Shown here in pieces: positions 1 through 64,000 of a stretch of DNA of 64,000 bases. Both the position numbers and the translations under genes were made by a program. The stretch's first letter is position 1. Every line of letters starts with the position of its first letter. The notes beneath the pieces were generated by a model that saw nothing but the letters and a program-made list of their open reading frames with translations, was not told the origin of the DNA and did not search any database. The stretch lies in assembly GCF_017356035.1 (NCBI RefSeq), contig NZ_JAFIQX010000008.1, positions 248,001 through 312,000 on the forward strand. Reading direction: 5' to 3'. This DNA is from Longitalea luteola (GTDB lineage Bacteria > Bacteroidota > Bacteroidia > Chitinophagales > Chitinophagaceae).

Positions 1-1
1 A

Positions 2-1024
2 TTTGAAAAATTAACCCATCAGATCCTCCTCAATGAAGTGAGCGGCAAACGGGTATACTTCAGAATATGGTGGTATATGGTTGCGGCCCTTTTGGTACTG
101 GTAGCCGGCGGTATTGCTTACTTTTCTTTAAACAAACATAAAAATAAAACCGCTACACCGGTCTCTGCTGTTGTTGCGCAAAAGAAAGCGGCCGGCGACC
201 TCCCTGATACTAAAAAAGCTGTTCTGATCCTGGCCGATGGTTCAACTATAACCCTTAGCGAAATAAGTAATGGCAGCATTGCCCGGCAGGGTAATGTGAT
301 GATCCAAAAAAATCAAAATGGGCAGCTTGAATATAAGTTATCAGCAGCCACTGCCAATACAACCGGCTACAATACCCTTCGTACTCCACGTGGCGGCGAA
401 TACCAGCTTATATTGGATGATGGCACCAAAATATGGTTAAACTCCGCTTCTACCCTGCAGTTCCCGGTTCATTTCAATTCAGATGAACGCCGCGTCGTGC
501 TCACCGGTGAAGGCTATTTTGAAGTACAATCATCCGTTATTCCCAACTCAGGCGGCCGTAAAAGATCATTCATAGTCAGCGTTGATAATATGGAAGTACA
601 GGCAATAGGTACTTCCTTTAATATTTCTGCCTATAAAGAAGATAACCGTTCACAAACCACGGTTGTGGAAGGACTCGTTCAGGTAAACCGGAACAATAAA
701 ACCAACTTGCTCAGCCCAGGCAAGAAGCTAATTGCGCAGGACACGGCTGTTACCGTTGAAGATGTTGATGTAAAGCAGGAAATAGCCTGGACGCATGGAG
801 AATTCGTTTTCAGGAACACCTCGCTTAAAATGGTCATGAACGAACTGACCCGCTGGTACGACATGGATGTTACGTATGATCCGGGTGTTCCGTCATTACA
901 CTTCAGCGGCGAAGTTCAACGCGCATCAGACATCAGGTCGGTACTGCATATGCTTGAATATACAGGAGGAGTAACCTTCACCATCAACAAACGGCTTATC
1001 ACTGTTCATCCCGGTAAAAAATAA
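2..1024 (+). CDS. FecR-family anti-sigma factor, 5'-truncated by the window edge
   Basis: The reading frame is open to the first base, so the true start lies outside the window. The GTG at 38 is only an internal codon. One membrane helix (about residues 12-30 counted from that GTG) separates a short cytoplasmic part from a periplasmic FecR domain with the typical TPRGGEYQLILDDGTKIWLN core. A C-terminal DUF4974-type region (EFVFRNTSLKMVMNELTRWY) follows. FecR proteins pass the state of a TonB-dependent receptor to an ECF sigma factor. Unusually, no susC/TonB receptor gene follows: a phospholipase gene comes next. Confidence in the family is high; its sigma partner is presumably to the left. 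Confidence 0.93.
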   Translation, partial: FEKLTHQILLNEVSGKRVYFRIWWYMVAALLVLVAGGIAYFSLNKHKNKTATPVSAVVAQKKAAGDLPDTKKAVLILADGSTITLSEISNGSIARQGNVMIQKNQNGQLEYKLSAATANTTGYNTLRTPRGGEYQLILDDGTKIWLNSASTLQFPVHFNSDERRVVLTGEGYFEVQSSVIPNSGGRKRSFIVSVDNMEVQAIGTSFNISAYKEDNRSQTTVVEGLVQVNRNNKTNLLSPGKKLIAQDTAVTVEDVDVKQEIAWTHGEFVFRNTSLKMVMNELTRWYDMDVTYDPGVPSLHFSGEVQRASDIRSVLHMLEYTGGVTFTINKRLITVHPGKK

Positions 1025-1069
1025 TCATCCCGCCATAGATGTGATGCCGTCGATTTACACCGCGTTCAT

Positions 1070-1077
1070 TATTTTTG
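1070..1077 (+). promoter_or_regulatory. Candidate -7 box (TATTTTTG) of the phospholipase D gene
   Basis: TATTTTTG matches the Bacteroidota -7 consensus TAnnTTTG and sits 13 bases before the ATG at 1091. That implies a very short leader. No convincing -33 TTG element is seen at normal spacing. Confidence 0.4.
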
Positions 1078-1090
1078 TAGCTTGGCAGCT

Positions 1091-2263
1091 ATGTTAAGCG
1101 GTACTGGTAAAAAATCATCAGCATATATTCCGAATAATAAGGTCAGGTTGGTCAGGGGAGGCAGGGACTATTTCACAACACTTGCCCAATTGATCAAAGA
1201 GGCGAAGCATTCGATACACCTGCAGGTGTACATTTACGAAGATGATGAAACCGGCCGGTCAATAGGCAATGCCCTCATGGATGCTGCCAAACGCGGTGTT
1301 CATGTATATCTGCTTACCGATGGTTATGCCTCAAAAGCCCTATCGGCCGGCTTTATAAAAGAGTTACTTACTGCCGGCGTTCATTTCCGTTTTTTTGAAC
1401 CGCTTTTAAAAAGTGAGAACTTCTACTTCGGCCGCCGTATGCACCACAAAGTGCTGGTGGCAGATGGCCGTTATGGTCTCGTAGGCGGCATCAATATCAG
1501 CAACCGCTACAACGACCTGGAAGATCAACCCGCCTGGCTCGATTGGGCCTTATTTGTTGAAGGCCCGGCTTCCATAGCCCTGTATAGATTATGCATCGAT
1601 GTATGGGCAAAGCCTGGGCAGATGGCTTTAAAAAGAAGCCTGCGGCACGAATTTCCTTCTATCCCACAAATGGGAAATACTCCCGTTCGCATTCGCCGGA
1701 ACGATTGGGTGAAACGCAAGAACCAGATCTCGAGGAGTTATATCGACCTGTTGAAAAAGGCCACCTCGAGCGTGATCATCATGTCGGGTTATTTTTTACC
1801 AGGCACTATTATCAGGCACCACCTGTCAAGAGCCGCCAGGCGCGGTATTGACGTTCGCATCATCGTAGCTGAAAAATCGGATGTAAGGCTGGCCAAACAT
1901 GCCGAACGGTACATGTACCGCTGGATGCTGAAGCGCAACATTAAACTTTACGAATACACCAGGTCGGTATTACACGGCAAAATGGCCACCCGCGATCGAA
2001 AATGGGTGACCATTGGCTCTTACAATGTCAATGACATCAGCGCCTATGCCAGCGTGGAATTAAATATCGATGTGAATGATCCGGAATTTGCCTCACAGGT
2101 GCACGAAAAACTGGAAGCCATTCTGGAAAATGATTGCGTGCTGGTGACGGAAGAAGAGTTCAATAAAAAGTACAATGCCTTCCAGCGGTTCATTCAATAT
2201 TGTTCTTATTGGCTGGTACGAATTATTTTCTATTTATTTACATTCTACTTTAAACAACGATGA
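1091..2263 (+). CDS. Phospholipase D-like protein / cardiolipin synthase
   Basis: This 390-aa protein carries two complete HKD motifs (HxKx4Dx6G): HHKVLVADGRYGLVGG in the first half and HGKMATRDRKWVTIGS in the second. That is the layout of bacterial cardiolipin synthases of the ClsB type, which join two phosphatidylglycerol molecules or transfer phosphatidyl groups at the inner membrane. There are no N-terminal membrane helices, as in ClsB, but a hydrophobic C-terminal tail (about the last 22 residues) could tether it. The frame extends to a TTG at 1082, but the ATG at 1091 is preferred and has a -7 box just upstream. Synthase versus phospholipase activity cannot be settled from sequence. Confidence 0.88.
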   Translation: MLSGTGKKSSAYIPNNKVRLVRGGRDYFTTLAQLIKEAKHSIHLQVYIYEDDETGRSIGNALMDAAKRGVHVYLLTDGYASKALSAGFIKELLTAGVHFRFFEPLLKSENFYFGRRMHHKVLVADGRYGLVGGINISNRYNDLEDQPAWLDWALFVEGPASIALYRLCIDVWAKPGQMALKRSLRHEFPSIPQMGNTPVRIRRNDWVKRKNQISRSYIDLLKKATSSVIIMSGYFLPGTIIRHHLSRAARRGIDVRIIVAEKSDVRLAKHAERYMYRWMLKRNIKLYEYTRSVLHGKMATRDRKWVTIGSYNVNDISAYASVELNIDVNDPEFASQVHEKLEAILENDCVLVTEEEFNKKYNAFQRFIQYCSYWLVRIIFYLFTFYFKQR

Positions 2264-2332
2264 GCTAGTTAATTTATCGTGAAGCGACAGCTGAAGCTGA
2301 TGCTGCAATTGTATCCATTGAGCCAATAGCAC

Positions 2333-2374
2333 ATTAGCTAATTGGCAAATTAGCACATTTGCAAATTAGCTAAT
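2333..2374. terminator. 18-bp inverted repeat between convergent genes
   Basis: The arms ATTAGCTAATTGGCAAAT and ATTTGCAAATTAGCTAAT pair with one mismatch around a 6-base loop. The element lies between convergent genes ending at 2263 and 2380, so it is probably a bidirectional terminator. It has the 'word-like' AT-rich composition of interspersed Bacteroidota intergenic repeats and lacks a clean T tract. Confidence 0.5.
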
Positions 2375-2379
2375 TATGC

Positions 2380-3387
2380 CTACTCTCCTTTGATCCGTTG
2401 CAACATCGACATAAACGCGGCTTTATCCCAATTGGCAAAGCGGCCGCGCTGCACCACCATGTTATTGCCATAAGGCCGTTGCAGGTAATAATGAAAAACG
2501 AAACCGGCATTCGGTTTATACCAGCCTACCCGCTGACCAAAACGAAGATCGTTAAAGACAAGGTAATTGTCTTCCTTCTCAATGGTATAGTATCCCTGGG
2601 AAAAAATAAACAGGTCTTTCAGCTCTTCCAGGTCTTTTACCGGGTTTAATAACGAATCATTCCTGGGGAAATAAGTAAAATCAATATGCGGCTTGCGATC
2701 GAACACCGATCTGTACCCGATATGGTATCCGTTATCATCTTCCAGCACTACATACCATAGCAAATTGTTCAGCGGTGTAGGTGTGGTAAAATGACGGCGG
2801 TATTCTATTTTTTCCTTTTTTGTGACCCGTTGCACCGCCCCCTCTACAATCGCCTTGTTAAATACATCGATGCCTAAATAGAAAATACACCAGCCGATGG
2901 CAATGGTAGCCCAGCGTTTCCGGTTAAAATCCCGCCGCATAAAGAACAGCATTACCGCAATGATGGCCGGCAAAATGGTGAACAACGGATCAGCCACGAA
3001 CATGGCATGCATACAAAACCGCCGGTGCGAGAAAGGCTCCAGCAAACCGGTGCCATAGGCATTGAAGCAATCGAGCAACAGGTGCGCCAATAGCTCCGTT
3101 GCAAAAAACCATAGCCAGATGGAAAAACGAATATCATGCGGACGCCGCCATCGGTCGGCCAGCCAGGCCAGCAGCGGCGTTACGATCAACACAAATAATA
3201 AAGAGTGGGTGATGCCCCTGTGGGCGATCAAATCGTGGGTAGGCGTCATCCAGAAGGAAGCAACAAAATCAATATCGGGCAGGCTTTGCGCTGCAGCTCC
3301 CATCACCAACGACCGTTTGCCCGCTTTCTTTCCTATAAACAATTCACCAATACAGGCTCCCAATACAATATGCGTAACAGAATCCAT
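2380..3387 (-). CDS. YdjM/DUF457-like membrane-bound metal-dependent hydrolase
   Basis: This 335-aa protein begins with MDSVTHIVLGACIGE and contains LPDIDF and AHRGITHSLLF, the His/Asp signature of the YdjM/YbcI (LexA-regulated inner-membrane hydrolase) family. The N-terminal half has several hydrophobic helices (roughly residues 50-70, 80-105, 130-150, 160-180). The C-terminal 150 residues look soluble and are an extension relative to YdjM itself, which is about 200 aa. The substrate is unknown for the whole family. It is a single gene convergent with the phospholipase D gene. Confidence 0.85.
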   Translation of the reverse strand: MDSVTHIVLGACIGELFIGKKAGKRSLVMGAAAQSLPDIDFVASFWMTPTHDLIAHRGITHSLLFVLIVTPLLAWLADRWRRPHDIRFSIWLWFFATELLAHLLLDCFNAYGTGLLEPFSHRRFCMHAMFVADPLFTILPAIIAVMLFFMRRDFNRKRWATIAIGWCIFYLGIDVFNKAIVEGAVQRVTKKEKIEYRRHFTTPTPLNNLLWYVVLEDDNGYHIGYRSVFDRKPHIDFTYFPRNDSLLNPVKDLEELKDLFIFSQGYYTIEKEDNYLVFNDLRFGQRVGWYKPNAGFVFHYYLQRPYGNNMVVQRGRFANWDKAAFMSMLQRIKGE

Positions 3388-3403
3388 GGCGGAAAGTTAA
3401 GAA

Positions 3404-3427
3404 GTTATTCAATTATTCAGTTATTCG
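3404..3427. repeat. TTATTC word repeat
   Basis: Three near-identical short units (GTTATTCAA, ATTATTCA, GTTATTCG) stand in tandem just upstream of the minus-strand hydrolase gene. This is one of several low-complexity word repeats in intergenic DNA of this window. Confidence 0.5.
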
Positions 3428-3609
3428 ACATCGCGACAAATTACAAACCCAATAAGTCTGGAACCTAGAAACTATTAATTCAAAACGCAGCACTAAAAAA
3501 ACCAGGTCCACCATTCCGCAAAAGTTTCACTATATTAGTAAGGGGGAAATTAAGTCGCTAAGTGGGGAAATTTCGTTTAACCGCCACCATTACTGCCATA
3601 TCCATTCAC

Positions 3610-4959
3610 ATGACAACACTATTCATCGTATTGCTTTGCATTATTGCCCTGGTGCTGCTGATATCCTGGGTTAAGCTGAATCCGTTTTTAGCCTTCCTGC
3701 TGGTATCCATTGGCGCCGGCCTCGCGCTGGGCATTCCGCTCGACCAAATCACCACATCTGTTCAAAAAGGCATTGGCGATACGCTAGGGTCACTGGTTAT
3801 AATTATCGGACTTGGCGCCATGCTGGGAAAACTGGTAGCAGAAAGCGGCGCCGCACAGAAGATCACCCGGGTGCTCATGCGCACTTTCGGGGAAAAGAAC
3901 CTGCAATGGGCATTAATGATCACCGGTTTTGTGGTGGGCATTCCGTTATATTATAATGTTGGATTTGTACTGATGGTGCCGCTGATCTTTTCCGTTGTTT
4001 ACCAGTATAAATTACCTGCGGTATATATCGGCCTGCCCATGCTGGCCGCGTTGTCGGTAACCCATGGGTTCTTGCCACCGCATCCCTCGCCCACTGCGCT
4101 GGTAACACAACTGAAAGCCGATATGGGCCTTACCCTGTTATATGGTATCTTACTGGCCGTACCAGCTATTATTGTGGCCGGACCTCTTTTCTCTAAAACG
4201 CTGAAGCATATCCGCAGCACGCCTTTGCAAACGTTTCAAACGAAACAGATCCCCGATGAGCAACTGCCTAATACGGCAAACAGTTTTTTAACCGCCCTGC
4301 TGCCCGTATTACTTATCGCCATCACCACCAGTATTCCGCTTATTATAATATTGCTCAACAAGATCCCGGCTATCCATATCACCTTACAAGGCACCGCCCG
4401 GCAATTCATTACATTTATAAGTGATCCGGTGATCGTCATGCTGCTCTCGCTGCTCACCGCCACCTTTACCCTGGGCATACACACCGGCCGTTCCATGAAA
4501 ACGATCATGGATATTTATGGCGACGCAATCAAAGATGTGGCCCTCATCCTGTTGATCGTGGCTGGCGCAGGTGTATTGAAACAGGTGTTCACCGATAGCG
4601 GCGTAAGTAAGGCCATTGCAGAAAATATTAAAGGATGGCAGATTCACCCCCTCATCCTTGGCTGGATAATAGCAGGCGTCATCCGTATCTGTGTGGGATC
4701 GGCCACCGTGGCCGGCCTGACGGCCGCGGGCATCATTGCCCCGGTCATACCGCAAATGCACGTTAATCCGAATTTGATGGTATTGTCCATCGGGGCTGGC
4801 AGTTTGTTGTTCTCACACGTGAACGATTCGGGCTTCTGGATGTACAAAGAGTACTTCAACCTCAGCATCCGTGATACCATCAAATCGTGGTCGGTAATGG
4901 AAACGATCGTTTCGGTGGTGGGACTGATCGGCGTTCTGATCATGGATATTTTTATATAA
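3610..4959 (+). CDS. GntP-family permease (gluconate / D-serine type H+ symporter)
   Basis: This 449-aa polytopic inner-membrane protein has about 12 hydrophobic segments. GntP-family hallmarks are ESGAAQKI near residue 83, PLYYNVGFVLMVPL, the HGFLPPHP loop, and AAGIIAPVIP with HVNDSGFW near the C-terminus. The family includes gluconate permeases (GntT/GntP) and the D-serine transporter DsdX. The ATG at 3610 gives the usual family length and starts directly in the first helix; the GTG at 3562 would add 16 uncharacteristic residues. A D-threonine-aldolase-like enzyme follows, which favours a D-hydroxy-amino-acid substrate over gluconate. That is an inference from context. Confidence 0.9.
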   Translation: MTTLFIVLLCIIALVLLISWVKLNPFLAFLLVSIGAGLALGIPLDQITTSVQKGIGDTLGSLVIIIGLGAMLGKLVAESGAAQKITRVLMRTFGEKNLQWALMITGFVVGIPLYYNVGFVLMVPLIFSVVYQYKLPAVYIGLPMLAALSVTHGFLPPHPSPTALVTQLKADMGLTLLYGILLAVPAIIVAGPLFSKTLKHIRSTPLQTFQTKQIPDEQLPNTANSFLTALLPVLLIAITTSIPLIIILLNKIPAIHITLQGTARQFITFISDPVIVMLLSLLTATFTLGIHTGRSMKTIMDIYGDAIKDVALILLIVAGAGVLKQVFTDSGVSKAIAENIKGWQIHPLILGWIIAGVIRICVGSATVAGLTAAGIIAPVIPQMHVNPNLMVLSIGAGSLLFSHVNDSGFWMYKEYFNLSIRDTIKSWSVMETIVSVVGLIGVLIMDIFI

Positions 4960-4986
4960 GGTGGTTCTGCCATTTATTACCTTTGA

Positions 4987-5038
4987 AATGGTGAATGGTG
5001 AATGGTGAGTGGCTCACTATAATTGAAATTAATAACCG
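4987..5038 (+). repeat. GGTGAATGGTGA tandem word repeat with CTCACTATA element
   Basis: Three AATGGTG units run into GTGAGTGGCTCAC, which can form a small hairpin, and then ACTATAATTGAAATTAATAAC. A very similar arrangement recurs at 25611-25690. Both copies stand directly upstream of plus-strand metabolic genes. Confidence 0.55.
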
Positions 5039-5097
5039 ACCTTGCGCCGACCGAAATTCAAGGCCGATTGCCGTTTCACGACATTAAACGACCAACC

Positions 5098-6207
5098 ATG
5101 CAAGCAAACTGGTACCAGATCCACAACATAGAAGAAATCGATTCCCCGGCGCTGGTCATATATCCTGAACGGGTAAAAGAGAATATAACCTTGCTCACGC
5201 GAATGATCGATGATCCGCAGCGGCTGCGCCCGCATGCAAAGACCCACAAATCAAAAGAGGCTACCCAGCTCCTGATGGCCGCTGGCATTGGCAAGTTTAA
5301 ATGTGCCACCATTGCTGAAGCAGAAATGTTAGCCATGTGTGGCGCGCCCGATGTTGTGCTCGCATATCAACCTGTTGGTCCGAAACTGCAACGACTGGTA
5401 ACGCTGACGCTGCAATATCCCGGCACCCAATTTGCCTGCCTGGTCGACAATGTAACCAGTGCAGCGGCCATTGCCAGTGCTTTTGCGGCAGCAAACGCTG
5501 TCATTACTGTTTATATCGATCTGAATGTCGGGCAAAACCGCACAGGCATACCACCGGGCGAAGAAGCGGTTGCCCTGTATAACTATTGCGCACAAACCAA
5601 CGGTTTATCAATAGCAGGTTTACATGCCTATGACGGGCATAGCCGCGGCACGCTGGAAGAACGCACGGCCACCAGCAATGAAGCTTTTGCGCGGGCAGAA
5701 ACGCTAAAAGCGACGCTGCAATCACTGGGCTATTCGGACATAAAGATCATTGCCGGCGGATCACCCAGCTTTCCCATACATGCGAAACGGGAAGCGGTAG
5801 AATGCAGTCCGGGCACTTTTATTTTCTGGGACAAAAGCTATCTCGATCAATGTACTGAACAACCTTTTCAAGTAGCAGCCCTGGTGGTAACCCGGGTGGT
5901 TTCGTTGCCCAATGCCGATCACATCTGTGTTGACCTGGGTCATAAGTCAATAGCGGCTGAAAACGAGATCGGCAAACGCGTTTTCTTCCCAGATGCACCC
6001 GCATTAAAAGCCGTTTCGCAAAGTGAAGAACACCTGGTTTTATATGCAGGCGAAGGTCATTCCTTTAAACCCGGAGATGTATTGTATGGCATACCACAGC
6101 ATGTTTGTCCGACCATTGCCTTATACGAAAGAGCTTATACTGTTGAGCATGGCAAGGTCAGCGGCGAATGGATGATCGTTGCCCGTGACAGGAAAATACA
6201 GTTTTAA
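5098..6207 (+). CDS. D-threonine aldolase-like PLP enzyme (DSD1 family, alanine racemase fold)
   Basis: This 369-aa protein has an N-terminal fold-type III PLP barrel. The lysine expected to bind PLP is K48 in LRPHAKTHKS. The C-terminal beta domain ends with IPQHVCPT, the His/Cys metal site typical of D-threonine aldolase and D-serine dehydratase. Such enzymes cleave D-3-hydroxy amino acids to glycine plus aldehyde, or dehydrate D-serine; the exact reaction is not decided here. The ATG at 5098 is preferred because it starts at the family N-terminus; the longer frame (TTG at 5023) runs into repeat sequence. It lies 138 bases behind the GntP permease, so uptake and breakdown of a D-amino acid is a reasonable inference. 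Confidence 0.88.
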   Translation: MQANWYQIHNIEEIDSPALVIYPERVKENITLLTRMIDDPQRLRPHAKTHKSKEATQLLMAAGIGKFKCATIAEAEMLAMCGAPDVVLAYQPVGPKLQRLVTLTLQYPGTQFACLVDNVTSAAAIASAFAAANAVITVYIDLNVGQNRTGIPPGEEAVALYNYCAQTNGLSIAGLHAYDGHSRGTLEERTATSNEAFARAETLKATLQSLGYSDIKIIAGGSPSFPIHAKREAVECSPGTFIFWDKSYLDQCTEQPFQVAALVVTRVVSLPNADHICVDLGHKSIAAENEIGKRVFFPDAPALKAVSQSEEHLVLYAGEGHSFKPGDVLYGIPQHVCPTIALYERAYTVEHGKVSGEWMIVARDRKIQF

Positions 6208-6233
6208 GTTCTAAGTTTTAAGTTCTAAGTTCT
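6202..6233. repeat. AAGTTCTAAGTTTTAAG word repeat
   Basis: Units of AAGTT and CTAAGTT are repeated at the very end of the D-threonine-aldolase gene (its stop lies inside the repeat) and in the short gap before the next gene. Confidence 0.5.
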
Positions 6234-6268
6234 CAATACCCGTTAACTTGTCAGCTAAAAGCGAAATC

Positions 6269-7342
6269 ATGAATTCCCCGATAAACGTTGGCTTAGTAGG
6301 TTTTGGCATTTCAGCAAAAGTGTTTCACGCCCCTTTTATAACTACCAATAACAATTACAGGCTGGTAAGTGTGGTAGAACGGCATAAAGCGGAATCCAGG
6401 GAGAAGTTCCCTTCTGTGCAGGTGGTGCGAAGCATTGAAGAATTACTCAATAACGATAGTATTGACCTGGTAGTGATCACCACGCCGAATGAAACACATT
6501 TTCCCTATGCCAAGGCTGCGCTGGAAGCGGGGAAACATGTGGTGTTGGAAAAACCGGTCACCAACACATCGGCAGAAGCCAAACAATTACTGGAGATCGC
6601 ACAACAGAGCGGGAAGGTTTTGAGTGTTTATCAGAATCGCCGGTATGTAAGCGACTTTATAACCATACGCGAAGTGCTGGATAAAAACCTGCTGGGCGCC
6701 GTTCATACTTTTGAAGGCCATTATGACCGCTATCGCGCCGAGGCACGGCCACAGGCATGGCGCGAACATGAATTGCCCGGCAGCGGAATTTTATTCGATC
6801 TGGGCCCTCACCTGATCGACCAGGTATTGTACCTGTTTGGCATGCCCAATACCATTGCCGCCGATATTCGCCTGCAGCGGCCACATGCCAAAGTGGATGA
6901 CTATTTTGATCTGCGGCTCGATTATGGATTTCTGAAAGTGATCTTGCAAGCCGGCATGCTGGTGCGGGAACCAGGCCCCCGGTATTTGATCCATGGCACT
7001 AAGGGATCATTTGTAAAATCAGGCGAAGACCCGCAGGAAGCCCTGTTGCGAGCCGGCGCACCACCGGTTGGCGATGACTGGGGTAAAGAAAACGAAGCTA
7101 TTTACGGCATATTGCACACAGAGGCAGATGGAAAGCAAATCCGGGAGCGATATCCTTCGCATAAAGGAGATTATGCCCTGTATTATAAAAATCTGTATGA
7201 AACCATTGCAGGCAACAAACCCGTGCGGGAAAGAATAGAACATGGATACAATACGATCCGCCTTATTGAACTGGCTTTTGAAAGCCATCAGCAACAACGC
7301 ACTCTTCCATGTACCGGATTAATGCCTGTTGCTTATCGGTAG
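6269..7342 (+). CDS. Gfo/Idh/MocA-family NAD(P)-dependent oxidoreductase
   Basis: This 357-aa protein has an N-terminal Rossmann domain (VGLVGFGISAKVFHAPF) and the conserved EKPVTNTSAEA motif, whose Lys-Pro lies in the nicotinamide pocket. The second domain holds GSGILFDLGPHLIDQ with the conserved acid/His pair. The ATG at 6269 is chosen over an in-frame TTG at 6248. Members oxidise or reduce sugars, inositols and related polyols; the substrate is not readable. It lies 61 bases behind the D-threonine-aldolase gene and is probably in the same transcription unit. Confidence 0.9.
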   Translation: MNSPINVGLVGFGISAKVFHAPFITTNNNYRLVSVVERHKAESREKFPSVQVVRSIEELLNNDSIDLVVITTPNETHFPYAKAALEAGKHVVLEKPVTNTSAEAKQLLEIAQQSGKVLSVYQNRRYVSDFITIREVLDKNLLGAVHTFEGHYDRYRAEARPQAWREHELPGSGILFDLGPHLIDQVLYLFGMPNTIAADIRLQRPHAKVDDYFDLRLDYGFLKVILQAGMLVREPGPRYLIHGTKGSFVKSGEDPQEALLRAGAPPVGDDWGKENEAIYGILHTEADGKQIRERYPSHKGDYALYYKNLYETIAGNKPVRERIEHGYNTIRLIELAFESHQQQRTLPCTGLMPVAYR

Positions 7343-7353
7343 TTCTTTCTGAA

Positions 7354-7830
7354 CTACTCAAATTTCAATGGCGGGCCTACTATTTCCATGCCATGAATGC
7401 GGTATAAACGTTCAAAATCGCGCAAGGTGCCATCAGGCAGCTGGCTCGCCTGTAAGTAGAATTCATCCATCGTTCCGGCGGGTTGATACACCAGCACCAT
7501 TCTGCCATTTGAATCACCTAGTTTGGCAAACGTATGGGGAATCTGGCGCGGCGCAAAAACCGCATCCCCTGCTTTGGCATTAAAGATATCATCACCGATC
7601 TTGAAAACGAATTCTCCTTCGAGGATATAGAACCATTCATCCTGCACGTAGTGAAAATGATAAGGTGGACCACCTTTAGCCATTTTAGTAGTATCATACA
7701 CGCAAAAACCTTGTTTACTGTCATTAGAGGATACTTTACAGGCAAAGGTGCCACCTAAAAACGTGATCTGCTCATTAAAGCGATCATTGCCGGCATCTAT
7801 TTTAAAGCCGCGCGTTGATTTGGTCTCCAT
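7354..7830 (-). CDS. Single-domain cupin protein
   Basis: This 158-aa protein contains cupin motif 1 (GGPPYHFHYVQDEW, metal ligands H58, H60, E65) and motif 2 with H99 in PRQIPHTF, so the full metal site is present. Small stand-alone cupins of this type include dioxygenases, isomerases and plain binding proteins, and no specific function can be assigned. It is convergent with the oxidoreductase gene, 11 bases apart. Confidence 0.85.
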   Translation of the reverse strand: METKSTRGFKIDAGNDRFNEQITFLGGTFACKVSSNDSKQGFCVYDTTKMAKGGPPYHFHYVQDEWFYILEGEFVFKIGDDIFNAKAGDAVFAPRQIPHTFAKLGDSNGRMVLVYQPAGTMDEFYLQASQLPDGTLRDFERLYRIHGMEIVGPPLKFE

Positions 7831-7955
7831 GGCTGTATGTTAAATGGGGATTGTTCTCTGAAGTTACTAAAATAACTTCACACTTCATGTAGGAAGTTGC
7901 TAACCCTGCCAATGATGAACACAACGCCGGTTACAGCCTATCAGGTTATTTCAAT

Positions 7956-7991
7956 AAAAAAAACCGCCATCCACAGTTGTTGGGATGGCGG
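7956..7991 (-). terminator. Rho-independent terminator of the lipoprotein gene
   Basis: On the minus strand CCGCCATCCC and GGATGGCGG form a 9-bp stem around a 9-base loop, followed by eight T. It lies about 20 bases past the stop of the minus-strand gene at 8010-8381. Confidence 0.85.
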
Positions 7992-8009
7992 CGTAGTTTA
8001 TTTACGATT

Positions 8010-8381
8010 TTATTTTCCTTCTTCGATCATAACATCGGTAATGTCATATTTTGCCGTGGGCGGGCCATCGAACATCATACAATGAACACAATCGTTCGAC
8101 TTTGGGCTGCTTGCTTTAAAGCGGATAGTAGCGCCTGCCTTAACGTCGGAAGGTATTTTACAGGCATTGCCGGCCGTAAATACATTATCGTATTGCGCAT
8201 TGTTATTCGTCATGTCCTTCCAGCCATCCTCACCAAAAGAATCATTGTTCAATACCTGTACCACAAAGCTGGCACAGGAAATACGCACTACCTTTCCTCT
8301 TAAATAATCATCATTTCCCTTGTTCTTATTACATTTGGACGCCATTACGGGTAATGCAATCAGAATAAATAAAAATTTCAT
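8010..8381 (-). CDS. Small hypothetical lipoprotein
   Basis: This 123-aa protein has a short signal peptide (MKFLFILIALPVMA) and a Cys at position 17, suggesting a lipoprotein. The mature part has four further Cys (SCASF, NACKI, DCVHC), spaced like disulfide-forming residues, and looks like a small all-beta domain. No family is recognised. A strong terminator follows directly, so it is monocistronic. Confidence 0.75.
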   Translation of the reverse strand: MKFLFILIALPVMASKCNKNKGNDDYLRGKVVRISCASFVVQVLNNDSFGEDGWKDMTNNNAQYDNVFTAGNACKIPSDVKAGATIRFKASSPKSNDCVHCMMFDGPPTAKYDITDVMIEEGK

Positions 8382-8446
8382 ATCGGTTTTCTTTTAGCCT
8401 TTGACTAATGTTATGGTGCAATCGTTGCATACCAGGCTGTTAAAAT

Positions 8447-9433
8447 CTATACACCTGCAATTAAGAGGTTACATCCCCTGATGTCGCTGGTATCTACCCG
8501 TCCCAGCACTTCAAAACTGCCATCTGGTTTAACAATGCCTACATCATCCGTTGCAATGAAAGAACAGGAATACAGGTTGGCGAGGTCAATAATATTGATC
8601 ACCCCGCTGCCGGCTAGCCGAACATCGAGCGGATCATCATCCTGCCGCACCAGCACTTTCATCCAGGGCGCACAATTGAAAACGCCATGTCCGTATGAAT
8701 AAGCCTGTGATAACAGCTCCGTCATGCCATATTCCGAATGCACAGCCGGGGTTTGAAAAGCAGTCGTCAACAATACATGCACTTCTTCCCGGGTCATTTC
8801 CCGGCGGCGGCCCTTCATACCACCTGTTTCCATTATTATCGTATGCTGCAGCGGCATCGGGAATTGCTCGGCAAAATCAAGCAACGCAAACGTAACGCCG
8901 ATCAGTATGGTTTTTTGGCCCTGTTTTTCCAGTTCCTGTAAAACCGACGCCAGTTTCTCATATTCATATAAGTAAAACCCGCTATACGCATGCTGACTAA
9001 GCTTTATCATATCGTTGACCATAACTATCAGCGATGAGTTCTGCCGCTCGAGATAAGCAGGCAATAACCCGATAACACACCATTCCTGCAGCGGACCGTA
9101 AAATTTTTCCCAGGCCTTTAAAAAACTTTGCCGGTAAATATTCAGGTCCTTAACATAATGCCGGCTATTGATGGTTTGCGTGGTACCACTGCTCTCGAAA
9201 ACAGCTTCCGGCTCAAAAGCGGTGGTTTTTATATCGGCCGTTTTGAAAAAACGGATGGGTAAAAAAGGGATCTGTTCCACCGAACGCACACCTGACCCAA
9301 CTATTGACAGCGCGTTTACGTAATGCTGATAAATAGCATTATTATTGTACTGGAATTGGAAGACTTCGAGCGCCAGTTGTTCAAAATCAGCTGGTTCAAC
9401 CGTAAAAATTTTATCTTCTATTTCACAAATCAT
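8447..9433 (-). CDS. LuxE-like acyl-protein synthetase / acyl transferase
   Basis: This 328-aa protein belongs to the LuxE (ANL-like adenylating) family. It has IPFLPIRFFKT near the N-terminus, FESSGTTQT (the family's phosphate-binding SSGTT loop), METGGMKGRRREM, HSEYGMTELLSQ and a C-terminal GRVDTSDIRGCN. LuxE activates fatty acids as acyl-AMP and passes them to a protein Cys or a reductase. The frame extends upstream to 9694 but would overlap the divergent lipoprotein gene; the ATG at 9433 gives the family length. No luxC-like reductase is nearby, so the acyl acceptor is unknown. Confidence 0.85.
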   Translation of the reverse strand: MICEIEDKIFTVEPADFEQLALEVFQFQYNNNAIYQHYVNALSIVGSGVRSVEQIPFLPIRFFKTADIKTTAFEPEAVFESSGTTQTINSRHYVKDLNIYRQSFLKAWEKFYGPLQEWCVIGLLPAYLERQNSSLIVMVNDMIKLSQHAYSGFYLYEYEKLASVLQELEKQGQKTILIGVTFALLDFAEQFPMPLQHTIIMETGGMKGRRREMTREEVHVLLTTAFQTPAVHSEYGMTELLSQAYSYGHGVFNCAPWMKVLVRQDDDPLDVRLAGSGVINIIDLANLYSCSFIATDDVGIVKPDGSFEVLGRVDTSDIRGCNLLIAGV

Positions 9434-9458
9434 AAATTTATTGCAGACTTTTGGCCTA

Positions 9459-9466
9459 TAATTTTG
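9459..9466 (+). promoter_or_regulatory. Candidate -7 box (TAATTTTG) of the lipoprotein gene
   Basis: TAATTTTG matches TAnnTTTG and lies 19 bases before the ATG at 9486, in the 52-base divergent gap. A TTG at 9441-9443 is a weak -33 candidate with short (15-base) spacing. Confidence 0.45.
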
Positions 9467-9485
9467 TACACGATAATTAACAAAT

Positions 9486-9947
9486 ATGCAAAAGCTTGTT
9501 TTATATAGCGCTCTTTTTTTGTTAGGGATCGCCGCCTGCAGCAAAGATAAGTACCAGAGTAAACCTACTATTGAAATAAAGTCTATCGGGCCAAACCCCG
9601 TTCCCCTCAATTTCCCACTTACTATTGATTTAGAATATACTGATAAAGAAGGAGATATAACAGATTCCATTTTTGTTAGAAAGATCCGGATCAATCAAAA
9701 GAAAGTAGCCAGAACCCTGCGCGACAGCTTTGCCCTTCAATTGCCGGGCGATGTTCCTGAAAAAACAAAAGGAACCATCCGGCTTACTTTCGATTACCAG
9801 GGCTACGTCATTTCTGCCGAAGACCCGGGTTCACCCCCCAATGCAGCACCCGATTCACTTATTTTCCAGTTCGTTTTGCAGGATAAAGCCAAAAATATCA
9901 GCGATACCGTCGAGAGCGGATTGATCGTAGTTGAGCGCCAGCAATAA
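9486..9947 (+). CDS. Hypothetical lipoprotein, Ig-like
   Basis: This 153-aa protein has a lipoprotein signal with lipobox GIAAC. The mature region contains LTIDLEYTDKEGDITDSI and alternating strand patterns typical of a Bacteroidota Ig/cadherin-like surface lipoprotein. No specific function is recognised. It is 47 bases before the UbiA-like gene and probably co-transcribed with it. Confidence 0.75.
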   Translation: MQKLVLYSALFLLGIAACSKDKYQSKPTIEIKSIGPNPVPLNFPLTIDLEYTDKEGDITDSIFVRKIRINQKKVARTLRDSFALQLPGDVPEKTKGTIRLTFDYQGYVISAEDPGSPPNAAPDSLIFQFVLQDKAKNISDTVESGLIVVERQQ

Positions 9948-9994
9948 GCCTGTTTTTTTATAATCATTTTTTACCTGCAGATCTGCGCTGAAGG

Positions 9995-10837
9995 ATGTTG
10001 AAATATTTATTCGATTGGTTCCTGTTTTCCAGTTGTTTCATTGCCGGTTGTGCCTTGTTGATGGTCGTTCAAACCAATCAGTTACTTTCCCTGCATTATG
10101 ACATTTATGGCTATCTCGTATTTGTTTTTTTTTCAACCCTTTGCAGTTATAACTTCCATTGGTACCTGAGCGCCGATGCAACCAGTGAAAATGAGCGGGT
10201 ACGCTGGACCCTGCATCATAAGCAGCTGCACCTGGTATTAACTGCCATTGGCGGTATCGTTTCCATATGGTATTTCTTTCATTTCGTTGAGCATTGGATC
10301 TGGCTGGGCGGCGCTGTGCTGCTTACATTCCTGTATTCAGCTCCCAAATTACAGTTCGGCCCGTTTGCCTGGCTAAGCAAAATAGCCGTGGGCAAAACCC
10401 TGTTCCTGGCCTTTGTATGGATGTATGTAACCACCTTCTTACCCATTGCCATCGATGACCATCACTGGCATGCAGCTTCCTTTTTATTCTGCACCAGCCG
10501 CTTTCTGCTTATATACGCCATTTGTATCATATTCGATTACCGCGACCGCGATTATGATAAAAAGGCAGGCATACGCAGCATGATCACGTACTTCAATGAA
10601 AGGGGCATCAACAACCTGTTTGCCCTGTCGCTTGTTGGTTTTGCCGTAAGTACGATCGCCCTGTACTTTTACGGATTTTCTGCGCTCACCATTGTTTTGC
10701 TGCTTGTTTCCGGCGTTATTACTGCCGCCCTGTACCCGGTGGCCAAAAAGAACTTCAGCGATTACCTGTATTATTTCGTGCTCGACGGGCTGATGATGTT
10801 TTCATCGCTGTTGACGATATTCGTTTCAAATAAGTAG
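9995..10837 (+). CDS. UbiA-superfamily-like membrane protein with a degenerate first Asp motif
   Basis: This 280-aa protein has about eight or nine hydrophobic helices. The second prenyltransferase motif is recognisable as DYRDRDYDKKAGIRS (residues 181-195, D181/D184/D188). The first motif, normally NDxxD after helix 2, is replaced by YNFHWYL (52-58) with no aspartates. True UbiA enzymes need both motifs to bind Mg-diphosphate, so it may be non-prenylating or use a different donor. Similar UbiA-like proteins are common in Bacteroidota. It is between a lipoprotein and the M42 peptidase gene. Confidence 0.75.
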   Translation: MLKYLFDWFLFSSCFIAGCALLMVVQTNQLLSLHYDIYGYLVFVFFSTLCSYNFHWYLSADATSENERVRWTLHHKQLHLVLTAIGGIVSIWYFFHFVEHWIWLGGAVLLTFLYSAPKLQFGPFAWLSKIAVGKTLFLAFVWMYVTTFLPIAIDDHHWHAASFLFCTSRFLLIYAICIIFDYRDRDYDKKAGIRSMITYFNERGINNLFALSLVGFAVSTIALYFYGFSALTIVLLLVSGVITAALYPVAKKNFSDYLYYFVLDGLMMFSSLLTIFVSNK

Positions 10838-10842
10838 TTTTG
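10811..10842 (+). promoter_or_regulatory. Candidate promoter for the M42-led operon
   Basis: TTG at 10811-10813 and TAGTTTTG at 10835-10842 (matching TAnnTTTG) are separated by 21 bases, normal for Bacteroidota sigma-ABfr promoters. It overlaps the end of the UbiA-like gene and leaves a leader of about 55 bases. Confidence 0.4.
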
Positions 10843-10905
10843 CGCCAATTAAATTGATATATTTATCATATATAGAACAGGATTTTACCTTTTAATACTG
10901 TAAAT

Positions 10906-12021
10906 ATGGCTAAAAGTAAAACGAACGCCGCTGTTACCTCCGGACTCTCAGATCAATCGCTGAAATTCCTCAAAACTTACATCAATACCCCATCACCCGT
11001 TGGCTTCGAAAGCAGCGGGCAGAAATTATGGTTAGAATATATAAAACCGCTGGTTGATACCACTTTTGTTGATCCTTACGGTACGGCTGTGGGTGTTATC
11101 AATCCCGATGCCACTTTCAAAGTGGTGATTGAAGCGCATGCCGATGAGATCAGCTGGTTTGTGAACTATATCACACCTGAAGGGTTGGTTTACCTGAAAC
11201 GTAATGGAGGGGTTGACCATGTAATTGCCCCGGGACAACGGGTATTCATCCATGGAAAGAAAGGACCGGTAAAAGCTGTTTTCGGCTGGCCGGCTATTCA
11301 TACCCGCTTACACAACCCCGATACCAAGGACCCGCAGCCGAAAGTGGAAAACCTCTTCCTCGACAGCGGCGCCCGTTCTAAAAAAGAAGTGGAAGAACTG
11401 GGTATTCATGTGGGTGCGGTAGTAACCTACCAGGATGGCTTCGACGAACTGGCCTTCGATTATTTTATCGGCCGTGCCTTCGATAACCGCGTGGGAGGCT
11501 TTATGATCGCTGAAGTAGCCCGGTTGATCAAGGAAAACAAAAAACAATTACCATTCGGTTTATATGTGGTAAATGCCGTACAGGAGGAAATCGGATTACG
11601 GGGCGCAGAAATGATCGCCCGCCGCATAAAACCCAATGTGGCCATCATTACCGATGTTACGCACGACACCTATACGCCCATGATCAATAAAGTGATTGAA
11701 GGCGACGTGAGCTGCGGAAAAGGCCCTTCACTGGCTTATGGACCAGCAGTACATAACAAACTGCTGAGCCTGGTACAGGATGTGGCGCAAAAACACGAAA
11801 TTCCCGTGCAATTGCGCACCGTTTCCCGCAGTACCGGCACTGATACCGATTCATTTGCATACGCAAATGACGGCTGCCCGTCAGTACTAATTTCCATTCC
11901 ATTACGTTATATGCATACAACGGTTGAAATGTTGCATAAAAGCGATATTGAGCAAACCATTAGATTAATGTATGAGACGTTGCTGACATTAACACCTAAA
12001 ACAAATCTTAGTTACTTGTGA
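10906..12021 (+). CDS. M42-family metallo-aminopeptidase
   Basis: This 371-aa protein has the dinuclear-metal signatures of the M42 (FrvX/TET-like) family: AHADE (H78, D80), the bridging Asp in GRAFDNRVGG, the catalytic pair VQEEIGLRGA, TDVTHD, and a C-terminal RYMHTTVEM His. M42 enzymes are cytoplasmic dodecameric aminopeptidases acting on short peptides. Its TGA stop overlaps the GTG start of the next small gene, so it heads a translationally coupled cluster, although its role there is unclear. Confidence 0.92.
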   Translation: MAKSKTNAAVTSGLSDQSLKFLKTYINTPSPVGFESSGQKLWLEYIKPLVDTTFVDPYGTAVGVINPDATFKVVIEAHADEISWFVNYITPEGLVYLKRNGGVDHVIAPGQRVFIHGKKGPVKAVFGWPAIHTRLHNPDTKDPQPKVENLFLDSGARSKKEVEELGIHVGAVVTYQDGFDELAFDYFIGRAFDNRVGGFMIAEVARLIKENKKQLPFGLYVVNAVQEEIGLRGAEMIARRIKPNVAIITDVTHDTYTPMINKVIEGDVSCGKGPSLAYGPAVHNKLLSLVQDVAQKHEIPVQLRTVSRSTGTDTDSFAYANDGCPSVLISIPLRYMHTTVEMLHKSDIEQTIRLMYETLLTLTPKTNLSYL

Positions 12022-12197
12022 TCCATTCCTGCATTTTATTATATGTTGACCCGGGTAGCGGCAGTTATCTGATACAAATGATCATTGCCGCTATCGTGGG
12101 CGCGTTATTTTACTTTAAAAATATCTGGTGGAAGATCAAGGCTTTTTTCTACAAGCCTAAAAAAGAAGACGCAGAGGGAGAAGAGATTGTGAAATGA
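12018..12197 (+). CDS. 59-aa DPGSGS membrane peptide
   Basis: A small gene not evident from ATG-only searching. GTG at 12018 overlaps the previous stop (GTGA), and its own TGA overlaps the next gene's ATG (ATGA). The product reads LLYVDPGSGSYLIQ, then a hydrophobic helix (MIIAAIVGALFYF), an aromatic/basic stretch KNIWWKIKAFFYKPKK and an acidic tail. I recall similar short DPGSGS-plus-helix peptides beside methyltransferase and AlkP-like genes in other bacteria, but this was not checked by search. The alternative ATG at 12078 would lose the DPGSGS motif. Its function is unknown; it may be a membrane anchor or subunit for the following enzymes. Confidence 0.72.
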   Translation: MIHSCILLYVDPGSGSYLIQMIIAAIVGALFYFKNIWWKIKAFFYKPKKEDAEGEEIVK

Positions 12198-13576
12198 CAA
12201 CGTACAAGCGCCATCCGTCATCATTTAAGGATCCTTCCGGTTTTGTATTCAGATCAGAAGGCACTGTTTACCGGCAGGTAAACCAGTTTTATGCCGTCGA
12301 ATACCGCCAATTAATGGACTCGGGGTTATACCAGCAGCTGACAGGCAGTAAACAGCTAATTCCGCATGAAGAGCTGGCTGAAAACATAACCGACACCCCT
12401 GAATGGTATACCACCCTGCTGCCCGAGCCTGTTCCCTATATTTCTTACCCCTACGAATGGTGTTTTGAACAAATCCAGGACGCTGCCCTGCTCACCCTTT
12501 CGATACTGAAAACGTCGTTACAGCATGGCATGATATTGAAAGATGCAACGCCGTATAATATCCAGTTCCATAAGGGCAGGCCGGTATTCATAGATACCCT
12601 GTCGTTCAACAACTATGATCCCAAACTGCCGTGGATCGCTTACCGGCAGTTCTGTCAGAATTTCCTCTTTCCCCTTTACCTGGAACATTACCTGAAAACC
12701 GATATTCAAAAGCTGCTCAGCACTTATATAGATGGTATACCGGTTGATTTTGTGGCCAGGCTCCTGCCCTTAAAAAGCCGCCTGAGCCTGGGCGTATGGC
12801 TGCATGTATATTTACAGCACAGTGCTTCCACCAGCACCAGCGCCAGCGCCCGTTCGAATAAACCAAACGGCGCCTTTAATAAAAAGAAACTACTCGATGT
12901 GGTCAGTCACCTGACCAGCATCATTACAAATTTACCGGCGAATAAAACGTATAAAACCACCTGGAGCAATTATTATGAAGATACTATCCTGAGTAAGGAA
13001 TACCTTCACGAAAAGGAAAGGATCATCCAGGATTTTTGCCGGCAAACGAATGCCCGGAGTGTGCTTGACCTGGGCGCTAACGATGGTCATTTTTCCAAAT
13101 TATTCGCGGCTCACCAGCTGCAGGTGATTGCCACAGATGCCGACAACCGGTGTATTTCGAAGCTGTACCAGGAGGTGAAGAAAAATAAAATTGAGAATAT
13201 CCTACCGTTGATGCTGGATGTTGCCAATCCCTCCTCGGCCATTGGCTTTCACAACCAGGAACGCGCTGCCTTTCATGATCGTATTAAAACTGACCTTGTG
13301 GCAGCGCTGGCGCTCGTTCATCACCTGGTCATAGGAAAAAACATTTCATTGCGGGTACTGGCAGATTATTTTAACGACATTGCCCCTGAATTGATCATTG
13401 AATTTGTGCCAAAAGAAGACGAGAAGGTGCAACAGATGCTAAGTAGCCGGCCCGATACCTTTATCGACTACGACCAGGCACACTTTGAACAGTTTTTTAC
13501 CATGTATTTCAATATTGTTGACAGAAGACCGGTACCTGGTACCAGCAGAACGTTGTACAGAATGAAAAGAAAATAA
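12194..13576 (+). CDS. Class I SAM-dependent methyltransferase with kinase-like N-terminal half (NoeA-like)
   Basis: This 460-aa protein has two parts. Residues 1-205 start with FKDPSGFVF and contain LKDATPYNIQFHKGRPVFIDTLSF (split here at the loop: KDATPYN 116-122, then VFID 131-134). This resembles the catalytic Asp/Asn loop and metal-binding Asp of kinase-fold enzymes. A Ser/Thr-rich linker (210-221) leads to a Rossmann methyltransferase with motif I SVLDLGANDGHF (289-300) and the acidic TDAD after strand 2. The overall plan resembles proteins annotated as nodulation protein NoeA. The ATG overlaps the small gene's stop by 4 bases, and an AlkP-like gene follows after 3 bases. It presumably methylates an envelope glycan or lipid precursor. 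Confidence 0.82.
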   Translation: MTTYKRHPSSFKDPSGFVFRSEGTVYRQVNQFYAVEYRQLMDSGLYQQLTGSKQLIPHEELAENITDTPEWYTTLLPEPVPYISYPYEWCFEQIQDAALLTLSILKTSLQHGMILKDATPYNIQFHKGRPVFIDTLSFNNYDPKLPWIAYRQFCQNFLFPLYLEHYLKTDIQKLLSTYIDGIPVDFVARLLPLKSRLSLGVWLHVYLQHSASTSTSASARSNKPNGAFNKKKLLDVVSHLTSIITNLPANKTYKTTWSNYYEDTILSKEYLHEKERIIQDFCRQTNARSVLDLGANDGHFSKLFAAHQLQVIATDADNRCISKLYQEVKKNKIENILPLMLDVANPSSAIGFHNQERAAFHDRIKTDLVAALALVHHLVIGKNISLRVLADYFNDIAPELIIEFVPKEDEKVQQMLSSRPDTFIDYDQAHFEQFFTMYFNIVDRRPVPGTSRTLYRMKRK

Positions 13577-13579
13577 CGT

Positions 13580-15082
13580 ATGTATTCAAAGCTTCAGCAG
13601 TACCCCATATATCTTTTTCTCTTACCCGTTTTCTTTATTTTGCATGGCTACCTCGAAAACTTTGGATTTATTACCGCCGGAGAATCAGCCATCCTGTGCC
13701 TCTCCTATCTTGCCGGTACGATTATTATTGCAGCTGTTTGCTGGCTTTATTTCAGAAACACAGCAAAAGCGGCGCTGGTTACCGTTAGCTTAATGGCCTT
13801 TTACTTTTTTTTTGGCGCCCTGCATGAATTTTTAAAGATCAACGCACCCCGTTTTTTCAGCAAGTATGCTTTTTTGCTTACAACATTTTTGCTGCTTATC
13901 ACTACCCTGGTAATTTACCTGAGGAAAAACAGGTCCCTGAAGCGGGTAACCGCTTTTTTAAACGTACTGTTGATTATATATATCGTGGTAGACGGCGCCA
14001 GAATCTTTATAAAAGCAATGGATCCGGCCGGCAACAGTTTGTCAACCTATTCCTTTGCAAAGAACAATAGCTATACACCCTGTGATACCTGTAACAAGCC
14101 TGACATATATCTATTGCTGATGGATGAATATCCCAGCTCGGTATCACTTGCCCAACATTATAATTATAAAAATGAACTGGATGATTTTCTGATCGAAAAG
14201 AAGTTCAGCATTCAAAAAAACAGCCGGGCCAATTACAATTTCACGCCATTTTCGATGGCCTCCATCCTGAACATGTCGTACATCCGCGGTATAAAGAACG
14301 CAAAGGCGATAAATGGCAATGATTATGCGTCTTGTGAACTTTTGATCCGCAACAATGAAGTGATCAGTTTACTCAATGCAGCAGGATATAGCATAGAAAA
14401 CTATTCCATTTTTGATCTGGCAGGCCATCCGTCCATGGTGCAGCAGCAGTTCCTGCCACTGAATACGCGGCTGATAACGGAAAGAACACTGTTTGCCAAA
14501 GTAAAAAAGGATATTGGCTGGAAACTGTTTACCTGGCATCCTTTTAAGTGGTTTGCGTCGAATGACATTATGGTCCATAATCGCAATAACCAGTTGTTTA
14601 TTGAGCAGGTAAACAAGAGCACAACACCAAAAGCCGGCCAGCCAAGGTTTATATATGCACACTTTTATATGCCCCACCAGCCTTACTATTACGACAAAAA
14701 CGGCAAACTGTATGATCTGCCAACCATAATACGTGAAAGTCGTAACCAAACCCTTTCGTTGTACCTGGAGTATATTACGTATGTCAACGGCCGCATAAAG
14801 GAAATGATCACTGCCATTCAAAAGAACAACCCTTCGGCTGTTATTGTGCTTATGGGCGACCATGGGCGCCGGGAGAAAACCCGGGAAACCTTCCCGGAAC
14901 GTTTTTTTCAAAATTTGAATGCGGTTTATTATCCTGACAATGACTACACTTTGCTATATGACAACATATCCGGGGTCAACCAGTTCAGGATGATATTCAA
15001 TAAGCTGTTCAACCAATCGCTGCCGGTTTTAAAAGATTCTTCAATATATTTAATTGAAAAATCGGAACCTGGTCACAACTAA
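13580..15082 (+). CDS. Membrane-anchored AlkP-superfamily (sulfatase-like) protein, copy 1
   Basis: This 500-aa protein begins with four or five membrane helices (to about residue 145). A periplasmic alkaline-phosphatase-superfamily domain follows: LLLMDEY (metal D182), NYNFTPFSMASILN (nucleophile region, T222 likely), HFYMPHQPYY and VLMGDHGRRE near 425 for the second metal site. The layout resembles LtaS/EptA-type transferases that move phosphoglycerol or phosphoethanolamine onto envelope glycans. A conserved PCDTCNKPD (C168, C171) precedes the first catalytic strand. The next gene is a paralogue. The donor and acceptor are unknown. Confidence 0.82.
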   Translation: MYSKLQQYPIYLFLLPVFFILHGYLENFGFITAGESAILCLSYLAGTIIIAAVCWLYFRNTAKAALVTVSLMAFYFFFGALHEFLKINAPRFFSKYAFLLTTFLLLITTLVIYLRKNRSLKRVTAFLNVLLIIYIVVDGARIFIKAMDPAGNSLSTYSFAKNNSYTPCDTCNKPDIYLLLMDEYPSSVSLAQHYNYKNELDDFLIEKKFSIQKNSRANYNFTPFSMASILNMSYIRGIKNAKAINGNDYASCELLIRNNEVISLLNAAGYSIENYSIFDLAGHPSMVQQQFLPLNTRLITERTLFAKVKKDIGWKLFTWHPFKWFASNDIMVHNRNNQLFIEQVNKSTTPKAGQPRFIYAHFYMPHQPYYYDKNGKLYDLPTIIRESRNQTLSLYLEYITYVNGRIKEMITAIQKNNPSAVIVLMGDHGRREKTRETFPERFFQNLNAVYYPDNDYTLLYDNISGVNQFRMIFNKLFNQSLPVLKDSSIYLIEKSEPGHN

Positions 15083-15096
15083 TCTATTCAAGGCTG

Positions 15097-16650
15097 ATGA
15101 AACTGAGCAGTTTTAAAACATTTCCCTTTCATACATTTTTACTACCAGCCTTTTTTGTATTACATGTAGCCAATGAATATTTCAGGCTGTTGGCCGCAGA
15201 AACAACCATTGAGTTCTTTCTATACTATGTTTTACTGGGAGCGTTTTTACTGGTTGTGGGCCGACTGGCGTTCAAGTCGCTAATGAAAGGGGGTGTTTGG
15301 GCTACTGCTTTGTTGGTACCCTTTATATTTTTTGGAACGATCCATGACTTTTTAAAGACAACAGCGATCACCCGCTTTATTTCTTCCTATAGCATCTTAT
15401 TGCCGCTCCTGCTGATCTGTTTGCTTGTCTTTTCCTGGTACTGCAAAAGGAAAACCGCAAAATTTGAGAAAGCGCACCACTATTTTACCGTCCTGTTCGT
15501 CATTCTGCCAGGCATCGAACTGGTGCTGCTGGCACAAAAGGTTATTACCAATAACCAGCAGAACAATCTTGCCCATCAGAATGATGCTATCATATCAATA
15601 CCGCCCTGCGATACATGCACGAAACCGGATATCTTTTTTATTGTATTTGATGAATATGCCAGTTCACGCAGTCTGCGCCAATACTTCGGTTTTGATAACA
15701 GCCGTTTGGATTCCTCCTTAAAAAAGAATAATTTTTATATAGCAGAAAATGCAAAAAGCAATTATAACATAACGCCATTATCGATAGGCGCCACTTTAAA
15801 TGGGCAGTATTTCAATGTGCTATTGGAGAATAAAGTAACCACTGGCCGTGTCATTCTACAGGGACTATATGCATTAGAGGAAAGCCGCCTGCCTCACCTG
15901 TTGGAGCGATCAGGTTATGCCATCCATAATTTCGGGCTTTGTGATCTCAAAAGGCACCCGGTGCAAACATCCCGTTATTTCGAAGAATATGAACGCCTCG
16001 CGCTTTACGACGAAACGTTATGGTACAGGATCAACAGGGATATACTTTGGAATATGTCCAGACTGAACCTGTCGTTCTGGAATATTATGCAGCAGCGGAA
16101 AAACCAACAGAACCAGGCCATATTTGTTGAAAGAAACCGAAAAAACTGGCAGTTGATATTGCAGGAATTGAAAGAACAGAACGATCAGCCCAAATTCGTT
16201 TTCGGTCATATCATGATGCCGCATTCGCCATTTTACCTGGACAAACATGGTAACAGAACCAACGATTTCAGCCGTGTTTACGAGAACCACAATAACGAAG
16301 GTGCATACCTTGAACAACTGCAGTATACCAATAGCTGGATCGACTCGTTATTAATTGCAAGCGATCGCAACTTTTCACGCCCCCGGGTTGTAATTGTTGC
16401 AGGCGATCATGGATATCGGGAAGTTCCTTACAACCCTGAACGGCGGGACAGGCATTTTATGAACCTGAACACTTATTATTTTTCCGATAAAGATTATTCT
16501 ATGCTGTATGATAGCATAAGCCCGGTCAATACCTTCCGGGTTGTCATAAATAAGTATTTCCATACAAAGCTTCCTTTATTAAAGGACAGCACCATACTTT
16601 TGCAGGAAACCCAACCAGGTTTTTCCCTATCTTCACAGCTTCTAAATTAG
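15097..16650 (+). CDS. Membrane-anchored AlkP-superfamily (sulfatase-like) protein, copy 2
   Basis: This 517-aa paralogue of the preceding gene has the same plan. N-terminal helices reach about residue 148, then PCDTCTKPD (C171, C174), VFDEYASS (D185), NYNITPLS (T226), GHIMMPHSPF and VAGDHGYRE. It is 14 bases downstream and clearly part of the same operon. Both copies keep all expected metal and nucleophile residues, so both should be active. That suggests two related transfer steps or two acceptors. bioB follows after 54 bases. Confidence 0.82.
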   Translation: MKLSSFKTFPFHTFLLPAFFVLHVANEYFRLLAAETTIEFFLYYVLLGAFLLVVGRLAFKSLMKGGVWATALLVPFIFFGTIHDFLKTTAITRFISSYSILLPLLLICLLVFSWYCKRKTAKFEKAHHYFTVLFVILPGIELVLLAQKVITNNQQNNLAHQNDAIISIPPCDTCTKPDIFFIVFDEYASSRSLRQYFGFDNSRLDSSLKKNNFYIAENAKSNYNITPLSIGATLNGQYFNVLLENKVTTGRVILQGLYALEESRLPHLLERSGYAIHNFGLCDLKRHPVQTSRYFEEYERLALYDETLWYRINRDILWNMSRLNLSFWNIMQQRKNQQNQAIFVERNRKNWQLILQELKEQNDQPKFVFGHIMMPHSPFYLDKHGNRTNDFSRVYENHNNEGAYLEQLQYTNSWIDSLLIASDRNFSRPRVVIVAGDHGYREVPYNPERRDRHFMNLNTYYFSDKDYSMLYDSISPVNTFRVVINKYFHTKLPLLKDSTILLQETQPGFSLSSQLLN

Positions 16651-16704
16651 CAATACCGGAAAAACACATTCGCACCTTAATATTTTTACTGTAAATCATT
16701 CGAA

Positions 16705-17688
16705 ATGAAGGATATTATAAGAAACGACTGGACTATTGAAGAAATACAGGAAATTTACAATACCCCCCTGCTTGAGCTTATTTACCGCGCTGCCACCATT
16801 CACCGGCAATATAACGACACCGGAGAAGTTCAGGTTTGTACACTGCTTTCGATAAAAACCGGCGGCTGCCCCGAAGATTGCGCTTATTGCCCGCAGGCAG
16901 CCCGATATAATACAGGCGTTAACGTGCATGCTTTAATGCAGAAAGACGAGGTTTTGGAGTACGCTGCCAAAGCGAAAGCAGCCGGTTCAACCCGTTTTTG
17001 CATGGGCGCTGCATGGCGCGAAGTAAGGGACAACCGCGACTTTGACCGGGTAATTGACATGGTAAAAGGCGTAAACGAAATGGGTATGGAAGTATGCTGC
17101 ACATTGGGCATGCTTACTGAAGCACAGGCCCAGAAACTGGCCGACGCTGGTTTGTACGCGTACAACCACAACCTGGATACTTCTAAAGAATATTATAAAG
17201 AGATCATTTCAACCCGCACCTATAACGACCGGTTAGATACACTGGATAATGTGCGCAAGGCCGGTATCTCTGTTTGTTGCGGTGGTATTGTTGGACTTGG
17301 TGAAACCCACGCAGACCGCATCAAAATGCTGCATACGCTGAGCACCATGCCCGAACATCCGGAAAGTGTGCCCATCAATGCCCTGGTGGCCGTTGCAGGC
17401 ACTCCACTCGCCGAAAATCAGAAAGTAGATGTTTGGGATATGGTGAAGATGATCGCTACAGCCCGCATCCTGATGCCCAAAGCCATGGTTCGCTTAAGCG
17501 CAGGCCGCAGCACTATGAGCGTTTCTGACCAGGCCCTTTGCTTTATGGCGGGCGCCAACTCCATCTTTACCGGCGAGAAGTTGTTAACTACACCTAACCC
17601 TTCATTCGATGAAGATAAAGCCATGTTCGATCTGCTGGGAATTACGCCGAGGGTGGCTTTTAAGGAAGAAAAGGAACTAATCGGTTAG
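16705..17688 (+). CDS. bioB: Biotin synthase
   Basis: This 327-aa radical-SAM enzyme inserts sulfur into dethiobiotin. The CxxxCxxC cluster motif is [12 protein letters not shown] (C55, C59, C62). Further BioB signatures are [30 protein letters not shown] and LSAGR, the arginine that binds the auxiliary [2Fe-2S] cluster. Length is normal. No other bio gene is in the window. It may be co-transcribed with the AlkP operon, but the 54-base gap leaves room for its own promoter. Confidence 0.97.
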
Positions 17689-17711
17689 ATTGCTAACATT
17701 GGATATATAAG

Positions 17712-17760
17712 TTTGTGAAGTCGGAAGTCTGAAGTCTGAAAATACAAAGTCCGAAGCCGG
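17712..17760. repeat. GAAGTCTGAAGTC word repeat
   Basis: GAAGTCGGAAGTCTGAAGTC units stand between the convergent bioB and receiver genes and lead into a hairpin. Confidence 0.45.
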
Positions 17761-17788
17761 TTTTGCGCTGACTTCGGACTTCTTCTTT
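17747..17788. terminator. Hairpin between convergent bioB and receiver gene
   Basis: AAGTCCGAAG (17747-17756) and CTTCGGACTT (17772-17781) form a perfect 10-bp stem with a 15-base loop, followed on the plus strand by CTTCTTTAA. It probably terminates bioB transcripts. Confidence 0.5.
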
Positions 17789-17857
17789 AATATAAGGCCT
17801 CCGGCTTCCGGCATCGTATTCCTACGAAAAAAACACCTCTTATTAGCAGAAACATTC

Positions 17858-18262
17858 CTATCCTATAATATCAGCAATCTCTTTACAGAAGTATCGCTTC
17901 CCTTCCATCACCAGCATAATGGCCCGGATCATTTCTTCACCGGAGGAATTTTTGGTAACATATCCATTGGCGCCCGCATGCATCAGGGCATTAACGTAGG
18001 GAAGATCGGTGTGAACAGAGATACCAATAATACGAATGTCATGAGTAAACCCCCGGATGGCTTTTGTAGCTTCAATGCCACTTACCGGATCCATATTAAT
18101 ATCCATTAAAACAACATCGGGCGAAAGCGTTTTGCAGGCTTCTATGACCTGGCGGCCGTTTTCGCATATGGCTATTATCGACAGCCTTTTATCCCTGCTG
18201 AGCAGCAGGTTCCAGGCCTCGCGTACCAGTTTGTGATCATCTGCTATAATCACTTTGATCAT
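17858..18262 (-). CDS. Stand-alone receiver domain (NarL/LuxR-type response regulator without HTH)
   Basis: This 134-aa protein is a complete receiver: acidic pocket D8/D9, phospho-acceptor D54 in VVLMDINM, switch Ser near 82 and K104 in GYVTKNSSG. The sequence resembles NarL-type regulators but stops right after the receiver, where about 70 more residues with an HTH would be expected. No HTH is seen downstream before bioB. It could act through protein contacts or be a truncated regulator. No kinase gene is in the window. Confidence 0.85.
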   Translation of the reverse strand: MIKVIIADDHKLVREAWNLLLSRDKRLSIIAICENGRQVIEACKTLSPDVVLMDINMDPVSGIEATKAIRGFTHDIRIIGISVHTDLPYVNALMHAGANGYVTKNSSGEEMIRAIMLVMEGKRYFCKEIADIIG

Positions 18263-18385
18263 TAAGAAAAGGTTTAATTAATGGCAAAAATTAAGATTAA
18301 ACAATTTGTGGGATAAACAAAGTTCCATGTCCCTTAAATTTTAAAAGTTTAAGGAAAGCGGTTAAGAATAGTTAAGGGGAAACAA

Positions 18386-19441
18386 TTACTTATTTCGCCC
18401 GCCTTGTCCAAAATAATCGTTTAGCCTGAGGGTTAAGCCGAATTGATTGTAGGAAGTATTATTTTGATAATAACTCCTTGCATAACGGATCTGGATTTTT
18501 TTGAATAACACGCCAGCGCCCATTGAAAATCCGTTTAGTCCATTGCCGGCGTTCGTTACATTTAATTCTTTTCGGCGGAGGTAATTATATCCGGCAGTCA
18601 CTTCTACTTTATCGCCAATGTATAACTGCACAGCAAGAATAACATGCCTGAAAAACTTGTCAAATATATATTTTTTTTCCTTGCTGTCTGGTGCTAAACC
18701 TATTTCGTTATTAAATAAAGTGTCACTGTAACGAGTATTAAAGGAATGCAATTGAAAGAGGGTAAGCGAGAACTGCAATGGCGCATGTGCCAGCCGTTTT
18801 GAGATGCCCAGCTGCAGGTCAAATGGCAGATCGCCGGCTGTGCTGCCGGTGTAATTTTTCAACTGGGCGCCCATGTTCTTAGCCACCAGCGAAGCCTGCC
18901 ATAAATGAGCCGAATCACTATATGTTATACCCACGTCTAGGGCAGCGCCTGATGAGCGGTAAATGCCGTAAGAAGAATGGATGAACTTAGCAGTAACGCC
19001 ATAATGCCAGCGCGCTCCGTATTGCCGGGCAGCACTTAGCTGCACTACATAATCAGCAGGCCGCATAGTACCCAGTACATTACCGGTCATATCTGTTTCG
19101 GGCAAGGAGCCATAACTGAAATAATTGATACCACCTGCAAACGTGGTCTTCAGCGGTTGATGGTGAAACCCGGCCATTACATGGTAATTCCTGACGCCCG
19201 CATAAAATGAGTTAAATACCATGGATGTGTGCGTATGCATGGCTGGCCGTAATAAAGCCGGATTGTTGAAAGCGGGGCCAATATCAGCTGTTTGATTGGT
19301 AATGTTAATGCCGCCTAAAGCGGTTAACTGGGGCGTATTGGAAAGTTTCAGGAAGTTATAAATGGTGTTGCCGCCCAATGTTTGCGCATTTGTCCGGGTA
19401 AAGATCAATAAAAATACTAATATATGCAGTTTGTTTTGCAT
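18386..19441 (-). CDS. porQ: Type IX secretion system outer-membrane protein PorQ
   Basis: This 351-aa protein has a signal peptide (to about residue 19), followed by LGGNTIYNFLKLSNTPQLTALGG split over the first 45 residues, the typical PorQ opening. The remainder is a predicted outer-membrane beta-barrel rich in Tyr/Phe strands and ending in an aromatic-rich strand. PorQ helps anchor the PorU/PorV attachment complex that joins secreted cargo to lipopolysaccharide. It is alone here, with no other por genes. PorP/SprF proteins have a different opening motif, so PorQ is preferred. Confidence 0.8.
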   Translation of the reverse strand: MQNKLHILVFLLIFTRTNAQTLGGNTIYNFLKLSNTPQLTALGGINITNQTADIGPAFNNPALLRPAMHTHTSMVFNSFYAGVRNYHVMAGFHHQPLKTTFAGGINYFSYGSLPETDMTGNVLGTMRPADYVVQLSAARQYGARWHYGVTAKFIHSSYGIYRSSGAALDVGITYSDSAHLWQASLVAKNMGAQLKNYTGSTAGDLPFDLQLGISKRLAHAPLQFSLTLFQLHSFNTRYSDTLFNNEIGLAPDSKEKKYIFDKFFRHVILAVQLYIGDKVEVTAGYNYLRRKELNVTNAGNGLNGFSMGAGVLFKKIQIRYARSYYQNNTSYNQFGLTLRLNDYFGQGGRNK

Positions 19442-19478
19442 GTAACGCTACCGTACGAAAATAAACAAAAAAGCGCAA

Positions 19479-19590
19479 GGCGAAAGGGTGAAGGCTGAAG
19501 GCTCAAGGCGCAAGGCGAAAGGCTGAAGGCGAAAGGCTGAAGGCGCAAGGCTGAAGGCGAAAGGCGCAGGGCTAAGGAAGAGCCAGGCGG
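19479..19590. repeat. AAGGCGAAAGGCTG word repeat
   Basis: The sequence is a run of variants of GGCGCAA, GGCGAAA and GGCTGAA repeated about a dozen times, upstream of porQ. The frame it leaves open on the minus strand is only repeat translation. Confidence 0.7.
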
Positions 19591-19631
19591 TTTTGGCGTC
19601 GGTGTGAGATGGCAGCGGATGGGGTTATAGC

Positions 19632-19662
19632 AAAAAAAATTCCTCCATTGACATGGAGGAAT
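19632..19662 (-). terminator. Strong hairpin terminator downstream of lon
   Basis: On the minus strand ATTCCTCCA and TGGAGGAAT form a 9-bp stem with a 6-base loop, followed by eight T. It lies 270 bases past the lon stop, on the far side of a repeat block. It would define a long lon 3' UTR or end a separate small transcript. Confidence 0.7.
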
Positions 19663-19779
19663 TTCTTTAACCCTTAAAACAACCAACATGAAAAAAAATC
19701 TCGGTTGAATATTTATTAACAGGGTTGAATTGTTATTTGTTCAATGAGGTTCTGAAAGTTTATATTAAAATTCTATTAA

Positions 19780-19931
19780 AGGCCGCAAGGCGCAAAGCCA
19801 AGGCTAAAGGCGCAGGGCTAAAGGCGCAAAGCTAAAGGCTAAAGGCGCAAGGCTCAAAGCAAACTCCGTTAAGCGTTCGGCGTTTTGCGTTGTGCGTTCC
19901 GGGTTCGGCGTTCGGCGTTTTGCGTTAAGCG
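19780..19931. repeat. GGCGCAAAGGCT / GCGTTCGGCGTT opposing word repeats
   Basis: About 80 bases of GGCGCAA/GGCTAAA units are followed by about 60 bases of GCGTTCGGCGTTTTGCGTT units of opposite sense. The block can fold on itself. It fills the space between the lon stop and the terminator. Confidence 0.65.
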
Positions 19932-19935
19932 TTCC

Positions 19936-22338
19936 TCACCCCAACGCGATGTCGAGCACCTGCTGCATTGTTTTTACATAATGAAACGTTAACCCTTTAA
20001 TGAATGCAGGCTCAATTTCCTTGATATCGCGCTCATTCTGCCAGCACAACACAATCTCCTTCAACCCCGCCCGGCGGGCAGCCAGCACTTTTTCTTTAAT
20101 GCCGCCTACCGGCAACACCTGACCGCGTAATGTGATCTCCCCCGTCATGGCCAGATACGGTTTTACCCGTTTACCGGTCAAAGCCGAGGCAATCGACGTC
20201 ATGATAGTTATACCGGCGCTGGGCCCATCCTTTGGCACGGCGCCTTCCGGCACGTGCACATGTATACTTTTCTTCTCAAAAAGCGACGGGTTAATGCCCG
20301 CTTTTTTCGCATTTGACATGAGATAGGTTAACGCCGTGGTAGCACTTTCCTTCATCACATTACCCAGGTTACCGGTGAGCTTCAGATCGCCCTTGCCATC
20401 ACTGAGGCTGGTTTCCATAAACAGGATATCACCGCCAACATAGGTCCAGGCCAGGCCAATAGACACCCCGGGAATATTGGCTACCTTATATATTTCATTG
20501 TTGTATTTGGGCTTGCCCAGGATCTTTTCTATATCCTTTTCTGTAAGTGTACTTTTAACAGCTTCATTCATGGCGTATTCCTTTGCTTCATACCGCATGA
20601 TGGAAGCCAGGTAGCGGTCGAGCTCGCGAACGCCACTCTCCCGTGTATAATCCTGAATGATCTTTTGCAGCACGGCATCACCGATCTTGAAATCAACCTT
20701 TTTCAATCCGTGGGCTTCTTTTTGTTTGGGAACGAGGTGCCGTTTGGCGATCTGTATTTTTTCTTCTACGGCATAACCGCTCAGGTTAATGATCTCGAGG
20801 CGGTCGCGAAGCGCCGGTTGAATATTGTTGATGTCATTGGCAGTGGCAATGAACAATACCTTGCTGAGGTCATATTCCAGTTCCAGGTAATTATCGTAGA
20901 ACGCATTGTTTTGCTCAGGATCCAGTACTTCCAGCAAAGCAGAGGAAGGATCGCCCCTGAAATCGTTCCCTACCTTGTCAATTTCATCCAGGATGAGCAC
21001 CGGGTTCGATGATTTGAGCTTCCGCAGCATTTGAATGATGCGGCCCGGCATGGCGCCGATATAGGTTTTACGGTGACCGCGGATCTCACTTTCGTCATGC
21101 AAACCTCCCAGACTGATGCGGCCATATTTTCGCTGAATAGCCGTGGCAATGCTGCGGCCCAAAGAGGTTTTGCCAATACCAGGAGGGCCTACGAAACACA
21201 GGATCGGACTTTTCATGTCGCCCTTCAATTTCAGTACGGCCAGGTATTCGAGCAGGCGTTCTTTTACTTTATCCATCCCATAGTGGTCATGATCGAGCAC
21301 CTTTTTCGCTTTTTTCAGGTCGTACTGATCTTCGGTAATTTCCTGCCAGGGCAGGTCAAGCATCAGATCCAGGTGATTGTAAACCACGGAGTAATCGGGG
21401 GTGCTGGGGTGCATACGCTCCAGTTTTTCAACCCCTTTTTTGAACATTTCCCGGGCAGCTTCCGTCCATTTTTTAGTCTCTGCCCTTTTCAGCATTTCCT
21501 TTACTTCCCGCTCATTGGAATCGCCGCCCAGCTCTTCCTTGATGCTCTTCATCTGCTGTTGCAGGAAATATTCGCGTTGTTGTTTATCGAGCTCCGTTTT
21601 GGTTTTGGTGGTCACCTTGTTCTTGAGTTCGGCAAACTGTAATTCGCGCTGCAACAATTTCATCAACAGGTCCGCACGGGTCTCGATATTATTCAGTTCC
21701 AGCAGCTTCTGTTTTTCTGCCAGTTCGGTATTCAGGTTACTCGAGATGAAATGGATCAGGAACGAAGGGTTTTCGATATTGCGTAAAATGATCGAAGCCT
21801 CGGAGGGTATATTGGGCGAAAGCTGGATGATCTGTCCGGCCAGTTCTTTAATATTCGCCACATAGGCGTTAAAATCTTCCTTTTTAGGGGCTTCGTCGTC
21901 TTCCAGCAATTCGATCTGGGCCTTGAAATATGGGTCTTCAGCAGTGATCCTTGTCACCTTGAACCGGCGTTTGCCCTGGATGATGACAGTGGTGCCGCCA
22001 TCGGGCATTTTGATCATTTTGATGATCTTGGCCACGGTTCCGATATCTTCCAGGTCGCTGACGGCCGGGTCTTCCACACTACTGTCTTTTTGCGCTATAA
22101 CACCTACCAGTTTGTCAGCTTTGTAAGCATCATTTACGGCTTTTATACTTTTATCACGGCCTACCGTAATTGGTAAAACCACGCCGGGGAACAGAACGGT
22201 ATTTCTTAATGGTAAAAGGGACAATTCCGACGGAATGACTATATCTGCGCTATTATCTCCTTCATTTTCATTGAGGGGAATAATTGGAATAAAATCCATT
22301 TCATCTTCTGGCCTGAATAATATGTTCGCTTCTTTCAT
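19936..22338 (-). CDS. lon: ATP-dependent Lon protease
   Basis: This 800-aa protein has the full LonA plan: an N-terminal LON substrate domain ([15 protein letters not shown]), a coiled-coil middle with [22 protein letters not shown]+ Walker [12 protein letters not shown], Walker [11 protein letters not shown], and a protease domain with the catalytic Ser in [10 protein letters not shown] and Lys in [10 protein letters not shown]. It degrades damaged and regulatory proteins in the cytoplasm. Length is normal. A near-consensus -7 box (TTATTTTG, 22357-22364) lies 19 bases upstream of the ATG. Confidence 0.97.
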
Positions 22339-22371
22339 TACTTAAATTATCTGTGACAAAATAACATACTC

Positions 22372-22488
22372 TTACTTAAAATACCATGAATTGAAGGCAA
22401 TTGCCATATATGTCAAGTTTAATGCCAGTACAATAAAGACATAGTAATCAAGGGGATCGATACCCGTTTTGGCAGTTTTCGCCGACAA
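22372..22488 (-). CDS. Possible 38-aa membrane peptide upstream of lon
   Basis: On the minus strand a frame opened by TTG at 22488 encodes a short basic/polar head (SAKTAKTGIDPLDYY), one hydrophobic helix (VFIVLALNLTYMAIAF) and the end NSWYFK, with a stop 33 bases before the lon ATG. The head-helix pattern looks like a real small membrane protein rather than random sequence. However, the start codon is weak and no family is recognised. It falls in an otherwise empty 423-base region. Confidence 0.35.
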   Translation of the reverse strand: MSAKTAKTGIDPLDYYVFIVLALNLTYMAIAFNSWYFK

Positions 22489-22707
22489 CCAATGTTAATA
22501 CAATGAATATCAGATTTATAAAAGAAGCCGGAAATTTATATAGGTATAAGCTACTACAAAAGGTAAGATTTACGGTTAGGCTATGTAGTTACTGTTGCCG
22601 GTTTTAGTTTCCACAACTGAGATGTATCGACAAGTATGGCTGAATAGCGGACCAAACGTACAAGTGAGTGACACAAGGGACGGCGATAGTAGTTCTTGCG
22701 ATGGCAT
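22489..22707. other. Intergenic region with nothing recognised
   Basis: This stretch between the possible small ORF and the DUF3276 terminator has no long frame, no word repeat, and no tRNA-like fold that I could complete. Confidence 0.5.
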
Positions 22708-22732
22708 AAAAAAAAGCTCCTTTCGGGAGCTT
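22708..22732 (-). terminator. Rho-independent terminator of the DUF3276 gene
   Basis: AAGCTCC/GGGAGCTT form a short strong stem with a 4-base loop, followed on the minus strand by a run of T. It lies 30 bases past the stop at 22762. Confidence 0.85.
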
Positions 22733-22761
22733 GCTAGATCAAAGAACGTGTATGGAAAAAA

Positions 22762-23178
22762 TTACCATTTATCAACTTCTTCTCCTGCATCAGCAACAGA
22801 ACCAGTTCCATTGTTAGAAGCGGCGCTTACCTGTGATAATGCTGGTGCTTCGGCCACATCATCGATATCTGTATCTGCAACTTGATCGTGGTTGTAGGCG
22901 TCAAAATCGAAATTGGGCATCAGTTCAGTTTTAACATAATCTACTGCTTCGGTCAATGCCTTCAGGAATTTGTTGAAATCTTCTTTGTAAAGGAAGATCT
23001 TGTGCCTGTCGTACCCGTTTTCGTTGAATTTTTTGCGGCTTTCCGTAATGGTAATGTAGTAATCATTTCCACGGGTAGCCCTCACATCAAAGAAGTAGGT
23101 TCTTCTTTTCCCAGCTCTTATACGTTTGCTATAAACGCTTTCCATACGTTTGTCGTTGTTTTCGTACGCCACAGTCAT
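22762..23178 (-). CDS. DUF3276 / PUR-alpha-like nucleic-acid-binding protein
   Basis: This 138-aa protein contains the Bacteroidota DUF3276 core: RAGKRRTYFFDVRATRG, DYYITITESRK and KIFLYKEDFNKFLKAL. The family has the PUR repeat (whirly-like) fold that binds single-stranded DNA or RNA, shown for a Borrelia relative. The last 35 residues are acidic and low-complexity. It is monocistronic with its own terminator. The biological role in Bacteroidota is not established. Confidence 0.88.
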   Translation of the reverse strand: MTVAYENNDKRMESVYSKRIRAGKRRTYFFDVRATRGNDYYITITESRKKFNENGYDRHKIFLYKEDFNKFLKALTEAVDYVKTELMPNFDFDAYNHDQVADTDIDDVAEAPALSQVSAASNNGTGSVADAGEEVDKW

Positions 23179-23314
23179 TTAAGTTTTGCAGTTAACAATT
23201 ATCAAATTTTCACAAAAAAAAGCGTTACAAATATAATATTGTTTTAGAATCAACAAAATTTCATTAGCATTTTACGAAGTAATTTCCCCTAGTTATCCCC
23301 ATTTCTGGCTTAAT

Positions 23315-25138
23315 TTAGCCTTCTTCGCGCTCCTGTTGCAGCTGTTGTTCGTATAAATACGCATAGTAACCGTTTAATGACAATAATTCATTATGTGTTC
23401 CGGTCTCTACGATCTTCCCTTCATCGAGTACAACAATGGTGTCAAAATCGAAAAGAGTGAAAATGCGGTGGGTAATGATAATGGCTGTCTTATGCTGCAG
23501 ATAGATACTTAAATTACCGAGGATCTCCTTCTCCGTGCGGGCGTCAACTGCACTAAGGCAATCATCAAACACTACGATCTGCGGGTCTTTGGCCAATGCG
23601 CGCGCAATGGAAATACGTTGTTTTTGTCCACCACTGAGCGTAACACCGCGCTCCCCTACCATCGTTTCGTATTTGTCGTGAAAGTTCTCTATCTCCCGTT
23701 CCACACTGGCATAGCGGGCCGCCTTTACGGCAGTTTCGTTTTCAGTGCTGCCTGCAGGACTAAACAGGATATTATTATTAATAGTATCACTGAACAGGAA
23801 TACATCCTGGGGCACATAACTGATCTGCCGGCGCAGCTCCTGCAGGTCCATCTGGCGCAGATCGATACCATCGATACGTACACTGCCCACAGTAGGGTCG
23901 TACATACGTAATAATAATTGAGCAATGGTAGTTTTGCCACTGCCCGTATGACCGATGATCGCGATCTTCTGTCCTTTCTTTATCTGAAGATTGAAATGGG
24001 TAAGCGCCTGGATACCGGTATTTGGATACACAAAATCAACATTATCAAAGACAATACTGCCCTGCAAAGCGGGCTTTACCGCATTTGCCGGATTCACAAT
24101 AGCTGGTTCGGTATGCAGGAATTCATTGATCCGCTTTTGTGAAGCCGCTGCCCGCTGGATCATGCTGGCCGTCCACCCGATAGCACCCACCGGAAAGGTG
24201 AGCATGTTTATGTACATTACGAACTCGGCAATGGTGCTCATTTTAATATTATGCTGACCGTAAATAGCGTAAATACCGCCAATCATGATCGTAAGCAAAG
24301 TGCTTAAACCGATCAGCAGGGTCATGGAAGGAAAATACAGCGCTTCCGTTTTCGCCAAACCGATGGCATTCTGTTTATATTCTTCACTGTTCTTATCGAA
24401 AAATTCGAACATCGCCTTTTCCTGTACAAATGACTTAATGACGCGGATGCCTGAATATGATTCCTGGGCATTGGTGGTGAGATCGCTCAATAATGCCTGA
24501 ATGCGTTCACTCTTTTTATTGATAATGGTATTTACTACATATATAGTAACCGCAAGAATAGGCAATGGCGCCAGCACATAGAGGGTAAGCAACGGATCTT
24601 TTTTTACCATATAGTATACCGACAGCGAGATCAGGGATACCAGGTTGATGAAATACATAATGGCAGGTCCTGTGAACATTCGAACCCGGCTAACATCTTC
24701 CGCCATGCGGTTCATAAGATCACCCGTGCTATGCGTTTTGTAGAAATTGGTATCGAGGGTAAGATAATGCTGAAAGATTTGATTTTTTTGATCAAACTCG
24801 ATATGCCGGCTCATCACAATGATAGTTTGCCGCATCAGGAACATGAAAATGCCACGGATCAATGCCAGCACAAGGATGGTAATGCCGCAAAGGGCAATTA
24901 CAGAAATAGTTTTATGCTGTTCGGCATACTGTATGAACCAGTTCACCAGCCAGTCGTAGGTAAAGGTTGTTTTTTGCGGTTCAATGCCAAATGACCGTTG
25001 CACCACATCGAACACATATCCGGTGACCTGGGGCGCCAGAACGGCAAAATAGTTGGAAACGACAATAAACAATATACCCAGGAAAAGCCGGTACCGGTAT
25101 TTCCAAAAATAGCTTTCAAGCGCTTTTAAATGTTTCAA
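23315..25138 (-). CDS. ABC exporter, fused permease/ATPase (MsbA/LmrA-like)
   Basis: The product of about 607 aa has six membrane helices (roughly residues 15-310) and one ATPase domain with Walker A GHTGSGKTT, signature LSGGQKQR, Walker B IVVFDDCLSAVD and the H-loop TH. It should work as a homodimer exporting lipids or hydrophobic compounds. The frame can be opened by TTG at 25159, but that codon is the end of a perfect -7 box TAAATTTG (25157-25164). The TTG at 25138, giving MKHLKALESYFWKY, fits the usual N-terminus better. The substrate cannot be read from sequence. Confidence 0.92.
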   Translation of the reverse strand: MKHLKALESYFWKYRYRLFLGILFIVVSNYFAVLAPQVTGYVFDVVQRSFGIEPQKTTFTYDWLVNWFIQYAEQHKTISVIALCGITILVLALIRGIFMFLMRQTIIVMSRHIEFDQKNQIFQHYLTLDTNFYKTHSTGDLMNRMAEDVSRVRMFTGPAIMYFINLVSLISLSVYYMVKKDPLLTLYVLAPLPILAVTIYVVNTIINKKSERIQALLSDLTTNAQESYSGIRVIKSFVQEKAMFEFFDKNSEEYKQNAIGLAKTEALYFPSMTLLIGLSTLLTIMIGGIYAIYGQHNIKMSTIAEFVMYINMLTFPVGAIGWTASMIQRAAASQKRINEFLHTEPAIVNPANAVKPALQGSIVFDNVDFVYPNTGIQALTHFNLQIKKGQKIAIIGHTGSGKTTIAQLLLRMYDPTVGSVRIDGIDLRQMDLQELRRQISYVPQDVFLFSDTINNNILFSPAGSTENETAVKAARYASVEREIENFHDKYETMVGERGVTLSGGQKQRISIARALAKDPQIVVFDDCLSAVDARTEKEILGNLSIYLQHKTAIIITHRIFTLFDFDTIVVLDEGKIVETGTHNELLSLNGYYAYLYEQQLQQEREEG

Positions 25139-25156
25139 CCGCAGGAATTTGAGGGG

Positions 25157-25164
25157 CAAATTTA
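25157..25164 (-). promoter_or_regulatory. -7 box (TAAATTTG) of the ABC exporter gene
   Basis: On the minus strand TAAATTTG matches TAnnTTTG exactly and ends 18 bases before the chosen TTG start at 25138. It excludes the longer frame beginning at 25159. Confidence 0.5.
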
Positions 25165-25284
25165 AGTTGAAAAGTTAACTAGTTGAGGGGTTGGCAAGTT
25201 ATCCTCATGCTCTGCACTTTAATTATTTGTTAATCTGCAGACTCCTCAACCGGCTAACCCGTCAACTGGTCAATGCTTCACCCG

Positions 25285-25512
25285 TTATCCTTCCTCCGGC
25301 GCGTTCATCTTGGGCGGCTCCCCGCCCTGCTTTTGCTCATTTTTAGCATTATCTTCATTTGGCAGCTGATTAAGCGCCGTGCCCTTATCATTTTCGTCGA
25401 GCTTTTTAGGCGTTTCTTCACGCACCACATTGAAATCGTTTCCAACGCTTGTTTCAAATTCACTGTGGACCTGTTCTTTAAGTCCTTCCTGCTTGATTTT
25501 TTTGTCTTCCAT
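25285..25512 (-). CDS. Small acidic, disordered hypothetical protein
   Basis: This 75-aa protein is almost entirely charged or polar (Lys, Glu, Asp, Asn, Gln) with no hydrophobic core, so it is probably disordered. Start ATG at 25512 and codon use look genuine. No family is recognised. It lies between the ABC exporter and a word-repeat block. Confidence 0.6.
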   Translation of the reverse strand: MEDKKIKQEGLKEQVHSEFETSVGNDFNVVREETPKKLDENDKGTALNQLPNEDNAKNEQKQGGEPPKMNAPEEG

Positions 25513-25552
25513 GGTTGTATGCGTTCAAAATTCATACCCGGGCTGCGATGGG

Positions 25553-25640
25553 TGAATGGGCAATGGGCAATGGTCAATGGGCAATGGGCAATGGGCAATG
25601 GTCAATGGTGAATGGTCAATGGTGAATGGTGAGTGGTGAA
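25553..25640. repeat. GGGCAATGGTCAATGG word repeat
   Basis: At least ten 7- to 8-base units of the type GGGCAAT, GGTCAAT and GGTGAAT stand in tandem in the 336-base gap before the GH13 gene. Confidence 0.75.
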
Positions 25641-25690
25641 TGGGCTCACTATATTCGAATTTAATAACTGAACGCACACCGCCTGAAATT
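25611..25690 (+). repeat. Second copy of the GTGAGTGG...CTCACTATA element
   Basis: ATGGTGAATGG units, GTGAGTGG, GGCTCACTATA, TCGAATTTAATAAC and CCTGAAATTACTGC follow in the same order as at 4987-5060, with a 7-base insertion in the hairpin loop. It lies upstream of a plus-strand gene, as does the first copy. Confidence 0.6.
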
Positions 25691-25703
25691 ACTGCACACA
25701 GCC

Positions 25704-25800
25704 TTTAGCCTTCCGCCTTTAGCCTTCAGCCTTTTGCCTTCAGCCTTCAGCCTTCAGCCTTCAGCCTTTAGCCTTTAGCCTTCAGCCTTTAGCCTTTTTC
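25704..25800. repeat. CAGCCTTTAGCCTT word repeat
   Basis: About twelve units of (T/C)AGCCTT run up to 50 bases before the GH13 start. This is the reverse complement of the AAGGCTGAAGGCT family seen near 19.5 and 47 kb. Confidence 0.75.
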
Positions 25801-25848
25801 TGGGGTGGTATCGGAATTGCAAAATTTCAACAACATTAATCGTAACGT

Positions 25849-27555
25849 ATGCATATAAAGGATAAAGAATGGTGGAAGGAAACCGTGATCTATCAGGTAT
25901 ATCCCCGCAGTTTCAAAGACAGTAACGGGGATGGTATTGGCGATCTGCCCGGACTAATTTCAAAACTCGACTATATTCAAAGCCTGGGTGTAGGGCTGGT
26001 ATGGCTGAACCCTATTTATGCTTCGCCCAATGATGACAATGGCTACGACATTAGTAATTACGAAGCGATCTCCCCTACATTTGGCACGATCTCCGATTTC
26101 AATACGCTGCTCGTAGGGCTACACGCCAGAGGTATAAAATTGCTGATGGACCTGGTGGTGAACCATACCAGTGATGAACATCCCTGGTTTGTGGAATCAA
26201 GGAAATCGCGGGATAATCCTTTTCGCGATTTTTATCACTGGTGGCCGGCAGAAAAAGGCAAACCACCACACCGGTACAGTTTCTTCGATAAAAAAGGGGA
26301 GGCATGGCAATATGACGCGGCTACGGAATCATATTACCTGCACTATTTCTCCAATAAACAACCCGATCTTAACTGGGACAATCCGAAGGTAAGGCAGGCG
26401 ATCTATCAAATGATGCGCTTCTGGCTCGACAAAGGCATTGACGGCTACCGGCTCGATGCCATTTCGTATATATCAAAAGATCCCTGCTGGCCGGTAGTTA
26501 CCAAAAAGGATCTTATGGAGAAATACGATAATGACTGGTCTTACTTTTATTCAAAGGGACCTAAACTGCATGAATACCTGCATGAAATGAACCAGGAAGT
26601 GTTGAGCCAATATCCCCATGCAGTTACTATAGCCGAAACACCTGGTATCGAAAAGGAGGATGCATTGCTTTTTGTTCATGAAGACCGAAAGGAATTGCAC
26701 ATGCTGTATCATTTCAAGGGCATGGGACTGGGCTATGCAAAAGACGGTTTCAAACGGCCTGACCCCAACGGGTATTCGTTGCCCGCCTTTAAAAAATTAT
26801 ATACTGAATGGAATGATGTATTTGCAAAGGAAGGCTGGGGTACTATTTATCTGGGCAACCACGATCAGCCACGCATGCTTACGCGCTGGGGCAATGATGC
26901 ACCGGAATTCAGGATCCCCTCTTCCAAACTGCTGATGACCTTCCTGCTGACCATGCGCGCCACGCCTATTTTTTATAACGGCGATGAACTGGGCATGGCC
27001 AATATAAAATTCGAAAGCATCCAGGAATACCGGGATATTGAAACCCTGTACATGTATCATTACCTCGAAGCGCAGAAAGAAGATGTGAAGCAGTTTATTA
27101 AAGACCAGCAATTTGGCGCCCGCGATAATGGCCGTACACCGTTTCAGTGGGATGCAACACCTTGCGCCGGCTTTAGTACCTGCGAACCCTGGATAAAAGT
27201 CAATAGCGACCACGTTTATATAAACAAGGAAGCACAGGATGCTGATGGCAACTCACCGCTTAATTATTTCCGCCACCTGGTGCAATTAAGAAAAGAGCAC
27301 CTGGAGTTAATATGCGGAGAGTATAAATTATATGATCCTGATCATGAAAAGATCTATACGTATACCCGTACGATGGATAAAACAGCAACCCTTATTATCC
27401 TTAACTTTTCTGATGACCTGGTTCCTTATACCATCCCGAAGGAATTGCAAAAGAAACAATTTGAGCTCATCAGCAATAACGAAACCTCGCTGCAACACGA
27501 TACCCACGAAATGACCTTATTACCCTGGCAGGCGCTTATTTTTAAATTAAAGTAA
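25849..27555 (+). CDS. GH13 alpha-glucosidase (oligo-1,6-glucosidase type)
   Basis: This 568-aa protein opens with WWKETVIYQVYPRSFKDSNGDGIGD split around residue 20 and has the GH13 catalytic triad: nucleophile D203 (GYRLDAIS), acid/base E263 (TIAETPG) and stabiliser D339 (GNHDQPR). MDLVVNHTSDEH is conserved region I. The domain layout and QPDLNWDNP match subfamily 31 enzymes, which release glucose from isomalto-oligosaccharides or maltose, or make sucrose isomers. It has no signal peptide, so it acts in the cytoplasm. It is not linked to a susCD pair. Confidence 0.93.
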   Translation: MHIKDKEWWKETVIYQVYPRSFKDSNGDGIGDLPGLISKLDYIQSLGVGLVWLNPIYASPNDDNGYDISNYEAISPTFGTISDFNTLLVGLHARGIKLLMDLVVNHTSDEHPWFVESRKSRDNPFRDFYHWWPAEKGKPPHRYSFFDKKGEAWQYDAATESYYLHYFSNKQPDLNWDNPKVRQAIYQMMRFWLDKGIDGYRLDAISYISKDPCWPVVTKKDLMEKYDNDWSYFYSKGPKLHEYLHEMNQEVLSQYPHAVTIAETPGIEKEDALLFVHEDRKELHMLYHFKGMGLGYAKDGFKRPDPNGYSLPAFKKLYTEWNDVFAKEGWGTIYLGNHDQPRMLTRWGNDAPEFRIPSSKLLMTFLLTMRATPIFYNGDELGMANIKFESIQEYRDIETLYMYHYLEAQKEDVKQFIKDQQFGARDNGRTPFQWDATPCAGFSTCEPWIKVNSDHVYINKEAQDADGNSPLNYFRHLVQLRKEHLELICGEYKLYDPDHEKIYTYTRTMDKTATLIILNFSDDLVPYTIPKELQKKQFELISNNETSLQHDTHEMTLLPWQALIFKLK

Positions 27556-27630
27556 GACCCGGCAGGCGGGGTTCAATATGAGCAATAAATGACCCGGCAT
27601 ATTTGTTGAACACCATTTTTAAAAAACGTT

Positions 27631-28170
27631 ATGGATAGCATTAATAAAAATCAACCAGAAAGAAATCGCGAAGACCTGAGTAATAAAGAGGCGATCGAAA
27701 AATTACGCGAACTGGTAGATAAAACAAAGACCTGTTTCTTTGATACAGGCCATCCTGTTGAAGGGCAATCGAGCGGTGTACGTCCAATGAGCGTACAACA
27801 GATCGATGATGCCGGTAATCTTTGGTTCCTGAGCGCCAATGACAGTCATAAAAACCAGGAGATTGCCATTGACCATTCCGTAAAGCTTTTCTTCCAGGGG
27901 TCGGCCCATGCTGATTTTATGTACCTCACAGGCAGGGCAGAGATCATTTACGACAGAAACAAGATAGAAGAATTATGGGAACCCATTATGAAGACCTGGT
28001 TTACAGAAGGCAAGGATGATCCCCGGATCTCTGTCATAAAGGTTACTCCTGAAGAAGGCTATTACTGGGATACCAAACATGGCAAGGCCATCGCTTTTTT
28101 GAAAATGATGGTGGGCGCGGCTAGCGGTAAAACACTGGATGATTCTATTGAAGGAAGGCTAACAATGTAA
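27631..28170 (+). CDS. Pyridoxamine 5'-phosphate oxidase-like general stress protein
   Basis: This 179-aa protein has the split-barrel flavin-binding fold of the general-stress-protein-26 family: CFFDTGHP, RPMSVQQIDDAGNLWFLS, HADFMYLTGRAEI and the C-terminal GYYWDTKHGKAIAF. Such proteins bind FMN or F420; the reaction is usually unknown. It stands alone, 75 bases after GH13, with a strong terminator behind it. Confidence 0.9.
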   Translation: MDSINKNQPERNREDLSNKEAIEKLRELVDKTKTCFFDTGHPVEGQSSGVRPMSVQQIDDAGNLWFLSANDSHKNQEIAIDHSVKLFFQGSAHADFMYLTGRAEIIYDRNKIEELWEPIMKTWFTEGKDDPRISVIKVTPEEGYYWDTKHGKAIAFLKMMVGAASGKTLDDSIEGRLTM

Positions 28171-28183
28171 TATTTTAAAAATG

Positions 28184-28237
28184 GAAGGTGCGGCACACGT
28201 CTTATTCAATAAGAGTAAATGTGCCACACCTTCTTTT
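28184..28237 (+). terminator. Long hairpin terminator
   Basis: GAAGGTGCGGCACA (28184-28197) pairs with TGTGCCACACCTTC (28220-28233) with one mismatch, and inside it TCTTATT pairs with AATAAGA. TTTT follows. It ends the stress-protein transcript. Confidence 0.85.
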
Positions 28238-28270
28238 GATTTATGACGAGTTGGTTGGGACTGGTTAATA

Positions 28271-29641
28271 TCAATACCTGAATATGGCGGCCAGCTCACC
28301 CTGCTCGGGCATTTGGTCCGCTTCCATAAAATACACTTCTCCGCCGTTCTGAATGGTTTTGATCACGGCTTTATCGATCAGGTCATCTACTTTATCAGAT
28401 TCCTGGTCTGCTATATCCAGCTTATTATCCTGCTCATTGAATGTTCCCCAGATCCGGCTGCCTTTTTTTACGAACAACTGGGAAACCCGTGAATAATAAG
28501 TAGCCGGTATGATTACACCAACGTTTGTAGACGTTAATTCAGTAGCTGACTTATTGCCATAATCTTCCAACGCCCGCCTTAATGGTTGTTCGAAATAAGG
28601 TTTCATCACCTCCATCGCTTCCTCATACAATTCATTGTCATTCTGTTGATGGTGATTACCAGTCAATGCTTCGGGCCAGATGTATTTATAATCGGATACA
28701 GACCGGTAAATAGGGATCAGGAAATCCTGTCCGGCCAAAAGTAACGGTACCGTTTCCCTGTTTAAATGGCTTTGCCAGATGGTATCGTCTACCTCTTCCA
28801 GGTAGAGGGCGATATTTTCTTTTTCATCCGGCCTGCCTGCTCCAATTCCATGAAAATTGGCACTACCAACGCCGCCTTTTCCGCCCGTTCTGAAAACTGC
28901 GTTATCGCCTTTCTCTTCGGTATGCACTACATCATCCACGCCACTTGGCAATTCTTCAACCTGCAGGTGTTCTATGCCTATTGCATCGGCACGATAAAAA
29001 CGGGGGAACTTCTTGGCAATATCGAGGATATAAAAATATTCGGGGCGAACCATGAACGGTACCAACGGGCTCACATAAAAAGATGTATTTACCCGAACAT
29101 GTTGTATCAATGGCGCCCGCAACTTTATAAACTTAAAGAAGCCATCGGCTATATATACCGCGAGGCCTTCATTCAGTGAACGCCAGAATTTGTCTTCGCG
29201 TAAAAGATCGTATCCGGGTTTCAGCATCCTTTTCGTAGTGATCGTTTCGGTGCCCTGCTCATTCAACATTTTTTCTGCCTGTTGTAAGGCCGATTTGAAC
29301 GCGGTCATATCAACCTGCTCATTCACTTCCACCCCTGCTTTATGGGTTGGCAACAGGATGCTTATGCATGGCGGCTGATCATAGCTTGCAAGCTCAATAA
29401 AGATATCCTTCGTAAGATCACCAACCAGTTCCTCTGGCTGCGTTTTCGTTACCTCTTCCGTATAAGTTGCATTTCTGCTTTTGTTGGCTGTTGCTTCTGT
29501 TTTGGAATAATCTTCACCCTTGCTGGTATTTCTGTTAGGGTGACGTACCGGCAGATCAGACGGGATTTCCGGCTCACTTTTATTGGCACCGGAAGGCTTC
29601 CCTTTGCCGGGATGAAACTTTCCTTCTCTATCTTTTCCCAT
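28271..29641 (-). CDS. Bacterial archaeo-eukaryotic release factor (baeRF) family protein
   Basis: This 456-aa protein has a disordered, charged N-terminus (1-65). An eRF1-like three-domain region then begins at ASYDQPPCISILLPTHKAG. In the middle domain there is GGKGGVGS (253-260) followed by NFHGIGAGRPDEKEN (262-276), at the position where archaeal/eukaryotic release factors carry the GGQ loop. VNTSFYVSPL and PLLLAGQDFLIPIY match the baeRF3/baeRF7-type families described by comparative genomics. They are proposed to act on stalled ribosomes or peptidyl-tRNA; no activity is proven. It is monocistronic. Confidence 0.75.
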   Translation of the reverse strand: MGKDREGKFHPGKGKPSGANKSEPEIPSDLPVRHPNRNTSKGEDYSKTEATANKSRNATYTEEVTKTQPEELVGDLTKDIFIELASYDQPPCISILLPTHKAGVEVNEQVDMTAFKSALQQAEKMLNEQGTETITTKRMLKPGYDLLREDKFWRSLNEGLAVYIADGFFKFIKLRAPLIQHVRVNTSFYVSPLVPFMVRPEYFYILDIAKKFPRFYRADAIGIEHLQVEELPSGVDDVVHTEEKGDNAVFRTGGKGGVGSANFHGIGAGRPDEKENIALYLEEVDDTIWQSHLNRETVPLLLAGQDFLIPIYRSVSDYKYIWPEALTGNHHQQNDNELYEEAMEVMKPYFEQPLRRALEDYGNKSATELTSTNVGVIIPATYYSRVSQLFVKKGSRIWGTFNEQDNKLDIADQESDKVDDLIDKAVIKTIQNGGEVYFMEADQMPEQGELAAIFRY

Positions 29642-29880
29642 ACAAAATCATTTTATGGTAAGACCTCAATAAATATACCAGCAGGTATTTTCAATATAAA
29701 GGCGCATAGTCAATTCAGGCAGGCAAATTATTGGGGTTTTTATGGCCCATTTTGTTGGCAAGTTTCCGCACTAACGACTGACTCATAAAACTTTATTGAG
29801 GCCAATGGGCTAACTTCATTGGCCGAACATTTTGGCAGCCCGGTCGTTTTTCCGGCATTTGCAGGCTCTACAGTACTGCA
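29642..29880. other. Intergenic region with nothing recognised
   Basis: This is AT-rich DNA upstream of the baeRF gene. I see no good frame, repeat or clear -7 box. Confidence 0.4.
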
Positions 29881-29882
29881 AA

Positions 29883-29915
29883 AGAAAAACCTGCCAGGTA
29901 GTACCTTGCAGGTTT
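29883..29915 (-). terminator. Terminator of the Ig-like protein gene
   Basis: AAACCTGC and GCAGGTTT form an 8-bp stem with a 13-base loop, with T-rich sequence on the minus-strand side. It lies 20 bases past the stop at 29935. Confidence 0.75.
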
Positions 29916-29934
29916 TTGTAATATAAACAGGCTG

Positions 29935-30366
29935 TTAAAAACAGGGGTAAGCATAAACGGATGTCCAGCCGCTACCTACATAGCCGCTGCCATTATATAC
30001 GTCTACCGTAAGGCTGATAGAACTGCGGTCAGGATACGTTATCCAGTAATCCAGATAGGTGATAAAAGAACTGCTGCTGCCTACATAATGCGTAACAGGC
30101 GGTTCGGTTCCATTACCCGGCACCGTAAGGTACCATTCATAGGTGAACGGACCAGCAGCTCCACTCACACTTGCCGACCATACGCCCTGGTCGCACATAC
30201 TTAAACTGGAAGGACCACTGAGATCAACATTGGCGAGGGCAATGTTCTGCTGCGACCATTTTGAAACGGCAGCATGTTTTGCAGGTTGGGAAGGTACTGC
30301 CGGACGGAAGCTGCTGGTGATGAGCACGTGCAGCAATAAACAGACAAGCATTGTCATTTTTGTCAT
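29935..30366 (-). CDS. Secreted Ig-like hypothetical protein
   Basis: This 143-aa protein has a signal peptide (to about residue 24) and one beta-sandwich domain. That domain has GVWSASVSGAAGPFTYEWYL, ISLTVDVYNGSGY and a terminal VYAYPCF. The pattern resembles a single Ig/PKD-like repeat from large Bacteroidota surface proteins. Two cysteines (SMCDQ and the last PCF) may form a disulfide. It is 67 bases downstream of the DUF692 gene on the same strand and could be read through from it. Confidence 0.7.
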   Translation of the reverse strand: MTKMTMLVCLLLHVLITSSFRPAVPSQPAKHAAVSKWSQQNIALANVDLSGPSSLSMCDQGVWSASVSGAAGPFTYEWYLTVPGNGTEPPVTHYVGSSSSFITYLDYWITYPDRSSISLTVDVYNGSGYVGSGWTSVYAYPCF

Positions 30367-30433
30367 GTGGATGAAGTTTAATGTTAGGCAAACAGGTTAC
30401 CCTTTGAAGTTACAATTTCTTCGGGAAAACCGG

Positions 30434-31564
30434 CTATACTTTCTTCTTCCACTTTCGCGCGATCTGCATAGCAGTCTCCAGCATGGCCGGATGCCACTGT
30501 TCCATATTCCACTCTGAATGTGCTAATGACGATTGATTCAATGCCGTTATCGCTTCGTTATAAGACATATCTGATTCGAGTATCTGCGACAGTTCTCTTT
30601 GCTGTTGATACAATTGGGCGTCTTCGACCGGCGGCTCGTTGCTTACGATATGAAATGGTAAAAAGTCGTTTTGTGCTTCGCCATTACGATGTTTGTTTTT
30701 GGCATCCAGCATATTTTCCATCTGCAAAAAATCCTGGTAGAACTGCTGCCGGCTGGCGGCCGTTTGCAGACCGGCACCCAGTTGTTCCAGCACCACGTAT
30801 TTACATTCCGGACAACGATCGATAGCCATATCAAGTAATGAAAACACTTCAGCAGGTACAGCATCATCATGCGTATCCCTGCGAATGCGGCGATCCGGCT
30901 CCGATTCCACCGGCTCCCAGCTGCCACCGGAAATATGGATCTCTCGCACCTTATCGAGCGGATACAAGCTCAGCAGATCTTCTGCACTTATTTGAAAGTT
31001 TTCCAGCTGACAGTATACGTTATGAAGATCGAGAATAATAAATCCATTTACCGGCTGAATGAGTTCATACAAAAAGTCACCATGCCGTTTCACCTCATCC
31101 ATAGAATAAGCAAAGGCAAGGTTCTCGAGGCCAACAGGACATAACGCAGCTTCCTGGATGCGCTTGAGGCGGTCACGGCCGATGCGCAAGGTGGTAGCAG
31201 AATAAGGAATAGCGAGTGGCGCTCCTTCATGGAAATCCTTGCCGGTCATGAATCCGAAATGTTCGGTAACCTGTTCCAACGGGAAACGCCGGGAAGTCGT
31301 GCGCAATGTTTCGAGCCATTGCGCCTGTTCGGGCAACCATTTACCGGAAAAAAGCGAAAAGAACACACCGTGACCGATGAGTCTTTTCGCATTGCTGTAA
31401 ACCTGTAATAAGCCTTCGAACCATGGCGGCAAAACGCCCCGGTCGAACAAAGCATCGAACGACCATTCGATAGCCTGTACCCTTTCCTCTTCGAACAAGG
31501 GATAGCAGGCATTGAGCATATCGATATCAAGATTACAGGCGGCTGTCGCAAGCAGCTTGGTCAT
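30434..31564 (-). CDS. DUF692 multinuclear iron-dependent oxidative enzyme (MNIO) with C-terminal extension
   Basis: This 376-aa protein is a TIM-barrel MNIO. The expected iron ligands are all present: H65 (GHGVFF), E101/H102 (TEHFGF), E147/N148 (GLENLA), D179/H181/N182 (LDLHNVY), H210 (IHISGG), D230/H232 (DTHDDA) and E260 (LEQLG). Characterised relatives (MbnB, TglH, ChrH) modify cysteines of ribosomal peptides. Residues about 290-376 form a helical extension beyond the normal ~280-aa barrel and may replace the separate partner protein (MbnC/TglI) that binds the peptide. The gene starts 11 bases after a 60-aa lipoprotein ending in CPACGMG, its likely substrate. Family confidence is high; the reaction is inferred. 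Confidence 0.88.
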   Translation of the reverse strand: MTKLLATAACNLDIDMLNACYPLFEEERVQAIEWSFDALFDRGVLPPWFEGLLQVYSNAKRLIGHGVFFSLFSGKWLPEQAQWLETLRTTSRRFPLEQVTEHFGFMTGKDFHEGAPLAIPYSATTLRIGRDRLKRIQEAALCPVGLENLAFAYSMDEVKRHGDFLYELIQPVNGFIILDLHNVYCQLENFQISAEDLLSLYPLDKVREIHISGGSWEPVESEPDRRIRRDTHDDAVPAEVFSLLDMAIDRCPECKYVVLEQLGAGLQTAASRQQFYQDFLQMENMLDAKNKHRNGEAQNDFLPFHIVSNEPPVEDAQLYQQQRELSQILESDMSYNEAITALNQSSLAHSEWNMEQWHPAMLETAMQIARKWKKKV

Positions 31565-31575
31565 ACAGGAAAATT

Positions 31576-31758
31576 TTAGCCCATTCCGCAGGCCGGGCAG
31601 TTATACGGAACAGTGGGTGGTTTGGGTTTGCCTTTGTCGTCATTCTCTTTATCCTGCTCTTCTTTTTTAGGCCCGTCCTTGTCCTTTGTACAGGACTGTA
31701 CACCCTGCAGCGTAATGCCCGTGAGCATTGCTGCCAATAAAGCTTTTGACAGTTTCAT
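31576..31758 (-). CDS. Putative RiPP precursor lipoprotein with C-terminal CPACGMG
   Basis: This 60-aa protein has a hydrophobic signal (residues 4-20), a lipobox-like GVQSC with C23, a charged linker of Lys/Glu/Asp (24-45), a proline-rich hinge (PKPPTVP) and a C-terminal YNCPACGMG with C54 and C57. It is directly upstream of the MNIO gene with an 11-base gap, the standard precursor-enzyme arrangement. The ATG at 31758 is preferred because it starts the signal peptide; the ATG at 31818 would add 20 unrelated residues. The CxxC could be the modified core, a metal site, or both. The precursor role is inferred. Confidence 0.75.
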   Translation of the reverse strand: MKLSKALLAAMLTGITLQGVQSCTKDKDGPKKEEQDKENDDKGKPKPPTVPYNCPACGMG

Positions 31759-32002
31759 GGTGCGTTCATTAGATTTTTGGTTGCAGGTATGACCAGCGAG
31801 GTAAAAAGAACGTTGCATGGCAGGTGGAATATGCGATATGATCTAAAAAGGTATGGCCTTTTCACTCTTTATTCAGGATCTACAGATTTATTGCCATAAA
31901 GACCTGGTGTACCCCCGAACAGGACATGCAGGTGACGGTATGCAATTTGCAGACTTGATATATTACCATCGATGCTGTATTACAGAGTCAATCAATAAAC
32001 AT

Positions 32003-33319
32003 ATGCATGCAGTCACTCTTTTCTGTATAGTGTATATGGTGGCCCTTGTGTCGTGCCACACCTCCCAGCCTGGATTATTTGGAAAAAGAACCCCTCACGA
32101 AGCATACCGAAATAAACTGGAAAAAGCCGGACTGGAAAATACCCGCCTCGGCAAACTATGGATAGCCGCAGCCGATAAGAGTTTACAAAACCCTGTACCA
32201 GTTGCCATTCCTTATAAAGAAACCGGTTATTTTGAAATGAATGCCCCTGAGGCAGCCGGGTATATTTTTTCCGCTAAAAGAGGCGATCGGATAACTGTGC
32301 ACGTTAATACCAATCCGGTCACAGGCATTTTATTATTTACAGAATTATGGGAACCACGTGTAAACGAGCAGCCGAAGCTGCTGGCCGCTGCGGATACAGC
32401 TACGGGCAATATTTCTTATGAGATCACCAAAGAAGGCTCGTATATCGTTCGCATACAACCTGAGTTGTTACAGGGACTCGCTTATACCATTACCATAAGC
32501 ACAACACCATCATTGGCTTTTCCGGTGCATAAAAGCGGTGATCCGCGCATCATCAGCGTTTGGGGAGCCGACCGCGACATGGGTGCGAGGCGCCATGAAG
32601 GCATAGATATACAGGCGCCCAGACGCACACCTACCGTAGCAGCTGCCAATGGGATCGTGACGAATGTGAGTGAAAACAAGCTGGGAGGCAAAGTGGTGTT
32701 CCTGCGGCCGGCCGGGAAAAATTACACCCTGTATTATGCGCACCTCGACCAGCAACTGGTACGGTCAGGGCAGTCAGTACAGGTGGGCGATACCATTGGT
32801 TTGGTAGGTAACACCGGCAATGCTAAAAACACAGTACCTCACCTGCATTTTGGTATTTACACCATGGATGGGGCTGTGGATCCCCTGCCGTTTATTAATC
32901 CGAAGCGCGAGGAACCCAAGGAAGTTCGGGCAGACACTTCTTATCTTACCAGATACGCCCGTTTAAAAGCGAATACGGTCCTCCAGATGCAGGTACCAGG
33001 CGTAAAGACCAGTCAGACAAACCTGCCAAAAGGAAGCCTTGTAAAGATCCAGGGAGCAGCCGATCAATTGTATAAAGTACAATTGCCAGATAGTACGATT
33101 GGGTTTATAGCCGGTGCATCCATCACCAGCGATCCGCTGGATAAACAGCGTTTCTCCCAAGTACAGCCTTTATTAAACAGGCCCGATAGCAATGCCGCCG
33201 TAAAAATGCCCTTACCTGCCGGCAATACCATTACTTTGCTTGGTACCTATAAAGATTATTATTTCGTTGAATGGCAGGATACGCAGGGGTGGATCCGGAA
33301 GGGAGGCAATGGGCAATAG
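32003..33319 (+). CDS. M23-family metallopeptidase lipoprotein with SH3-like tail
   Basis: The product of about 438 aa has lipobox VALVSC near residue 18, an N-terminal beta region, then a LytM/M23 domain. The zinc ligands are visible in HEGIDIQAP and HLHFGIY, with YYAHLDQ as the third His motif. The C-terminus holds two SH3-like segments (KIQGAADQLYKVQLPD and YKDYYFVEWQDTQGWI). It should cleave peptidoglycan cross-links or activate other hydrolases at the envelope. The ATG at 32003 is chosen because it begins the signal; the frame opens further upstream. It is divergent from the MNIO precursor gene. Confidence 0.9.
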   Translation: MHAVTLFCIVYMVALVSCHTSQPGLFGKRTPHEAYRNKLEKAGLENTRLGKLWIAAADKSLQNPVPVAIPYKETGYFEMNAPEAAGYIFSAKRGDRITVHVNTNPVTGILLFTELWEPRVNEQPKLLAAADTATGNISYEITKEGSYIVRIQPELLQGLAYTITISTTPSLAFPVHKSGDPRIISVWGADRDMGARRHEGIDIQAPRRTPTVAAANGIVTNVSENKLGGKVVFLRPAGKNYTLYYAHLDQQLVRSGQSVQVGDTIGLVGNTGNAKNTVPHLHFGIYTMDGAVDPLPFINPKREEPKEVRADTSYLTRYARLKANTVLQMQVPGVKTSQTNLPKGSLVKIQGAADQLYKVQLPDSTIGFIAGASITSDPLDKQRFSQVQPLLNRPDSNAAVKMPLPAGNTITLLGTYKDYYFVEWQDTQGWIRKGGNGQ

Positions 33320-33391
33320 ACAATTCGCCTTCGCCAAGGCTACGGCGAACAAGTAGACAATAGACAAAAGGCAAAAAGACAATAGGCTGTT
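33303..33391. repeat. GACAATAGACAA word repeat with GCC-rich hairpin
   Basis: CAATAGACAA units surround TCGCCTTCGCCAAGG...CGGCGA. The repeat begins inside the last codons of the M23 gene (GGCAATGGGCAATAG), so the gene's end has been shaped by it. Confidence 0.55.
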
Positions 33392-33400
33392 TGGCTTTTA

Positions 33401-33733
33401 ACTCCCCCTTTAGGGGGTTGGGGGGTATGGCGTTGGAGATAGGTAAAAAGAAAAAAGGTCCTCTGTAGAAACAGCCGACCTCTAACGATTGCTTGCCATA
33501 TGAAAAAAAACGTAAGTCTTATTGGTGTGAAGCTTCTGCTTCGTGGTAGCTCCTCTCTCTTTTCCGTTGCTCTTACCTTGCTACCGTTGTTGATGATGTA
33601 AAAGTACATTGCCGCACATCATCCTCAAAAGCATGTTTTCGCTGATTTTATGATCGCAAAACTGTTAAATGAAATGCAAAACCCCGGTCAGGCAAGGGTT
33701 TCATTGATTTTTAGCATTCATCTCCAGCGGCTG
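33401..33733 (-). repeat. Dispersed ~330-bp intergenic element, copy 1
   Basis: It begins with ACTCCCCCTTTAGGGGG, a word common in Bacteroidota intergenic DNA, and ends at CTCCAGCGGCTG. A second copy lies at 35914-36233. A block of about 64 bases (33448-33511) is identical between copies. Other blocks (stem GAAGC/GCTTC, TACTTTTACATCATC, GAAAACATGCTTTTGA) are conserved with variable spacers between them. Confidence 0.85.
33448..33619 (-). ncRNA. Candidate small RNA in repeat copy 1
   Basis: On the minus strand a TGCTTTTG box (33626-33633, one mismatch to TAnnTTTG) precedes a conserved region with the stem-loop GAAGC-AGAA-GCTTC. It ends in a hairpin AGGTC(gg)CTGT...ACAG(ag)GACCT followed by TTTTTT. 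The frame starting MYFYIINNGSK in this copy is broken by a stop in copy 2, which argues for RNA rather than protein. Transcription is inferred only. Confidence 0.5.
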
Positions 33734-33752
33734 AAAACAGCCGTTTTCTTTT
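33728..33752 (+). terminator. Plus-strand hairpin terminator
   Basis: CGGCTG-AAAA-CAGCCG is followed by TTTTCTTTT. It may end M23 transcripts; it touches the stop codon of the convergent thioesterase gene. Confidence 0.75.
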
Positions 33753-34173
33753 ATAGTTCGCCATCCCATTCGGGCGCCCCGGCCAGTTTCGCCAGTAAAT
33801 TTTCAGGCAAAAAGGGTCTGCCCCCGCCCGCTTTTACACAGGTACCGGAGAATATGGCTTTGGTGACCACTTTATTATTCAACAAAATAGTCTGCTTAAA
33901 GTGCAGCACCGCTTTATTGCTCTTATCAACCAGGAGCTGGCAGGTTACAAGGAACTGATCATCTTTTTTCAATGACCGCACGAACTGCAGGGTATATTTC
34001 GACAATACCATATTAACACCCTTCCTTGCTTCTTCTTCAAAATCAAAACCGAGCACTTCCCGAATATAATCGTGCCGGCAATACTCCATGTAAAAAGGAT
34101 AATATAATCCGTCCATGATGTTTTGAACATCTATGTGCTCGTCTTTAACTGTATAGGTCTTTGAATATTCCAT
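33751..34173 (-). CDS. 4HBT hot-dog acyl-CoA thioesterase
   Basis: This 140-aa single hot-dog-fold protein belongs to the YbgC/4-hydroxybenzoyl-CoA thioesterase type. It has VKDEHIDVQNIMDGLYYPFYMEYCRHDYI, shown in two parts around residue 20, where Asp and the following His/Tyr cluster form the active region. LSKYTLQFVRSLKKDDQFLV is the typical second strand. It would hydrolyse acyl-CoA or acyl-ACP thioesters in the cytoplasm. It stands alone with no pathway context. Confidence 0.85.
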   Translation of the reverse strand: MEYSKTYTVKDEHIDVQNIMDGLYYPFYMEYCRHDYIREVLGFDFEEEARKGVNMVLSKYTLQFVRSLKKDDQFLVTCQLLVDKSNKAVLHFKQTILLNNKVVTKAIFSGTCVKAGGGRPFLPENLLAKLAGAPEWDGEL

Positions 34174-34299
34174 AGCATGATATTGTTAGTGAATGGCCGC
34201 AAAAGTATATGGAATATTGCTTACCAGCTGTAAAAATAGCGACGCCGGTATCTCATTTGCAGGTCATTAACAAATGAAGCTCATTTTAAAGCTATCGCC

Positions 34300-34875
34300 A
34301 TGAACACGACGCTTACCTTATTTGATCAGGCGCCGGCATTGCCGGAAGGGTTTTATTATACACCGGAATATATTACAGAGGACGAGGAACAGCAATTACT
34401 GGCAGCCGTCGAAGACATTCATTTGCACCCGATGGTGTTTCAGGGATATACGGCCAAAAGAAAGGTGGCCAGTTTTGGTTATGATTATAATTTCACTACC
34501 CGGCAATTGACGAAAGGGCTGCCCATACCCGCTCCTTTCGACTGGCTGATCGATAAAGTAGCCATGCAATTAAAGATAAACAGGGATCAGATAGCGGAGC
34601 TGCTGGTAACTGAATATCCGATAGGCGCGGTCATCAACTGGCACCGCGATGCGCCGCCTTTTGATAGTATCGCCGGCATTTCGCTGGCTGCCGATTGTAT
34701 GTTCAAGCTGAGACCATATGAAAAATCATTACGATCCAGAAAAACAACCGTTTCCCTGCCTGTGAGGCGAAGGTCTTTATACATTATGCAGGGGCCCGCC
34801 AGAAGCGATTGGGAACACAGTACAGCACCCGTAACAGCCGTTCGCTATTCCATTACCCTTCGAACGCTTAGGTAA
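34300..34875 (+). CDS. AlkB-like 2-oxoglutarate/Fe(II) dioxygenase
   Basis: This 191-aa protein has the AlkB-family iron triad: WHRD (HxD) near residue 107 and a later His in WEHSTAPV. It also has the 2-oxoglutarate-binding pair RYSITLRTLR at the C-terminus. The N-terminal FYYTPEYI region matches the nucleotide-recognition part. It would remove alkyl groups from DNA or RNA bases by oxidation. It is monocistronic, with no ada or alkA gene nearby. Confidence 0.9.
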   Translation: MNTTLTLFDQAPALPEGFYYTPEYITEDEEQQLLAAVEDIHLHPMVFQGYTAKRKVASFGYDYNFTTRQLTKGLPIPAPFDWLIDKVAMQLKINRDQIAELLVTEYPIGAVINWHRDAPPFDSIAGISLAADCMFKLRPYEKSLRSRKTTVSLPVRRRSLYIMQGPARSDWEHSTAPVTAVRYSITLRTLR

Positions 34876-34926
34876 ATCGAAAAAGTGAATACGGCGAAAC
34901 AGCACCTGCCGAGTGATTCCCACCAA

Positions 34927-35014
34927 ATATAAATAAATAAGCCGTAAACAACCCTTGGTTGTAGCATGCTTCATTTTCTGCCAAAGCAGGTGTGGCATAC
35001 GTTTTTATTTATAT
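34927..35014. repeat. Inverted repeat enclosing small hairpin
   Basis: ATATAAATAAA (34927-34937) and TTTATTTATAT (35004-35014) are perfect inverted arms. Between them ACAACC/GGTTGT forms a small stem. It lies in the 295-base gap upstream of the TerB-like gene. The function is unknown. Confidence 0.5.
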
Positions 35015-35170
35015 CGTTTCGGTAAATTGATAGCCTAAAGCTACAGGCAATTAGCAATTGGCGATTGCGCCAACATCGAAACTGCAGACCGGTAACTATA
35101 AACCCCAACGACGGGGATCCGGCATCTGGAGCTTCACGTCATTTATACACTTCTCAAAAAGCTAACATAT

Positions 35171-35875
35171 ATGGAAACAGCTACTGTATTAGAAGGCTAT
35201 AGCGACCGCGAAAAAGGCGCTTATCTGGGAGCCATTGCATCTATTGCCACGGCCGACCGCCATGCATCGGAAGAAGAAATACAACATATAGCTGCCTTGT
35301 GTGACGCAGCTGATCTGTCGGAACCACAAAAAGAAGTGGTGATAAGAGCTGCCGATGAATTGACCGGTGAAGAATTGAAACAGTGCCTGGATATATTAAA
35401 GAACAGTGATCTGAAATATTCATTTGTAACAGACCTGATTGCATTTGCCAAAGCAGATAACAATTATGGTGCGGAAGAACAGCAACGGGTAAAGGAAATG
35501 TCGGAGTACCTGGGTGTTGACCAAAATCAATTTTCATTGCTCAACGAATTCACGGATAAAGCAGCCGCCAAACAGGTGCCTGCTGAAGAAAAAGCCAGTC
35601 CGTCGTTTTTGTCGTCACTGGGTTTAACGGAGAAAATGAAGAACGCCGGCATCAACCCCAACAGCCTTATGAAAGGATTGTTAGGCATCGCCGGCCCATT
35701 GATCCTGGGTGGTATCGTGTCCAGCGCCCTGCGCAGGCGCGGACGCGGCACCGGCATGATGGGCGGTTTTGGCGGATTATTAGGTGGCGCCGGCCTGGGT
35801 TCGTTGATCGGGATGTTCAGTGGCGGAAGAGGATTCAGGAATACGGGTGGCTTGTTAGGACGGATCTTTCGTTGA
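35171..35875 (+). CDS. TerB-like domain protein with Gly-rich membrane tail
   Basis: This 234-aa protein has an N-terminal all-helical region (about 10-130) with IASIATADRHASEEEIQHI and DLIAFAKADNNYGAEE, the acidic metal-binding pattern of TerB domains. A variable linker follows, then a hydrophobic segment (LLGIAGPLILGGIVSSAL) flanked by RRRGRG. A Gly-rich tail with GGFGGLLGGAGLGSLIG ends the protein. TerB proteins are linked to tellurite and phage stress and to membrane-associated sensing. No other ter gene is present, so the role is open. Confidence 0.7.
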   Translation: METATVLEGYSDREKGAYLGAIASIATADRHASEEEIQHIAALCDAADLSEPQKEVVIRAADELTGEELKQCLDILKNSDLKYSFVTDLIAFAKADNNYGAEEQQRVKEMSEYLGVDQNQFSLLNEFTDKAAAKQVPAEEKASPSFLSSLGLTEKMKNAGINPNSLMKGLLGIAGPLILGGIVSSALRRRGRGTGMMGGFGGLLGGAGLGSLIGMFSGGRGFRNTGGLLGRIFR

Positions 35876-35913
35876 TCGCGGCGTGCAAGCAATTACAAAT
35901 ATGGAGTTTTGTG

Positions 35914-36233
35914 ACTCCCCCTTTAGGGGGCTGTGAGGTAAAAGAAAAAAGGTCCTCTGTAGAAACAGCCGACCTCTAACGATTGCTTGCCATATGAAAA
36001 AAAACGTAGATCTTATTCGTGTGAAGCTTTTGCTTCGCGGTAACTCCTGCTTTAACCCCTGCCTTCTGCGTTTCCCTTGCTACCGTTGTTGATGATGTAA
36101 AAGTACATCTCCGTTTATCCTGGTCAAAAGCATGTTTTCGGCTGTTTTATGATGCCAAAGGCTTCTGCTGAGACATCAAACGCTGACCGGGCAAGGGTTT
36201 CATCAATTCCAGGCATTGGTCTCCAGCCGCTGC
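35914..36233 (-). repeat. Dispersed ~320-bp intergenic element, copy 2
   Basis: It has the same order of blocks as 33401-33733, from ACTCCCCCTTTAGGGGG to CTCCAGCCGCTG, with divergent spacers. Both copies are oriented the same way and flank a 2.2-kb segment carrying the thioesterase, alkB and TerB-like genes. Confidence 0.85.
35942..36118 (-). ncRNA. Candidate small RNA in repeat copy 2
   Basis: TGCTTTTG (36125-36132) precedes TACTTTTACATCATC, the stem-loop GAAGC-AAAA-GCTTC and the AGGTC...GACCT hairpin with a T tract (35942-35975). Stems are conserved relative to copy 1 while the loop base differs. The short ATG frame ends after about 17 codons here, so coding is unlikely. Confidence 0.5.
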
Positions 36234-36278
36234 AACGCCATTTTTTTCACTGCATCTTACCCAGATAGATGAGATCAT

Positions 36279-37019
36279 TTACTGATACGTGTAAGTTTTC
36301 AAGGTTACTCGTCCGTCACTGCCGGCTGCTCTTTCCTGGATCAGCCTTCTCTGCCCATCGTACTGGTAAGTATGTTGGGTTTCAATCGTTCTTCCATGCC
36401 GGGTAGTATACGTATGGGTAGGCAGTTTCTCCTGGAATGGAAAATAAGCAGGCTCCAGTTGTACCGTATTTATGTGCACAGAATCGTACCGGTAAGTGAT
36501 CTCCGCATAGGTCTCAGTTACCCTGGTAAGTAAGCCCTGCAGATCGTAATGGTAATTGATCGTATTAGCCAATACCGGTTTGGAAATAAGGTAAGAATGT
36601 ATATATTCCTTTTTTCGTACAAGCCTGTTCTCTTCATCATACAGGTATTTGAACGAAATGGTGTCATTCAGCTGGTTGTATTGAAAAGTGCTGTCGACCA
36701 GCGAATGGCTGTTCAAATAGTATGTGTTGTGCATGATAACTTTGTCGCCTTCTATCTTTTCAAAAGTAAATTTCCCGTTATCAAGATAGGTATATTCCAT
36801 CCGGTAATAACCAGGCCTGTTGACAGACACCAAACTGGTTGGCCTGCCCTCGGCATCATAGTTAACATTATAAGTTTCCACTAAACGACCTCCAACGGCC
36901 AACACGTCCTCCGTATAGCTCTTTAATTTGTGGGAAGCATTGCTGTTGTTGGTTGATTCCTTTTTACAGGAAGTAGTCACTACAAACAGGGTTACCAGCG
37001 AAAAGGCAATTGTTTTCAT
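36279..37019 (-). CDS. Hypothetical lipoprotein with YD/RHS-like strands
   Basis: The product of about 246 aa has a signal peptide with lipobox VTTSC near residue 18. The rest is a series of short Tyr-rich strands (VNYDAEGRPTSLV, YLYDEENRLVRKK, YQYDGQRRLIQE) resembling YD/RHS repeats or DUF4595-type lipoproteins of Bacteroidota. The ATG at 37019 is chosen over 37031 because it starts the signal. The function is unknown. Confidence 0.75.
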   Translation of the reverse strand: MKTIAFSLVTLFVVTTSCKKESTNNSNASHKLKSYTEDVLAVGGRLVETYNVNYDAEGRPTSLVSVNRPGYYRMEYTYLDNGKFTFEKIEGDKVIMHNTYYLNSHSLVDSTFQYNQLNDTISFKYLYDEENRLVRKKEYIHSYLISKPVLANTINYHYDLQGLLTRVTETYAEITYRYDSVHINTVQLEPAYFPFQEKLPTHTYTTRHGRTIETQHTYQYDGQRRLIQERAAGSDGRVTLKTYTYQ

Positions 37020-37169
37020 TGTTGCAGGCATAAGGGCTTTAGATTGACCGGCGCGAAACTATAAAAATTTATCGTTTCGTTACTGTTAAACTGATAAGCG
37101 TGTTGTTTTGGGTGTTTTTCGTGCTGTTTTAGCCCAAAAACGCGCTATAATATAACGGCCGACAGTCGT

Positions 37170-37532
37170 TTAATTATTCATGGTTTTAAGGTGTTTTATT
37201 CCCCACTCTTCCAACAGTTTCAAAACAGGTTCCAGCCCTTTGCCGCTTTCCGTAAGCTCATACTCTACCCGCAGCGGTACTTCTGCAAAAACAGTTCGTT
37301 TTACCAAATTGTTCTTTTCCATTTTTTTCAACTGAAGCGCCAGCATACGTTCGGTGATCCAGGGTAAACGCTTTTTTAATTCACCAAAACGCAGTTTGCC
37401 ATTGATCAAATGGCAACAAATGGCCAACGTCCATTGCCCGCCAATGATGTTAGCGGCATAAATTTCCATACACTCACCAGCAAGCGCTTTCTTATTTTCA
37501 TTCCGGGAAGATGATTCTTTTATTCTTGTCAT
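37170..37532 (-). CDS. HxlR-family transcriptional regulator
   Basis: This 120-aa winged-helix protein has a Cys near the N-terminus (GECMEIYA), then IIGGQWTLAICCHLINGKLRFGELKKRLPWI (in parts, residues 30-60) and the wing EVPLRVEYELTESGK. HxlR/HypR proteins often sense electrophiles or disulfide stress through that Cys. It is divergent from a flavodoxin-like oxidoreductase gene, its probable target. Confidence 0.92.
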   Translation of the reverse strand: MTRIKESSSRNENKKALAGECMEIYAANIIGGQWTLAICCHLINGKLRFGELKKRLPWITERMLALQLKKMEKNNLVKRTVFAEVPLRVEYELTESGKGLEPVLKLLEEWGIKHLKTMNN

Positions 37533-37594
37533 ACTTACAAAAGTTATAGTACCCTACAATCGGATGCGCCCTTACAGGCAATCTGGTTTCCAGC

Positions 37595-37602
37595 TAAATT
37601 TG
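37595..37602 (+). promoter_or_regulatory. -7 box (TAAATTTG) of the oxidoreductase gene in the HxlR divergent region
   Basis: TAAATTTG matches TAnnTTTG and lies 24 bases before the ATG at 37627. The 94-base divergent region is the probable HxlR operator site. Confidence 0.45.
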
Positions 37603-37626
37603 CCGGCAGCACAAAAAGATAACAGC

Positions 37627-38157
37627 ATGCAAACCTTAATAGTTGTGATCCATCCCGATTTAAACCAATCGGTTGTAAATAAACGGTGGATGAATGAATT
37701 GAAAAAGTACCCTGAAAAATATACCATCCACGACCTGCACGCCGAATACCCCGATGAAAAAATTAATATAACAAAAGAACAAAAACTGATCGAGAGGTTC
37801 GACAAAATTGTTTTCCAATTTCCCTTTTACTGGTTTAATTGTCCACCCTTTTTTAAAAAATGGCTTGATGAAGTATTGACCTACGGCTGGGCTTACGGAA
37901 GTAAAAGCGGCTACAAATTACAGGGTAAGAAAATAGCGCTGGCGATATCAGCGGGCATCGATGAGGCGGATTACACTGCAGGCGGCAGGTACCGGTATAC
38001 CATGAAAGAGCTCACTGCCCCTTTTGAAATTACATTTGAATATGTAAAAGCAAATTACCAACCGGCATTTGTATTTTATGGAATGGAATATAATGCCCGG
38101 CCGGACAGGATTGAAAAAAGCGTTAGCGATTACCTCTCGTTCCTGGAATCATTCTGA
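37627..38157 (+). CDS. NAD(P)H-dependent flavodoxin-fold oxidoreductase (quinone reductase type)
   Basis: This 176-aa flavodoxin-like protein has the FMN-binding opening TLIVVIHPDLNQSVVN, then IVFQFPFYWFNCPPFFKKWLDEVL (in parts, near 65-85) and GKKIALAISAGID. It matches the YwrO/KefF/MdaB-type NAD(P)H quinone reductases, which detoxify quinones and electrophiles. The ATG at 37627 is preferred over 37564 because it starts the first strand. Pairing with HxlR suggests induction by electrophile stress. Confidence 0.9.
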   Translation: MQTLIVVIHPDLNQSVVNKRWMNELKKYPEKYTIHDLHAEYPDEKINITKEQKLIERFDKIVFQFPFYWFNCPPFFKKWLDEVLTYGWAYGSKSGYKLQGKKIALAISAGIDEADYTAGGRYRYTMKELTAPFEITFEYVKANYQPAFVFYGMEYNARPDRIEKSVSDYLSFLESF

Positions 38158-38184
38158 GGATGAAAGCGGGTCCAGCCAAAATAA

Positions 38185-38212
38185 AAGCCCCGGTGTGGAA
38201 ACATCGGGGCTT
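38185..38212. terminator. Hairpin downstream of the oxidoreductase gene
   Basis: AAGCCCCG and CGGGGCTT form an 8-bp GC-rich stem with a 12-base loop, 28 bases past the stop. The T-rich side is on the minus strand, so terminator strength for the plus strand is uncertain. Confidence 0.5.
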
Positions 38213-38381
38213 CAGTTAAAGTACTGATCAGTGTACTATTAAAACAGTTGGAGGGCCCTCGTTGACTAAAACAATTCTCGTATTTTCCGGCAAAATCAGC
38301 ATCCCCTTCCGGCAGCGGACTGATTCATAAGCAGTTACTATAAACAATAGGCAGGGGTGCAGTTTTTGCATTTATGATGAA

Positions 38382-38741
38382 ATGGCGACATTCACTGAAA
38401 ATATTGAATTGTACGAGCAGCAAACCCAAAAGGGTATTACCGATCCATTTCCTTACGACCGGCTGATGATCCATTACCGAAAACAAAAAGAATATAAAAA
38501 AGAATTGCAATTGATCAACCAGGCGCTAAAGGTGTTTAGTGATCAGTTACAAAAACAGACCACCAGGATCTTTGCAGCTGCCAAATCAAAAACAACCAGT
38601 AAAAGACTCATGGAAAAATTTGGTAAATCTGTGGGATTACTGGACAAAAAGGGAAACCTGAAAACGCTGCCTGAACCGCTTGCCCGCTGGACGAAAAGAA
38701 AACAAACGGTTCAGCAAAAGATCAAAAAAACAAAACCATGA
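38382..38741 (+). CDS. Hypothetical basic, helical protein
   Basis: This 119-aa protein is rich in Lys/Gln and mostly helical. It opens with ENIELYEQQTQKG, then YKKELQLINQALKVF, a TPR-like helix pair, and ends in a very basic tail (RWTKRKQTVQQKIKK). It could bind RNA or DNA. It overlaps the next gene by ATGA. No family is recognised. Confidence 0.65.
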   Translation: MATFTENIELYEQQTQKGITDPFPYDRLMIHYRKQKEYKKELQLINQALKVFSDQLQKQTTRIFAAAKSKTTSKRLMEKFGKSVGLLDKKGNLKTLPEPLARWTKRKQTVQQKIKKTKP

Positions 38742-38956
38742 GCCAGGCATTTGTAAAAGAAAACGATGAGCAGTGGTTACATGAAATTCCACCCACGCTT
38801 ACTGCGCTGGTCAATTACCTGACACGCGAAAACAATGGGGTGCGCGTTTATGAAACGAAAAGCGAAACCGGTGAAACCGGAAAAACCCTGCACCACATGA
38901 GCAATGGCCTCATCTACTTTGTAAACGACCAGTCGCAATGGGAAATAAAGTGGTGA
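38738..38956 (+). CDS. Hypothetical 72-aa protein
   Basis: This small acidic alpha/beta protein (TALVNYLTRENNGVRVYE, GLIYFVNDQSQWEIKW) is translationally coupled to the preceding gene by a 4-base overlap. Its stop lies next to the stop of the convergent TonB receptor gene. No family is recognised; the pair may form a two-part unit. Confidence 0.65.
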   Translation: MSQAFVKENDEQWLHEIPPTLTALVNYLTRENNGVRVYETKSETGETGKTLHHMSNGLIYFVNDQSQWEIKW

Positions 38957-41356
38957 TCACAAACTAAACTGAACGGTGAAGTAGCCATTCCGCTTATCTG
39001 CCGGTATAATGCCAGGTCCGGGATAACCATCAGCCCGCCGCGTAAAATAGCTTTCATCAGCCAGGTTATTGATACCAGTGTAAAAGGCCAGGCTTCTCCA
39101 TTTATAACTTATACTCAGATCCAGAACGCTGAATGCAGGAATTGCTCCGTCCACCGCTGTTGGAGTGCTTTCGGTATTGGTGGCGTCGGAATACTGTTTG
39201 CCCTGGTAAGCATACTGCAAAGAAATGTTGAAATGCGGATCAGCAAAGCTAATGCCGCTTCTGAACACAACGGGTGGAACGTTCTCTACCAGCTTGTCAG
39301 CAATAGCCGTGTTCTTCGTATTGATGTACCTGGCATCAATAAGTGAAAAGCTCGTGTACACATTTAATTTATACTTCGATCCTGATCGCGCCGCTTTCAG
39401 TAGATCCCCATCGAGCAGGATCTCAGTGCCTATGTTGCGGCTGTCGCTTACGTTTGTACGTAACCTGTAGGTCATAAAGCTGGTATCGCGGGTAAAAACA
39501 GAGCCTATACGATTATTGTATTTCAACAGGAACACACTGATATCGGCATACAGCCATCCTTTAAAGTTGCCCCTGAACCCGGCGTCGACATTATAGCCAT
39601 CTTCATCTTTCAAGGCAGGATCTACTTTCGCATTGGCATTCACAACACGTAGATCATTAAAATTAATTGAGCGGTAATTCTGTGAAATGTTTGCATAGAG
39701 CTCCGTGCCGTTGGTAAACTTCCAGGAGCTGCCCACACCCAGCAAAACAAAGGAACGTGGATTCGATTTGTCTTCCAGGATCTTTTCGTCGGCAATGAAA
39801 ATATTCCGCTTGTAATAATAGCCATTAGCCTTTGTATTGATATGCTCAAGACGAATCCCGGGCGTAATACTCCAGCGGGGCGTTATCCTGAATACATTTT
39901 CGGCAAAAAACGCCAGGTTGTTACCAGGGAAACGGTAAGATGAAGCATCCGGTTCTTCGCCCTCAAAGTCAAAATCGGCGCCGCTGCCATCATTGCCCCT
40001 ACCCTGCTTACGATCGGTCAATCCCTTATACCATCTGGCGCCTGCCAGGAAGGTGTTTTGCCTGTGCAGGAAGCCATAATCATGCATGAAGCGCAGTTCT
40101 GAAGCATAGTTGTTATAGTTGTCGGATAACAGATCGCGGTTACCCCCATTGTCAGGACGGTTGATATAAGTTAGCATACCCAATGCATCGCGGCCGCCCT
40201 GTAAAGTATAATTACGCCAGTTAATGCGCGTATGTTCATTGAACTGGTAATCGAATACCAGGCTGATCAGGTTCCATTTTACGGCAAACCAGTTACGGGC
40301 CCTTACTGAAACGGAAGCATCTTCCCTGAACTGTTCATCGGTTAATCCACCCGGCTGCTGCGCCAGGTATTTCATCAGCGTGTACTCACCTGTTACTTTA
40401 AATCGCGGTGTGACTTTATACGCCAGATGAATATATGCATTGTGCTGATCGTAGTGACTGTTAGGCCGCCAGCTATCGCCTTTTTTATACTGGTAAAAAG
40501 TATAATAATTCAGTTTGTCGTTTGCAAGCGTACCACCGGCACTGTTAAAAGAATTGAAGAAGCCGAATGAACCAATGGTTTGCCGGGTAGTAAACCGCAG
40601 CTTTTCGTGCCTGGGTCCTTCCTTCATGACAAAATTCACGAGCCCGCCGAACTGCGGACCGTATTGCAGACTGGCAGCACCGCGCACGATCTCGATCCTG
40701 TCTACCGCTTCTGTGGATGGTGTATAATAACTTTCCGGATAACCGAGTGCATCTGCACTGATATCATAGCCATTCTGGCGAATATTGAAATTCGATGACC
40801 GGTTCGGACTAAGTCCGCGGCCACCGATGCCTAACTGCAATCCCCCATGATCGTATTCCCAGATATTCAATCCGGGTATGCGGGCGTAGATCTGCCGGGT
40901 ATTATTGGTGGCCAGGTTGGCATTGATATTTTTCAGATTGATCAGTTCCGTTTTCTTGCCGGCATAGATGGCTGTTCCGGAAATATCCTGCAGTTTACCG
41001 GAGATCTGCTCTCCTTTTCTGCCGGCGACAATTACGTTCTCCAGGCTGGAAGCTTCTGCCGGAGATAAACGGATGTGCAGGGTTTCGTTAGCACCGGTAA
41101 TATGAACACGGATCGTTTGTGTGGCATACCCCACATAGGAGATCTTCAATTCATATATCCCCGTATCTAATTTGGCGAACCGGAAAAAGCCATGCTCATT
41201 GGTCATTCGTTGTACACCCTGCGGCAACAACACAACCGTGGCCTGTTCTGCCGGCTCATGGCGAAAACTAACGGTTCCGCTTAGGCTGAATGAACGTTGC
41301 GCCATAGTAGTCAACATACAGACCATACCAATAAGGATACTTGACATTTTTTTCAT
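38957..41356 (-). CDS. TonB-dependent outer-membrane receptor (FecA-like) with CarboxypepD_reg-like domain
   Basis: This 799-aa protein has a signal peptide (to about residue 19) and an N-terminal CarboxypepD_reg-like domain with VQRMTNEHGFFRFAKL and YELKISYVGYAT. A plug domain with YARIPGLNIWEYDHGG, GGRGLSPNRSSNFNIRQNGYDI (split) and RIEIVRGAASLQYGPQFGG follows, then a 22-strand-type barrel ending in FTVQFSL. The plug resembles ferric-citrate/siderophore receptors. It is the last gene of the DUF4856-imelysin-HTTM operon, starting one base after the HTTM stop. Iron-complex uptake is inferred. Confidence 0.9.
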   Translation of the reverse strand: MKKMSSILIGMVCMLTTMAQRSFSLSGTVSFRHEPAEQATVVLLPQGVQRMTNEHGFFRFAKLDTGIYELKISYVGYATQTIRVHITGANETLHIRLSPAEASSLENVIVAGRKGEQISGKLQDISGTAIYAGKKTELINLKNINANLATNNTRQIYARIPGLNIWEYDHGGLQLGIGGRGLSPNRSSNFNIRQNGYDISADALGYPESYYTPSTEAVDRIEIVRGAASLQYGPQFGGLVNFVMKEGPRHEKLRFTTRQTIGSFGFFNSFNSAGGTLANDKLNYYTFYQYKKGDSWRPNSHYDQHNAYIHLAYKVTPRFKVTGEYTLMKYLAQQPGGLTDEQFREDASVSVRARNWFAVKWNLISLVFDYQFNEHTRINWRNYTLQGGRDALGMLTYINRPDNGGNRDLLSDNYNNYASELRFMHDYGFLHRQNTFLAGARWYKGLTDRKQGRGNDGSGADFDFEGEEPDASSYRFPGNNLAFFAENVFRITPRWSITPGIRLEHINTKANGYYYKRNIFIADEKILEDKSNPRSFVLLGVGSSWKFTNGTELYANISQNYRSINFNDLRVVNANAKVDPALKDEDGYNVDAGFRGNFKGWLYADISVFLLKYNNRIGSVFTRDTSFMTYRLRTNVSDSRNIGTEILLDGDLLKAARSGSKYKLNVYTSFSLIDARYINTKNTAIADKLVENVPPVVFRSGISFADPHFNISLQYAYQGKQYSDATNTESTPTAVDGAIPAFSVLDLSISYKWRSLAFYTGINNLADESYFTRRADGYPGPGIIPADKRNGYFTVQFSL

Positions 41357-41357
41357 T

Positions 41358-42698
41358 TCAGTTTGCTGCTTTATACGGTAATATCCAATGATAATGTTTC
41401 CAGCTGAAGGGCTCTGCTGCCAGGTTCACACTGGAATCTATGAACAGGCGCGAACCTGCGCCATTAAGGGTTACATATATTTCTCCATATACCCGCGGTT
41501 GGGTGACGCCTCTTTTCGCATAAGTGCTGGCGAGGAAGTGGGCGTACCGCAGGATCAGATCCGGCTGCGTGCTCATCATTTTCTCCTGCAAGGGGGTAAG
41601 AAATTCAGCATTGTTTACCTCGTAAAATTGTTTTCCGGCCCTATCCTTTATTTTAAAATAAGCGGCCCCTGCTTTTTCCATCAACATTACCCGCCAGGAA
41701 AAACGGTACCCCTCTTCATTCCAGAATAAACGGTCGGGATATAACAGAAAACGGCATGGGATGAAACATTGAAGGATTACATACCCCCCCATTATTGCAT
41801 ACAGCGCTTTTTTATAAGTAAACGCATAAGGGGTTGATAGCTCAGCTTCCACTTTTTTACCAGTGAGGAAAAACAATAACCGCTGATGGAATGAACCGGA
41901 AAAAAAGACCAGGCTGCTAACGATCATCACATAGGGAAACAAACCGATGCCGGGAAAGAAGATGGACGTAGCGAGATGAAAGATCAATACAAATCCATAC
42001 CCCCACCACCTTGTTCTTTTGTTCAGTAAAAAAAATACGATCAATAAATCATACAATGCCCCGAACCACGAGAACAGGTAAGCCACCCATTCGTTGTACA
42101 TGAATGCGCCTACAATGGGTAAATGGCTTTTTGCCGGCAACCAGGTTTTCATGGGTTGCGCATCGATCAGCCAGTCGGGGTTCAGCTTGGCCAGTCCGGC
42201 AAAAAAATAAACCACGCCCAACTGAAAGCGTATGAGGCCGATCGTCCACGCAGGCACCAACGACCGCCTGCGGCCTGGTTTTATCAAAACATCCAGCGAA
42301 TACAGGCGGTTAGCCGGTAACCAGATCATGATGAAGGCAACCAGGCTTATAAAGTAATAATGGTTGAGGTAAGTGGTAACATCTATCAGTTCTACATAGG
42401 TGAAGCAAATGAAGAACAGCACCGAAGCCACGCGGTATAAAAATCCGGCTGCGATCATCAATGCAGTAAGGGCTATGATGGAAAATAGCAGGTACATGCC
42501 TGGCTTACCCAACGGTTGAACCCATTCGAATCCCCAGTAGGTAAAATGAAAGGTGGGCGAAACATATACCGTATCTACCCAGCCGCGCCACCAGAATCGG
42601 AGCGTACTGACAAACATGAGCAGTCCGAACGCTATCCTGAAGGTGATAAGCGGTGCTATAGAGACTGGTTTCTCCCAGGCCTGCCTGTTAATCGCCAT
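41358..42698 (-). CDS. HTTM-domain (vitamin-K-dependent-carboxylase-like) membrane protein
   Basis: The product of about 446 aa has several hydrophobic helices and the HTTM-domain features RIAFGLLMFVSTLRFW and FQLGVVYFFAGLAKLNPDWL. Eukaryotic relatives carboxylate glutamates using vitamin K; bacterial HTTM functions are mostly unknown. The ATG at 42698 overlaps the imelysin stop by 11 bases, so it is translationally coupled. Its place between imelysin and a TonB receptor suggests a role in maturing or energising iron uptake, which is an inference. Confidence 0.85.
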   Translation of the reverse strand: MAINRQAWEKPVSIAPLITFRIAFGLLMFVSTLRFWWRGWVDTVYVSPTFHFTYWGFEWVQPLGKPGMYLLFSIIALTALMIAAGFLYRVASVLFFICFTYVELIDVTTYLNHYYFISLVAFIMIWLPANRLYSLDVLIKPGRRRSLVPAWTIGLIRFQLGVVYFFAGLAKLNPDWLIDAQPMKTWLPAKSHLPIVGAFMYNEWVAYLFSWFGALYDLLIVFFLLNKRTRWWGYGFVLIFHLATSIFFPGIGLFPYVMIVSSLVFFSGSFHQRLLFFLTGKKVEAELSTPYAFTYKKALYAIMGGYVILQCFIPCRFLLYPDRLFWNEEGYRFSWRVMLMEKAGAAYFKIKDRAGKQFYEVNNAEFLTPLQEKMMSTQPDLILRYAHFLASTYAKRGVTQPRVYGEIYVTLNGAGSRLFIDSSVNLAAEPFSWKHYHWILPYKAAN

Positions 42699-43812
42699 CA
42701 TTGTCCATAAATGTAATTTGAACACCTGTAGCCGATGCCAGATCTGTTTTTATCAATGTGAGCAGCTTCTGGATCTCTTTATATGCTTCCTCTACTTTCG
42801 CAGGCTGCGCCGTGATCGTCGTTGATAACGGATCCGGCAAAGCTTCGAGTTTGGTTATAACCAGGTCAAACTGGGCAGTTAGCTGATTGGCCAGGTCTTC
42901 CCTGTTAAGGCTTTTGAGATAATCAGCAAATCCTTTTCCGCTTCCGTTGGCAGTAAAGATCTTTTTCAGGTTGCGCATACTTTCCTGGGCAAGGGCCGCT
43001 GCATTACCGGCAAAAAAAGCTTCTACCTTAGCAGGAAAAGCAATTCCATTCGATTGTTTGCCGAATGGCCAGCCGATCCGCGGCCCTTTCAAAACATCCA
43101 GGTCGTAAGCCATCCCATTGATCATATTTCCAATAGGGCTTCCGACATTGGTTTTTGTATTACTTACGAATTCAGTACGGTAGGCTGTCCAGTCGATATT
43201 GATCTTATCAACCAGCGTTTTTATTCGGTTAACGACATCTTTCGCATATTTAACCCGGCTGACGGTATTACTGTTGAACTTTTGTATGGCGTTCGGACCA
43301 AAGAACAGGTAATTGATCGCAGCAAAGCCCTGCGCATAAAAAGAGTTGCGCACATACTGGGTAAGATCGTAATTGCCTGAACTGATATTGTTCTCGATTG
43401 TAGTGCTGTCAATGGAGAACCCAACCAATTCGCCATTGGTGGCAAAATTATAATCGATGCCTCCGTTATAATTCAGATATACCTCCAGTCCGGCCACTAC
43501 TGCCGGACCCAGGTTATAGGCTTCTACCCGCGTGTATTGCAGGTGTAATTGTTTATAACCCTCCAGCAAACCCTGCTGGTTAGCCGTATTCCTGGTCTCG
43601 AGAAATGTATTGGCGAGCGCCTGGAAATTATTCACTTTTTCCTGCAGCAAGGCATAAGCAGGAATGATCAATTGATCGGCATAATTGGTAAGCATGCCGG
43701 TTTTATCGAAGCCCTTGTCGTTTCCGTCGCCTTCGCCATCTGCTGACTTATTGCAAAAAACACCGGTTGTTAACGCCAAAACAGCCAGGGATCTCAATAT
43801 TGTTCTTTTCAT
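42688..43812 (-). CDS. Imelysin-family (IrpA-like) lipoprotein with degenerate GxHxxE motif
   Basis: This 374-aa protein has a signal peptide ending near VFCNK and two imelysin-type helical bundles (VEAYNLGPAVVAGLEVY, QESMRNLKKIF). The family motif GxHxxE, normally just before the YLLFG strand, reads GFAAINYLFFG here, so both the His and the Glu are missing. Imelysins are periplasmic iron-linked proteins. This copy may bind differently or serve a structural role. It is 80 bases after the DUF4856 gene. Confidence 0.82.
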   Translation of the reverse strand: MKRTILRSLAVLALTTGVFCNKSADGEGDGNDKGFDKTGMLTNYADQLIIPAYALLQEKVNNFQALANTFLETRNTANQQGLLEGYKQLHLQYTRVEAYNLGPAVVAGLEVYLNYNGGIDYNFATNGELVGFSIDSTTIENNISSGNYDLTQYVRNSFYAQGFAAINYLFFGPNAIQKFNSNTVSRVKYAKDVVNRIKTLVDKINIDWTAYRTEFVSNTKTNVGSPIGNMINGMAYDLDVLKGPRIGWPFGKQSNGIAFPAKVEAFFAGNAAALAQESMRNLKKIFTANGSGKGFADYLKSLNREDLANQLTAQFDLVITKLEALPDPLSTTITAQPAKVEEAYKEIQKLLTLIKTDLASATGVQITFMDNDGD

Positions 43813-43844
43813 CTGACATAGTTGTGGGGTGTAAAAAATGAGTA

Positions 43845-43868
43845 AACTCCCGGCAGGTACCGGGAGTT
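43845..43868 (-). terminator. Intra-operon hairpin between DUF4856 and imelysin genes
   Basis: AACTCCCGG and CCGGGAGTT form a perfect 9-bp stem with a 6-base loop. On the minus strand TTTACTCATTTTTTAC follows. It could partly terminate after the first gene, lowering expression of the rest, or protect the upstream mRNA end. Confidence 0.55.
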
Positions 43869-43891
43869 ATAGTTATCAATCAATTAATAAA

Positions 43892-44995
43892 TTATGGTTG
43901 CAGCTGGCCATAAGCAGAAGTCAGTATCTGTTGGGCCTGTTTCAATTTGGTGAAGCTGGCATCGTTGATGAGTGCATAAGCATTTTGCGTGGGGCCCAGC
44001 AGATCAACGAGGGCTTGATAATTGGAAGCGCTCAATTTACTGTTCGAAGCCCGGTAGTTTAAAGCGATGATAAAACCTCTGCCTTCAGACAGTTCATGCA
44101 ACTGATCAGATTTAACGGTCTTGCCCTGTGGACTGGTTACATAATAATAACAGGCTGCAGCCAGTGCTTTTTCTAAAAAATCTTTAATGGTAGCGGCAGC
44201 TGCATCGCGGGCCTGGTAATCTTTTGCGGCAATCGCAGCACGGCCTTTGCGGAATGCTTCGAAAACGGTGTGGCCTGCTTTGATGTATTTACCTCTTTCA
44301 GCAAAATAGCCGCCTACAGCAAGCGGCCTGTTAACATCGGTGCTTGCATAAGATCTTGATGAATCGTAATCTGTGGGAATGCCTACATATCCGAATGCCA
44401 TATCCCATTCATGCTGCATAGCGGTGCCTTTGCCGGGCGTTACCGTATTGTTATCTGCATTGGCAGCGGCATCTAGATGCTGGATCACTTTTGATAATAC
44501 CAGCGCCCCCATCATACCCTTGGCAACAAGCTGATTGAATTCTACACCCGAATGATTAAAAACCCGGCTCCCTTGTTTACCCGGTTTACCTTCAGAACCA
44601 GGTGTATTATAGAACTGGCTGATTTTTACCATAGAGTCGGCCAATGCCTTTATAATGGGCGCATCGGTCGTTTTTGACGCCAGGTTGAATCCTGAAGTAT
44701 TTAACTGTTGTGGGGTGTTAGGCAGGTTATTTATAAATTCAGCTGTAAACGCATTGTTCGTATTGTTCCATAAATAATTTACGGTATCCTGGCTAAGCTG
44801 CCTGGTAGCGCCCCGGCCGAGGTAAAATTGAAATCCCTGCCACATATTTATGGAGGCAGTAGCTTCGGCGAATTCAACATTGTCGAAACTGTATGTAGCC
44901 GGAATAGTATAAGAAGGGGCGCCATTGTCTTTATCGCAGGAAGTAATAAATAAGGAGCATGCAATTGCAGTTAGTGTTGGTATGCTTTTCTTCAT
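43892..44995 (-). CDS. DUF4856-family (imelysin-like) lipoprotein
   Basis: This 367-aa protein has a lipobox FITSC near residue 20, then SFDNVEFAEATASINMW, KISQFYNTPGSEGKPGKQGSR and HEWDMAFGYVGIP. This composition matches the DUF4856 family, which sits beside imelysin genes in many Bacteroidota. The His/Glu in QHEWDMAFGY is the closest thing to a metal site. It is the first gene of the four-gene operon. The function is unknown; iron or other metal uptake is the best guess. Confidence 0.82.
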   Translation of the reverse strand: MKKSIPTLTAIACSLFITSCDKDNGAPSYTIPATYSFDNVEFAEATASINMWQGFQFYLGRGATRQLSQDTVNYLWNNTNNAFTAEFINNLPNTPQQLNTSGFNLASKTTDAPIIKALADSMVKISQFYNTPGSEGKPGKQGSRVFNHSGVEFNQLVAKGMMGALVLSKVIQHLDAAANADNNTVTPGKGTAMQHEWDMAFGYVGIPTDYDSSRSYASTDVNRPLAVGGYFAERGKYIKAGHTVFEAFRKGRAAIAAKDYQARDAAAATIKDFLEKALAAACYYYVTSPQGKTVKSDQLHELSEGRGFIIALNYRASNSKLSASNYQALVDLLGPTQNAYALINDASFTKLKQAQQILTSAYGQLQP

Positions 44996-45281
44996 ATTGT
45001 TGAGAAATTTTATGCAAAGGAACAGGACTCCGGCGGCCCGCTTTTACGAGAAAAGGAAATCGGTTTACCGGATCGGGAAATATATTACCGAAAATCACTA
45101 ATTGAAAAAATGGAGATGTGTTAGGCAGGATGCCAATCTTGGGTTGCCTGCTAAAGATCATTTGCCTAAAAAGCAACTACCGAACTGCGATTTGAAAACT
45201 AAACGTTTGCTATTTCAATTTAGCGTTAATGATCCGCAATTTTGCCTGGCTTATTTCTTGTATCAATTCTCATAAAAGAGT

Positions 45282-46265
45282 ATGAATACCAGCTTGAAAG
45301 AAATGAGCACAAAAACCATTGTGATCACGGGCGCCAGCAGCGGTGTGGGCAAGGCAATGGCCCTGGAACTCGCACAACACGGAGCAAAACTGGTGTTGGC
45401 AGCCCGTAGAAAAGAGGCATTGGATGAACTGGCAGCCGAGTGTAATCAATTGGGCGGATTGGCGCTTGCTGTGCCTGGCGACATGCGTTCATTAGACGCT
45501 ATTCACCAGTTAGCATCGCAGGCTTTTCAGTTCGGCGGCTCCATTGACGTGTGGATCAATAATGCGGGCGTACTGGCAGCCGGCGCTTTGGAGGAGATCC
45601 CCGCAGAAGTGAACGAAAGTGTAATAAGAACGAATTTATTGGGCTATATCCATAGCGCTCATACAGTGCTCCCCTATTTTAAAGAGCAAGGTTATGGTAT
45701 TTTGATCAACAATATATCCGTGGGTGGTTGGTTCCCTACGCCGTATGGCGCTGCCTATACCGCCAGCAAATTTGGGCTGCGTGGATTTTCGGAATCACTG
45801 AAAGGAGAAATGCTTGCCTATCCTGATATTCATATCTGTGATCTCTATCCAGGTTTCCTGGACACACCTGGCATGCAACATGCCGCCAATTACACTGGCA
45901 AAATGCTTAAACCAGCACCACCGGTATACGATCCACGAAAAGTAGCGCGGGCCGTCGTAACGCTCATCAACAATCCCAAACCACAAACGACAGTAGGCGC
46001 ATCGGCTTTATTGCTGCGCCTGGCTTTTCAGTTATTCCCTGCTCTGACCCGAACTATTACTGCCTCGGTCATCCGAACTTACCTGAAGCAGGCTTCACCG
46101 ATGGAACATCAAAGCGGCAACATCCTGCAAACCGTTCCTTATGGCACCAGTGCTGATGGCGGCTGGCGCAAAGGCATGAGCCAATCCATGAATAAAAAAG
46201 CAGGTCTTGTAGCAGCCGGCGTCGCCGGCGTTATCATCGGCGCTTTATTGTTGGGAAGAAAATGA
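45282..46265 (+). CDS. Short-chain dehydrogenase/reductase with C-terminal membrane helix
   Basis: This 327-aa protein has the classical SDR plan: TGASSGVG cofactor loop, NNAG (INNAGVLAAG), catalytic Ser (INNISVGG) and YTASK (Tyr and Lys). Arg in LAARRKEALDE suggests NADPH. The end of the protein is a hydrophobic helix (GLVAAGVAGVIIGALLLG), an unusual tail anchor that would place it at the membrane. The ATG at 45282 is used; the ATG at 45303 (MSTKTIVITG) is an equally good start. The substrate is unknown. Confidence 0.9.
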   Translation: MNTSLKEMSTKTIVITGASSGVGKAMALELAQHGAKLVLAARRKEALDELAAECNQLGGLALAVPGDMRSLDAIHQLASQAFQFGGSIDVWINNAGVLAAGALEEIPAEVNESVIRTNLLGYIHSAHTVLPYFKEQGYGILINNISVGGWFPTPYGAAYTASKFGLRGFSESLKGEMLAYPDIHICDLYPGFLDTPGMQHAANYTGKMLKPAPPVYDPRKVARAVVTLINNPKPQTTVGASALLLRLAFQLFPALTRTITASVIRTYLKQASPMEHQSGNILQTVPYGTSADGGWRKGMSQSMNKKAGLVAAGVAGVIIGALLLGRK

Positions 46266-46526
46266 CTATTTCTTTCCCCAGTTATCCTGCATCGCGTTAT
46301 AGGATTTTTTTGAGACATTTGATTTGCTTTTTGGCCTCGATGTACCTTTTTTCTTGCGGGCATTGATATTATTGACAAGCGAATTTTTTACACCCAGCCT
46401 GTTCTTTTTGGCGGCTGACTTTTTAGCCCCTTTCTTTTTACCGGCCCGTTTTTTAGCAGCCACCTTTTTGGTGGCCCTTTTTGCCGGACGCCCCCTTTTC
46501 TTTGTCGCTTTCTTTGCTTTTGCCAT
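46266..46526 (-). CDS. Lys-rich AT-hook / histone-H1-like protein
   Basis: This 86-aa protein is about one third Lys/Arg. It contains KKRGRPAKR, an AT-hook core, and repeated AKK/KKG units like histone-H1 tails, with a less basic C-terminal part (SKKSYNAMQDNWG). It would bind the minor groove of AT-rich DNA and act as a nucleoid protein. Its stop is immediately next to the stop of the convergent SDR gene. It is similar to HU-tail proteins but lacks the HU fold. Confidence 0.8.
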   Translation of the reverse strand: MAKAKKATKKRGRPAKRATKKVAAKKRAGKKKGAKKSAAKKNRLGVKNSLVNNINARKKKGTSRPKSKSNVSKKSYNAMQDNWGKK

Positions 46527-46545
46527 AATATTTTATTTAAAAATG

Positions 46546-46574
46546 CAAAAAGGGAGCCTCAAGATGGGGCTCCC
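46546..46574 (-). terminator. Terminator of the ytxJ-like gene
   Basis: GGGAGCC and GGCTCCC form a 7-bp stem, followed on the minus strand by TTTTTGCATTTTT. It lies 33 bases past the stop at 46607. Confidence 0.8.
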
Positions 46575-46606
46575 GCTTTTATAAATTCAACGATAGAATA
46601 ACTACG

Positions 46607-46945
46607 TTATGACAAATGCTTTGCGATGACCGCAGGGTCAATGGCATGGTGTGACGACGTATAGATCACCTGCCTGTTCTTCACCAGTATGATCTGTGGC
46701 GACTGGTGCGTAACTTTCAGTTCCTCGGCAATAAGATTGGAGATGGGTCTGAAAGTGAGTAGATCGAGGTGATGAAAATCGGCTTTGTCTGCTATATGTT
46801 CAAAACCATTTTGCAACCGGTGTTTTGCATGCGCACTGATACCGCATGTAAAGCTGTCCTTAAAGATGATCTGCGGCTTTGATGCCGAATTTTCTAAAAG
46901 GGTATAGAAGTGCTCTTTCTCTGTAACGCTTTTCCAACTTTTCAT
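46607..46945 (-). CDS. ytxJ: YtxJ/DUF2847 thioredoxin-like redox protein
   Basis: This 112-aa monothiol thioredoxin-fold protein has the active-site FTCGISAHAK (Cys with TCxxS), then DLLTFRPISNLIAEELKVTHQSPQ and VIYTSSHHAI, all typical of YtxJ. The family co-occurs with bacillithiol synthesis and is thought to reduce bacillithiol-protein mixed disulfides. It implies that the organism makes bacillithiol, which many Bacteroidota do. It is monocistronic. Confidence 0.88.
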   Translation of the reverse strand: MKSWKSVTEKEHFYTLLENSASKPQIIFKDSFTCGISAHAKHRLQNGFEHIADKADFHHLDLLTFRPISNLIAEELKVTHQSPQIILVKNRQVIYTSSHHAIDPAVIAKHLS

Positions 46946-46965
46946 GGTGTAAAATTACGAAAAAA

Positions 46966-47160
46966 GGCTTAAGGTACAAAGCTCAAGGCTGAAGGCTAAG
47001 CACCTAAGGATCAAGGCCTAAGGCTCAAAGCTGAAGGCTGAGGGCTTAAGGCTCAAAACCCTGACAAGTAGACGCCAGGCGGCCTTTGCAAAAACAAGCC
47101 TTCCGCCTTATGCTTTCAGCGTTTGGCATTCTTCCGCCTTTAGCGTTTAGCATTCAGCCT
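46966..47160. repeat. AAGGCTCAAAGCTGAAGGCT / GCCTTTAGCGTTTAGC opposing word repeats
   Basis: About 95 bases of AAGGCT-type units are followed, after a short non-repeat centre, by about 65 bases of the opposite-sense AGCCTT/GCGTTT units. The two arms could fold into a long imperfect hairpin. It fills the gap between topB and ytxJ. Confidence 0.75.
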
Positions 47161-49298
47161 TACTCTATTTCCAGCTCAAAGCCGGCATTCAGCTTTAATT
47201 TACCTTCGGTTTCGCCGTCGGCACCTGCCAGTTTCCAGCCTTTCATCCTGCCTGTCTTCCCTTTAGTGAGCAGGTCGGCGATCTGTTTATCAGACAGTTT
47301 CCTGCCAAATACTTCAAACGGAACTTTGAATCCACAGACCCTGAAATTGGCGCACCCATAGGCCGTATTGCCTTTCTTCAGCAGATGCGCTTTGCATTTG
47401 GGACATAACTGCTCTTCTATCACAATGGCTTTTTTGGGCTCTTTGGTTTTAGTTTCCTTTTTAGGCTTTTCTTCTTTGTCTTTTTCTTTTTTCTCCGGCT
47501 CATCGGCAGCAACAGTGATCACTTTGTAGGTGGCCGTCTTTACCTCTACTGTAAGGTCGATCACCATCTGGATCAATTCCTGCTTGAAAGTCTCGATGGC
47601 ATACTCCCCTTTTTCAATAAGGCGCAGTTTACGTTCCCAGATACCCGTTAGCTCGGGGCTTTTCAATAACTCGGTTTGAATGGTATCGATGAGGTCGATG
47701 CCGGTTTGGGTTGCATAAATATTCTTCTTACGTTTCTCTATATATTTCCGGCGGAAAAGCGTTTCAATAATATTGGCGCGGGTCGACGGCCTGCCAATAC
47801 CGTTATCTTTTAGCAGTTCACGCATTTCTTCATCTTCCACCTGTTTGCCAGCCGTTTCCATAGCGCGCAACAGGGTGGCTTCTGTAAATGCTTTCGGCGG
47901 GGTTGTTTTTCCCTTGTGTATCCTTGGCGTGTGCGGACCGCTTTCACCCACCACAAATACCGGCAGGATCTTTTCTTCTTCCTCTTCTTTTTCGTCTTTT
48001 TTAGTATTCACCTCATGGGCGTATACTTCTTTCCAACCCGGTTCCAGTATTTGTTTACCGGTAACCTTAAAAGGCACCTGCCCTACTTTGCCCAACACGG
48101 TTGTATTGGCGATCTTACACTCGGGGTAGAACGCTGCAATGAACCGCCTGGCTACCAGGTCATAGATCCGTTTTTCTTCCGGCGCCAGATTCGATGGATA
48201 TACACCCGTAGGAATGATGGCATGGTGATCGGTCACCTTTTTATCATCAAATACCGTCTTTAATTTGGGAATAGGGTTAGCCAGAATGGGCGCCGTCAAA
48301 GCCGCATAAGGCGTCAGATCCTGCATAATGCCTGCAATTTTGGGATACATATCTTCCGGGAGATAAGTAGTATCTACCCGCGGATAGGTAACCATTTTCT
48401 TCTCGTACAGGTTCTGGATATATTTCAATGTGTCATCTGCCGAGTAAGCATATTTTTTATTCGCTTCTACCTGTAAGGCTGTAAGGTCGAACAGGCGGGG
48501 ATTGCCTTCTTTTCCTTCTTTTTTCTCGAAGGAAGTGATCTCGAAAGGATGTTCCTGCAGGTAAGCCAGTCCTTTTTCCGCTCTTTCGAGCACTTTGATG
48601 CGATCAATAGCAGCAGTGAATTCCGTTTCACGATAGATGGTCTTTAATTCCCAATATTCCTCCGCTTTAAATGCATTGATCTCTTTCTGCCGCGCCACGA
48701 TCATGGCAAGCGTGGGCGTTTGCACGCGGCCAATGGAAAGTACTGTTTTCCCCTGCGCAAATTTTTTGGTGAACAGCCGGGTGGCGTTCATGCCCAGCAA
48801 CCAGTCGCCAATGGCGCGGGCGCTGCCGGCTGCATACAGGTTATCATACTGACTCGATTCTTTCAGTTTTTGAAACCCTTCGCGGATGGCTTCTTCTGTA
48901 AGAGAAGAAATCCAGAGTCTTTTTACCGGGGCTGTGCATTGTGCTTTCAGCAATACCCAGCGCTGAATAAGCTCGCCTTCCTGGCCGGCGTCACCGCAGT
49001 TGATCACCTCTTCACATTGCGTCACCAGTTGCTCTATGATCCTGAATTGCTTTTGTACGCCTTCGTTCTCTATCAGTTTGATTCCAAAGCTGGGCGGGAT
49101 CATGGGCAGGTCTTCAAGCCGCCAGTACTTCCATTGTTCGGTATAATCATGCGGTTCTTTCAGGGTACAGAAATGCCCGAAGGTCCAGGTAACCTGGTAG
49201 CCGTTGCCTTCCAGGTAGCCCTCCTTCCGTTCCTTGGCGCCGATAACGGCTGCAATGTCTCTGGCCACGCTGGGCTTTTCCGCAATGCAAACCTTCAT
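47160..49298 (-). CDS. topB: DNA topoisomerase III
   Basis: This 712-aa type IA topoisomerase begins MKVCIAEKPSVARDIA. The Toprim acidic cluster is GDAGQEGEL. SIGRVQTPTL and the catalytic Tyr region TYPRVDTTYLP follow. A Lys/Glu-rich linker leads to a C-terminal zinc finger (CPKCKAHLL...CANFRVCGF). It unlinks recombination and replication intermediates by passing single strands. The frame extends upstream to 49364, but that would overlap the ADP-ribosylglycohydrolase; the ATG at 49298 is the family start. Confidence 0.95.
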   Translation of the reverse strand: MKVCIAEKPSVARDIAAVIGAKERKEGYLEGNGYQVTWTFGHFCTLKEPHDYTEQWKYWRLEDLPMIPPSFGIKLIENEGVQKQFRIIEQLVTQCEEVINCGDAGQEGELIQRWVLLKAQCTAPVKRLWISSLTEEAIREGFQKLKESSQYDNLYAAGSARAIGDWLLGMNATRLFTKKFAQGKTVLSIGRVQTPTLAMIVARQKEINAFKAEEYWELKTIYRETEFTAAIDRIKVLERAEKGLAYLQEHPFEITSFEKKEGKEGNPRLFDLTALQVEANKKYAYSADDTLKYIQNLYEKKMVTYPRVDTTYLPEDMYPKIAGIMQDLTPYAALTAPILANPIPKLKTVFDDKKVTDHHAIIPTGVYPSNLAPEEKRIYDLVARRFIAAFYPECKIANTTVLGKVGQVPFKVTGKQILEPGWKEVYAHEVNTKKDEKEEEEEKILPVFVVGESGPHTPRIHKGKTTPPKAFTEATLLRAMETAGKQVEDEEMRELLKDNGIGRPSTRANIIETLFRRKYIEKRKKNIYATQTGIDLIDTIQTELLKSPELTGIWERKLRLIEKGEYAIETFKQELIQMVIDLTVEVKTATYKVITVAADEPEKKEKDKEEKPKKETKTKEPKKAIVIEEQLCPKCKAHLLKKGNTAYGCANFRVCGFKVPFEVFGRKLSDKQIADLLTKGKTGRMKGWKLAGADGETEGKLKLNAGFELEIE

Positions 49299-49351
49299 AG
49301 TTGTTGAAAGAGCGCAAATGTCGGGAATTTTTGGCAGCAGTTCGCAGGCAG

Positions 49352-50272
49352 CTACCCGATACATTCCTTTGTTTTTTCAATGATCCGCCTCACCCAGTCA
49401 TAGTTTTCTACCGCCGCTAATTTCCGCAACAGGCCCTTAGGTAAATGATCAATGCCCAGGAAAGCGCCGGCAATTTGTCCGGCCAGGGATGCATTCGTGT
49501 CAGTATCACCGCCAGATTCAATGATGCTTTTATACATTTCGCACATGCCAATGCGGGTAACCCGGGTAGCTGCGAAGATGGCAAAAGGAACGGAGTTCAC
49601 GACATAGCCACTGTTTCCCAGCCGCGCTACACGTCTTATATCAGCATTGCTTTGAATGGCATTGATCTCCATTAACCGGTCACGTACGCCTGTATGGGGT
49701 AATGCAGGTATTATCAGCTCAAACAAATTGTTGTTGCCAGTCCACTCCCCTGCTATAATTGCTCTCAGGCAAAGGAATATGGCCAGCGCGCCTACATACG
49801 CTTCGTCATTGCGGTGGGTGATCCAACAGGCGGTTCTCACATGTTCTCTTGATATAATATTGAAGAATGCCAACGGTGCTATTCGCATGGCCGCGCCGTT
49901 ACCGGCTGCAAATTCACCTGACCGCCCTACCTGGCTCCAATGACCACCGGCTTCGAGTTCTATAAGCGCTTTTAACGTGCTCCGGCCAGGTCCGTGTAAT
50001 CGTTTTTCTTTATAATAACGCACAAATATATCTGCCAGCAGATCGGGTCGAAATTCGCGGGAAGCACAAAGCGCTTCACAGGTTGCCATGGTCAGTTGGG
50101 TATCATCGGTAAATGACCAGGCGGTGGGTGTTGGTTTGTGCTGGCCAGGATAGTAAGTAGTTGTTTCATCTGAAATCCTCAGATTCTCAAATGCACTGCC
50201 CCATGCATCGCCAATGGCCCCGCCTAACAGGCAGGCTTCAAACTGCCGGCGCAAGATGGCTGCTTTCTTCAT
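49352..50272 (-). CDS. ADP-ribosylglycohydrolase (DraG-like)
   Basis: This 306-aa all-helical protein has the dinuclear-metal signatures of the family: GGAIGDAWGSAFE near the start, SFTDDTQLTM, and ESGGDTDTNASLAGQIAGA near the C-terminus. Members remove ADP-ribose from Arg, from ADP-ribosylated nucleic acid or from free derivatives. No ADP-ribosyltransferase partner is nearby. It is upstream of topB on the same strand, with a 53-base gap. Confidence 0.93.
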   Translation of the reverse strand: MKKAAILRRQFEACLLGGAIGDAWGSAFENLRISDETTTYYPGQHKPTPTAWSFTDDTQLTMATCEALCASREFRPDLLADIFVRYYKEKRLHGPGRSTLKALIELEAGGHWSQVGRSGEFAAGNGAAMRIAPLAFFNIISREHVRTACWITHRNDEAYVGALAIFLCLRAIIAGEWTGNNNLFELIIPALPHTGVRDRLMEINAIQSNADIRRVARLGNSGYVVNSVPFAIFAATRVTRIGMCEMYKSIIESGGDTDTNASLAGQIAGAFLGIDHLPKGLLRKLAAVENYDWVRRIIEKTKECIG

Positions 50273-50387
50273 TTCTGTTTTTGATTAATATCCTTTATAG
50301 AAGAGGCATACAAATTTAAATTAATATTATCACCGGTCAAAAGGATGCAGCAAGCGCATTTGTAAGTTTTTGTATATTCGTAACAAT

Positions 50388-51155
50388 ATGAAGCAAAATA
50401 TGAAAGCATCTGTCTTATTTATTCTGACACTACTCACTATTACTGCTTACTCGCAAACCAACCTGAACAATTACAAATATGTAATTGTGCCTGAAAAGTT
50501 CGGTTTTTCGAAAGCAGACGATCAATATGGATTGAATACTTTAACGAAGCTGCTGCTGGAAGACAAAGGTTTTACCGCTGTTATAGCCAATGCCACATTG
50601 CCGCCGGAAGTTGCGGCCAACAAGTGTAATGCGCTGAATGCAGAAGTTGTAGAGAAAAAAGGCATCTTCGTTACCAACTTAACCTTGCAGCTGAAAGACT
50701 GCCAGGGCAATATCATCTTTAAAAGTAAAGAAGGAAAGAGCAGGGAGAAAGAATATCATACAGCCTATAACATGGCTTTGAGAGATGCTTTCAGTTCGCT
50801 TGACAACGTGCCTTACAAATATGATGGCACCACGTTTACGCAGCCCCAGCAACCAACGGCAGCACCGGCCGTTTCACAGACGTCGCCGGCCAATCCGGCT
50901 ACTCCGACACCTGCACCGGCTACTGTCGCTGACATCACCGGCACCCTGTACGCACAGCCTACAGCCAATGGATACCAGTTAGTGGATACCACACCCAAAA
51001 AAGTATTGACCCTGCTCAAAACATCGCTGCCCGATTACTATATAGCTGAGGGCGGTCCAGCGGGTGGTCTTGTCTTTAAAAAGAATGAAGAGTGGGTCTA
51101 TGAATATTATAAAGACAACCAGCTGGTTTCGCAAAAGCTGCAGATCAAATTCTGA
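50388..51155 (+). CDS. Hypothetical secreted protein
   Basis: The product of 255 aa has a signal peptide (to about residue 23, ending AYSQ). The first domain has YKYVIVPEKFGFSKADDQYG and TLQLKDCQGNIIFKSKEG, like the periplasmic 'gliding-neighbour' proteins of Bacteroidota. A Pro/Ala/Thr/Gln-rich linker (about 155-190) leads to a C-terminal alpha/beta part with DTTPKKVLTLLKTSLPDYY. The function is unknown. The ATG at 50388 is preferred over a TTG at 50370. Confidence 0.72.
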   Translation: MKQNMKASVLFILTLLTITAYSQTNLNNYKYVIVPEKFGFSKADDQYGLNTLTKLLLEDKGFTAVIANATLPPEVAANKCNALNAEVVEKKGIFVTNLTLQLKDCQGNIIFKSKEGKSREKEYHTAYNMALRDAFSSLDNVPYKYDGTTFTQPQQPTAAPAVSQTSPANPATPTPAPATVADITGTLYAQPTANGYQLVDTTPKKVLTLLKTSLPDYYIAEGGPAGGLVFKKNEEWVYEYYKDNQLVSQKLQIKF

Positions 51156-51180
51156 TCTTAGTTAAAACACGTTCTTACAT

Positions 51181-51226
51181 AACAATGCCAGGCGCGCCGG
51201 TATACGGCTGCCTGGCATTGTTCTTC
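51181..51226 (+). terminator. Strong hairpin between convergent genes
   Basis: AACAATGCCAGGC and GCCTGGCATTGTT form a perfect 13-bp stem with a 16-base loop, followed by CTTC. It lies 25 bases past the secreted-protein stop. Confidence 0.8.
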
Positions 51227-51244
51227 ATAGATCAGTGCGTTATT

Positions 51245-52633
51245 CTACAGTTCTATATCCATGATCCTGTTCTTCTTTCTGCTTTCTTCGGCCATGAAAC
51301 CCATGATATGGCTTTCGATAGACTCCTCGATGGTAGAGGTCAATAATTTGGGATTCTGTTGCGACACCGCCTGCACAAAATCACGCGCTAGCAGCCAGTC
51401 GCCCCCGCCATGACCGTTGTTCTTGTACCCTTCCACATCTTCGGCAATGGGTACAAGTTTGGTTTGTTTACCGGTCCTGAAATCGGTGACGATCAGCTCT
51501 GTCATATCACCCACCATATCGCCCATAGAACCCATTACACGGGTACGGCGCCGCTCGTAGGAGGTAAACGCTTCCATGGAAAAACTGGCAGTAACATTAT
51601 CACCGAATTTTATATTCGAGATATAATGATCCGGCTGGTCGTTCTCCATGCGGTAAACGCAACGGCCATAATTAGTGGTACGCAATTTTTCCATGATGTG
51701 CTCAGCATGTTTCGCCTTGTCCTCCGGCATATCGAATACGCCTACGCGCTCTCTTTTATCGTGGTATGTTCTGATGGCAGAATACGGACAGTCACGCTCA
51801 ACGGCGCATCCATCGGTGCAGCGGGCCGTGCTTCCGGCGGGCGCATTCTCCTTTCTGAACCATTTGAGATCGCCCATGGCCACTATTTGCTTAGCCGGTT
51901 TATTAATGATCCATTTTATAATGTCAAGGTCATGGCAGGATTTAGCAAGAATGATAGGCGTGGTTTGTTTTGAATTATGCCAGTTTCCTCTTACATAGGA
52001 ATGAGCCATATGCCTGTGCTCAATAGGCTCCAGGTGCTGCACGCTCATCACTTCGCCAATGGCTCCCTGCGCTATAAGTTCCCTCATTTTTACAAAGTAA
52101 GGTGCGTACCGTAAAACATGGCATACGGCCACGATACGGCCTGTTTTTTTGGCCAGGGCCAGAATATTGCGGCATTCCTTTTCTGTTGGCGCAATCGGCT
52201 TTTCCAGCAGTACGTCGTAGCCCATTTCCAATGCTTTCATACAGGGCGCATAGTGCAGGTTATCGGGTGTGGTAATAATGATAGCGTCGGCAAATTTGGG
52301 CCGTTCAAAAACACGTTCCCAGGTATCGAACCGGTTGGTCTCGGCAATCTGGTGCTTTTTCGTATACCGTTCGTTGCGCACAACGTTGGGTTCTGCAACA
52401 CCGACGATCTTTAACATATCAGGGAATTTAGCGGCGTAGTTACCATATACATTGCCACGGCCGCCTGCGCCGAGCGTAATCGCGGTAACGGGTTTGTCGA
52501 TCCGTTTGTGTAAAGGATTTTTGGGTATTTCATAAACTACGGTGCCATCAGCCAGGCGGGCCATCGTTTCTGACCCTATTACCGTGGCGCCAATACTTAA
52601 GCCGAGCTGCTTAATGAGGTTTCTTCTGTTCAT
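51245..52633 (-). CDS. Gfo/Idh/MocA-family oxidoreductase, last gene of the susCD operon
   Basis: This 462-aa protein begins MNRRNLIKQLGLSIGATV, a twin-arginine-like but RN-type signal. The Rossmann domain has TLGAGGRGNVYGNY and EKPIAPTEKE. A Cys-rich insertion (RCTDGCAVERDCPYS) and CHDLDIIKW with the active-site His follow. Such periplasmic members often act on amino sugars or sugar chains (GH109-like folds). It is 32 bases after susD and probably processes the sugar taken up by the SusCD pair. Confidence 0.88.
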   Translation of the reverse strand: MNRRNLIKQLGLSIGATVIGSETMARLADGTVVYEIPKNPLHKRIDKPVTAITLGAGGRGNVYGNYAAKFPDMLKIVGVAEPNVVRNERYTKKHQIAETNRFDTWERVFERPKFADAIIITTPDNLHYAPCMKALEMGYDVLLEKPIAPTEKECRNILALAKKTGRIVAVCHVLRYAPYFVKMRELIAQGAIGEVMSVQHLEPIEHRHMAHSYVRGNWHNSKQTTPIILAKSCHDLDIIKWIINKPAKQIVAMGDLKWFRKENAPAGSTARCTDGCAVERDCPYSAIRTYHDKRERVGVFDMPEDKAKHAEHIMEKLRTTNYGRCVYRMENDQPDHYISNIKFGDNVTASFSMEAFTSYERRRTRVMGSMGDMVGDMTELIVTDFRTGKQTKLVPIAEDVEGYKNNGHGGGDWLLARDFVQAVSQQNPKLLTSTIEESIESHIMGFMAEESRKKNRIMDIEL

Positions 52634-52665
52634 TGAATCTATTTTGATTTGTTATTGCTTCGGAA

Positions 52666-54255
52666 CTAATAAAGATCATTCTGTTCCATCATGGGATTGG
52701 CCAGTATTTCGCGCTGCGGGATAGGCCAGCGGAAATCTCGTGCTTCATTACAGGATCTTGCTTCTACTTTCACCGGTTCATTGGTGGCAGGGTCAACAGC
52801 TCCGTATACCTGTCCATTCATCACGGTGCCCAATATACCCCAGCGGCGGATGTCATAAAAGCGTCCCCCTTCAAATGCCAGTTCCGATTGGCGTTCACGG
52901 CGCACCAGTTCGCGCAGCTTTTCCTGGGTATTATATACAGTCACATTCACTGGCGGCATGGTGGCGCGCTCGCGAATCTCGTTTAAATACTTCACTACAT
53001 CGGGATGATGATGCTGCTCCAGTTCTATCAACGCTTCTACATAGTTGAGCAATATTTCCGCGTAGCGGATGATCATGTAGTCGAGTGTGCGGGTGCCCGT
53101 GCGGTCTTTGGGATCGAGGTATTTCTTCACCCAAAAACCTGTAGCCGTGGCATTTTGCGCCCCCAGCCGGTCGAGATTGGTTTGCGATGCATCAAAAGGC
53201 TTCAATACATAAGATGAAAAAGTTTGCCCCGGTAACATTACGGAAGCGAGCAGCCGCGGATCGCGGTTGTTCCTGTAATTGGGATCTCGCTGATAGATAG
53301 CAGCAGAATCCGGGCCCAGCTCCCAGATCGTTTTTCCCTGTTTGGTCTCATAGTTGTTCACTACTGCTGCTGTAGGTGAAAGAACCGTTTTTCCGCCTAC
53401 ACCCATCGGCGCAAAGGTGAGCCATTGCTGGCCGCTGGTGTTCTCTCTGAAGAAGATCCTTTCTTTATTCAATTCGCCGGTATACAGGAACAGATCGGCA
53501 TAACTGTTCCTTGGGTTGGAAGCCGTTTTATATAATTCATACACGCCAAGGTCGATCACTTTTTTTGCAGCGTCCCTGGCCACCTCGTATTTTTTGTAGA
53601 ACAAGGCAAGCCGGCTGATCAGCGACCAGCAGGCGCCGGCCGAAATTCTTTTCATGTCGGCATTCACATAAACGGCAGGCAGGTTATTAGCGCAGTCGGT
53701 CAGTTCGCTTACAATAAAATCGTACACCTCCGATTCTGTATTTCTTTCCAGGTAACTGTTTGCAGGTGTAACCGAGGTCGTTACGATGGGAATACCGCCA
53801 AAGAATAGCAGCAGCTCCATATGATAATAAGCCCGCAATGCCCTTGCTTCATACTTGTAACGGAACTTCAGCGAGTCATCCATAAAACAACGGTCCACAT
53901 TTTCCAAAAAGCGGCAGGCCCGGCGGATATCTTTAAAATCATCTTCCCAGATACCGGCGCCTACGTTCCAGGTAGGGTTATGTAATCCTTTTACATAAGA
54001 TTCATAATCGCCGCGGGTACTTTGCCGCGCTACAGCTTCATCGCTCAATGCAGATAAAAACATTAATTGTCTGCCTGAAGAACCGTCGGGAATGCCAACA
54101 TACACTGAGTTCAATGCATTGGTAGCATCGGCGGAAGTGTTCCACCATTCTGCATCCGATATGCTGGTGGGATGATCGTGCTCCAGGTATTTTTTACAGC
54201 CGGAAAGCAGTATAGCACCGGCAACAATCGATATAATTAAAGTAAGGTGTTTCAT
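52666..54255 (-). CDS. SusD/RagB family nutrient-binding lipoprotein
   Basis: This 529-aa protein has a lipobox SGC near residue 18 and the SusD signatures EARALRAYYHMELLLFFGGIP, RLALFYKKYEVARDAAKKV and the C-terminal RRERQSELAFEGGRFYDIRRW, each shown in part. It sits on the cell surface on top of the SusC pore and binds the glycan. The ATG at 54255 starts the signal peptide; the frame is open further upstream. It is 11 bases after susC. Confidence 0.95.
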   Translation of the reverse strand: MKHLTLIISIVAGAILLSGCKKYLEHDHPTSISDAEWWNTSADATNALNSVYVGIPDGSSGRQLMFLSALSDEAVARQSTRGDYESYVKGLHNPTWNVGAGIWEDDFKDIRRACRFLENVDRCFMDDSLKFRYKYEARALRAYYHMELLLFFGGIPIVTTSVTPANSYLERNTESEVYDFIVSELTDCANNLPAVYVNADMKRISAGACWSLISRLALFYKKYEVARDAAKKVIDLGVYELYKTASNPRNSYADLFLYTGELNKERIFFRENTSGQQWLTFAPMGVGGKTVLSPTAAVVNNYETKQGKTIWELGPDSAAIYQRDPNYRNNRDPRLLASVMLPGQTFSSYVLKPFDASQTNLDRLGAQNATATGFWVKKYLDPKDRTGTRTLDYMIIRYAEILLNYVEALIELEQHHHPDVVKYLNEIRERATMPPVNVTVYNTQEKLRELVRRERQSELAFEGGRFYDIRRWGILGTVMNGQVYGAVDPATNEPVKVEARSCNEARDFRWPIPQREILANPMMEQNDLY

Positions 54256-54266
54256 GTTGTGGCGAA

Positions 54267-57200
54267 TTAAAATTGAATGTTGCATCCTAAAGTGTAGGTT
54301 TTCATAATACCATATGTCCACTGGTTGCCCCGGCTTTCCGGATCGGTTAATTTAAGCCGCGTAAAAGTGAACGGATTCTGGGCATTGAAGTAAAGCCGCA
54401 TAGAGTTAATGCCTGTACGCTTTATTAATGGTGATGTAAGGTCAAAGCCGAGCTGGATGAATTTTACGCGCAGGTAGGCGCCATTCTGGAACCAGAAATC
54501 TGACGATAATTTGTTATTGGCAGGCGCTGTCGACAACCGGGGAAAACGCGCATCGGTCCTTTCAGGCGTCCAGTAATTGGCTGCATAGTATGTTGTAGGT
54601 ACGCCGCCATCTTTGCTAAGGTCCAATGGCAGGGCAAACATATCGAGCAATACTGCATCACTTTTGCCAGTGCCCTGTATCAGGAATTCCAGGTCTATCT
54701 TCCTGTAGGAAATCCTGAAATTGGAGAAGTAGTTTATTTGCGGAACCGGATTACCGATAACTGTTTGGTCCTTTGCATTGATCTCACCATCTTCACTCAG
54801 ATCAAGGTATTTGATATCGCCGGGCGCAGCATTGGGTAAAACGGGCACCACCGCTTTGCCGGAATTATCAAAATCGGTTTCCTGTAACAAGCCATCTGTC
54901 TTATAACCATACAAACTACCTATAGGGCTGCCCAACTGATCGATGGTAGTGCCCGCTGCATTTATATACGGACCAGCCACGAGGTTCAGGATGGTATTGG
55001 TATTGTATGAAAATCCCGGGCGTACGGAGATGTTTATATTCCTTCCTGCCTTAGCATTATAATTCATTGATAGTTCCCACCCTTTGTTCTGCACCTTGCC
55101 GGCATTCACCGGCACTTCGCCTTCAAAACCACCCACGAGCGGCAACGAGGGATTCAAGATAATGTCGTTGGTTATCTTATCATAATAATCAAAAGTCATT
55201 TCCAGTTTACCATTAAACAAACCAATGTCTGCACCTGCATCCATCATATGCACTGTTTCCCAGGTGATATTTGGATTGCCATACGTAGACTCTACACCGT
55301 TTGTCGCGCTCACGAGGGTCTGGTATTTATACAAGCCAATATTCTCATTGCCTAAGTAACCGTAAGAAGCCCTTAATTTCAGGTTATTGATAAAACCAAC
55401 GTCTTTAAGGAAGTTCTCATTGTGCATATTCCAGCCAACGGCCACTGAAGGGAAGTAACCGAACCTGTTATTGGGACTGAACCGGGAAGAGCCGTCTGCC
55501 CGTATGGTTCCTTCAATAAGGTATTTGTTCTGGTAAGAATAGTTCAGCTTGGCATAACCAGACATCAAAGACGAAACATCCCAATCGTTTGAATTGGTCT
55601 CTTCCTGTGAATAACCGGCCATGGCAAAGATCATGTGGTCGCCGAAACTGACGGTATAATCGGCATTAGCGCCCAGGTAATAGTAAGTACCCCGCTTGGA
55701 TGACACGGCCCTTTGCATTGACCAGGTTTGCAGCAGCTGCCCGGTGTAATAATCAAAGAAGTTGTAAGTATTGCGGGTATCCCGGTTAATGTCGCTGTTT
55801 AACCGGAAACTGAATTGTCCCCGTACGTTTAAACCCGGCAGCACTCTCCATTTCGGCTGCAGGTTAATACTGGTTTGTCCACTCTCAAATTTGCGCTCCC
55901 CGCCTTTTTCGGCGTAAGCCACCGGGTTAACAATATCTACATAGCGGCCGTAAATCGTTCTTCCGTCTACTTCCGGATACTTCGGCAATATGGTTGGCGG
56001 CACCCGGTAAATATCTTCCAGCAAACGGTTACCATTTCCGCCTACTGACCGGTTAGGGGTAAGGGTGTTTCTTTTAATGGCCAGCATATCGAGATTGATG
56101 ACAAAGTTCTTACTAAGCGTAACCGAAGTGTTGGCCCTGATATTGAACCGTGTAGAATTGTTTACCGGCAGCATCCCTTTCTGATACAGGTAGTTGCCTG
56201 TTAAAGCAAAGCGGGCCACGTTGTTTCCGCCACTTACTGAAAGCGTATGGCTTGTAATAGGCGCCCTTTTATCGATCACTTCATCGATCCAGTTGGTATT
56301 GGGATACCTGACGGGGTCGGTACCTGCGATCGTGTTTTCAATATCACTATCCGAAAAAGAAGGCTGTTTACCGGCATTCACCTGCGCTTCGTTGTACATG
56401 CGCATATATTCCGGGGCGTTGACCACATCGGGCAGGCTGGCGGGCGTTTGTATGCCCACATAACCATCATAGGTAACAGCCACTTTGCCGGGAATACCTC
56501 TTTTTGTGGTAACGACAATTACGCCATTGGCGGCCCTGGCGCCATAAATGGCGGCAGCGGCAGCATCTTTTAACACGGTAACGCTTTGTACGGTTACTGG
56601 ATCGATGTGGTTCATGTCCATAGGAATGCCGTCTACCAGAACAAGCGGATCCGAATCACCCAAAGTACTGATCCCTCTGATCTTGATCGCGGCAGCATCC
56701 CCGCCCGGCAAACCGGAATTTTGGGTAACCTGCAGGCCGGTAACACCGCCCTGCAAACTTTGTGATAATGTAGTAATGGGTTTCCCGGTAATATTCGATG
56801 CAACATTCAATGTGGCCACCGAACTGGCTATATGTTTCTTTTTTTGTTCCGAAAGGCCTACCACCACGATCTGCTCCAGGTCGTTCACATCCTCTTTCAT
56901 CGAAATGGTAAGGGCATTATCGCTTTTCGTAAGCGTGTACTCAACCGGTTTGAAACTAATTCTTGAAAAAACAAGCACATCGTATTTGTTAGCCCTGATA
57001 CTAAAGTAGCCGTCTGCATCTGTGATAGTGCTTACAGTAGTTCCTTTGATAGTCACCGTAACGCCCGCCAAAGCAACGGGTGGTTCATGGGTATCGTACA
57101 CCCGCCCCCGTACTGACAATAAGGTATCGCGTTGTTTGGTGGCGACAGCCTCTTCTCTGGGCGTAATAACGATCTGCCGGCCGCTGATGGTATAGGTTAA

Positions 57201-57518
57201 ACCGGTGTCATGCAGCGCCATTTTCAATACATCTGCAACCGGTACGCTCTTTACATTAAGATCAACCGTCTTTTTCATTTGCCGGTTCAATAGCTTGTCG
57301 CGGTAAAAAATAAGATAATCCGTTTGCTTTTGTATCTCCTCAAATAATTCAGGTAATGAGGCATGCTTAAGATGGAGGTTTACCCGGGTGTTTTGAGAAT
57401 AGGTTTTACCCGAAACACTCAGCATACCGATGAACAATAGAAAAACCGTAAACTTGATCTTTAAAAATAGCAGGTTGGTATGCCCCTGTTCGGGACATTT
57501 GCAGCAATTCATTTTCAT
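54267..57518 (-). CDS. SusC/RagA TonB-linked outer-membrane transporter with STN domain
   Basis: This 1083-aa protein has a long N-terminal signal and an STN domain (about 50-115) with FEEIQKQTDYLIFYRD, the mark of FecR/sigma-regulated receptors. A carboxypeptidase-like domain with GVTVTIKGT and ADGYFSIRA follows. A plug with VVVGLSEQKKKHIASS, IRGISTLGDSDPLVLVDG and AAIYGARAANGVIVVTTK (SusC motif) leads into a large barrel. It imports a glycan or peptide bound by SusD. The STN domain links it to the FecR and sigma genes upstream. Confidence 0.95.
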   Translation of the reverse strand: MKMNCCKCPEQGHTNLLFLKIKFTVFLLFIGMLSVSGKTYSQNTRVNLHLKHASLPELFEEIQKQTDYLIFYRDKLLNRQMKKTVDLNVKSVPVADVLKMALHDTGLTYTISGRQIVITPREEAVATKQRDTLLSVRGRVYDTHEPPVALAGVTVTIKGTTVSTITDADGYFSIRANKYDVLVFSRISFKPVEYTLTKSDNALTISMKEDVNDLEQIVVVGLSEQKKKHIASSVATLNVASNITGKPITTLSQSLQGGVTGLQVTQNSGLPGGDAAAIKIRGISTLGDSDPLVLVDGIPMDMNHIDPVTVQSVTVLKDAAAAAIYGARAANGVIVVTTKRGIPGKVAVTYDGYVGIQTPASLPDVVNAPEYMRMYNEAQVNAGKQPSFSDSDIENTIAGTDPVRYPNTNWIDEVIDKRAPITSHTLSVSGGNNVARFALTGNYLYQKGMLPVNNSTRFNIRANTSVTLSKNFVINLDMLAIKRNTLTPNRSVGGNGNRLLEDIYRVPPTILPKYPEVDGRTIYGRYVDIVNPVAYAEKGGERKFESGQTSINLQPKWRVLPGLNVRGQFSFRLNSDINRDTRNTYNFFDYYTGQLLQTWSMQRAVSSKRGTYYYLGANADYTVSFGDHMIFAMAGYSQEETNSNDWDVSSLMSGYAKLNYSYQNKYLIEGTIRADGSSRFSPNNRFGYFPSVAVGWNMHNENFLKDVGFINNLKLRASYGYLGNENIGLYKYQTLVSATNGVESTYGNPNITWETVHMMDAGADIGLFNGKLEMTFDYYDKITNDIILNPSLPLVGGFEGEVPVNAGKVQNKGWELSMNYNAKAGRNINISVRPGFSYNTNTILNLVAGPYINAAGTTIDQLGSPIGSLYGYKTDGLLQETDFDNSGKAVVPVLPNAAPGDIKYLDLSEDGEINAKDQTVIGNPVPQINYFSNFRISYRKIDLEFLIQGTGKSDAVLLDMFALPLDLSKDGGVPTTYYAANYWTPERTDARFPRLSTAPANNKLSSDFWFQNGAYLRVKFIQLGFDLTSPLIKRTGINSMRLYFNAQNPFTFTRLKLTDPESRGNQWTYGIMKTYTLGCNIQF

Positions 57519-57552
57519 ACTTCAGCGGTTAGTTAATAATTGGTTGTGTCTT

Positions 57553-58755
57553 TTATTTTTTCAAAGCCAGTTTCTGTTCTTTTGGTAAATACATATATGG
57601 AGTGCCAAGGCACAGCAGGTTCATAATATCTTCGATGTTGCTTTGCAGGTCGAGCCTGCCGGAAAATGTTTCATCAGTATGAGCAAGCACGTTCGTATTT
57701 ATGTTTGCATCGTAATACCTCGAAACGCGTTTTATAATTTGTTGCAATGACGTTTGCCTGAACAGCAGGTACCCTTTCCTCCACGAGACATATTCATCCG
57801 TATTGACACTGACAACAGTGATCCCTTCTGCACCCGGCCCAAAGCTAGCCATGTTACCAGGTATCAGCCGTTTTGTAAGCATTCCCGCATGGCCTTTAGC
57901 GCTTACACCAACACTCCCTTTCACCAGCACCACATTGCTTTGTTCGTCATCATCGTAAGCGCTTACATTAAAACTGGTGCCTAACACATTTACCGACATA
58001 TTATTGGTACGCACCGTAAAAGGCCTGCCGGCATCGTGCTTTACATCGAAAAAGGCCTCACCGGTAAGCTGAACAGCCCTTTCATGGCTGCCAAAAGAAG
58101 TAGGATATTTTAAGGAAGAAGCGGTATTCAGCCACACCATGGAACCATCTGCAAGCATCACCTGCACCATTTTAATGCCCCGTGGAACTGTTAATGTGTG
58201 ATAAGTAATTTCAGCGTTGCTGTGCGAAGATGTATCATAGTATGCAATGCGGCTATCGGCCAGCTTAATAACATTGATGTTATTGTTACTGATGACTGTA
58301 TCTTTTCCTGCATTGCTGATCTCTATTTGTTCGCCATTGGCGAGTGTTATATATGCGCCTGTCTTTTTGGATATCGTTGTTTGTACAGGGGGTGCCGTAT
58401 TCCTGACCACCTCTTTCACCGGCGCTTTTTTCTGCAGGAAAAACCAGCCGGCACCCAGTGAGAGTATAAGTATGGCAGCCGCTGCCACTCTAAAAAATAA
58501 CCGCTGATAGAACCTGGTAACAGGCGGTTGAACGGATTGCATCAAACGATTGCGTAACCTGACGCTGATGGCTACAGGCAGTTCGTCCCTATTTTCCATT
58601 GCTGCAATGAATTCGGCCTGTAACAGCTGCAATACCACCCGGTTAGCGGCGTCCTGTTGAAGCAATCGCATCAGTTCTTCTACCTGCTGTGGCGTGCAGG
58701 CATTATTTAGGTAATCAGTTACAAGCTGTCTGAAGTGTTCGTTAGATCCCGGCAT
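57553..58755 (-). CDS. FecR-family anti-sigma factor
   Basis: This 400-aa protein has an N-terminal cytoplasmic region with NNACTPQQVEELMRLL, a membrane helix (about 89-108), the FecR core LTVPRGIKMVQVMLADGSMVWLN and the C-terminal STN-like YLLFRQTSLQQIIKRVSRYYD. It transmits the state of the SusC receptor to the sigma factor encoded upstream. It is 34 bases before susC, after a 103-base gap from the sigma gene. Confidence 0.95.
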   Translation of the reverse strand: MPGSNEHFRQLVTDYLNNACTPQQVEELMRLLQQDAANRVVLQLLQAEFIAAMENRDELPVAISVRLRNRLMQSVQPPVTRFYQRLFFRVAAAAILILSLGAGWFFLQKKAPVKEVVRNTAPPVQTTISKKTGAYITLANGEQIEISNAGKDTVISNNNINVIKLADSRIAYYDTSSHSNAEITYHTLTVPRGIKMVQVMLADGSMVWLNTASSLKYPTSFGSHERAVQLTGEAFFDVKHDAGRPFTVRTNNMSVNVLGTSFNVSAYDDDEQSNVVLVKGSVGVSAKGHAGMLTKRLIPGNMASFGPGAEGITVVSVNTDEYVSWRKGYLLFRQTSLQQIIKRVSRYYDANINTNVLAHTDETFSGRLDLQSNIEDIMNLLCLGTPYMYLPKEQKLALKK

Positions 58756-58858
58756 AAACAGTATTTGGCTGCGTTGTATATATAATATCCCCGGATGCGA
58801 ATTAAGGGTGGGTGGTTGTAAAGAAAAATGAAATTATTTTTTTTGCGAGGTATGATAA

Positions 58859-59488
58859 TCAGATCTGACTGACGAAAGCTGCAGGAATATCTGTAAGAAA
58901 AAATAACAAAAACATAAAATGGGTAGGCGTATCGCCACATTGATCAACGTGTTCTCTTATCAGTTTCATGGCTAATATCATATGTTCTTTTACCGTATTA
59001 CGTGAAATGCCGAGCTCTTCAGCCACCTGTTCATAGGTCTTCCCATCTTCCCGGCAGAGCCTGAACACTTTCTGGCGCTGTGGAGGCAAACGGTTGATCG
59101 CAGCCTGTAAGATTTCCTCATATTGTTGCCATAAAACTTTCAGATCAGCGTCCGCAACCGATTGCGTAAACTGCTGCATAACCTGTAGCCGCAGGTGTTC
59201 GTCTACAGCAATCTTCTTTAACAGCTTGAAAACACTGTTGCGGCAGATCCGGTACAGATAGGCTTTGAAAGAAAGCGCAGGATCGATGCGGCTTCTGATC
59301 TCCCAGATCTTCAGAAATACGTCTTGCAGCACATCTTCGGCAATGGCAGGCGATTTAACAAAGCGAAGAACAAAATGATAAAGGGCAGGATGGTAATGAT
59401 TGTACAATTCCAGGAAGGCATCACTATCCCCTTTTTGTAATCTTAGTAGTACACTTTGTTCGTAATATGTATCGGGTGTTGCAGCCAC
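58859..59488 (-). CDS. ECF RNA polymerase sigma-70 factor
   Basis: The product of about 209 aa has region 2 (YNHYHPALYHFVLRFVK, DVLQDVFLKIWEIR) and region 4 with LPPQRQKVFRLCREDGKTYEQVAEELGIS. It should drive the fecR-susCD operon. The start is unclear: the frame opens at 59623 (TTG) and has an ATG at 59572. The GTG at 59488 gives the usual length, and a TTTG-N17-TTATTTTG promoter lies at 59503-59531, which would fall inside longer versions. The C-terminus ends in a hydrophobic stretch (HFMFLLFFLTDIPAAF), unusual for a sigma factor. Confidence 0.9.
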   Translation of the reverse strand: MAATPDTYYEQSVLLRLQKGDSDAFLELYNHYHPALYHFVLRFVKSPAIAEDVLQDVFLKIWEIRSRIDPALSFKAYLYRICRNSVFKLLKKIAVDEHLRLQVMQQFTQSVADADLKVLWQQYEEILQAAINRLPPQRQKVFRLCREDGKTYEQVAEELGISRNTVKEHMILAMKLIREHVDQCGDTPTHFMFLLFFLTDIPAAFVSQI

Positions 59489-59502
59489 TTTCTTAAAGAG
59501 CC

Positions 59503-59531
59503 CAAAATAAGTAATTTGATCGAAATTCAAA
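59503..59531 (-). promoter_or_regulatory. Candidate promoter of the sigma factor gene
   Basis: On the minus strand TTTG (59528-59531) and TTATTTTG (59503-59510, one mismatch to TAnnTTTG) are 17 bases apart. The expected start site falls just before the GTG at 59488. Confidence 0.4.
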
Positions 59532-59640
59532 GGGGCCGGCGTTTTCGTGAATATGGAGTAAATTGCACCCATATTAAGCAACTGGCTGCGATTTACATTT
59601 TGAGACAGGGTAATATTATTCAAACAAAAGATTGATTCAG

Positions 59641-59650
59641 AGGAGAGGAA
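59641..59650 (+). promoter_or_regulatory. Shine-Dalgarno-like AGGAGAGGAA before the MFS gene
   Basis: AGGAGAGGAA immediately precedes the ATG at 59651. This is a strong purine-rich site, which is unusual in this genome where most genes lack one. It supports the 59651 start. Confidence 0.6.
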
Positions 59651-60946
59651 ATGAGTTTTGCAAATACTTTCAGATCGTTCAGCAGCCGCAACTACAGTCT
59701 ATTTTTTTTCGGCCAGTTGATCTCACGCATCGGTACCTGGACACAACGCACCGCCGTTATCTGGGTGGTTTATACAATGACCGATTCCGTATTCATGATC
59801 GGGTTAACCACTTTTGCCGAACAGTTCCCGTCTTTTTTATTGTCGCCCGCAGGCGGTATTGCAGCCGATCGTTACAACAAACAAAAAGTAGTACTGATCT
59901 CGCAGATCGTTGCTGCCCTGCAGGCAACCGCACTGGCTATCGTTTATATCATCGGGTTTCGTGAGATATGGCTGATACTTTTGTTAAGTGTATTGCTGGG
60001 TATTGCCAATGCTTTTGAAGTGCCGGCCAGGCAATCGATGGTCAACGACCTTATTGACAACAAGGAAGACCTTCCCAATGCGATTGCCATCAATTCATCG
60101 CTCAATAACCTGTCGAGGCTGGTGGGGCCAGCCATCTCCGGTTTTTTACTGGCCGGTTATGGCGCAGGCGTTTGTTTCGCTTCCAATGCCATCAGTTTTA
60201 TAGCCGTGATCGCTTCGCTGGCTATGATGAATGTTCCCAAAGAAATACGCACTACGAAGAAGAAAAAAGTTTCCGCCGACTTTACCGATGGCTTGAACTA
60301 TGTAAAACAAAATCACGAAATAGGTCACACCCTGCTGGTACTAACCATGGTTTGTTTACTGGTAAATACTTATATTAACCTGATACCTGTGTACGCCAGG
60401 GAAATATTCAAAGGTGATGCAGCTACCTACGGCTATCTCAGCGCTTTTATCGGACTGGGCGCTGTGATCAGTACCTTAACCATAGCATCGCGCAAGCCAG
60501 GTCACAACCTCAAGCGCACCTTGCGCAACAACATAGTCATTCTGGGGGCAGCACTCATTTTGTTTTCCTACTCCCGGTATTTGGTCTTGAACCTGTTGCT
60601 GGGCACTTTATGCGGATTTGGCGCTATGTCGGTCATACCTATTTGCAACACCATCATTCAACTTGCTTCTACCCCTGCGATGCGTGGCCGCGCTGTCAGT
60701 TTCTTTACCATGGCCGCGTTTGGCACCATACCCATTGGAAGTCTGGTGTTAGGCTGGTTATCGAAATATGTAGACACGGAGAACCTCATACTGGCACAGG
60801 GCATTATTGCATTGCTGATCGCTGCCGGCTTTTCAAAATTCCTGTCATCAGACATGAAGCCTTACAATGCACCAACACCCGATAACCCTGTTAACGAGCA
60901 CAATGAAAAATATTTACATAAGAGCAAAGACCCTGTTGCAGGGTAA
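59651..60946 (+). CDS. MFS transporter (EntS-like exporter family)
   Basis: This 431-aa protein has 12 predicted helices in two halves with the MFS loop motif GIAADRYNKQKV after helix 2. The opening FRNYSLFFFGQLIS-like segment (SRNYSLFFFGQLISRIG) matches the EntS/DUF894 exporters. The hydrophilic C-terminus (about 30 residues) is extra. The substrate could be a siderophore or small metabolite. It is divergent from the sigma gene. A short intergenic region with no clear element follows. Confidence 0.92.
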   Translation: MSFANTFRSFSSRNYSLFFFGQLISRIGTWTQRTAVIWVVYTMTDSVFMIGLTTFAEQFPSFLLSPAGGIAADRYNKQKVVLISQIVAALQATALAIVYIIGFREIWLILLLSVLLGIANAFEVPARQSMVNDLIDNKEDLPNAIAINSSLNNLSRLVGPAISGFLLAGYGAGVCFASNAISFIAVIASLAMMNVPKEIRTTKKKKVSADFTDGLNYVKQNHEIGHTLLVLTMVCLLVNTYINLIPVYAREIFKGDAATYGYLSAFIGLGAVISTLTIASRKPGHNLKRTLRNNIVILGAALILFSYSRYLVLNLLLGTLCGFGAMSVIPICNTIIQLASTPAMRGRAVSFFTMAAFGTIPIGSLVLGWLSKYVDTENLILAQGIIALLIAAGFSKFLSSDMKPYNAPTPDNPVNEHNEKYLHKSKDPVAG

Positions 60947-61028
60947 CCAGGAAATTATACCATCCGCTGGTTGAATTAGCTATATGGGTTAACAGCCTAC
61001 GCAACCTGGATTGCTCGAAGACCTGGTG

Positions 61029-61154
61029 TCAGGTGTGTATTTCTAATGCTGCGGCAGGCAGCTGCATCGGGGCAAACTTTTCCCTTTCTGCCTTAAGAGG
61101 CTGGCTAATAGATTCCACGAATTGATGATCAACAGGCTCTTCACAGGCTGGCAT
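61029..61154 (-). CDS. Possible 41-aa small ORF
   Basis: On the minus strand ATG at 61154 opens a 41-codon frame (MPACEEPVDHQFVE... ending LEIHT) with plausible codon use. There is no clear -7 box and no recognised family. It falls in the 245-base gap between the MFS and the next gene. Confidence 0.25.
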   Translation of the reverse strand: MPACEEPVDHQFVESISQPLKAEREKFAPMQLPAAALEIHT

Positions 61155-61191
61155 AATTACTGTGCTTTTTGCTGTATAAAATTCAATAGTT

Positions 61192-61530
61192 ATGTCAGGA
61201 CGTGGAGACAAAAACAAACAGGGAACATCCGGAAGAGGCGCCAGCCATCAAAGCCAACAGGCATTTCCTGAAGATGTTCAGTCACCAAGAAAACCGGGGA
61301 ACCGGAAAACGTACGATCTGCTGGTCGATGATGTTCCTTATTCAGTTATTACAGAACCGTTTACCTTTAATGGTGAGCAACGATATTACATAAGTGTAAA
61401 TGGCGGACCCGACCATGTATTTACGTGGGACTCTGAGATCGGGAGACTGACCGCTATAAACGATGAAGGCGCGGTACTGCCAGATGCACTGGAACAGGAA
61501 ATTAGCAGAAGGCTGGAAGCAGATTTATAG
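61192..61530 (+). CDS. Hypothetical protein with disordered N-terminus
   Basis: This 112-aa protein has a Gly/Ser/Gln-rich disordered head (1-40) and a small beta-rich domain (LLVDDVPYSVITEPFTF, YYISVNGGPDHVFTWD). It ends with a helix (PDALEQEISRRLEADL). No family is recognised. Bidirectional terminator-like structure follows. Confidence 0.7.
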   Translation: MSGRGDKNKQGTSGRGASHQSQQAFPEDVQSPRKPGNRKTYDLLVDDVPYSVITEPFTFNGEQRYYISVNGGPDHVFTWDSEIGRLTAINDEGAVLPDALEQEISRRLEADL

Positions 61531-61552
61531 CCAATGAGCTACCCGGAAATTA

Positions 61553-61587
61553 AAAAAGAGGCTGTATCCAATACAGCCTCAACTTTT
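61553..61587. terminator. Bidirectional hairpin terminator
   Basis: GAGGCTGTA and TACAGCCTC form a 9-bp stem with a 5-base loop. A-rich sequence precedes it and AACTTTTA follows, so it may work on both strands between convergent genes. Confidence 0.75.
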
Positions 61588-61663
61588 ATGTAGCCATTTT
61601 TGTTTCAATAATTTCTTCTGCAATAAGCGGCCATTGCCGGTCCACAACTAATTACCATGGCCA

Positions 61664-62158
61664 TCATTCCAAAGGCGGTTCAACATATTTTTCGTTGGCA
61701 GGCTCCAGCTTATGACGCATGATCAACCGGGCACAGGTGTTCCACCGCAGGATAGCATCGTCATTGCCCACCGGACGCTGTGCTTCCGCTTTTTCAAAAT
61801 ACGTCATGGCTTCATTCAGCCATTCATATACTGCATAATGACTACCGGGTATTCCCTGGTTCAACAACGCCAATCCCTCTCGTTCACTGATAATACCGGC
61901 ATAGTAATTCTTTTCATAGTCGCTTTGAAGCCGGGGCAGCAGTTGACGCGCCCGGTTCACATCGCCGGAAGAAGTGCTGAACTGATCAGTAATGGCAAGC
62001 AGTAAAATAATAGTGGCCTTGTTATTCTGAGGATCTGCATCCAAAATATCCAGACAGATACTTTCTGCAAGCGCCGGTTCACAAATTAGCCGGTATCGTT
62101 CCGCTTTTTCAATAGCGCCGGGAAGGCTATCGCGGGAAATGGGCTTAAGTTGAAGCAT
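61664..62158 (-). CDS. TPR-like hypothetical protein downstream of sdhB
   Basis: The product of about 164 aa is all-helical with TPR-like pairs (CEPALAESICLDILDADPQNNKATIILLL in part, then YEWLNEAMTYFEKAEA). The ATG at 62158 is preferred over a TTG at 62182 that overlaps sdhB. It lies 10 bases after the sdhB stop and is probably in the sdh operon, perhaps as an assembly or regulatory helper; that is only a guess. Confidence 0.72.
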   Translation of the reverse strand: MLQLKPISRDSLPGAIEKAERYRLICEPALAESICLDILDADPQNNKATIILLLAITDQFSTSSGDVNRARQLLPRLQSDYEKNYYAGIISEREGLALLNQGIPGSHYAVYEWLNEAMTYFEKAEAQRPVGNDDAILRWNTCARLIMRHKLEPANEKYVEPPLE

Positions 62159-62168
62159 GGCTGATCTT

Positions 62169-62915
62169 TTAATGTTTTGCAAATAAAAACCGCAGAAGTC
62201 TTTTCACAGGATCATAGAACCTGTCTGCCACCCTTTCCTTTAACGGAATGATGGCGTTATCGGTGATCGTTATGCCCTCGGGACAAACCGCTGTGCAGCA
62301 TTTGGTAATATTACAATACCCGATGCCGCCCGTTTTCTTTACCGCTGCAAGCCGGTCTTCTACATCGAGCGGATGCATTTCCAGGGCAGCAACATGCACG
62401 AGCAACCGCGGACCAATGAATTCATCATGGAGCTGATGCTCCCGAAGCACATGACATACATCCTGGCATAAAAAGCACTCAATACATTTGTGAAACTCCT
62501 GTACCCGGTCAATATCCTGCTGGGCCATTCGCCAGGTACCGTCTTTTGCATCGGGTGTACGGGGTTTGAACTTTTTAATTTTTTTCTTTACCCGGAAATT
62601 CCAGGAAACGTCTGTTACCAGGTCCCTGATCAGAGGAAATGCTTTCATGGGCTGCAGCAACACCGGTTTATTCAGCGAAAGTTCACTGAGGCGGGTCATA
62701 CACATAAGTTTGGGTACGCCATTGATCTCGGCCGAGCAGGAGCCGCACTTGCCGGCCTTACAATTCCAGCGAACCGCCAGATCATTGGCCGATTCAGCCT
62801 GGATCTGGTGCACCGCGTCGAGCACTACCATGCCTTCTGACACTTCGGTGGAATAATTTTCAAATTTTCCGCCTGAGGCATCGCCGCGCCATATTTGAAA
62901 GATTGCTGTTGCCAT
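62169..62915 (-). CDS. sdhB: Succinate dehydrogenase / fumarate reductase iron-sulfur subunit
   Basis: This 248-aa protein has a plant-type ferredoxin domain with C52, C57, C60 (CKAGKCGSC) and C72 for the [2Fe-2S] cluster. C144/C147/C150 (CIECFLC) with C154 and C201-C211 (CNITKCCTAVC) hold the [4Fe-4S] and [3Fe-4S] clusters. It carries electrons from SdhA to the membrane quinone site. It is the Bacteroidota form, related to the B. subtilis/epsilon type. It is 2 bases after the sdhA stop. Confidence 0.95.
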   Translation of the reverse strand: MATAIFQIWRGDASGGKFENYSTEVSEGMVVLDAVHQIQAESANDLAVRWNCKAGKCGSCSAEINGVPKLMCMTRLSELSLNKPVLLQPMKAFPLIRDLVTDVSWNFRVKKKIKKFKPRTPDAKDGTWRMAQQDIDRVQEFHKCIECFLCQDVCHVLREHQLHDEFIGPRLLVHVAALEMHPLDVEDRLAAVKKTGGIGYCNITKCCTAVCPEGITITDNAIIPLKERVADRFYDPVKRLLRFLFAKH

Positions 62916-62917
62916 CG

Positions 62918-64000
62918 TTATTTCATTTCATCGATGATACTCTTAAGATCGGGGCGGATAACCCGCAGCGGCGCACGTTTTACCTGCATTTGTCCATCTG
63001 CTGCTTTTACTATGATCAAATTACAATTACCGGTTTGCTCATCTTTACCTGGATAGTCCTCGCGAAAATGTGCACCCCGGCTTTCTTTCCGTTCTATAGC
63101 CGCCCGGGTAATGGCCTCTGATACAGTTAGTAGATTTGGCAGGTCCAGCGCCGTATGCCAGCCTGTGTTATATTCCCTGTTCCCAGCTACCCGCACGCTG
63201 CCGGCCCGGTGCTGTAATTCCTGTAGTGCTGCCACTGCGTGCTGTAATTCTTCTTCCTTGCGAACAATACCAACCAGGCTTTGCATGGTTTCCTGCAGGT
63301 CGTATTGTACCTGGAAGGGATTATCACCATCCGTTCGTTCAAACGGTTCCAATGCTTTTTTCGCCACCATCCCGATCTCACGTTGATCAATAGCGGCCTG
63401 GGTATTCTCCCTGGCAAATTTGGCGGCAAATTCGCCGGCGCGTTTTCCAAAGACCAGCAGGTCCGACAGCGAGTTACCTCCCAGCCTGTTGGCGCCGTGC
63501 AGCCCGGCAGCTGCTTCGCCCGCAGCAAACAGGCCGGGCACGGTTGACATTTGTGTTTCCGCATCTACCCGAATGCCGCCCATCATGTAATGGGTAGTAG
63601 GTCCTACTTCCATGGCCTCTTTGGTAATATCGATGTCGGCCAGTTTTTTAAACTGATGATACATGCTGGGCAGTTTCTTTTTGATGTGTTCGGCCGCATT
63701 TGGAATTTTATTTTTGATCCAGGAAATGTCCAGGTACACTCCGCCGTGTGGACTCCCCCGCCCTTCTTTGATCTCGCGAACGATACATCGGGCCACATGG
63801 TCACGGGTGAGCAATTCCGGTGGCCGTTTGGCCAGTTTGTCGCCCTGCGTATACCTCCATCCTTCTTCTTCATTGTCGGCCGTTTGCTGTCGATACAATG
63901 CAGGAATTTCGTCGAACATGAACCGTTTATTCTCTCTATTGAGCAAAATGCCTCCTTCGCCGCGAACACCTTCCGTAACCAGGATGCCGCGAACGCTCGG
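62918..64000 (-). CDS. sdhA: Succinate dehydrogenase / fumarate reductase flavoprotein subunit, 5' part outside window
   Basis: The frame is open to the last base of the window, where the protein reads RGILVTEGVRGEGGILLNR, the highly conserved end of the FAD domain of SdhA. The capping domain has the substrate motif HGGVYLDISW, and then come HYMMGGIRVDAETQMSTVPGLFAAGE (split) and HGANRLGGNSLSDLLVFG. It ends with the C-terminal domain ERKESRGAHFREDYPG. It oxidises succinate in the TCA cycle. The ATG at 63946 is internal. Confidence 0.95.
   Translation of the reverse strand, partial: PSVRGILVTEGVRGEGGILLNRENKRFMFDEIPALYRQQTADNEEEGWRYTQGDKLAKRPPELLTRDHVARCIVREIKEGRGSPHGGVYLDISWIKNKIPNAAEHIKKKLPSMYHQFKKLADIDITKEAMEVGPTTHYMMGGIRVDAETQMSTVPGLFAAGEAAAGLHGANRLGGNSLSDLLVFGKRAGEFAAKFARENTQAAIDQREIGMVAKKALEPFERTDGDNPFQVQYDLQETMQSLVGIVRKEEELQHAVAALQELQHRAGSVRVAGNREYNTGWHTALDLPNLLTVSEAITRAAIERKESRGAHFREDYPGKDEQTGNCNLIIVKAADGQMQVKRAPLRVIRPDLKSIIDEMK

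Follow-up and report, generated by a model that had tools for sequence, protein, structure and literature searches.

The 64,000-nucleotide stretch of Longitalea luteola DNA analysed here (the window) carries two adjacent genes that very probably form a DAG-RiPP unit of the DybAH/ChsAH type, with modification, export and lipidation as in its homologues; we place the probability of this reading at roughly 0.9. It draws on family models for both proteins, the predicted fold of the enzyme, the recurrence of the pair in relatives with no shared partner, and the mass change caused by a homologous pair. The unit consists of a precursor gene followed by an MNIO gene, each starting with ATG, with exactly 11 bases between the precursor stop and the MNIO start. 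An earlier reading of the sequence alone (the original prediction) had proposed a 60-residue lipoprotein-type precursor ending in CPACGMG and lying 11 bases before an MNIO, and both open reading frames and the gap were verified. The coordinates of the features are collected in Table 1.

Table 1. Positions in the window of the two genes and of their predicted parts.
Feature	Positions	Strand	Basis
Precursor peptide, 60 aa, chryseobasin-related (DybA/ChsA) type	31576..31758	-	Open reading frame; NF050125, 70.5 bits (cut-off 40)
Predicted lipoprotein-type signal peptide through the lipobox Cys (residues 1-23), with conserved block M-[KN]-[LIV]-[SP]-K-x-L-L-x-A-[IM]-x-x-G	31690..31758	-	Sequence, conservation
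C-terminal CPACGMG (residues 54-60), predicted macrocycle and hydantoin site	31579..31599	-	Sequence; chemistry from excerpts of PMC12636315
MNIO maturase, 376 aa, DybH/ChsH-like, ChrH subfamily	30434..31564	-	NF050165, PF05114, alignment, predicted fold
Predicted TIM-barrel domain (about residues 1-292) with nine ligand residues	30689..31564	-	Alignment, predicted fold, Foldseek
Predicted C-terminal helices (residues 316-372), extra domain of the ChrH subfamily	30449..30619	-	Predicted fold; domain described in excerpts of PMC12636315

The precursor has a lipoprotein-type signal with C23, then a charged, proline-rich linker, and then the CPACGMG end; C23, C54 and C57 lie in the translated frame where they had been predicted. 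The NCBIfam model NF050125 ('chryseobasin-related MNIO class RiPP peptide') matched it over residues 1-60, above cut-off, while the bufferin models gave no match in NCBIfam at E values up to 1. One feature that counts against the DAG-RiPP reading is the glutamine at −2 of the lipobox stretch, VQSC, a residue that is probably unusual there. A DNA pattern for CPxCGxG followed by a stop matched once in the organism's own genome, at the precursor gene, but the backward control pattern also matched once, so the pattern alone is no proof. As that sole match was this gene, further substrates elsewhere in the genome were rejected, within the limits of a pattern that misses variant endings.

The enzyme scored 102 bits against PF05114 (Pfam; cut-off 25). 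Its best NCBIfam model by far was NF050165 (MNIO_ChrH; E 3.5e-112), with 375 bits, against 86 and 69 bits for the BufB and HvfB models. Because 375 bits is below the curated NF050165 cut-off of 600, a point that also weighs against the DAG-RiPP reading, the enzyme was rejected as a ChrH equivalog, that is, as chryseobasin proper, and was filed as a relative. An assignment to the bufferin BufB type was rejected as well, with 86 bits against the cut-off of 310 for NF050167.

The nine residues named as iron ligands in the original prediction (H65, E101, H102, E147, D179, H210, D230, H232 and E260) were all present, and all were invariant among 44 aligned MNIO sequences, including two enzymes above the MNIO_ChrH cut-off that are 38-39% identical to this one. 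The fold predicted from the MNIO alignment (mean pLDDT 89.9, pTM 0.91) has a TIM-barrel run of strands, with the nine ligand residues in or beside strand ends, followed by three more helices from residue 316 (316-330, 335-343 and 359-372). These predicted helices are a mark of the ChrH subfamily that the original prediction did not mention. In a Foldseek search with the model the top ranks, and thus the nearest solved folds, were TglHI and MbnB/MbnABC entries; a profile search of PDB sequences found two, 8hci and 3bww. With the barrel and its ligands, the C-terminal helices and an adjoining CPxCGxG-ended precursor all found, sequence and fold model place the predicted maturase in the ChrH/DybH subfamily.

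Relatives of the MNIO were sought in named genomes; 213 were found, and the best 80 loci were retained. In all of these 80 (the best 80 of 213), a precursor ending in CxxC[GS]xG lay within 1 kb upstream of the MNIO and was encoded by the same strand, which bears out the predicted co-occurrence of CPACGMG-type peptides with DUF692 genes. Among the same best 80 of 213, an ORF ending in CPxCG lay close upstream of the MNIO at 75 loci, and the endings at the remaining five were CLACGMG, CGPCGMG, CPACSMG, CIACGMG and CLSCGMG. CPACGMG itself ends 57 of the 91 precursors from the 80 loci and the window. Since two family models match and the same pair recurs in 80/80 of these best-scoring relatives, the pair is more than a chance arrangement. 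The original picture of a minimal MNIO–RiPP pair, with a lipoprotein precursor and a CxxC at its extreme C-terminus, thus agrees with family models and relatives alike, and the motif is modified in homologues (PMC12636315, cited from excerpts, as are all papers given here by accession).

Some loci depart from the simple arrangement. More than one precursor was found at 10 of the 80, with a maximum of three at L065, where three tandem precursors, ending 67, 341 and 618 bases before position 8001, precede one MNIO. The farthest of these, which lacks a lipobox cysteine, ends in CPPCGRG; a single enzyme may therefore serve both lipidated and soluble substrates there. L090 is another locus with several precursors; its nearest one touches the MNIO match and was counted in the CPxCG tally, but is absent from the set of 91. 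At L087 a further short ORF ending in CPACGRG, about 1395 bases before position 8001 and well upstream of the adjacent precursor, was left out of the precursor set. The ChrH-like MNIO match at L121 (310.8 bits) has one TGA inside the matched stretch and is perhaps a decayed copy.

The organism's own genome has one PF05114 match. A close relative of the MNIO occurs in three of ten genomes of the genus, its own included; the two same-genus matches are 78 and 80% identical to it, as are the nearest named relatives, from Niastella vici and N. caeni. Across the family, 15/147 genomes have a PF05114 match of any kind and 7/147 have an NF050125 match above cut-off, so the pair is patchy. Some MNIO match was present in 231 plasmid records; in a single one of them, a Hymenobacter plasmid, it covered 80% or more of the query.

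The flanks of 81 loci were compared using ORFs of at least 90 aa (BLAST E 1e-10, half coverage), several loci being cut by contig ends. No family except MNIO was common to more than 13 of the 81; the most shared cluster after MNIO, at 13 loci, consists of long proteins. Within the window, a 143-aa secreted-looking protein (29935-30366, reverse strand) is encoded 67 bases downstream of the MNIO gene and in the same direction; it gave no Pfam match, and at the BLAST threshold the flanks of the 80 loci contained no relative of it. Beyond it, the protein encoded at 28271-29641 on the same strand scores 133 bits against the bacterial archaeo-eukaryotic release factor family 7. Farther away, consecutive genes at 38957-44995 (reverse strand) look like those of a TonB-dependent receptor, of a multi-pass membrane protein and of two secreted proteins or lipoproteins; the row presumably resembles an iron-uptake (imelysin-type) cluster. 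A run of SusD-like, SusC-like, FecR-like and sigma-factor-like genes, also assigned by look, lies at 52666-59623 (reverse strand), about 21 kb from the pair. Promoter and terminator predictions were at the level of shuffled sequence, and an Rfam scan of the window gave nothing above gathering scores.

Minimal pairs of this kind were described in non-Chryseobacterium Bacteroidota by Chen et al. (bioRxiv preprint, November 2025; PMC12636315), so the pair is not of a new kind. The excerpts of that preprint report co-expression of pairs from Dyadobacter, Chitinophaga sancti and Hymenobacter, among others, with CPACGMG (CPGCGLG in Hymenobacter) undergoing a −4 Da change in DybA, ChsA and HymA; the change in the C. 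sancti pair is part of the case for the DAG-RiPP reading. The product structure was established for DybA and for methylated ChrA. The DybA product contains a thioether macrocycle and a hydantoin, and the alpha carbon of the former cysteine bears a free thiol; DybA is tri-acylated via the lipoprotein pathway in E. coli. According to the same excerpts these minimal clusters have no obvious partner protein, and the functional leads offered for DybA-type products are a resemblance to the B ring of lantibiotics and the presence of SusCD neighbours.

The pair described here resembles DybAH of Dyadobacter crusticola and ChsAH of C. sancti in its two-gene layout, its lipoprotein signal with the invariant lipobox Cys, its C-terminal CPACGMG, the (here predicted) C-terminal helices of its MNIO and the lack of an obvious partner nearby. 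It differs in host genus; its MNIO is 56-65% identical to aligned Chitinophaga and Dyadobacter relatives other than DybH and ChsH themselves. The parent system, the S-methylated chryseobasin of Chryseobacterium (ChrAHI; PMC10214503), shares the CPACGMG motif and a homologous MNIO, at the 38-39% identity noted above for the two enzymes above the MNIO_ChrH cut-off, and chryseobasin enzymes form a separate MNIO sequence cluster (PMC12452194). ChrA, however, has a signal peptidase I signal and an S-methylated product (+10 Da), whereas the precursor here is of the lipoprotein type (PMC10214503, PMC12636315). The chryseobasin cluster also has ChrI (DUF1772), ChrE and ChrP (PMC10214503), whereas no DUF1772 match was found with Pfam among the eight proteins between 28271 and 35875. 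Bufferins and oxazolins are likewise MNIO-modified exported cysteine peptides, some of them lipidated, but differ in precursor motifs, partner proteins and products.

By analogy with these homologues, the cytoplasmic MNIO would bind the precursor at its C-terminal CPACGMG and carry out a four-electron oxidation that uses iron and oxygen. A bond from the C54 sulfur to what was the beta carbon of C57 would close a macrocycle. The C57 carbonyl would shift to a place between two amide nitrogens, those of G58 and M59, forming a hydantoin, and a free thiol would be left on the former C57 alpha carbon, for a net change of −4 Da. The Sec and lipoprotein pathways would then lipidate C23 and cleave the signal peptide, and the lipidated peptide would be delivered to the outer membrane, perhaps to its surface. 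That this gene pair makes the same modification, and each step of localisation, we infer from the characterised pairs. The predicted surface exposure is plausible, because the residues after C23 are TKDKD, which is near, although not identical, to the Capnocytophaga surface-export signal C-X-K-(D/E)2-X (PMC5080379), and because such residues are enriched in the precursors: 28/79 precursors have K[DE] with its K in position +2 or +3, against 12/80 controls, and 42/79 have at least two acidic residues between +2 and +6, against 10/80.

The signal peptide is more conserved than in the few divergence-matched lipoproteins compared. Within these Bacteroidota loci it is not relaxed, while N-termini differ across the whole subfamily. 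With one precursor per locus (n = 79), K5 was found in 73, L7 in 70, L8 in 72, A10 in 73 and G14 in 69. At L7 and L8 the residue is retained although each of the six leucine codons is used, which places the conservation at the protein level. The pattern M.[LIV][SP]..[LVI][LI].[ATS] matched 85/88 precursors, but 0/80 of the other lipoprotein-like ORFs at these loci and 0/13 BamD-type proteins. The 88 are what remained of the 91 after the lipobox expression missed L067, L083 and the lipobox-less L065 precursor. BamD-type controls, picked by PF13525 and not by orthology, came from 13/30 loci in this count and, with a looser picking rule, from 39/59 in the identity comparison.

At 0.55-0.60 identity of the body (for the precursors, of the MNIO), leader identity was 0.52 (1417 pairs) and that of the spacer 0.20, compared with 0.32 for BamD-type signals (9 pairs) and 0.35 for other lipoprotein signals (16 pairs), where pairs are not independent and matched control pairs are few. 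At 0.60-0.65 the values were 0.58 for the leader, 0.22 for the spacer, 0.40 for BamD-type (2 pairs) and 0.33 for other lipoproteins (10 pairs). At 0.75-0.90 the leader, at 0.87, exceeded BamD-type signals (0.59, 9 pairs) but did not differ from other lipoproteins (0.88, 3 pairs). BamD-type signals at the lowest identities were at about 0.29, near the floor of the identity measure. The block was rejected as an independent tag, since as a DNA pattern it gave 18 matches in 17/144 genomes, of which 6 were precursors and the rest unrelated or short ORFs; the backward control gave 4 matches, and the own genome 1. The 24 chryseobasin-type loci yielded 23 ChrA precursors without a lipobox Cys, which begin MK[IV]P and then carry [LVI] in position 7, M in position 8, S or G in position 10 and L in position 11; this start, conserved within their own group, partly resembles the block. 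We did not find the conservation remarked on in the excerpts of the literature examined, although the sequence logos of PMC12636315 and PMC10214503 may show it.

Such conservation suggests a second recognition or sorting element in the sequence of the leader. As an addition to the DAG-RiPP reading, the block might dock on a membrane partner or on the MNIO itself, where the C-terminal helices are a candidate site, and docking would favour modification of CPACGMG before export; we regard this as possible, at clearly less than even odds. A cytosolic MNIO acting on a soon-exported precursor implies that something should favour modification before export, and a leader so used would do so. The near-restriction of the block to precursors, the excess of leader identity over matched signals at 0.55-0.60, and the retention of both leucines argue for it. 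The partly similar start of ChrA can be read both ways, being shared by precursors without a lipobox but lacking K5, L8, A10 and G14. The case for docking is further weakened by the small number of matched pairs, by the equal conservation of other lipoproteins at 0.75-0.90 and by the unrelated ORFs that match the DNA pattern. DybH, moreover, modifies GFP-CPACGMG without a leader (PMC12636315, in excerpt), so the leader is not essential. A stronger version, in which the signal peptide doubles as a RiPP leader whose conserved hydrophobic helix (K5, L7, L8, A10, I/M11, G14) is recognised, ahead of export or in its course, by the MNIO or by a membrane partner, making recognition bipartite and coupling maturation to secretion, is a little less probable again and must be called unlikely.

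The same conservation data would also fit a signal peptide that serves export or a job after cleavage, and not the MNIO, as in a sorting route like that of the YSIRK signals of staphylococci, or as a released peptide signal. A10-xxx-G14 is also a small-xxx-small pattern. Patterns of this kind are common in membrane helix packing. We nevertheless consider this more doubtful than either form of leader recognition, given the partly similar start in precursors that lack a lipobox and an h-region slightly more hydrophobic than in controls (mean Kyte-Doolittle 2.47, n = 79, against 2.04, n = 80), which argues against a weak, slow signal; slow export through weak hydrophobicity was rejected on the same values. 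The membrane-anchored copper-binding or redox CxxC centre at the surface, as originally predicted, is very improbable: methanobactins, bufferins and oxazolins, of other MNIO subfamilies, do bind copper, a lipidated oxazolin was made and a free thiol remains in the DybA product, but that product is without an aromatic thiooxazole-like group and has one cysteine sulfur in a thioether (PMC12636315, in excerpt), and no copper-related gene was recognisable with Pfam among six neighbouring proteins.

For the DAG-RiPP reading we therefore lean towards a biological role in the envelope rather than in metal binding. The pair itself is an ordinary addition to the RiPP-lipoprotein class characterised in 2025, and the part of it worth following up is the conservation of the leader. 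Should the signal peptide prove to be a hidden leader, the published account, in which recognition depends on the C-terminal seven residues, would be incomplete. A Sec signal would then serve in RiPP recognition, and this would help to explain how modification outruns export.
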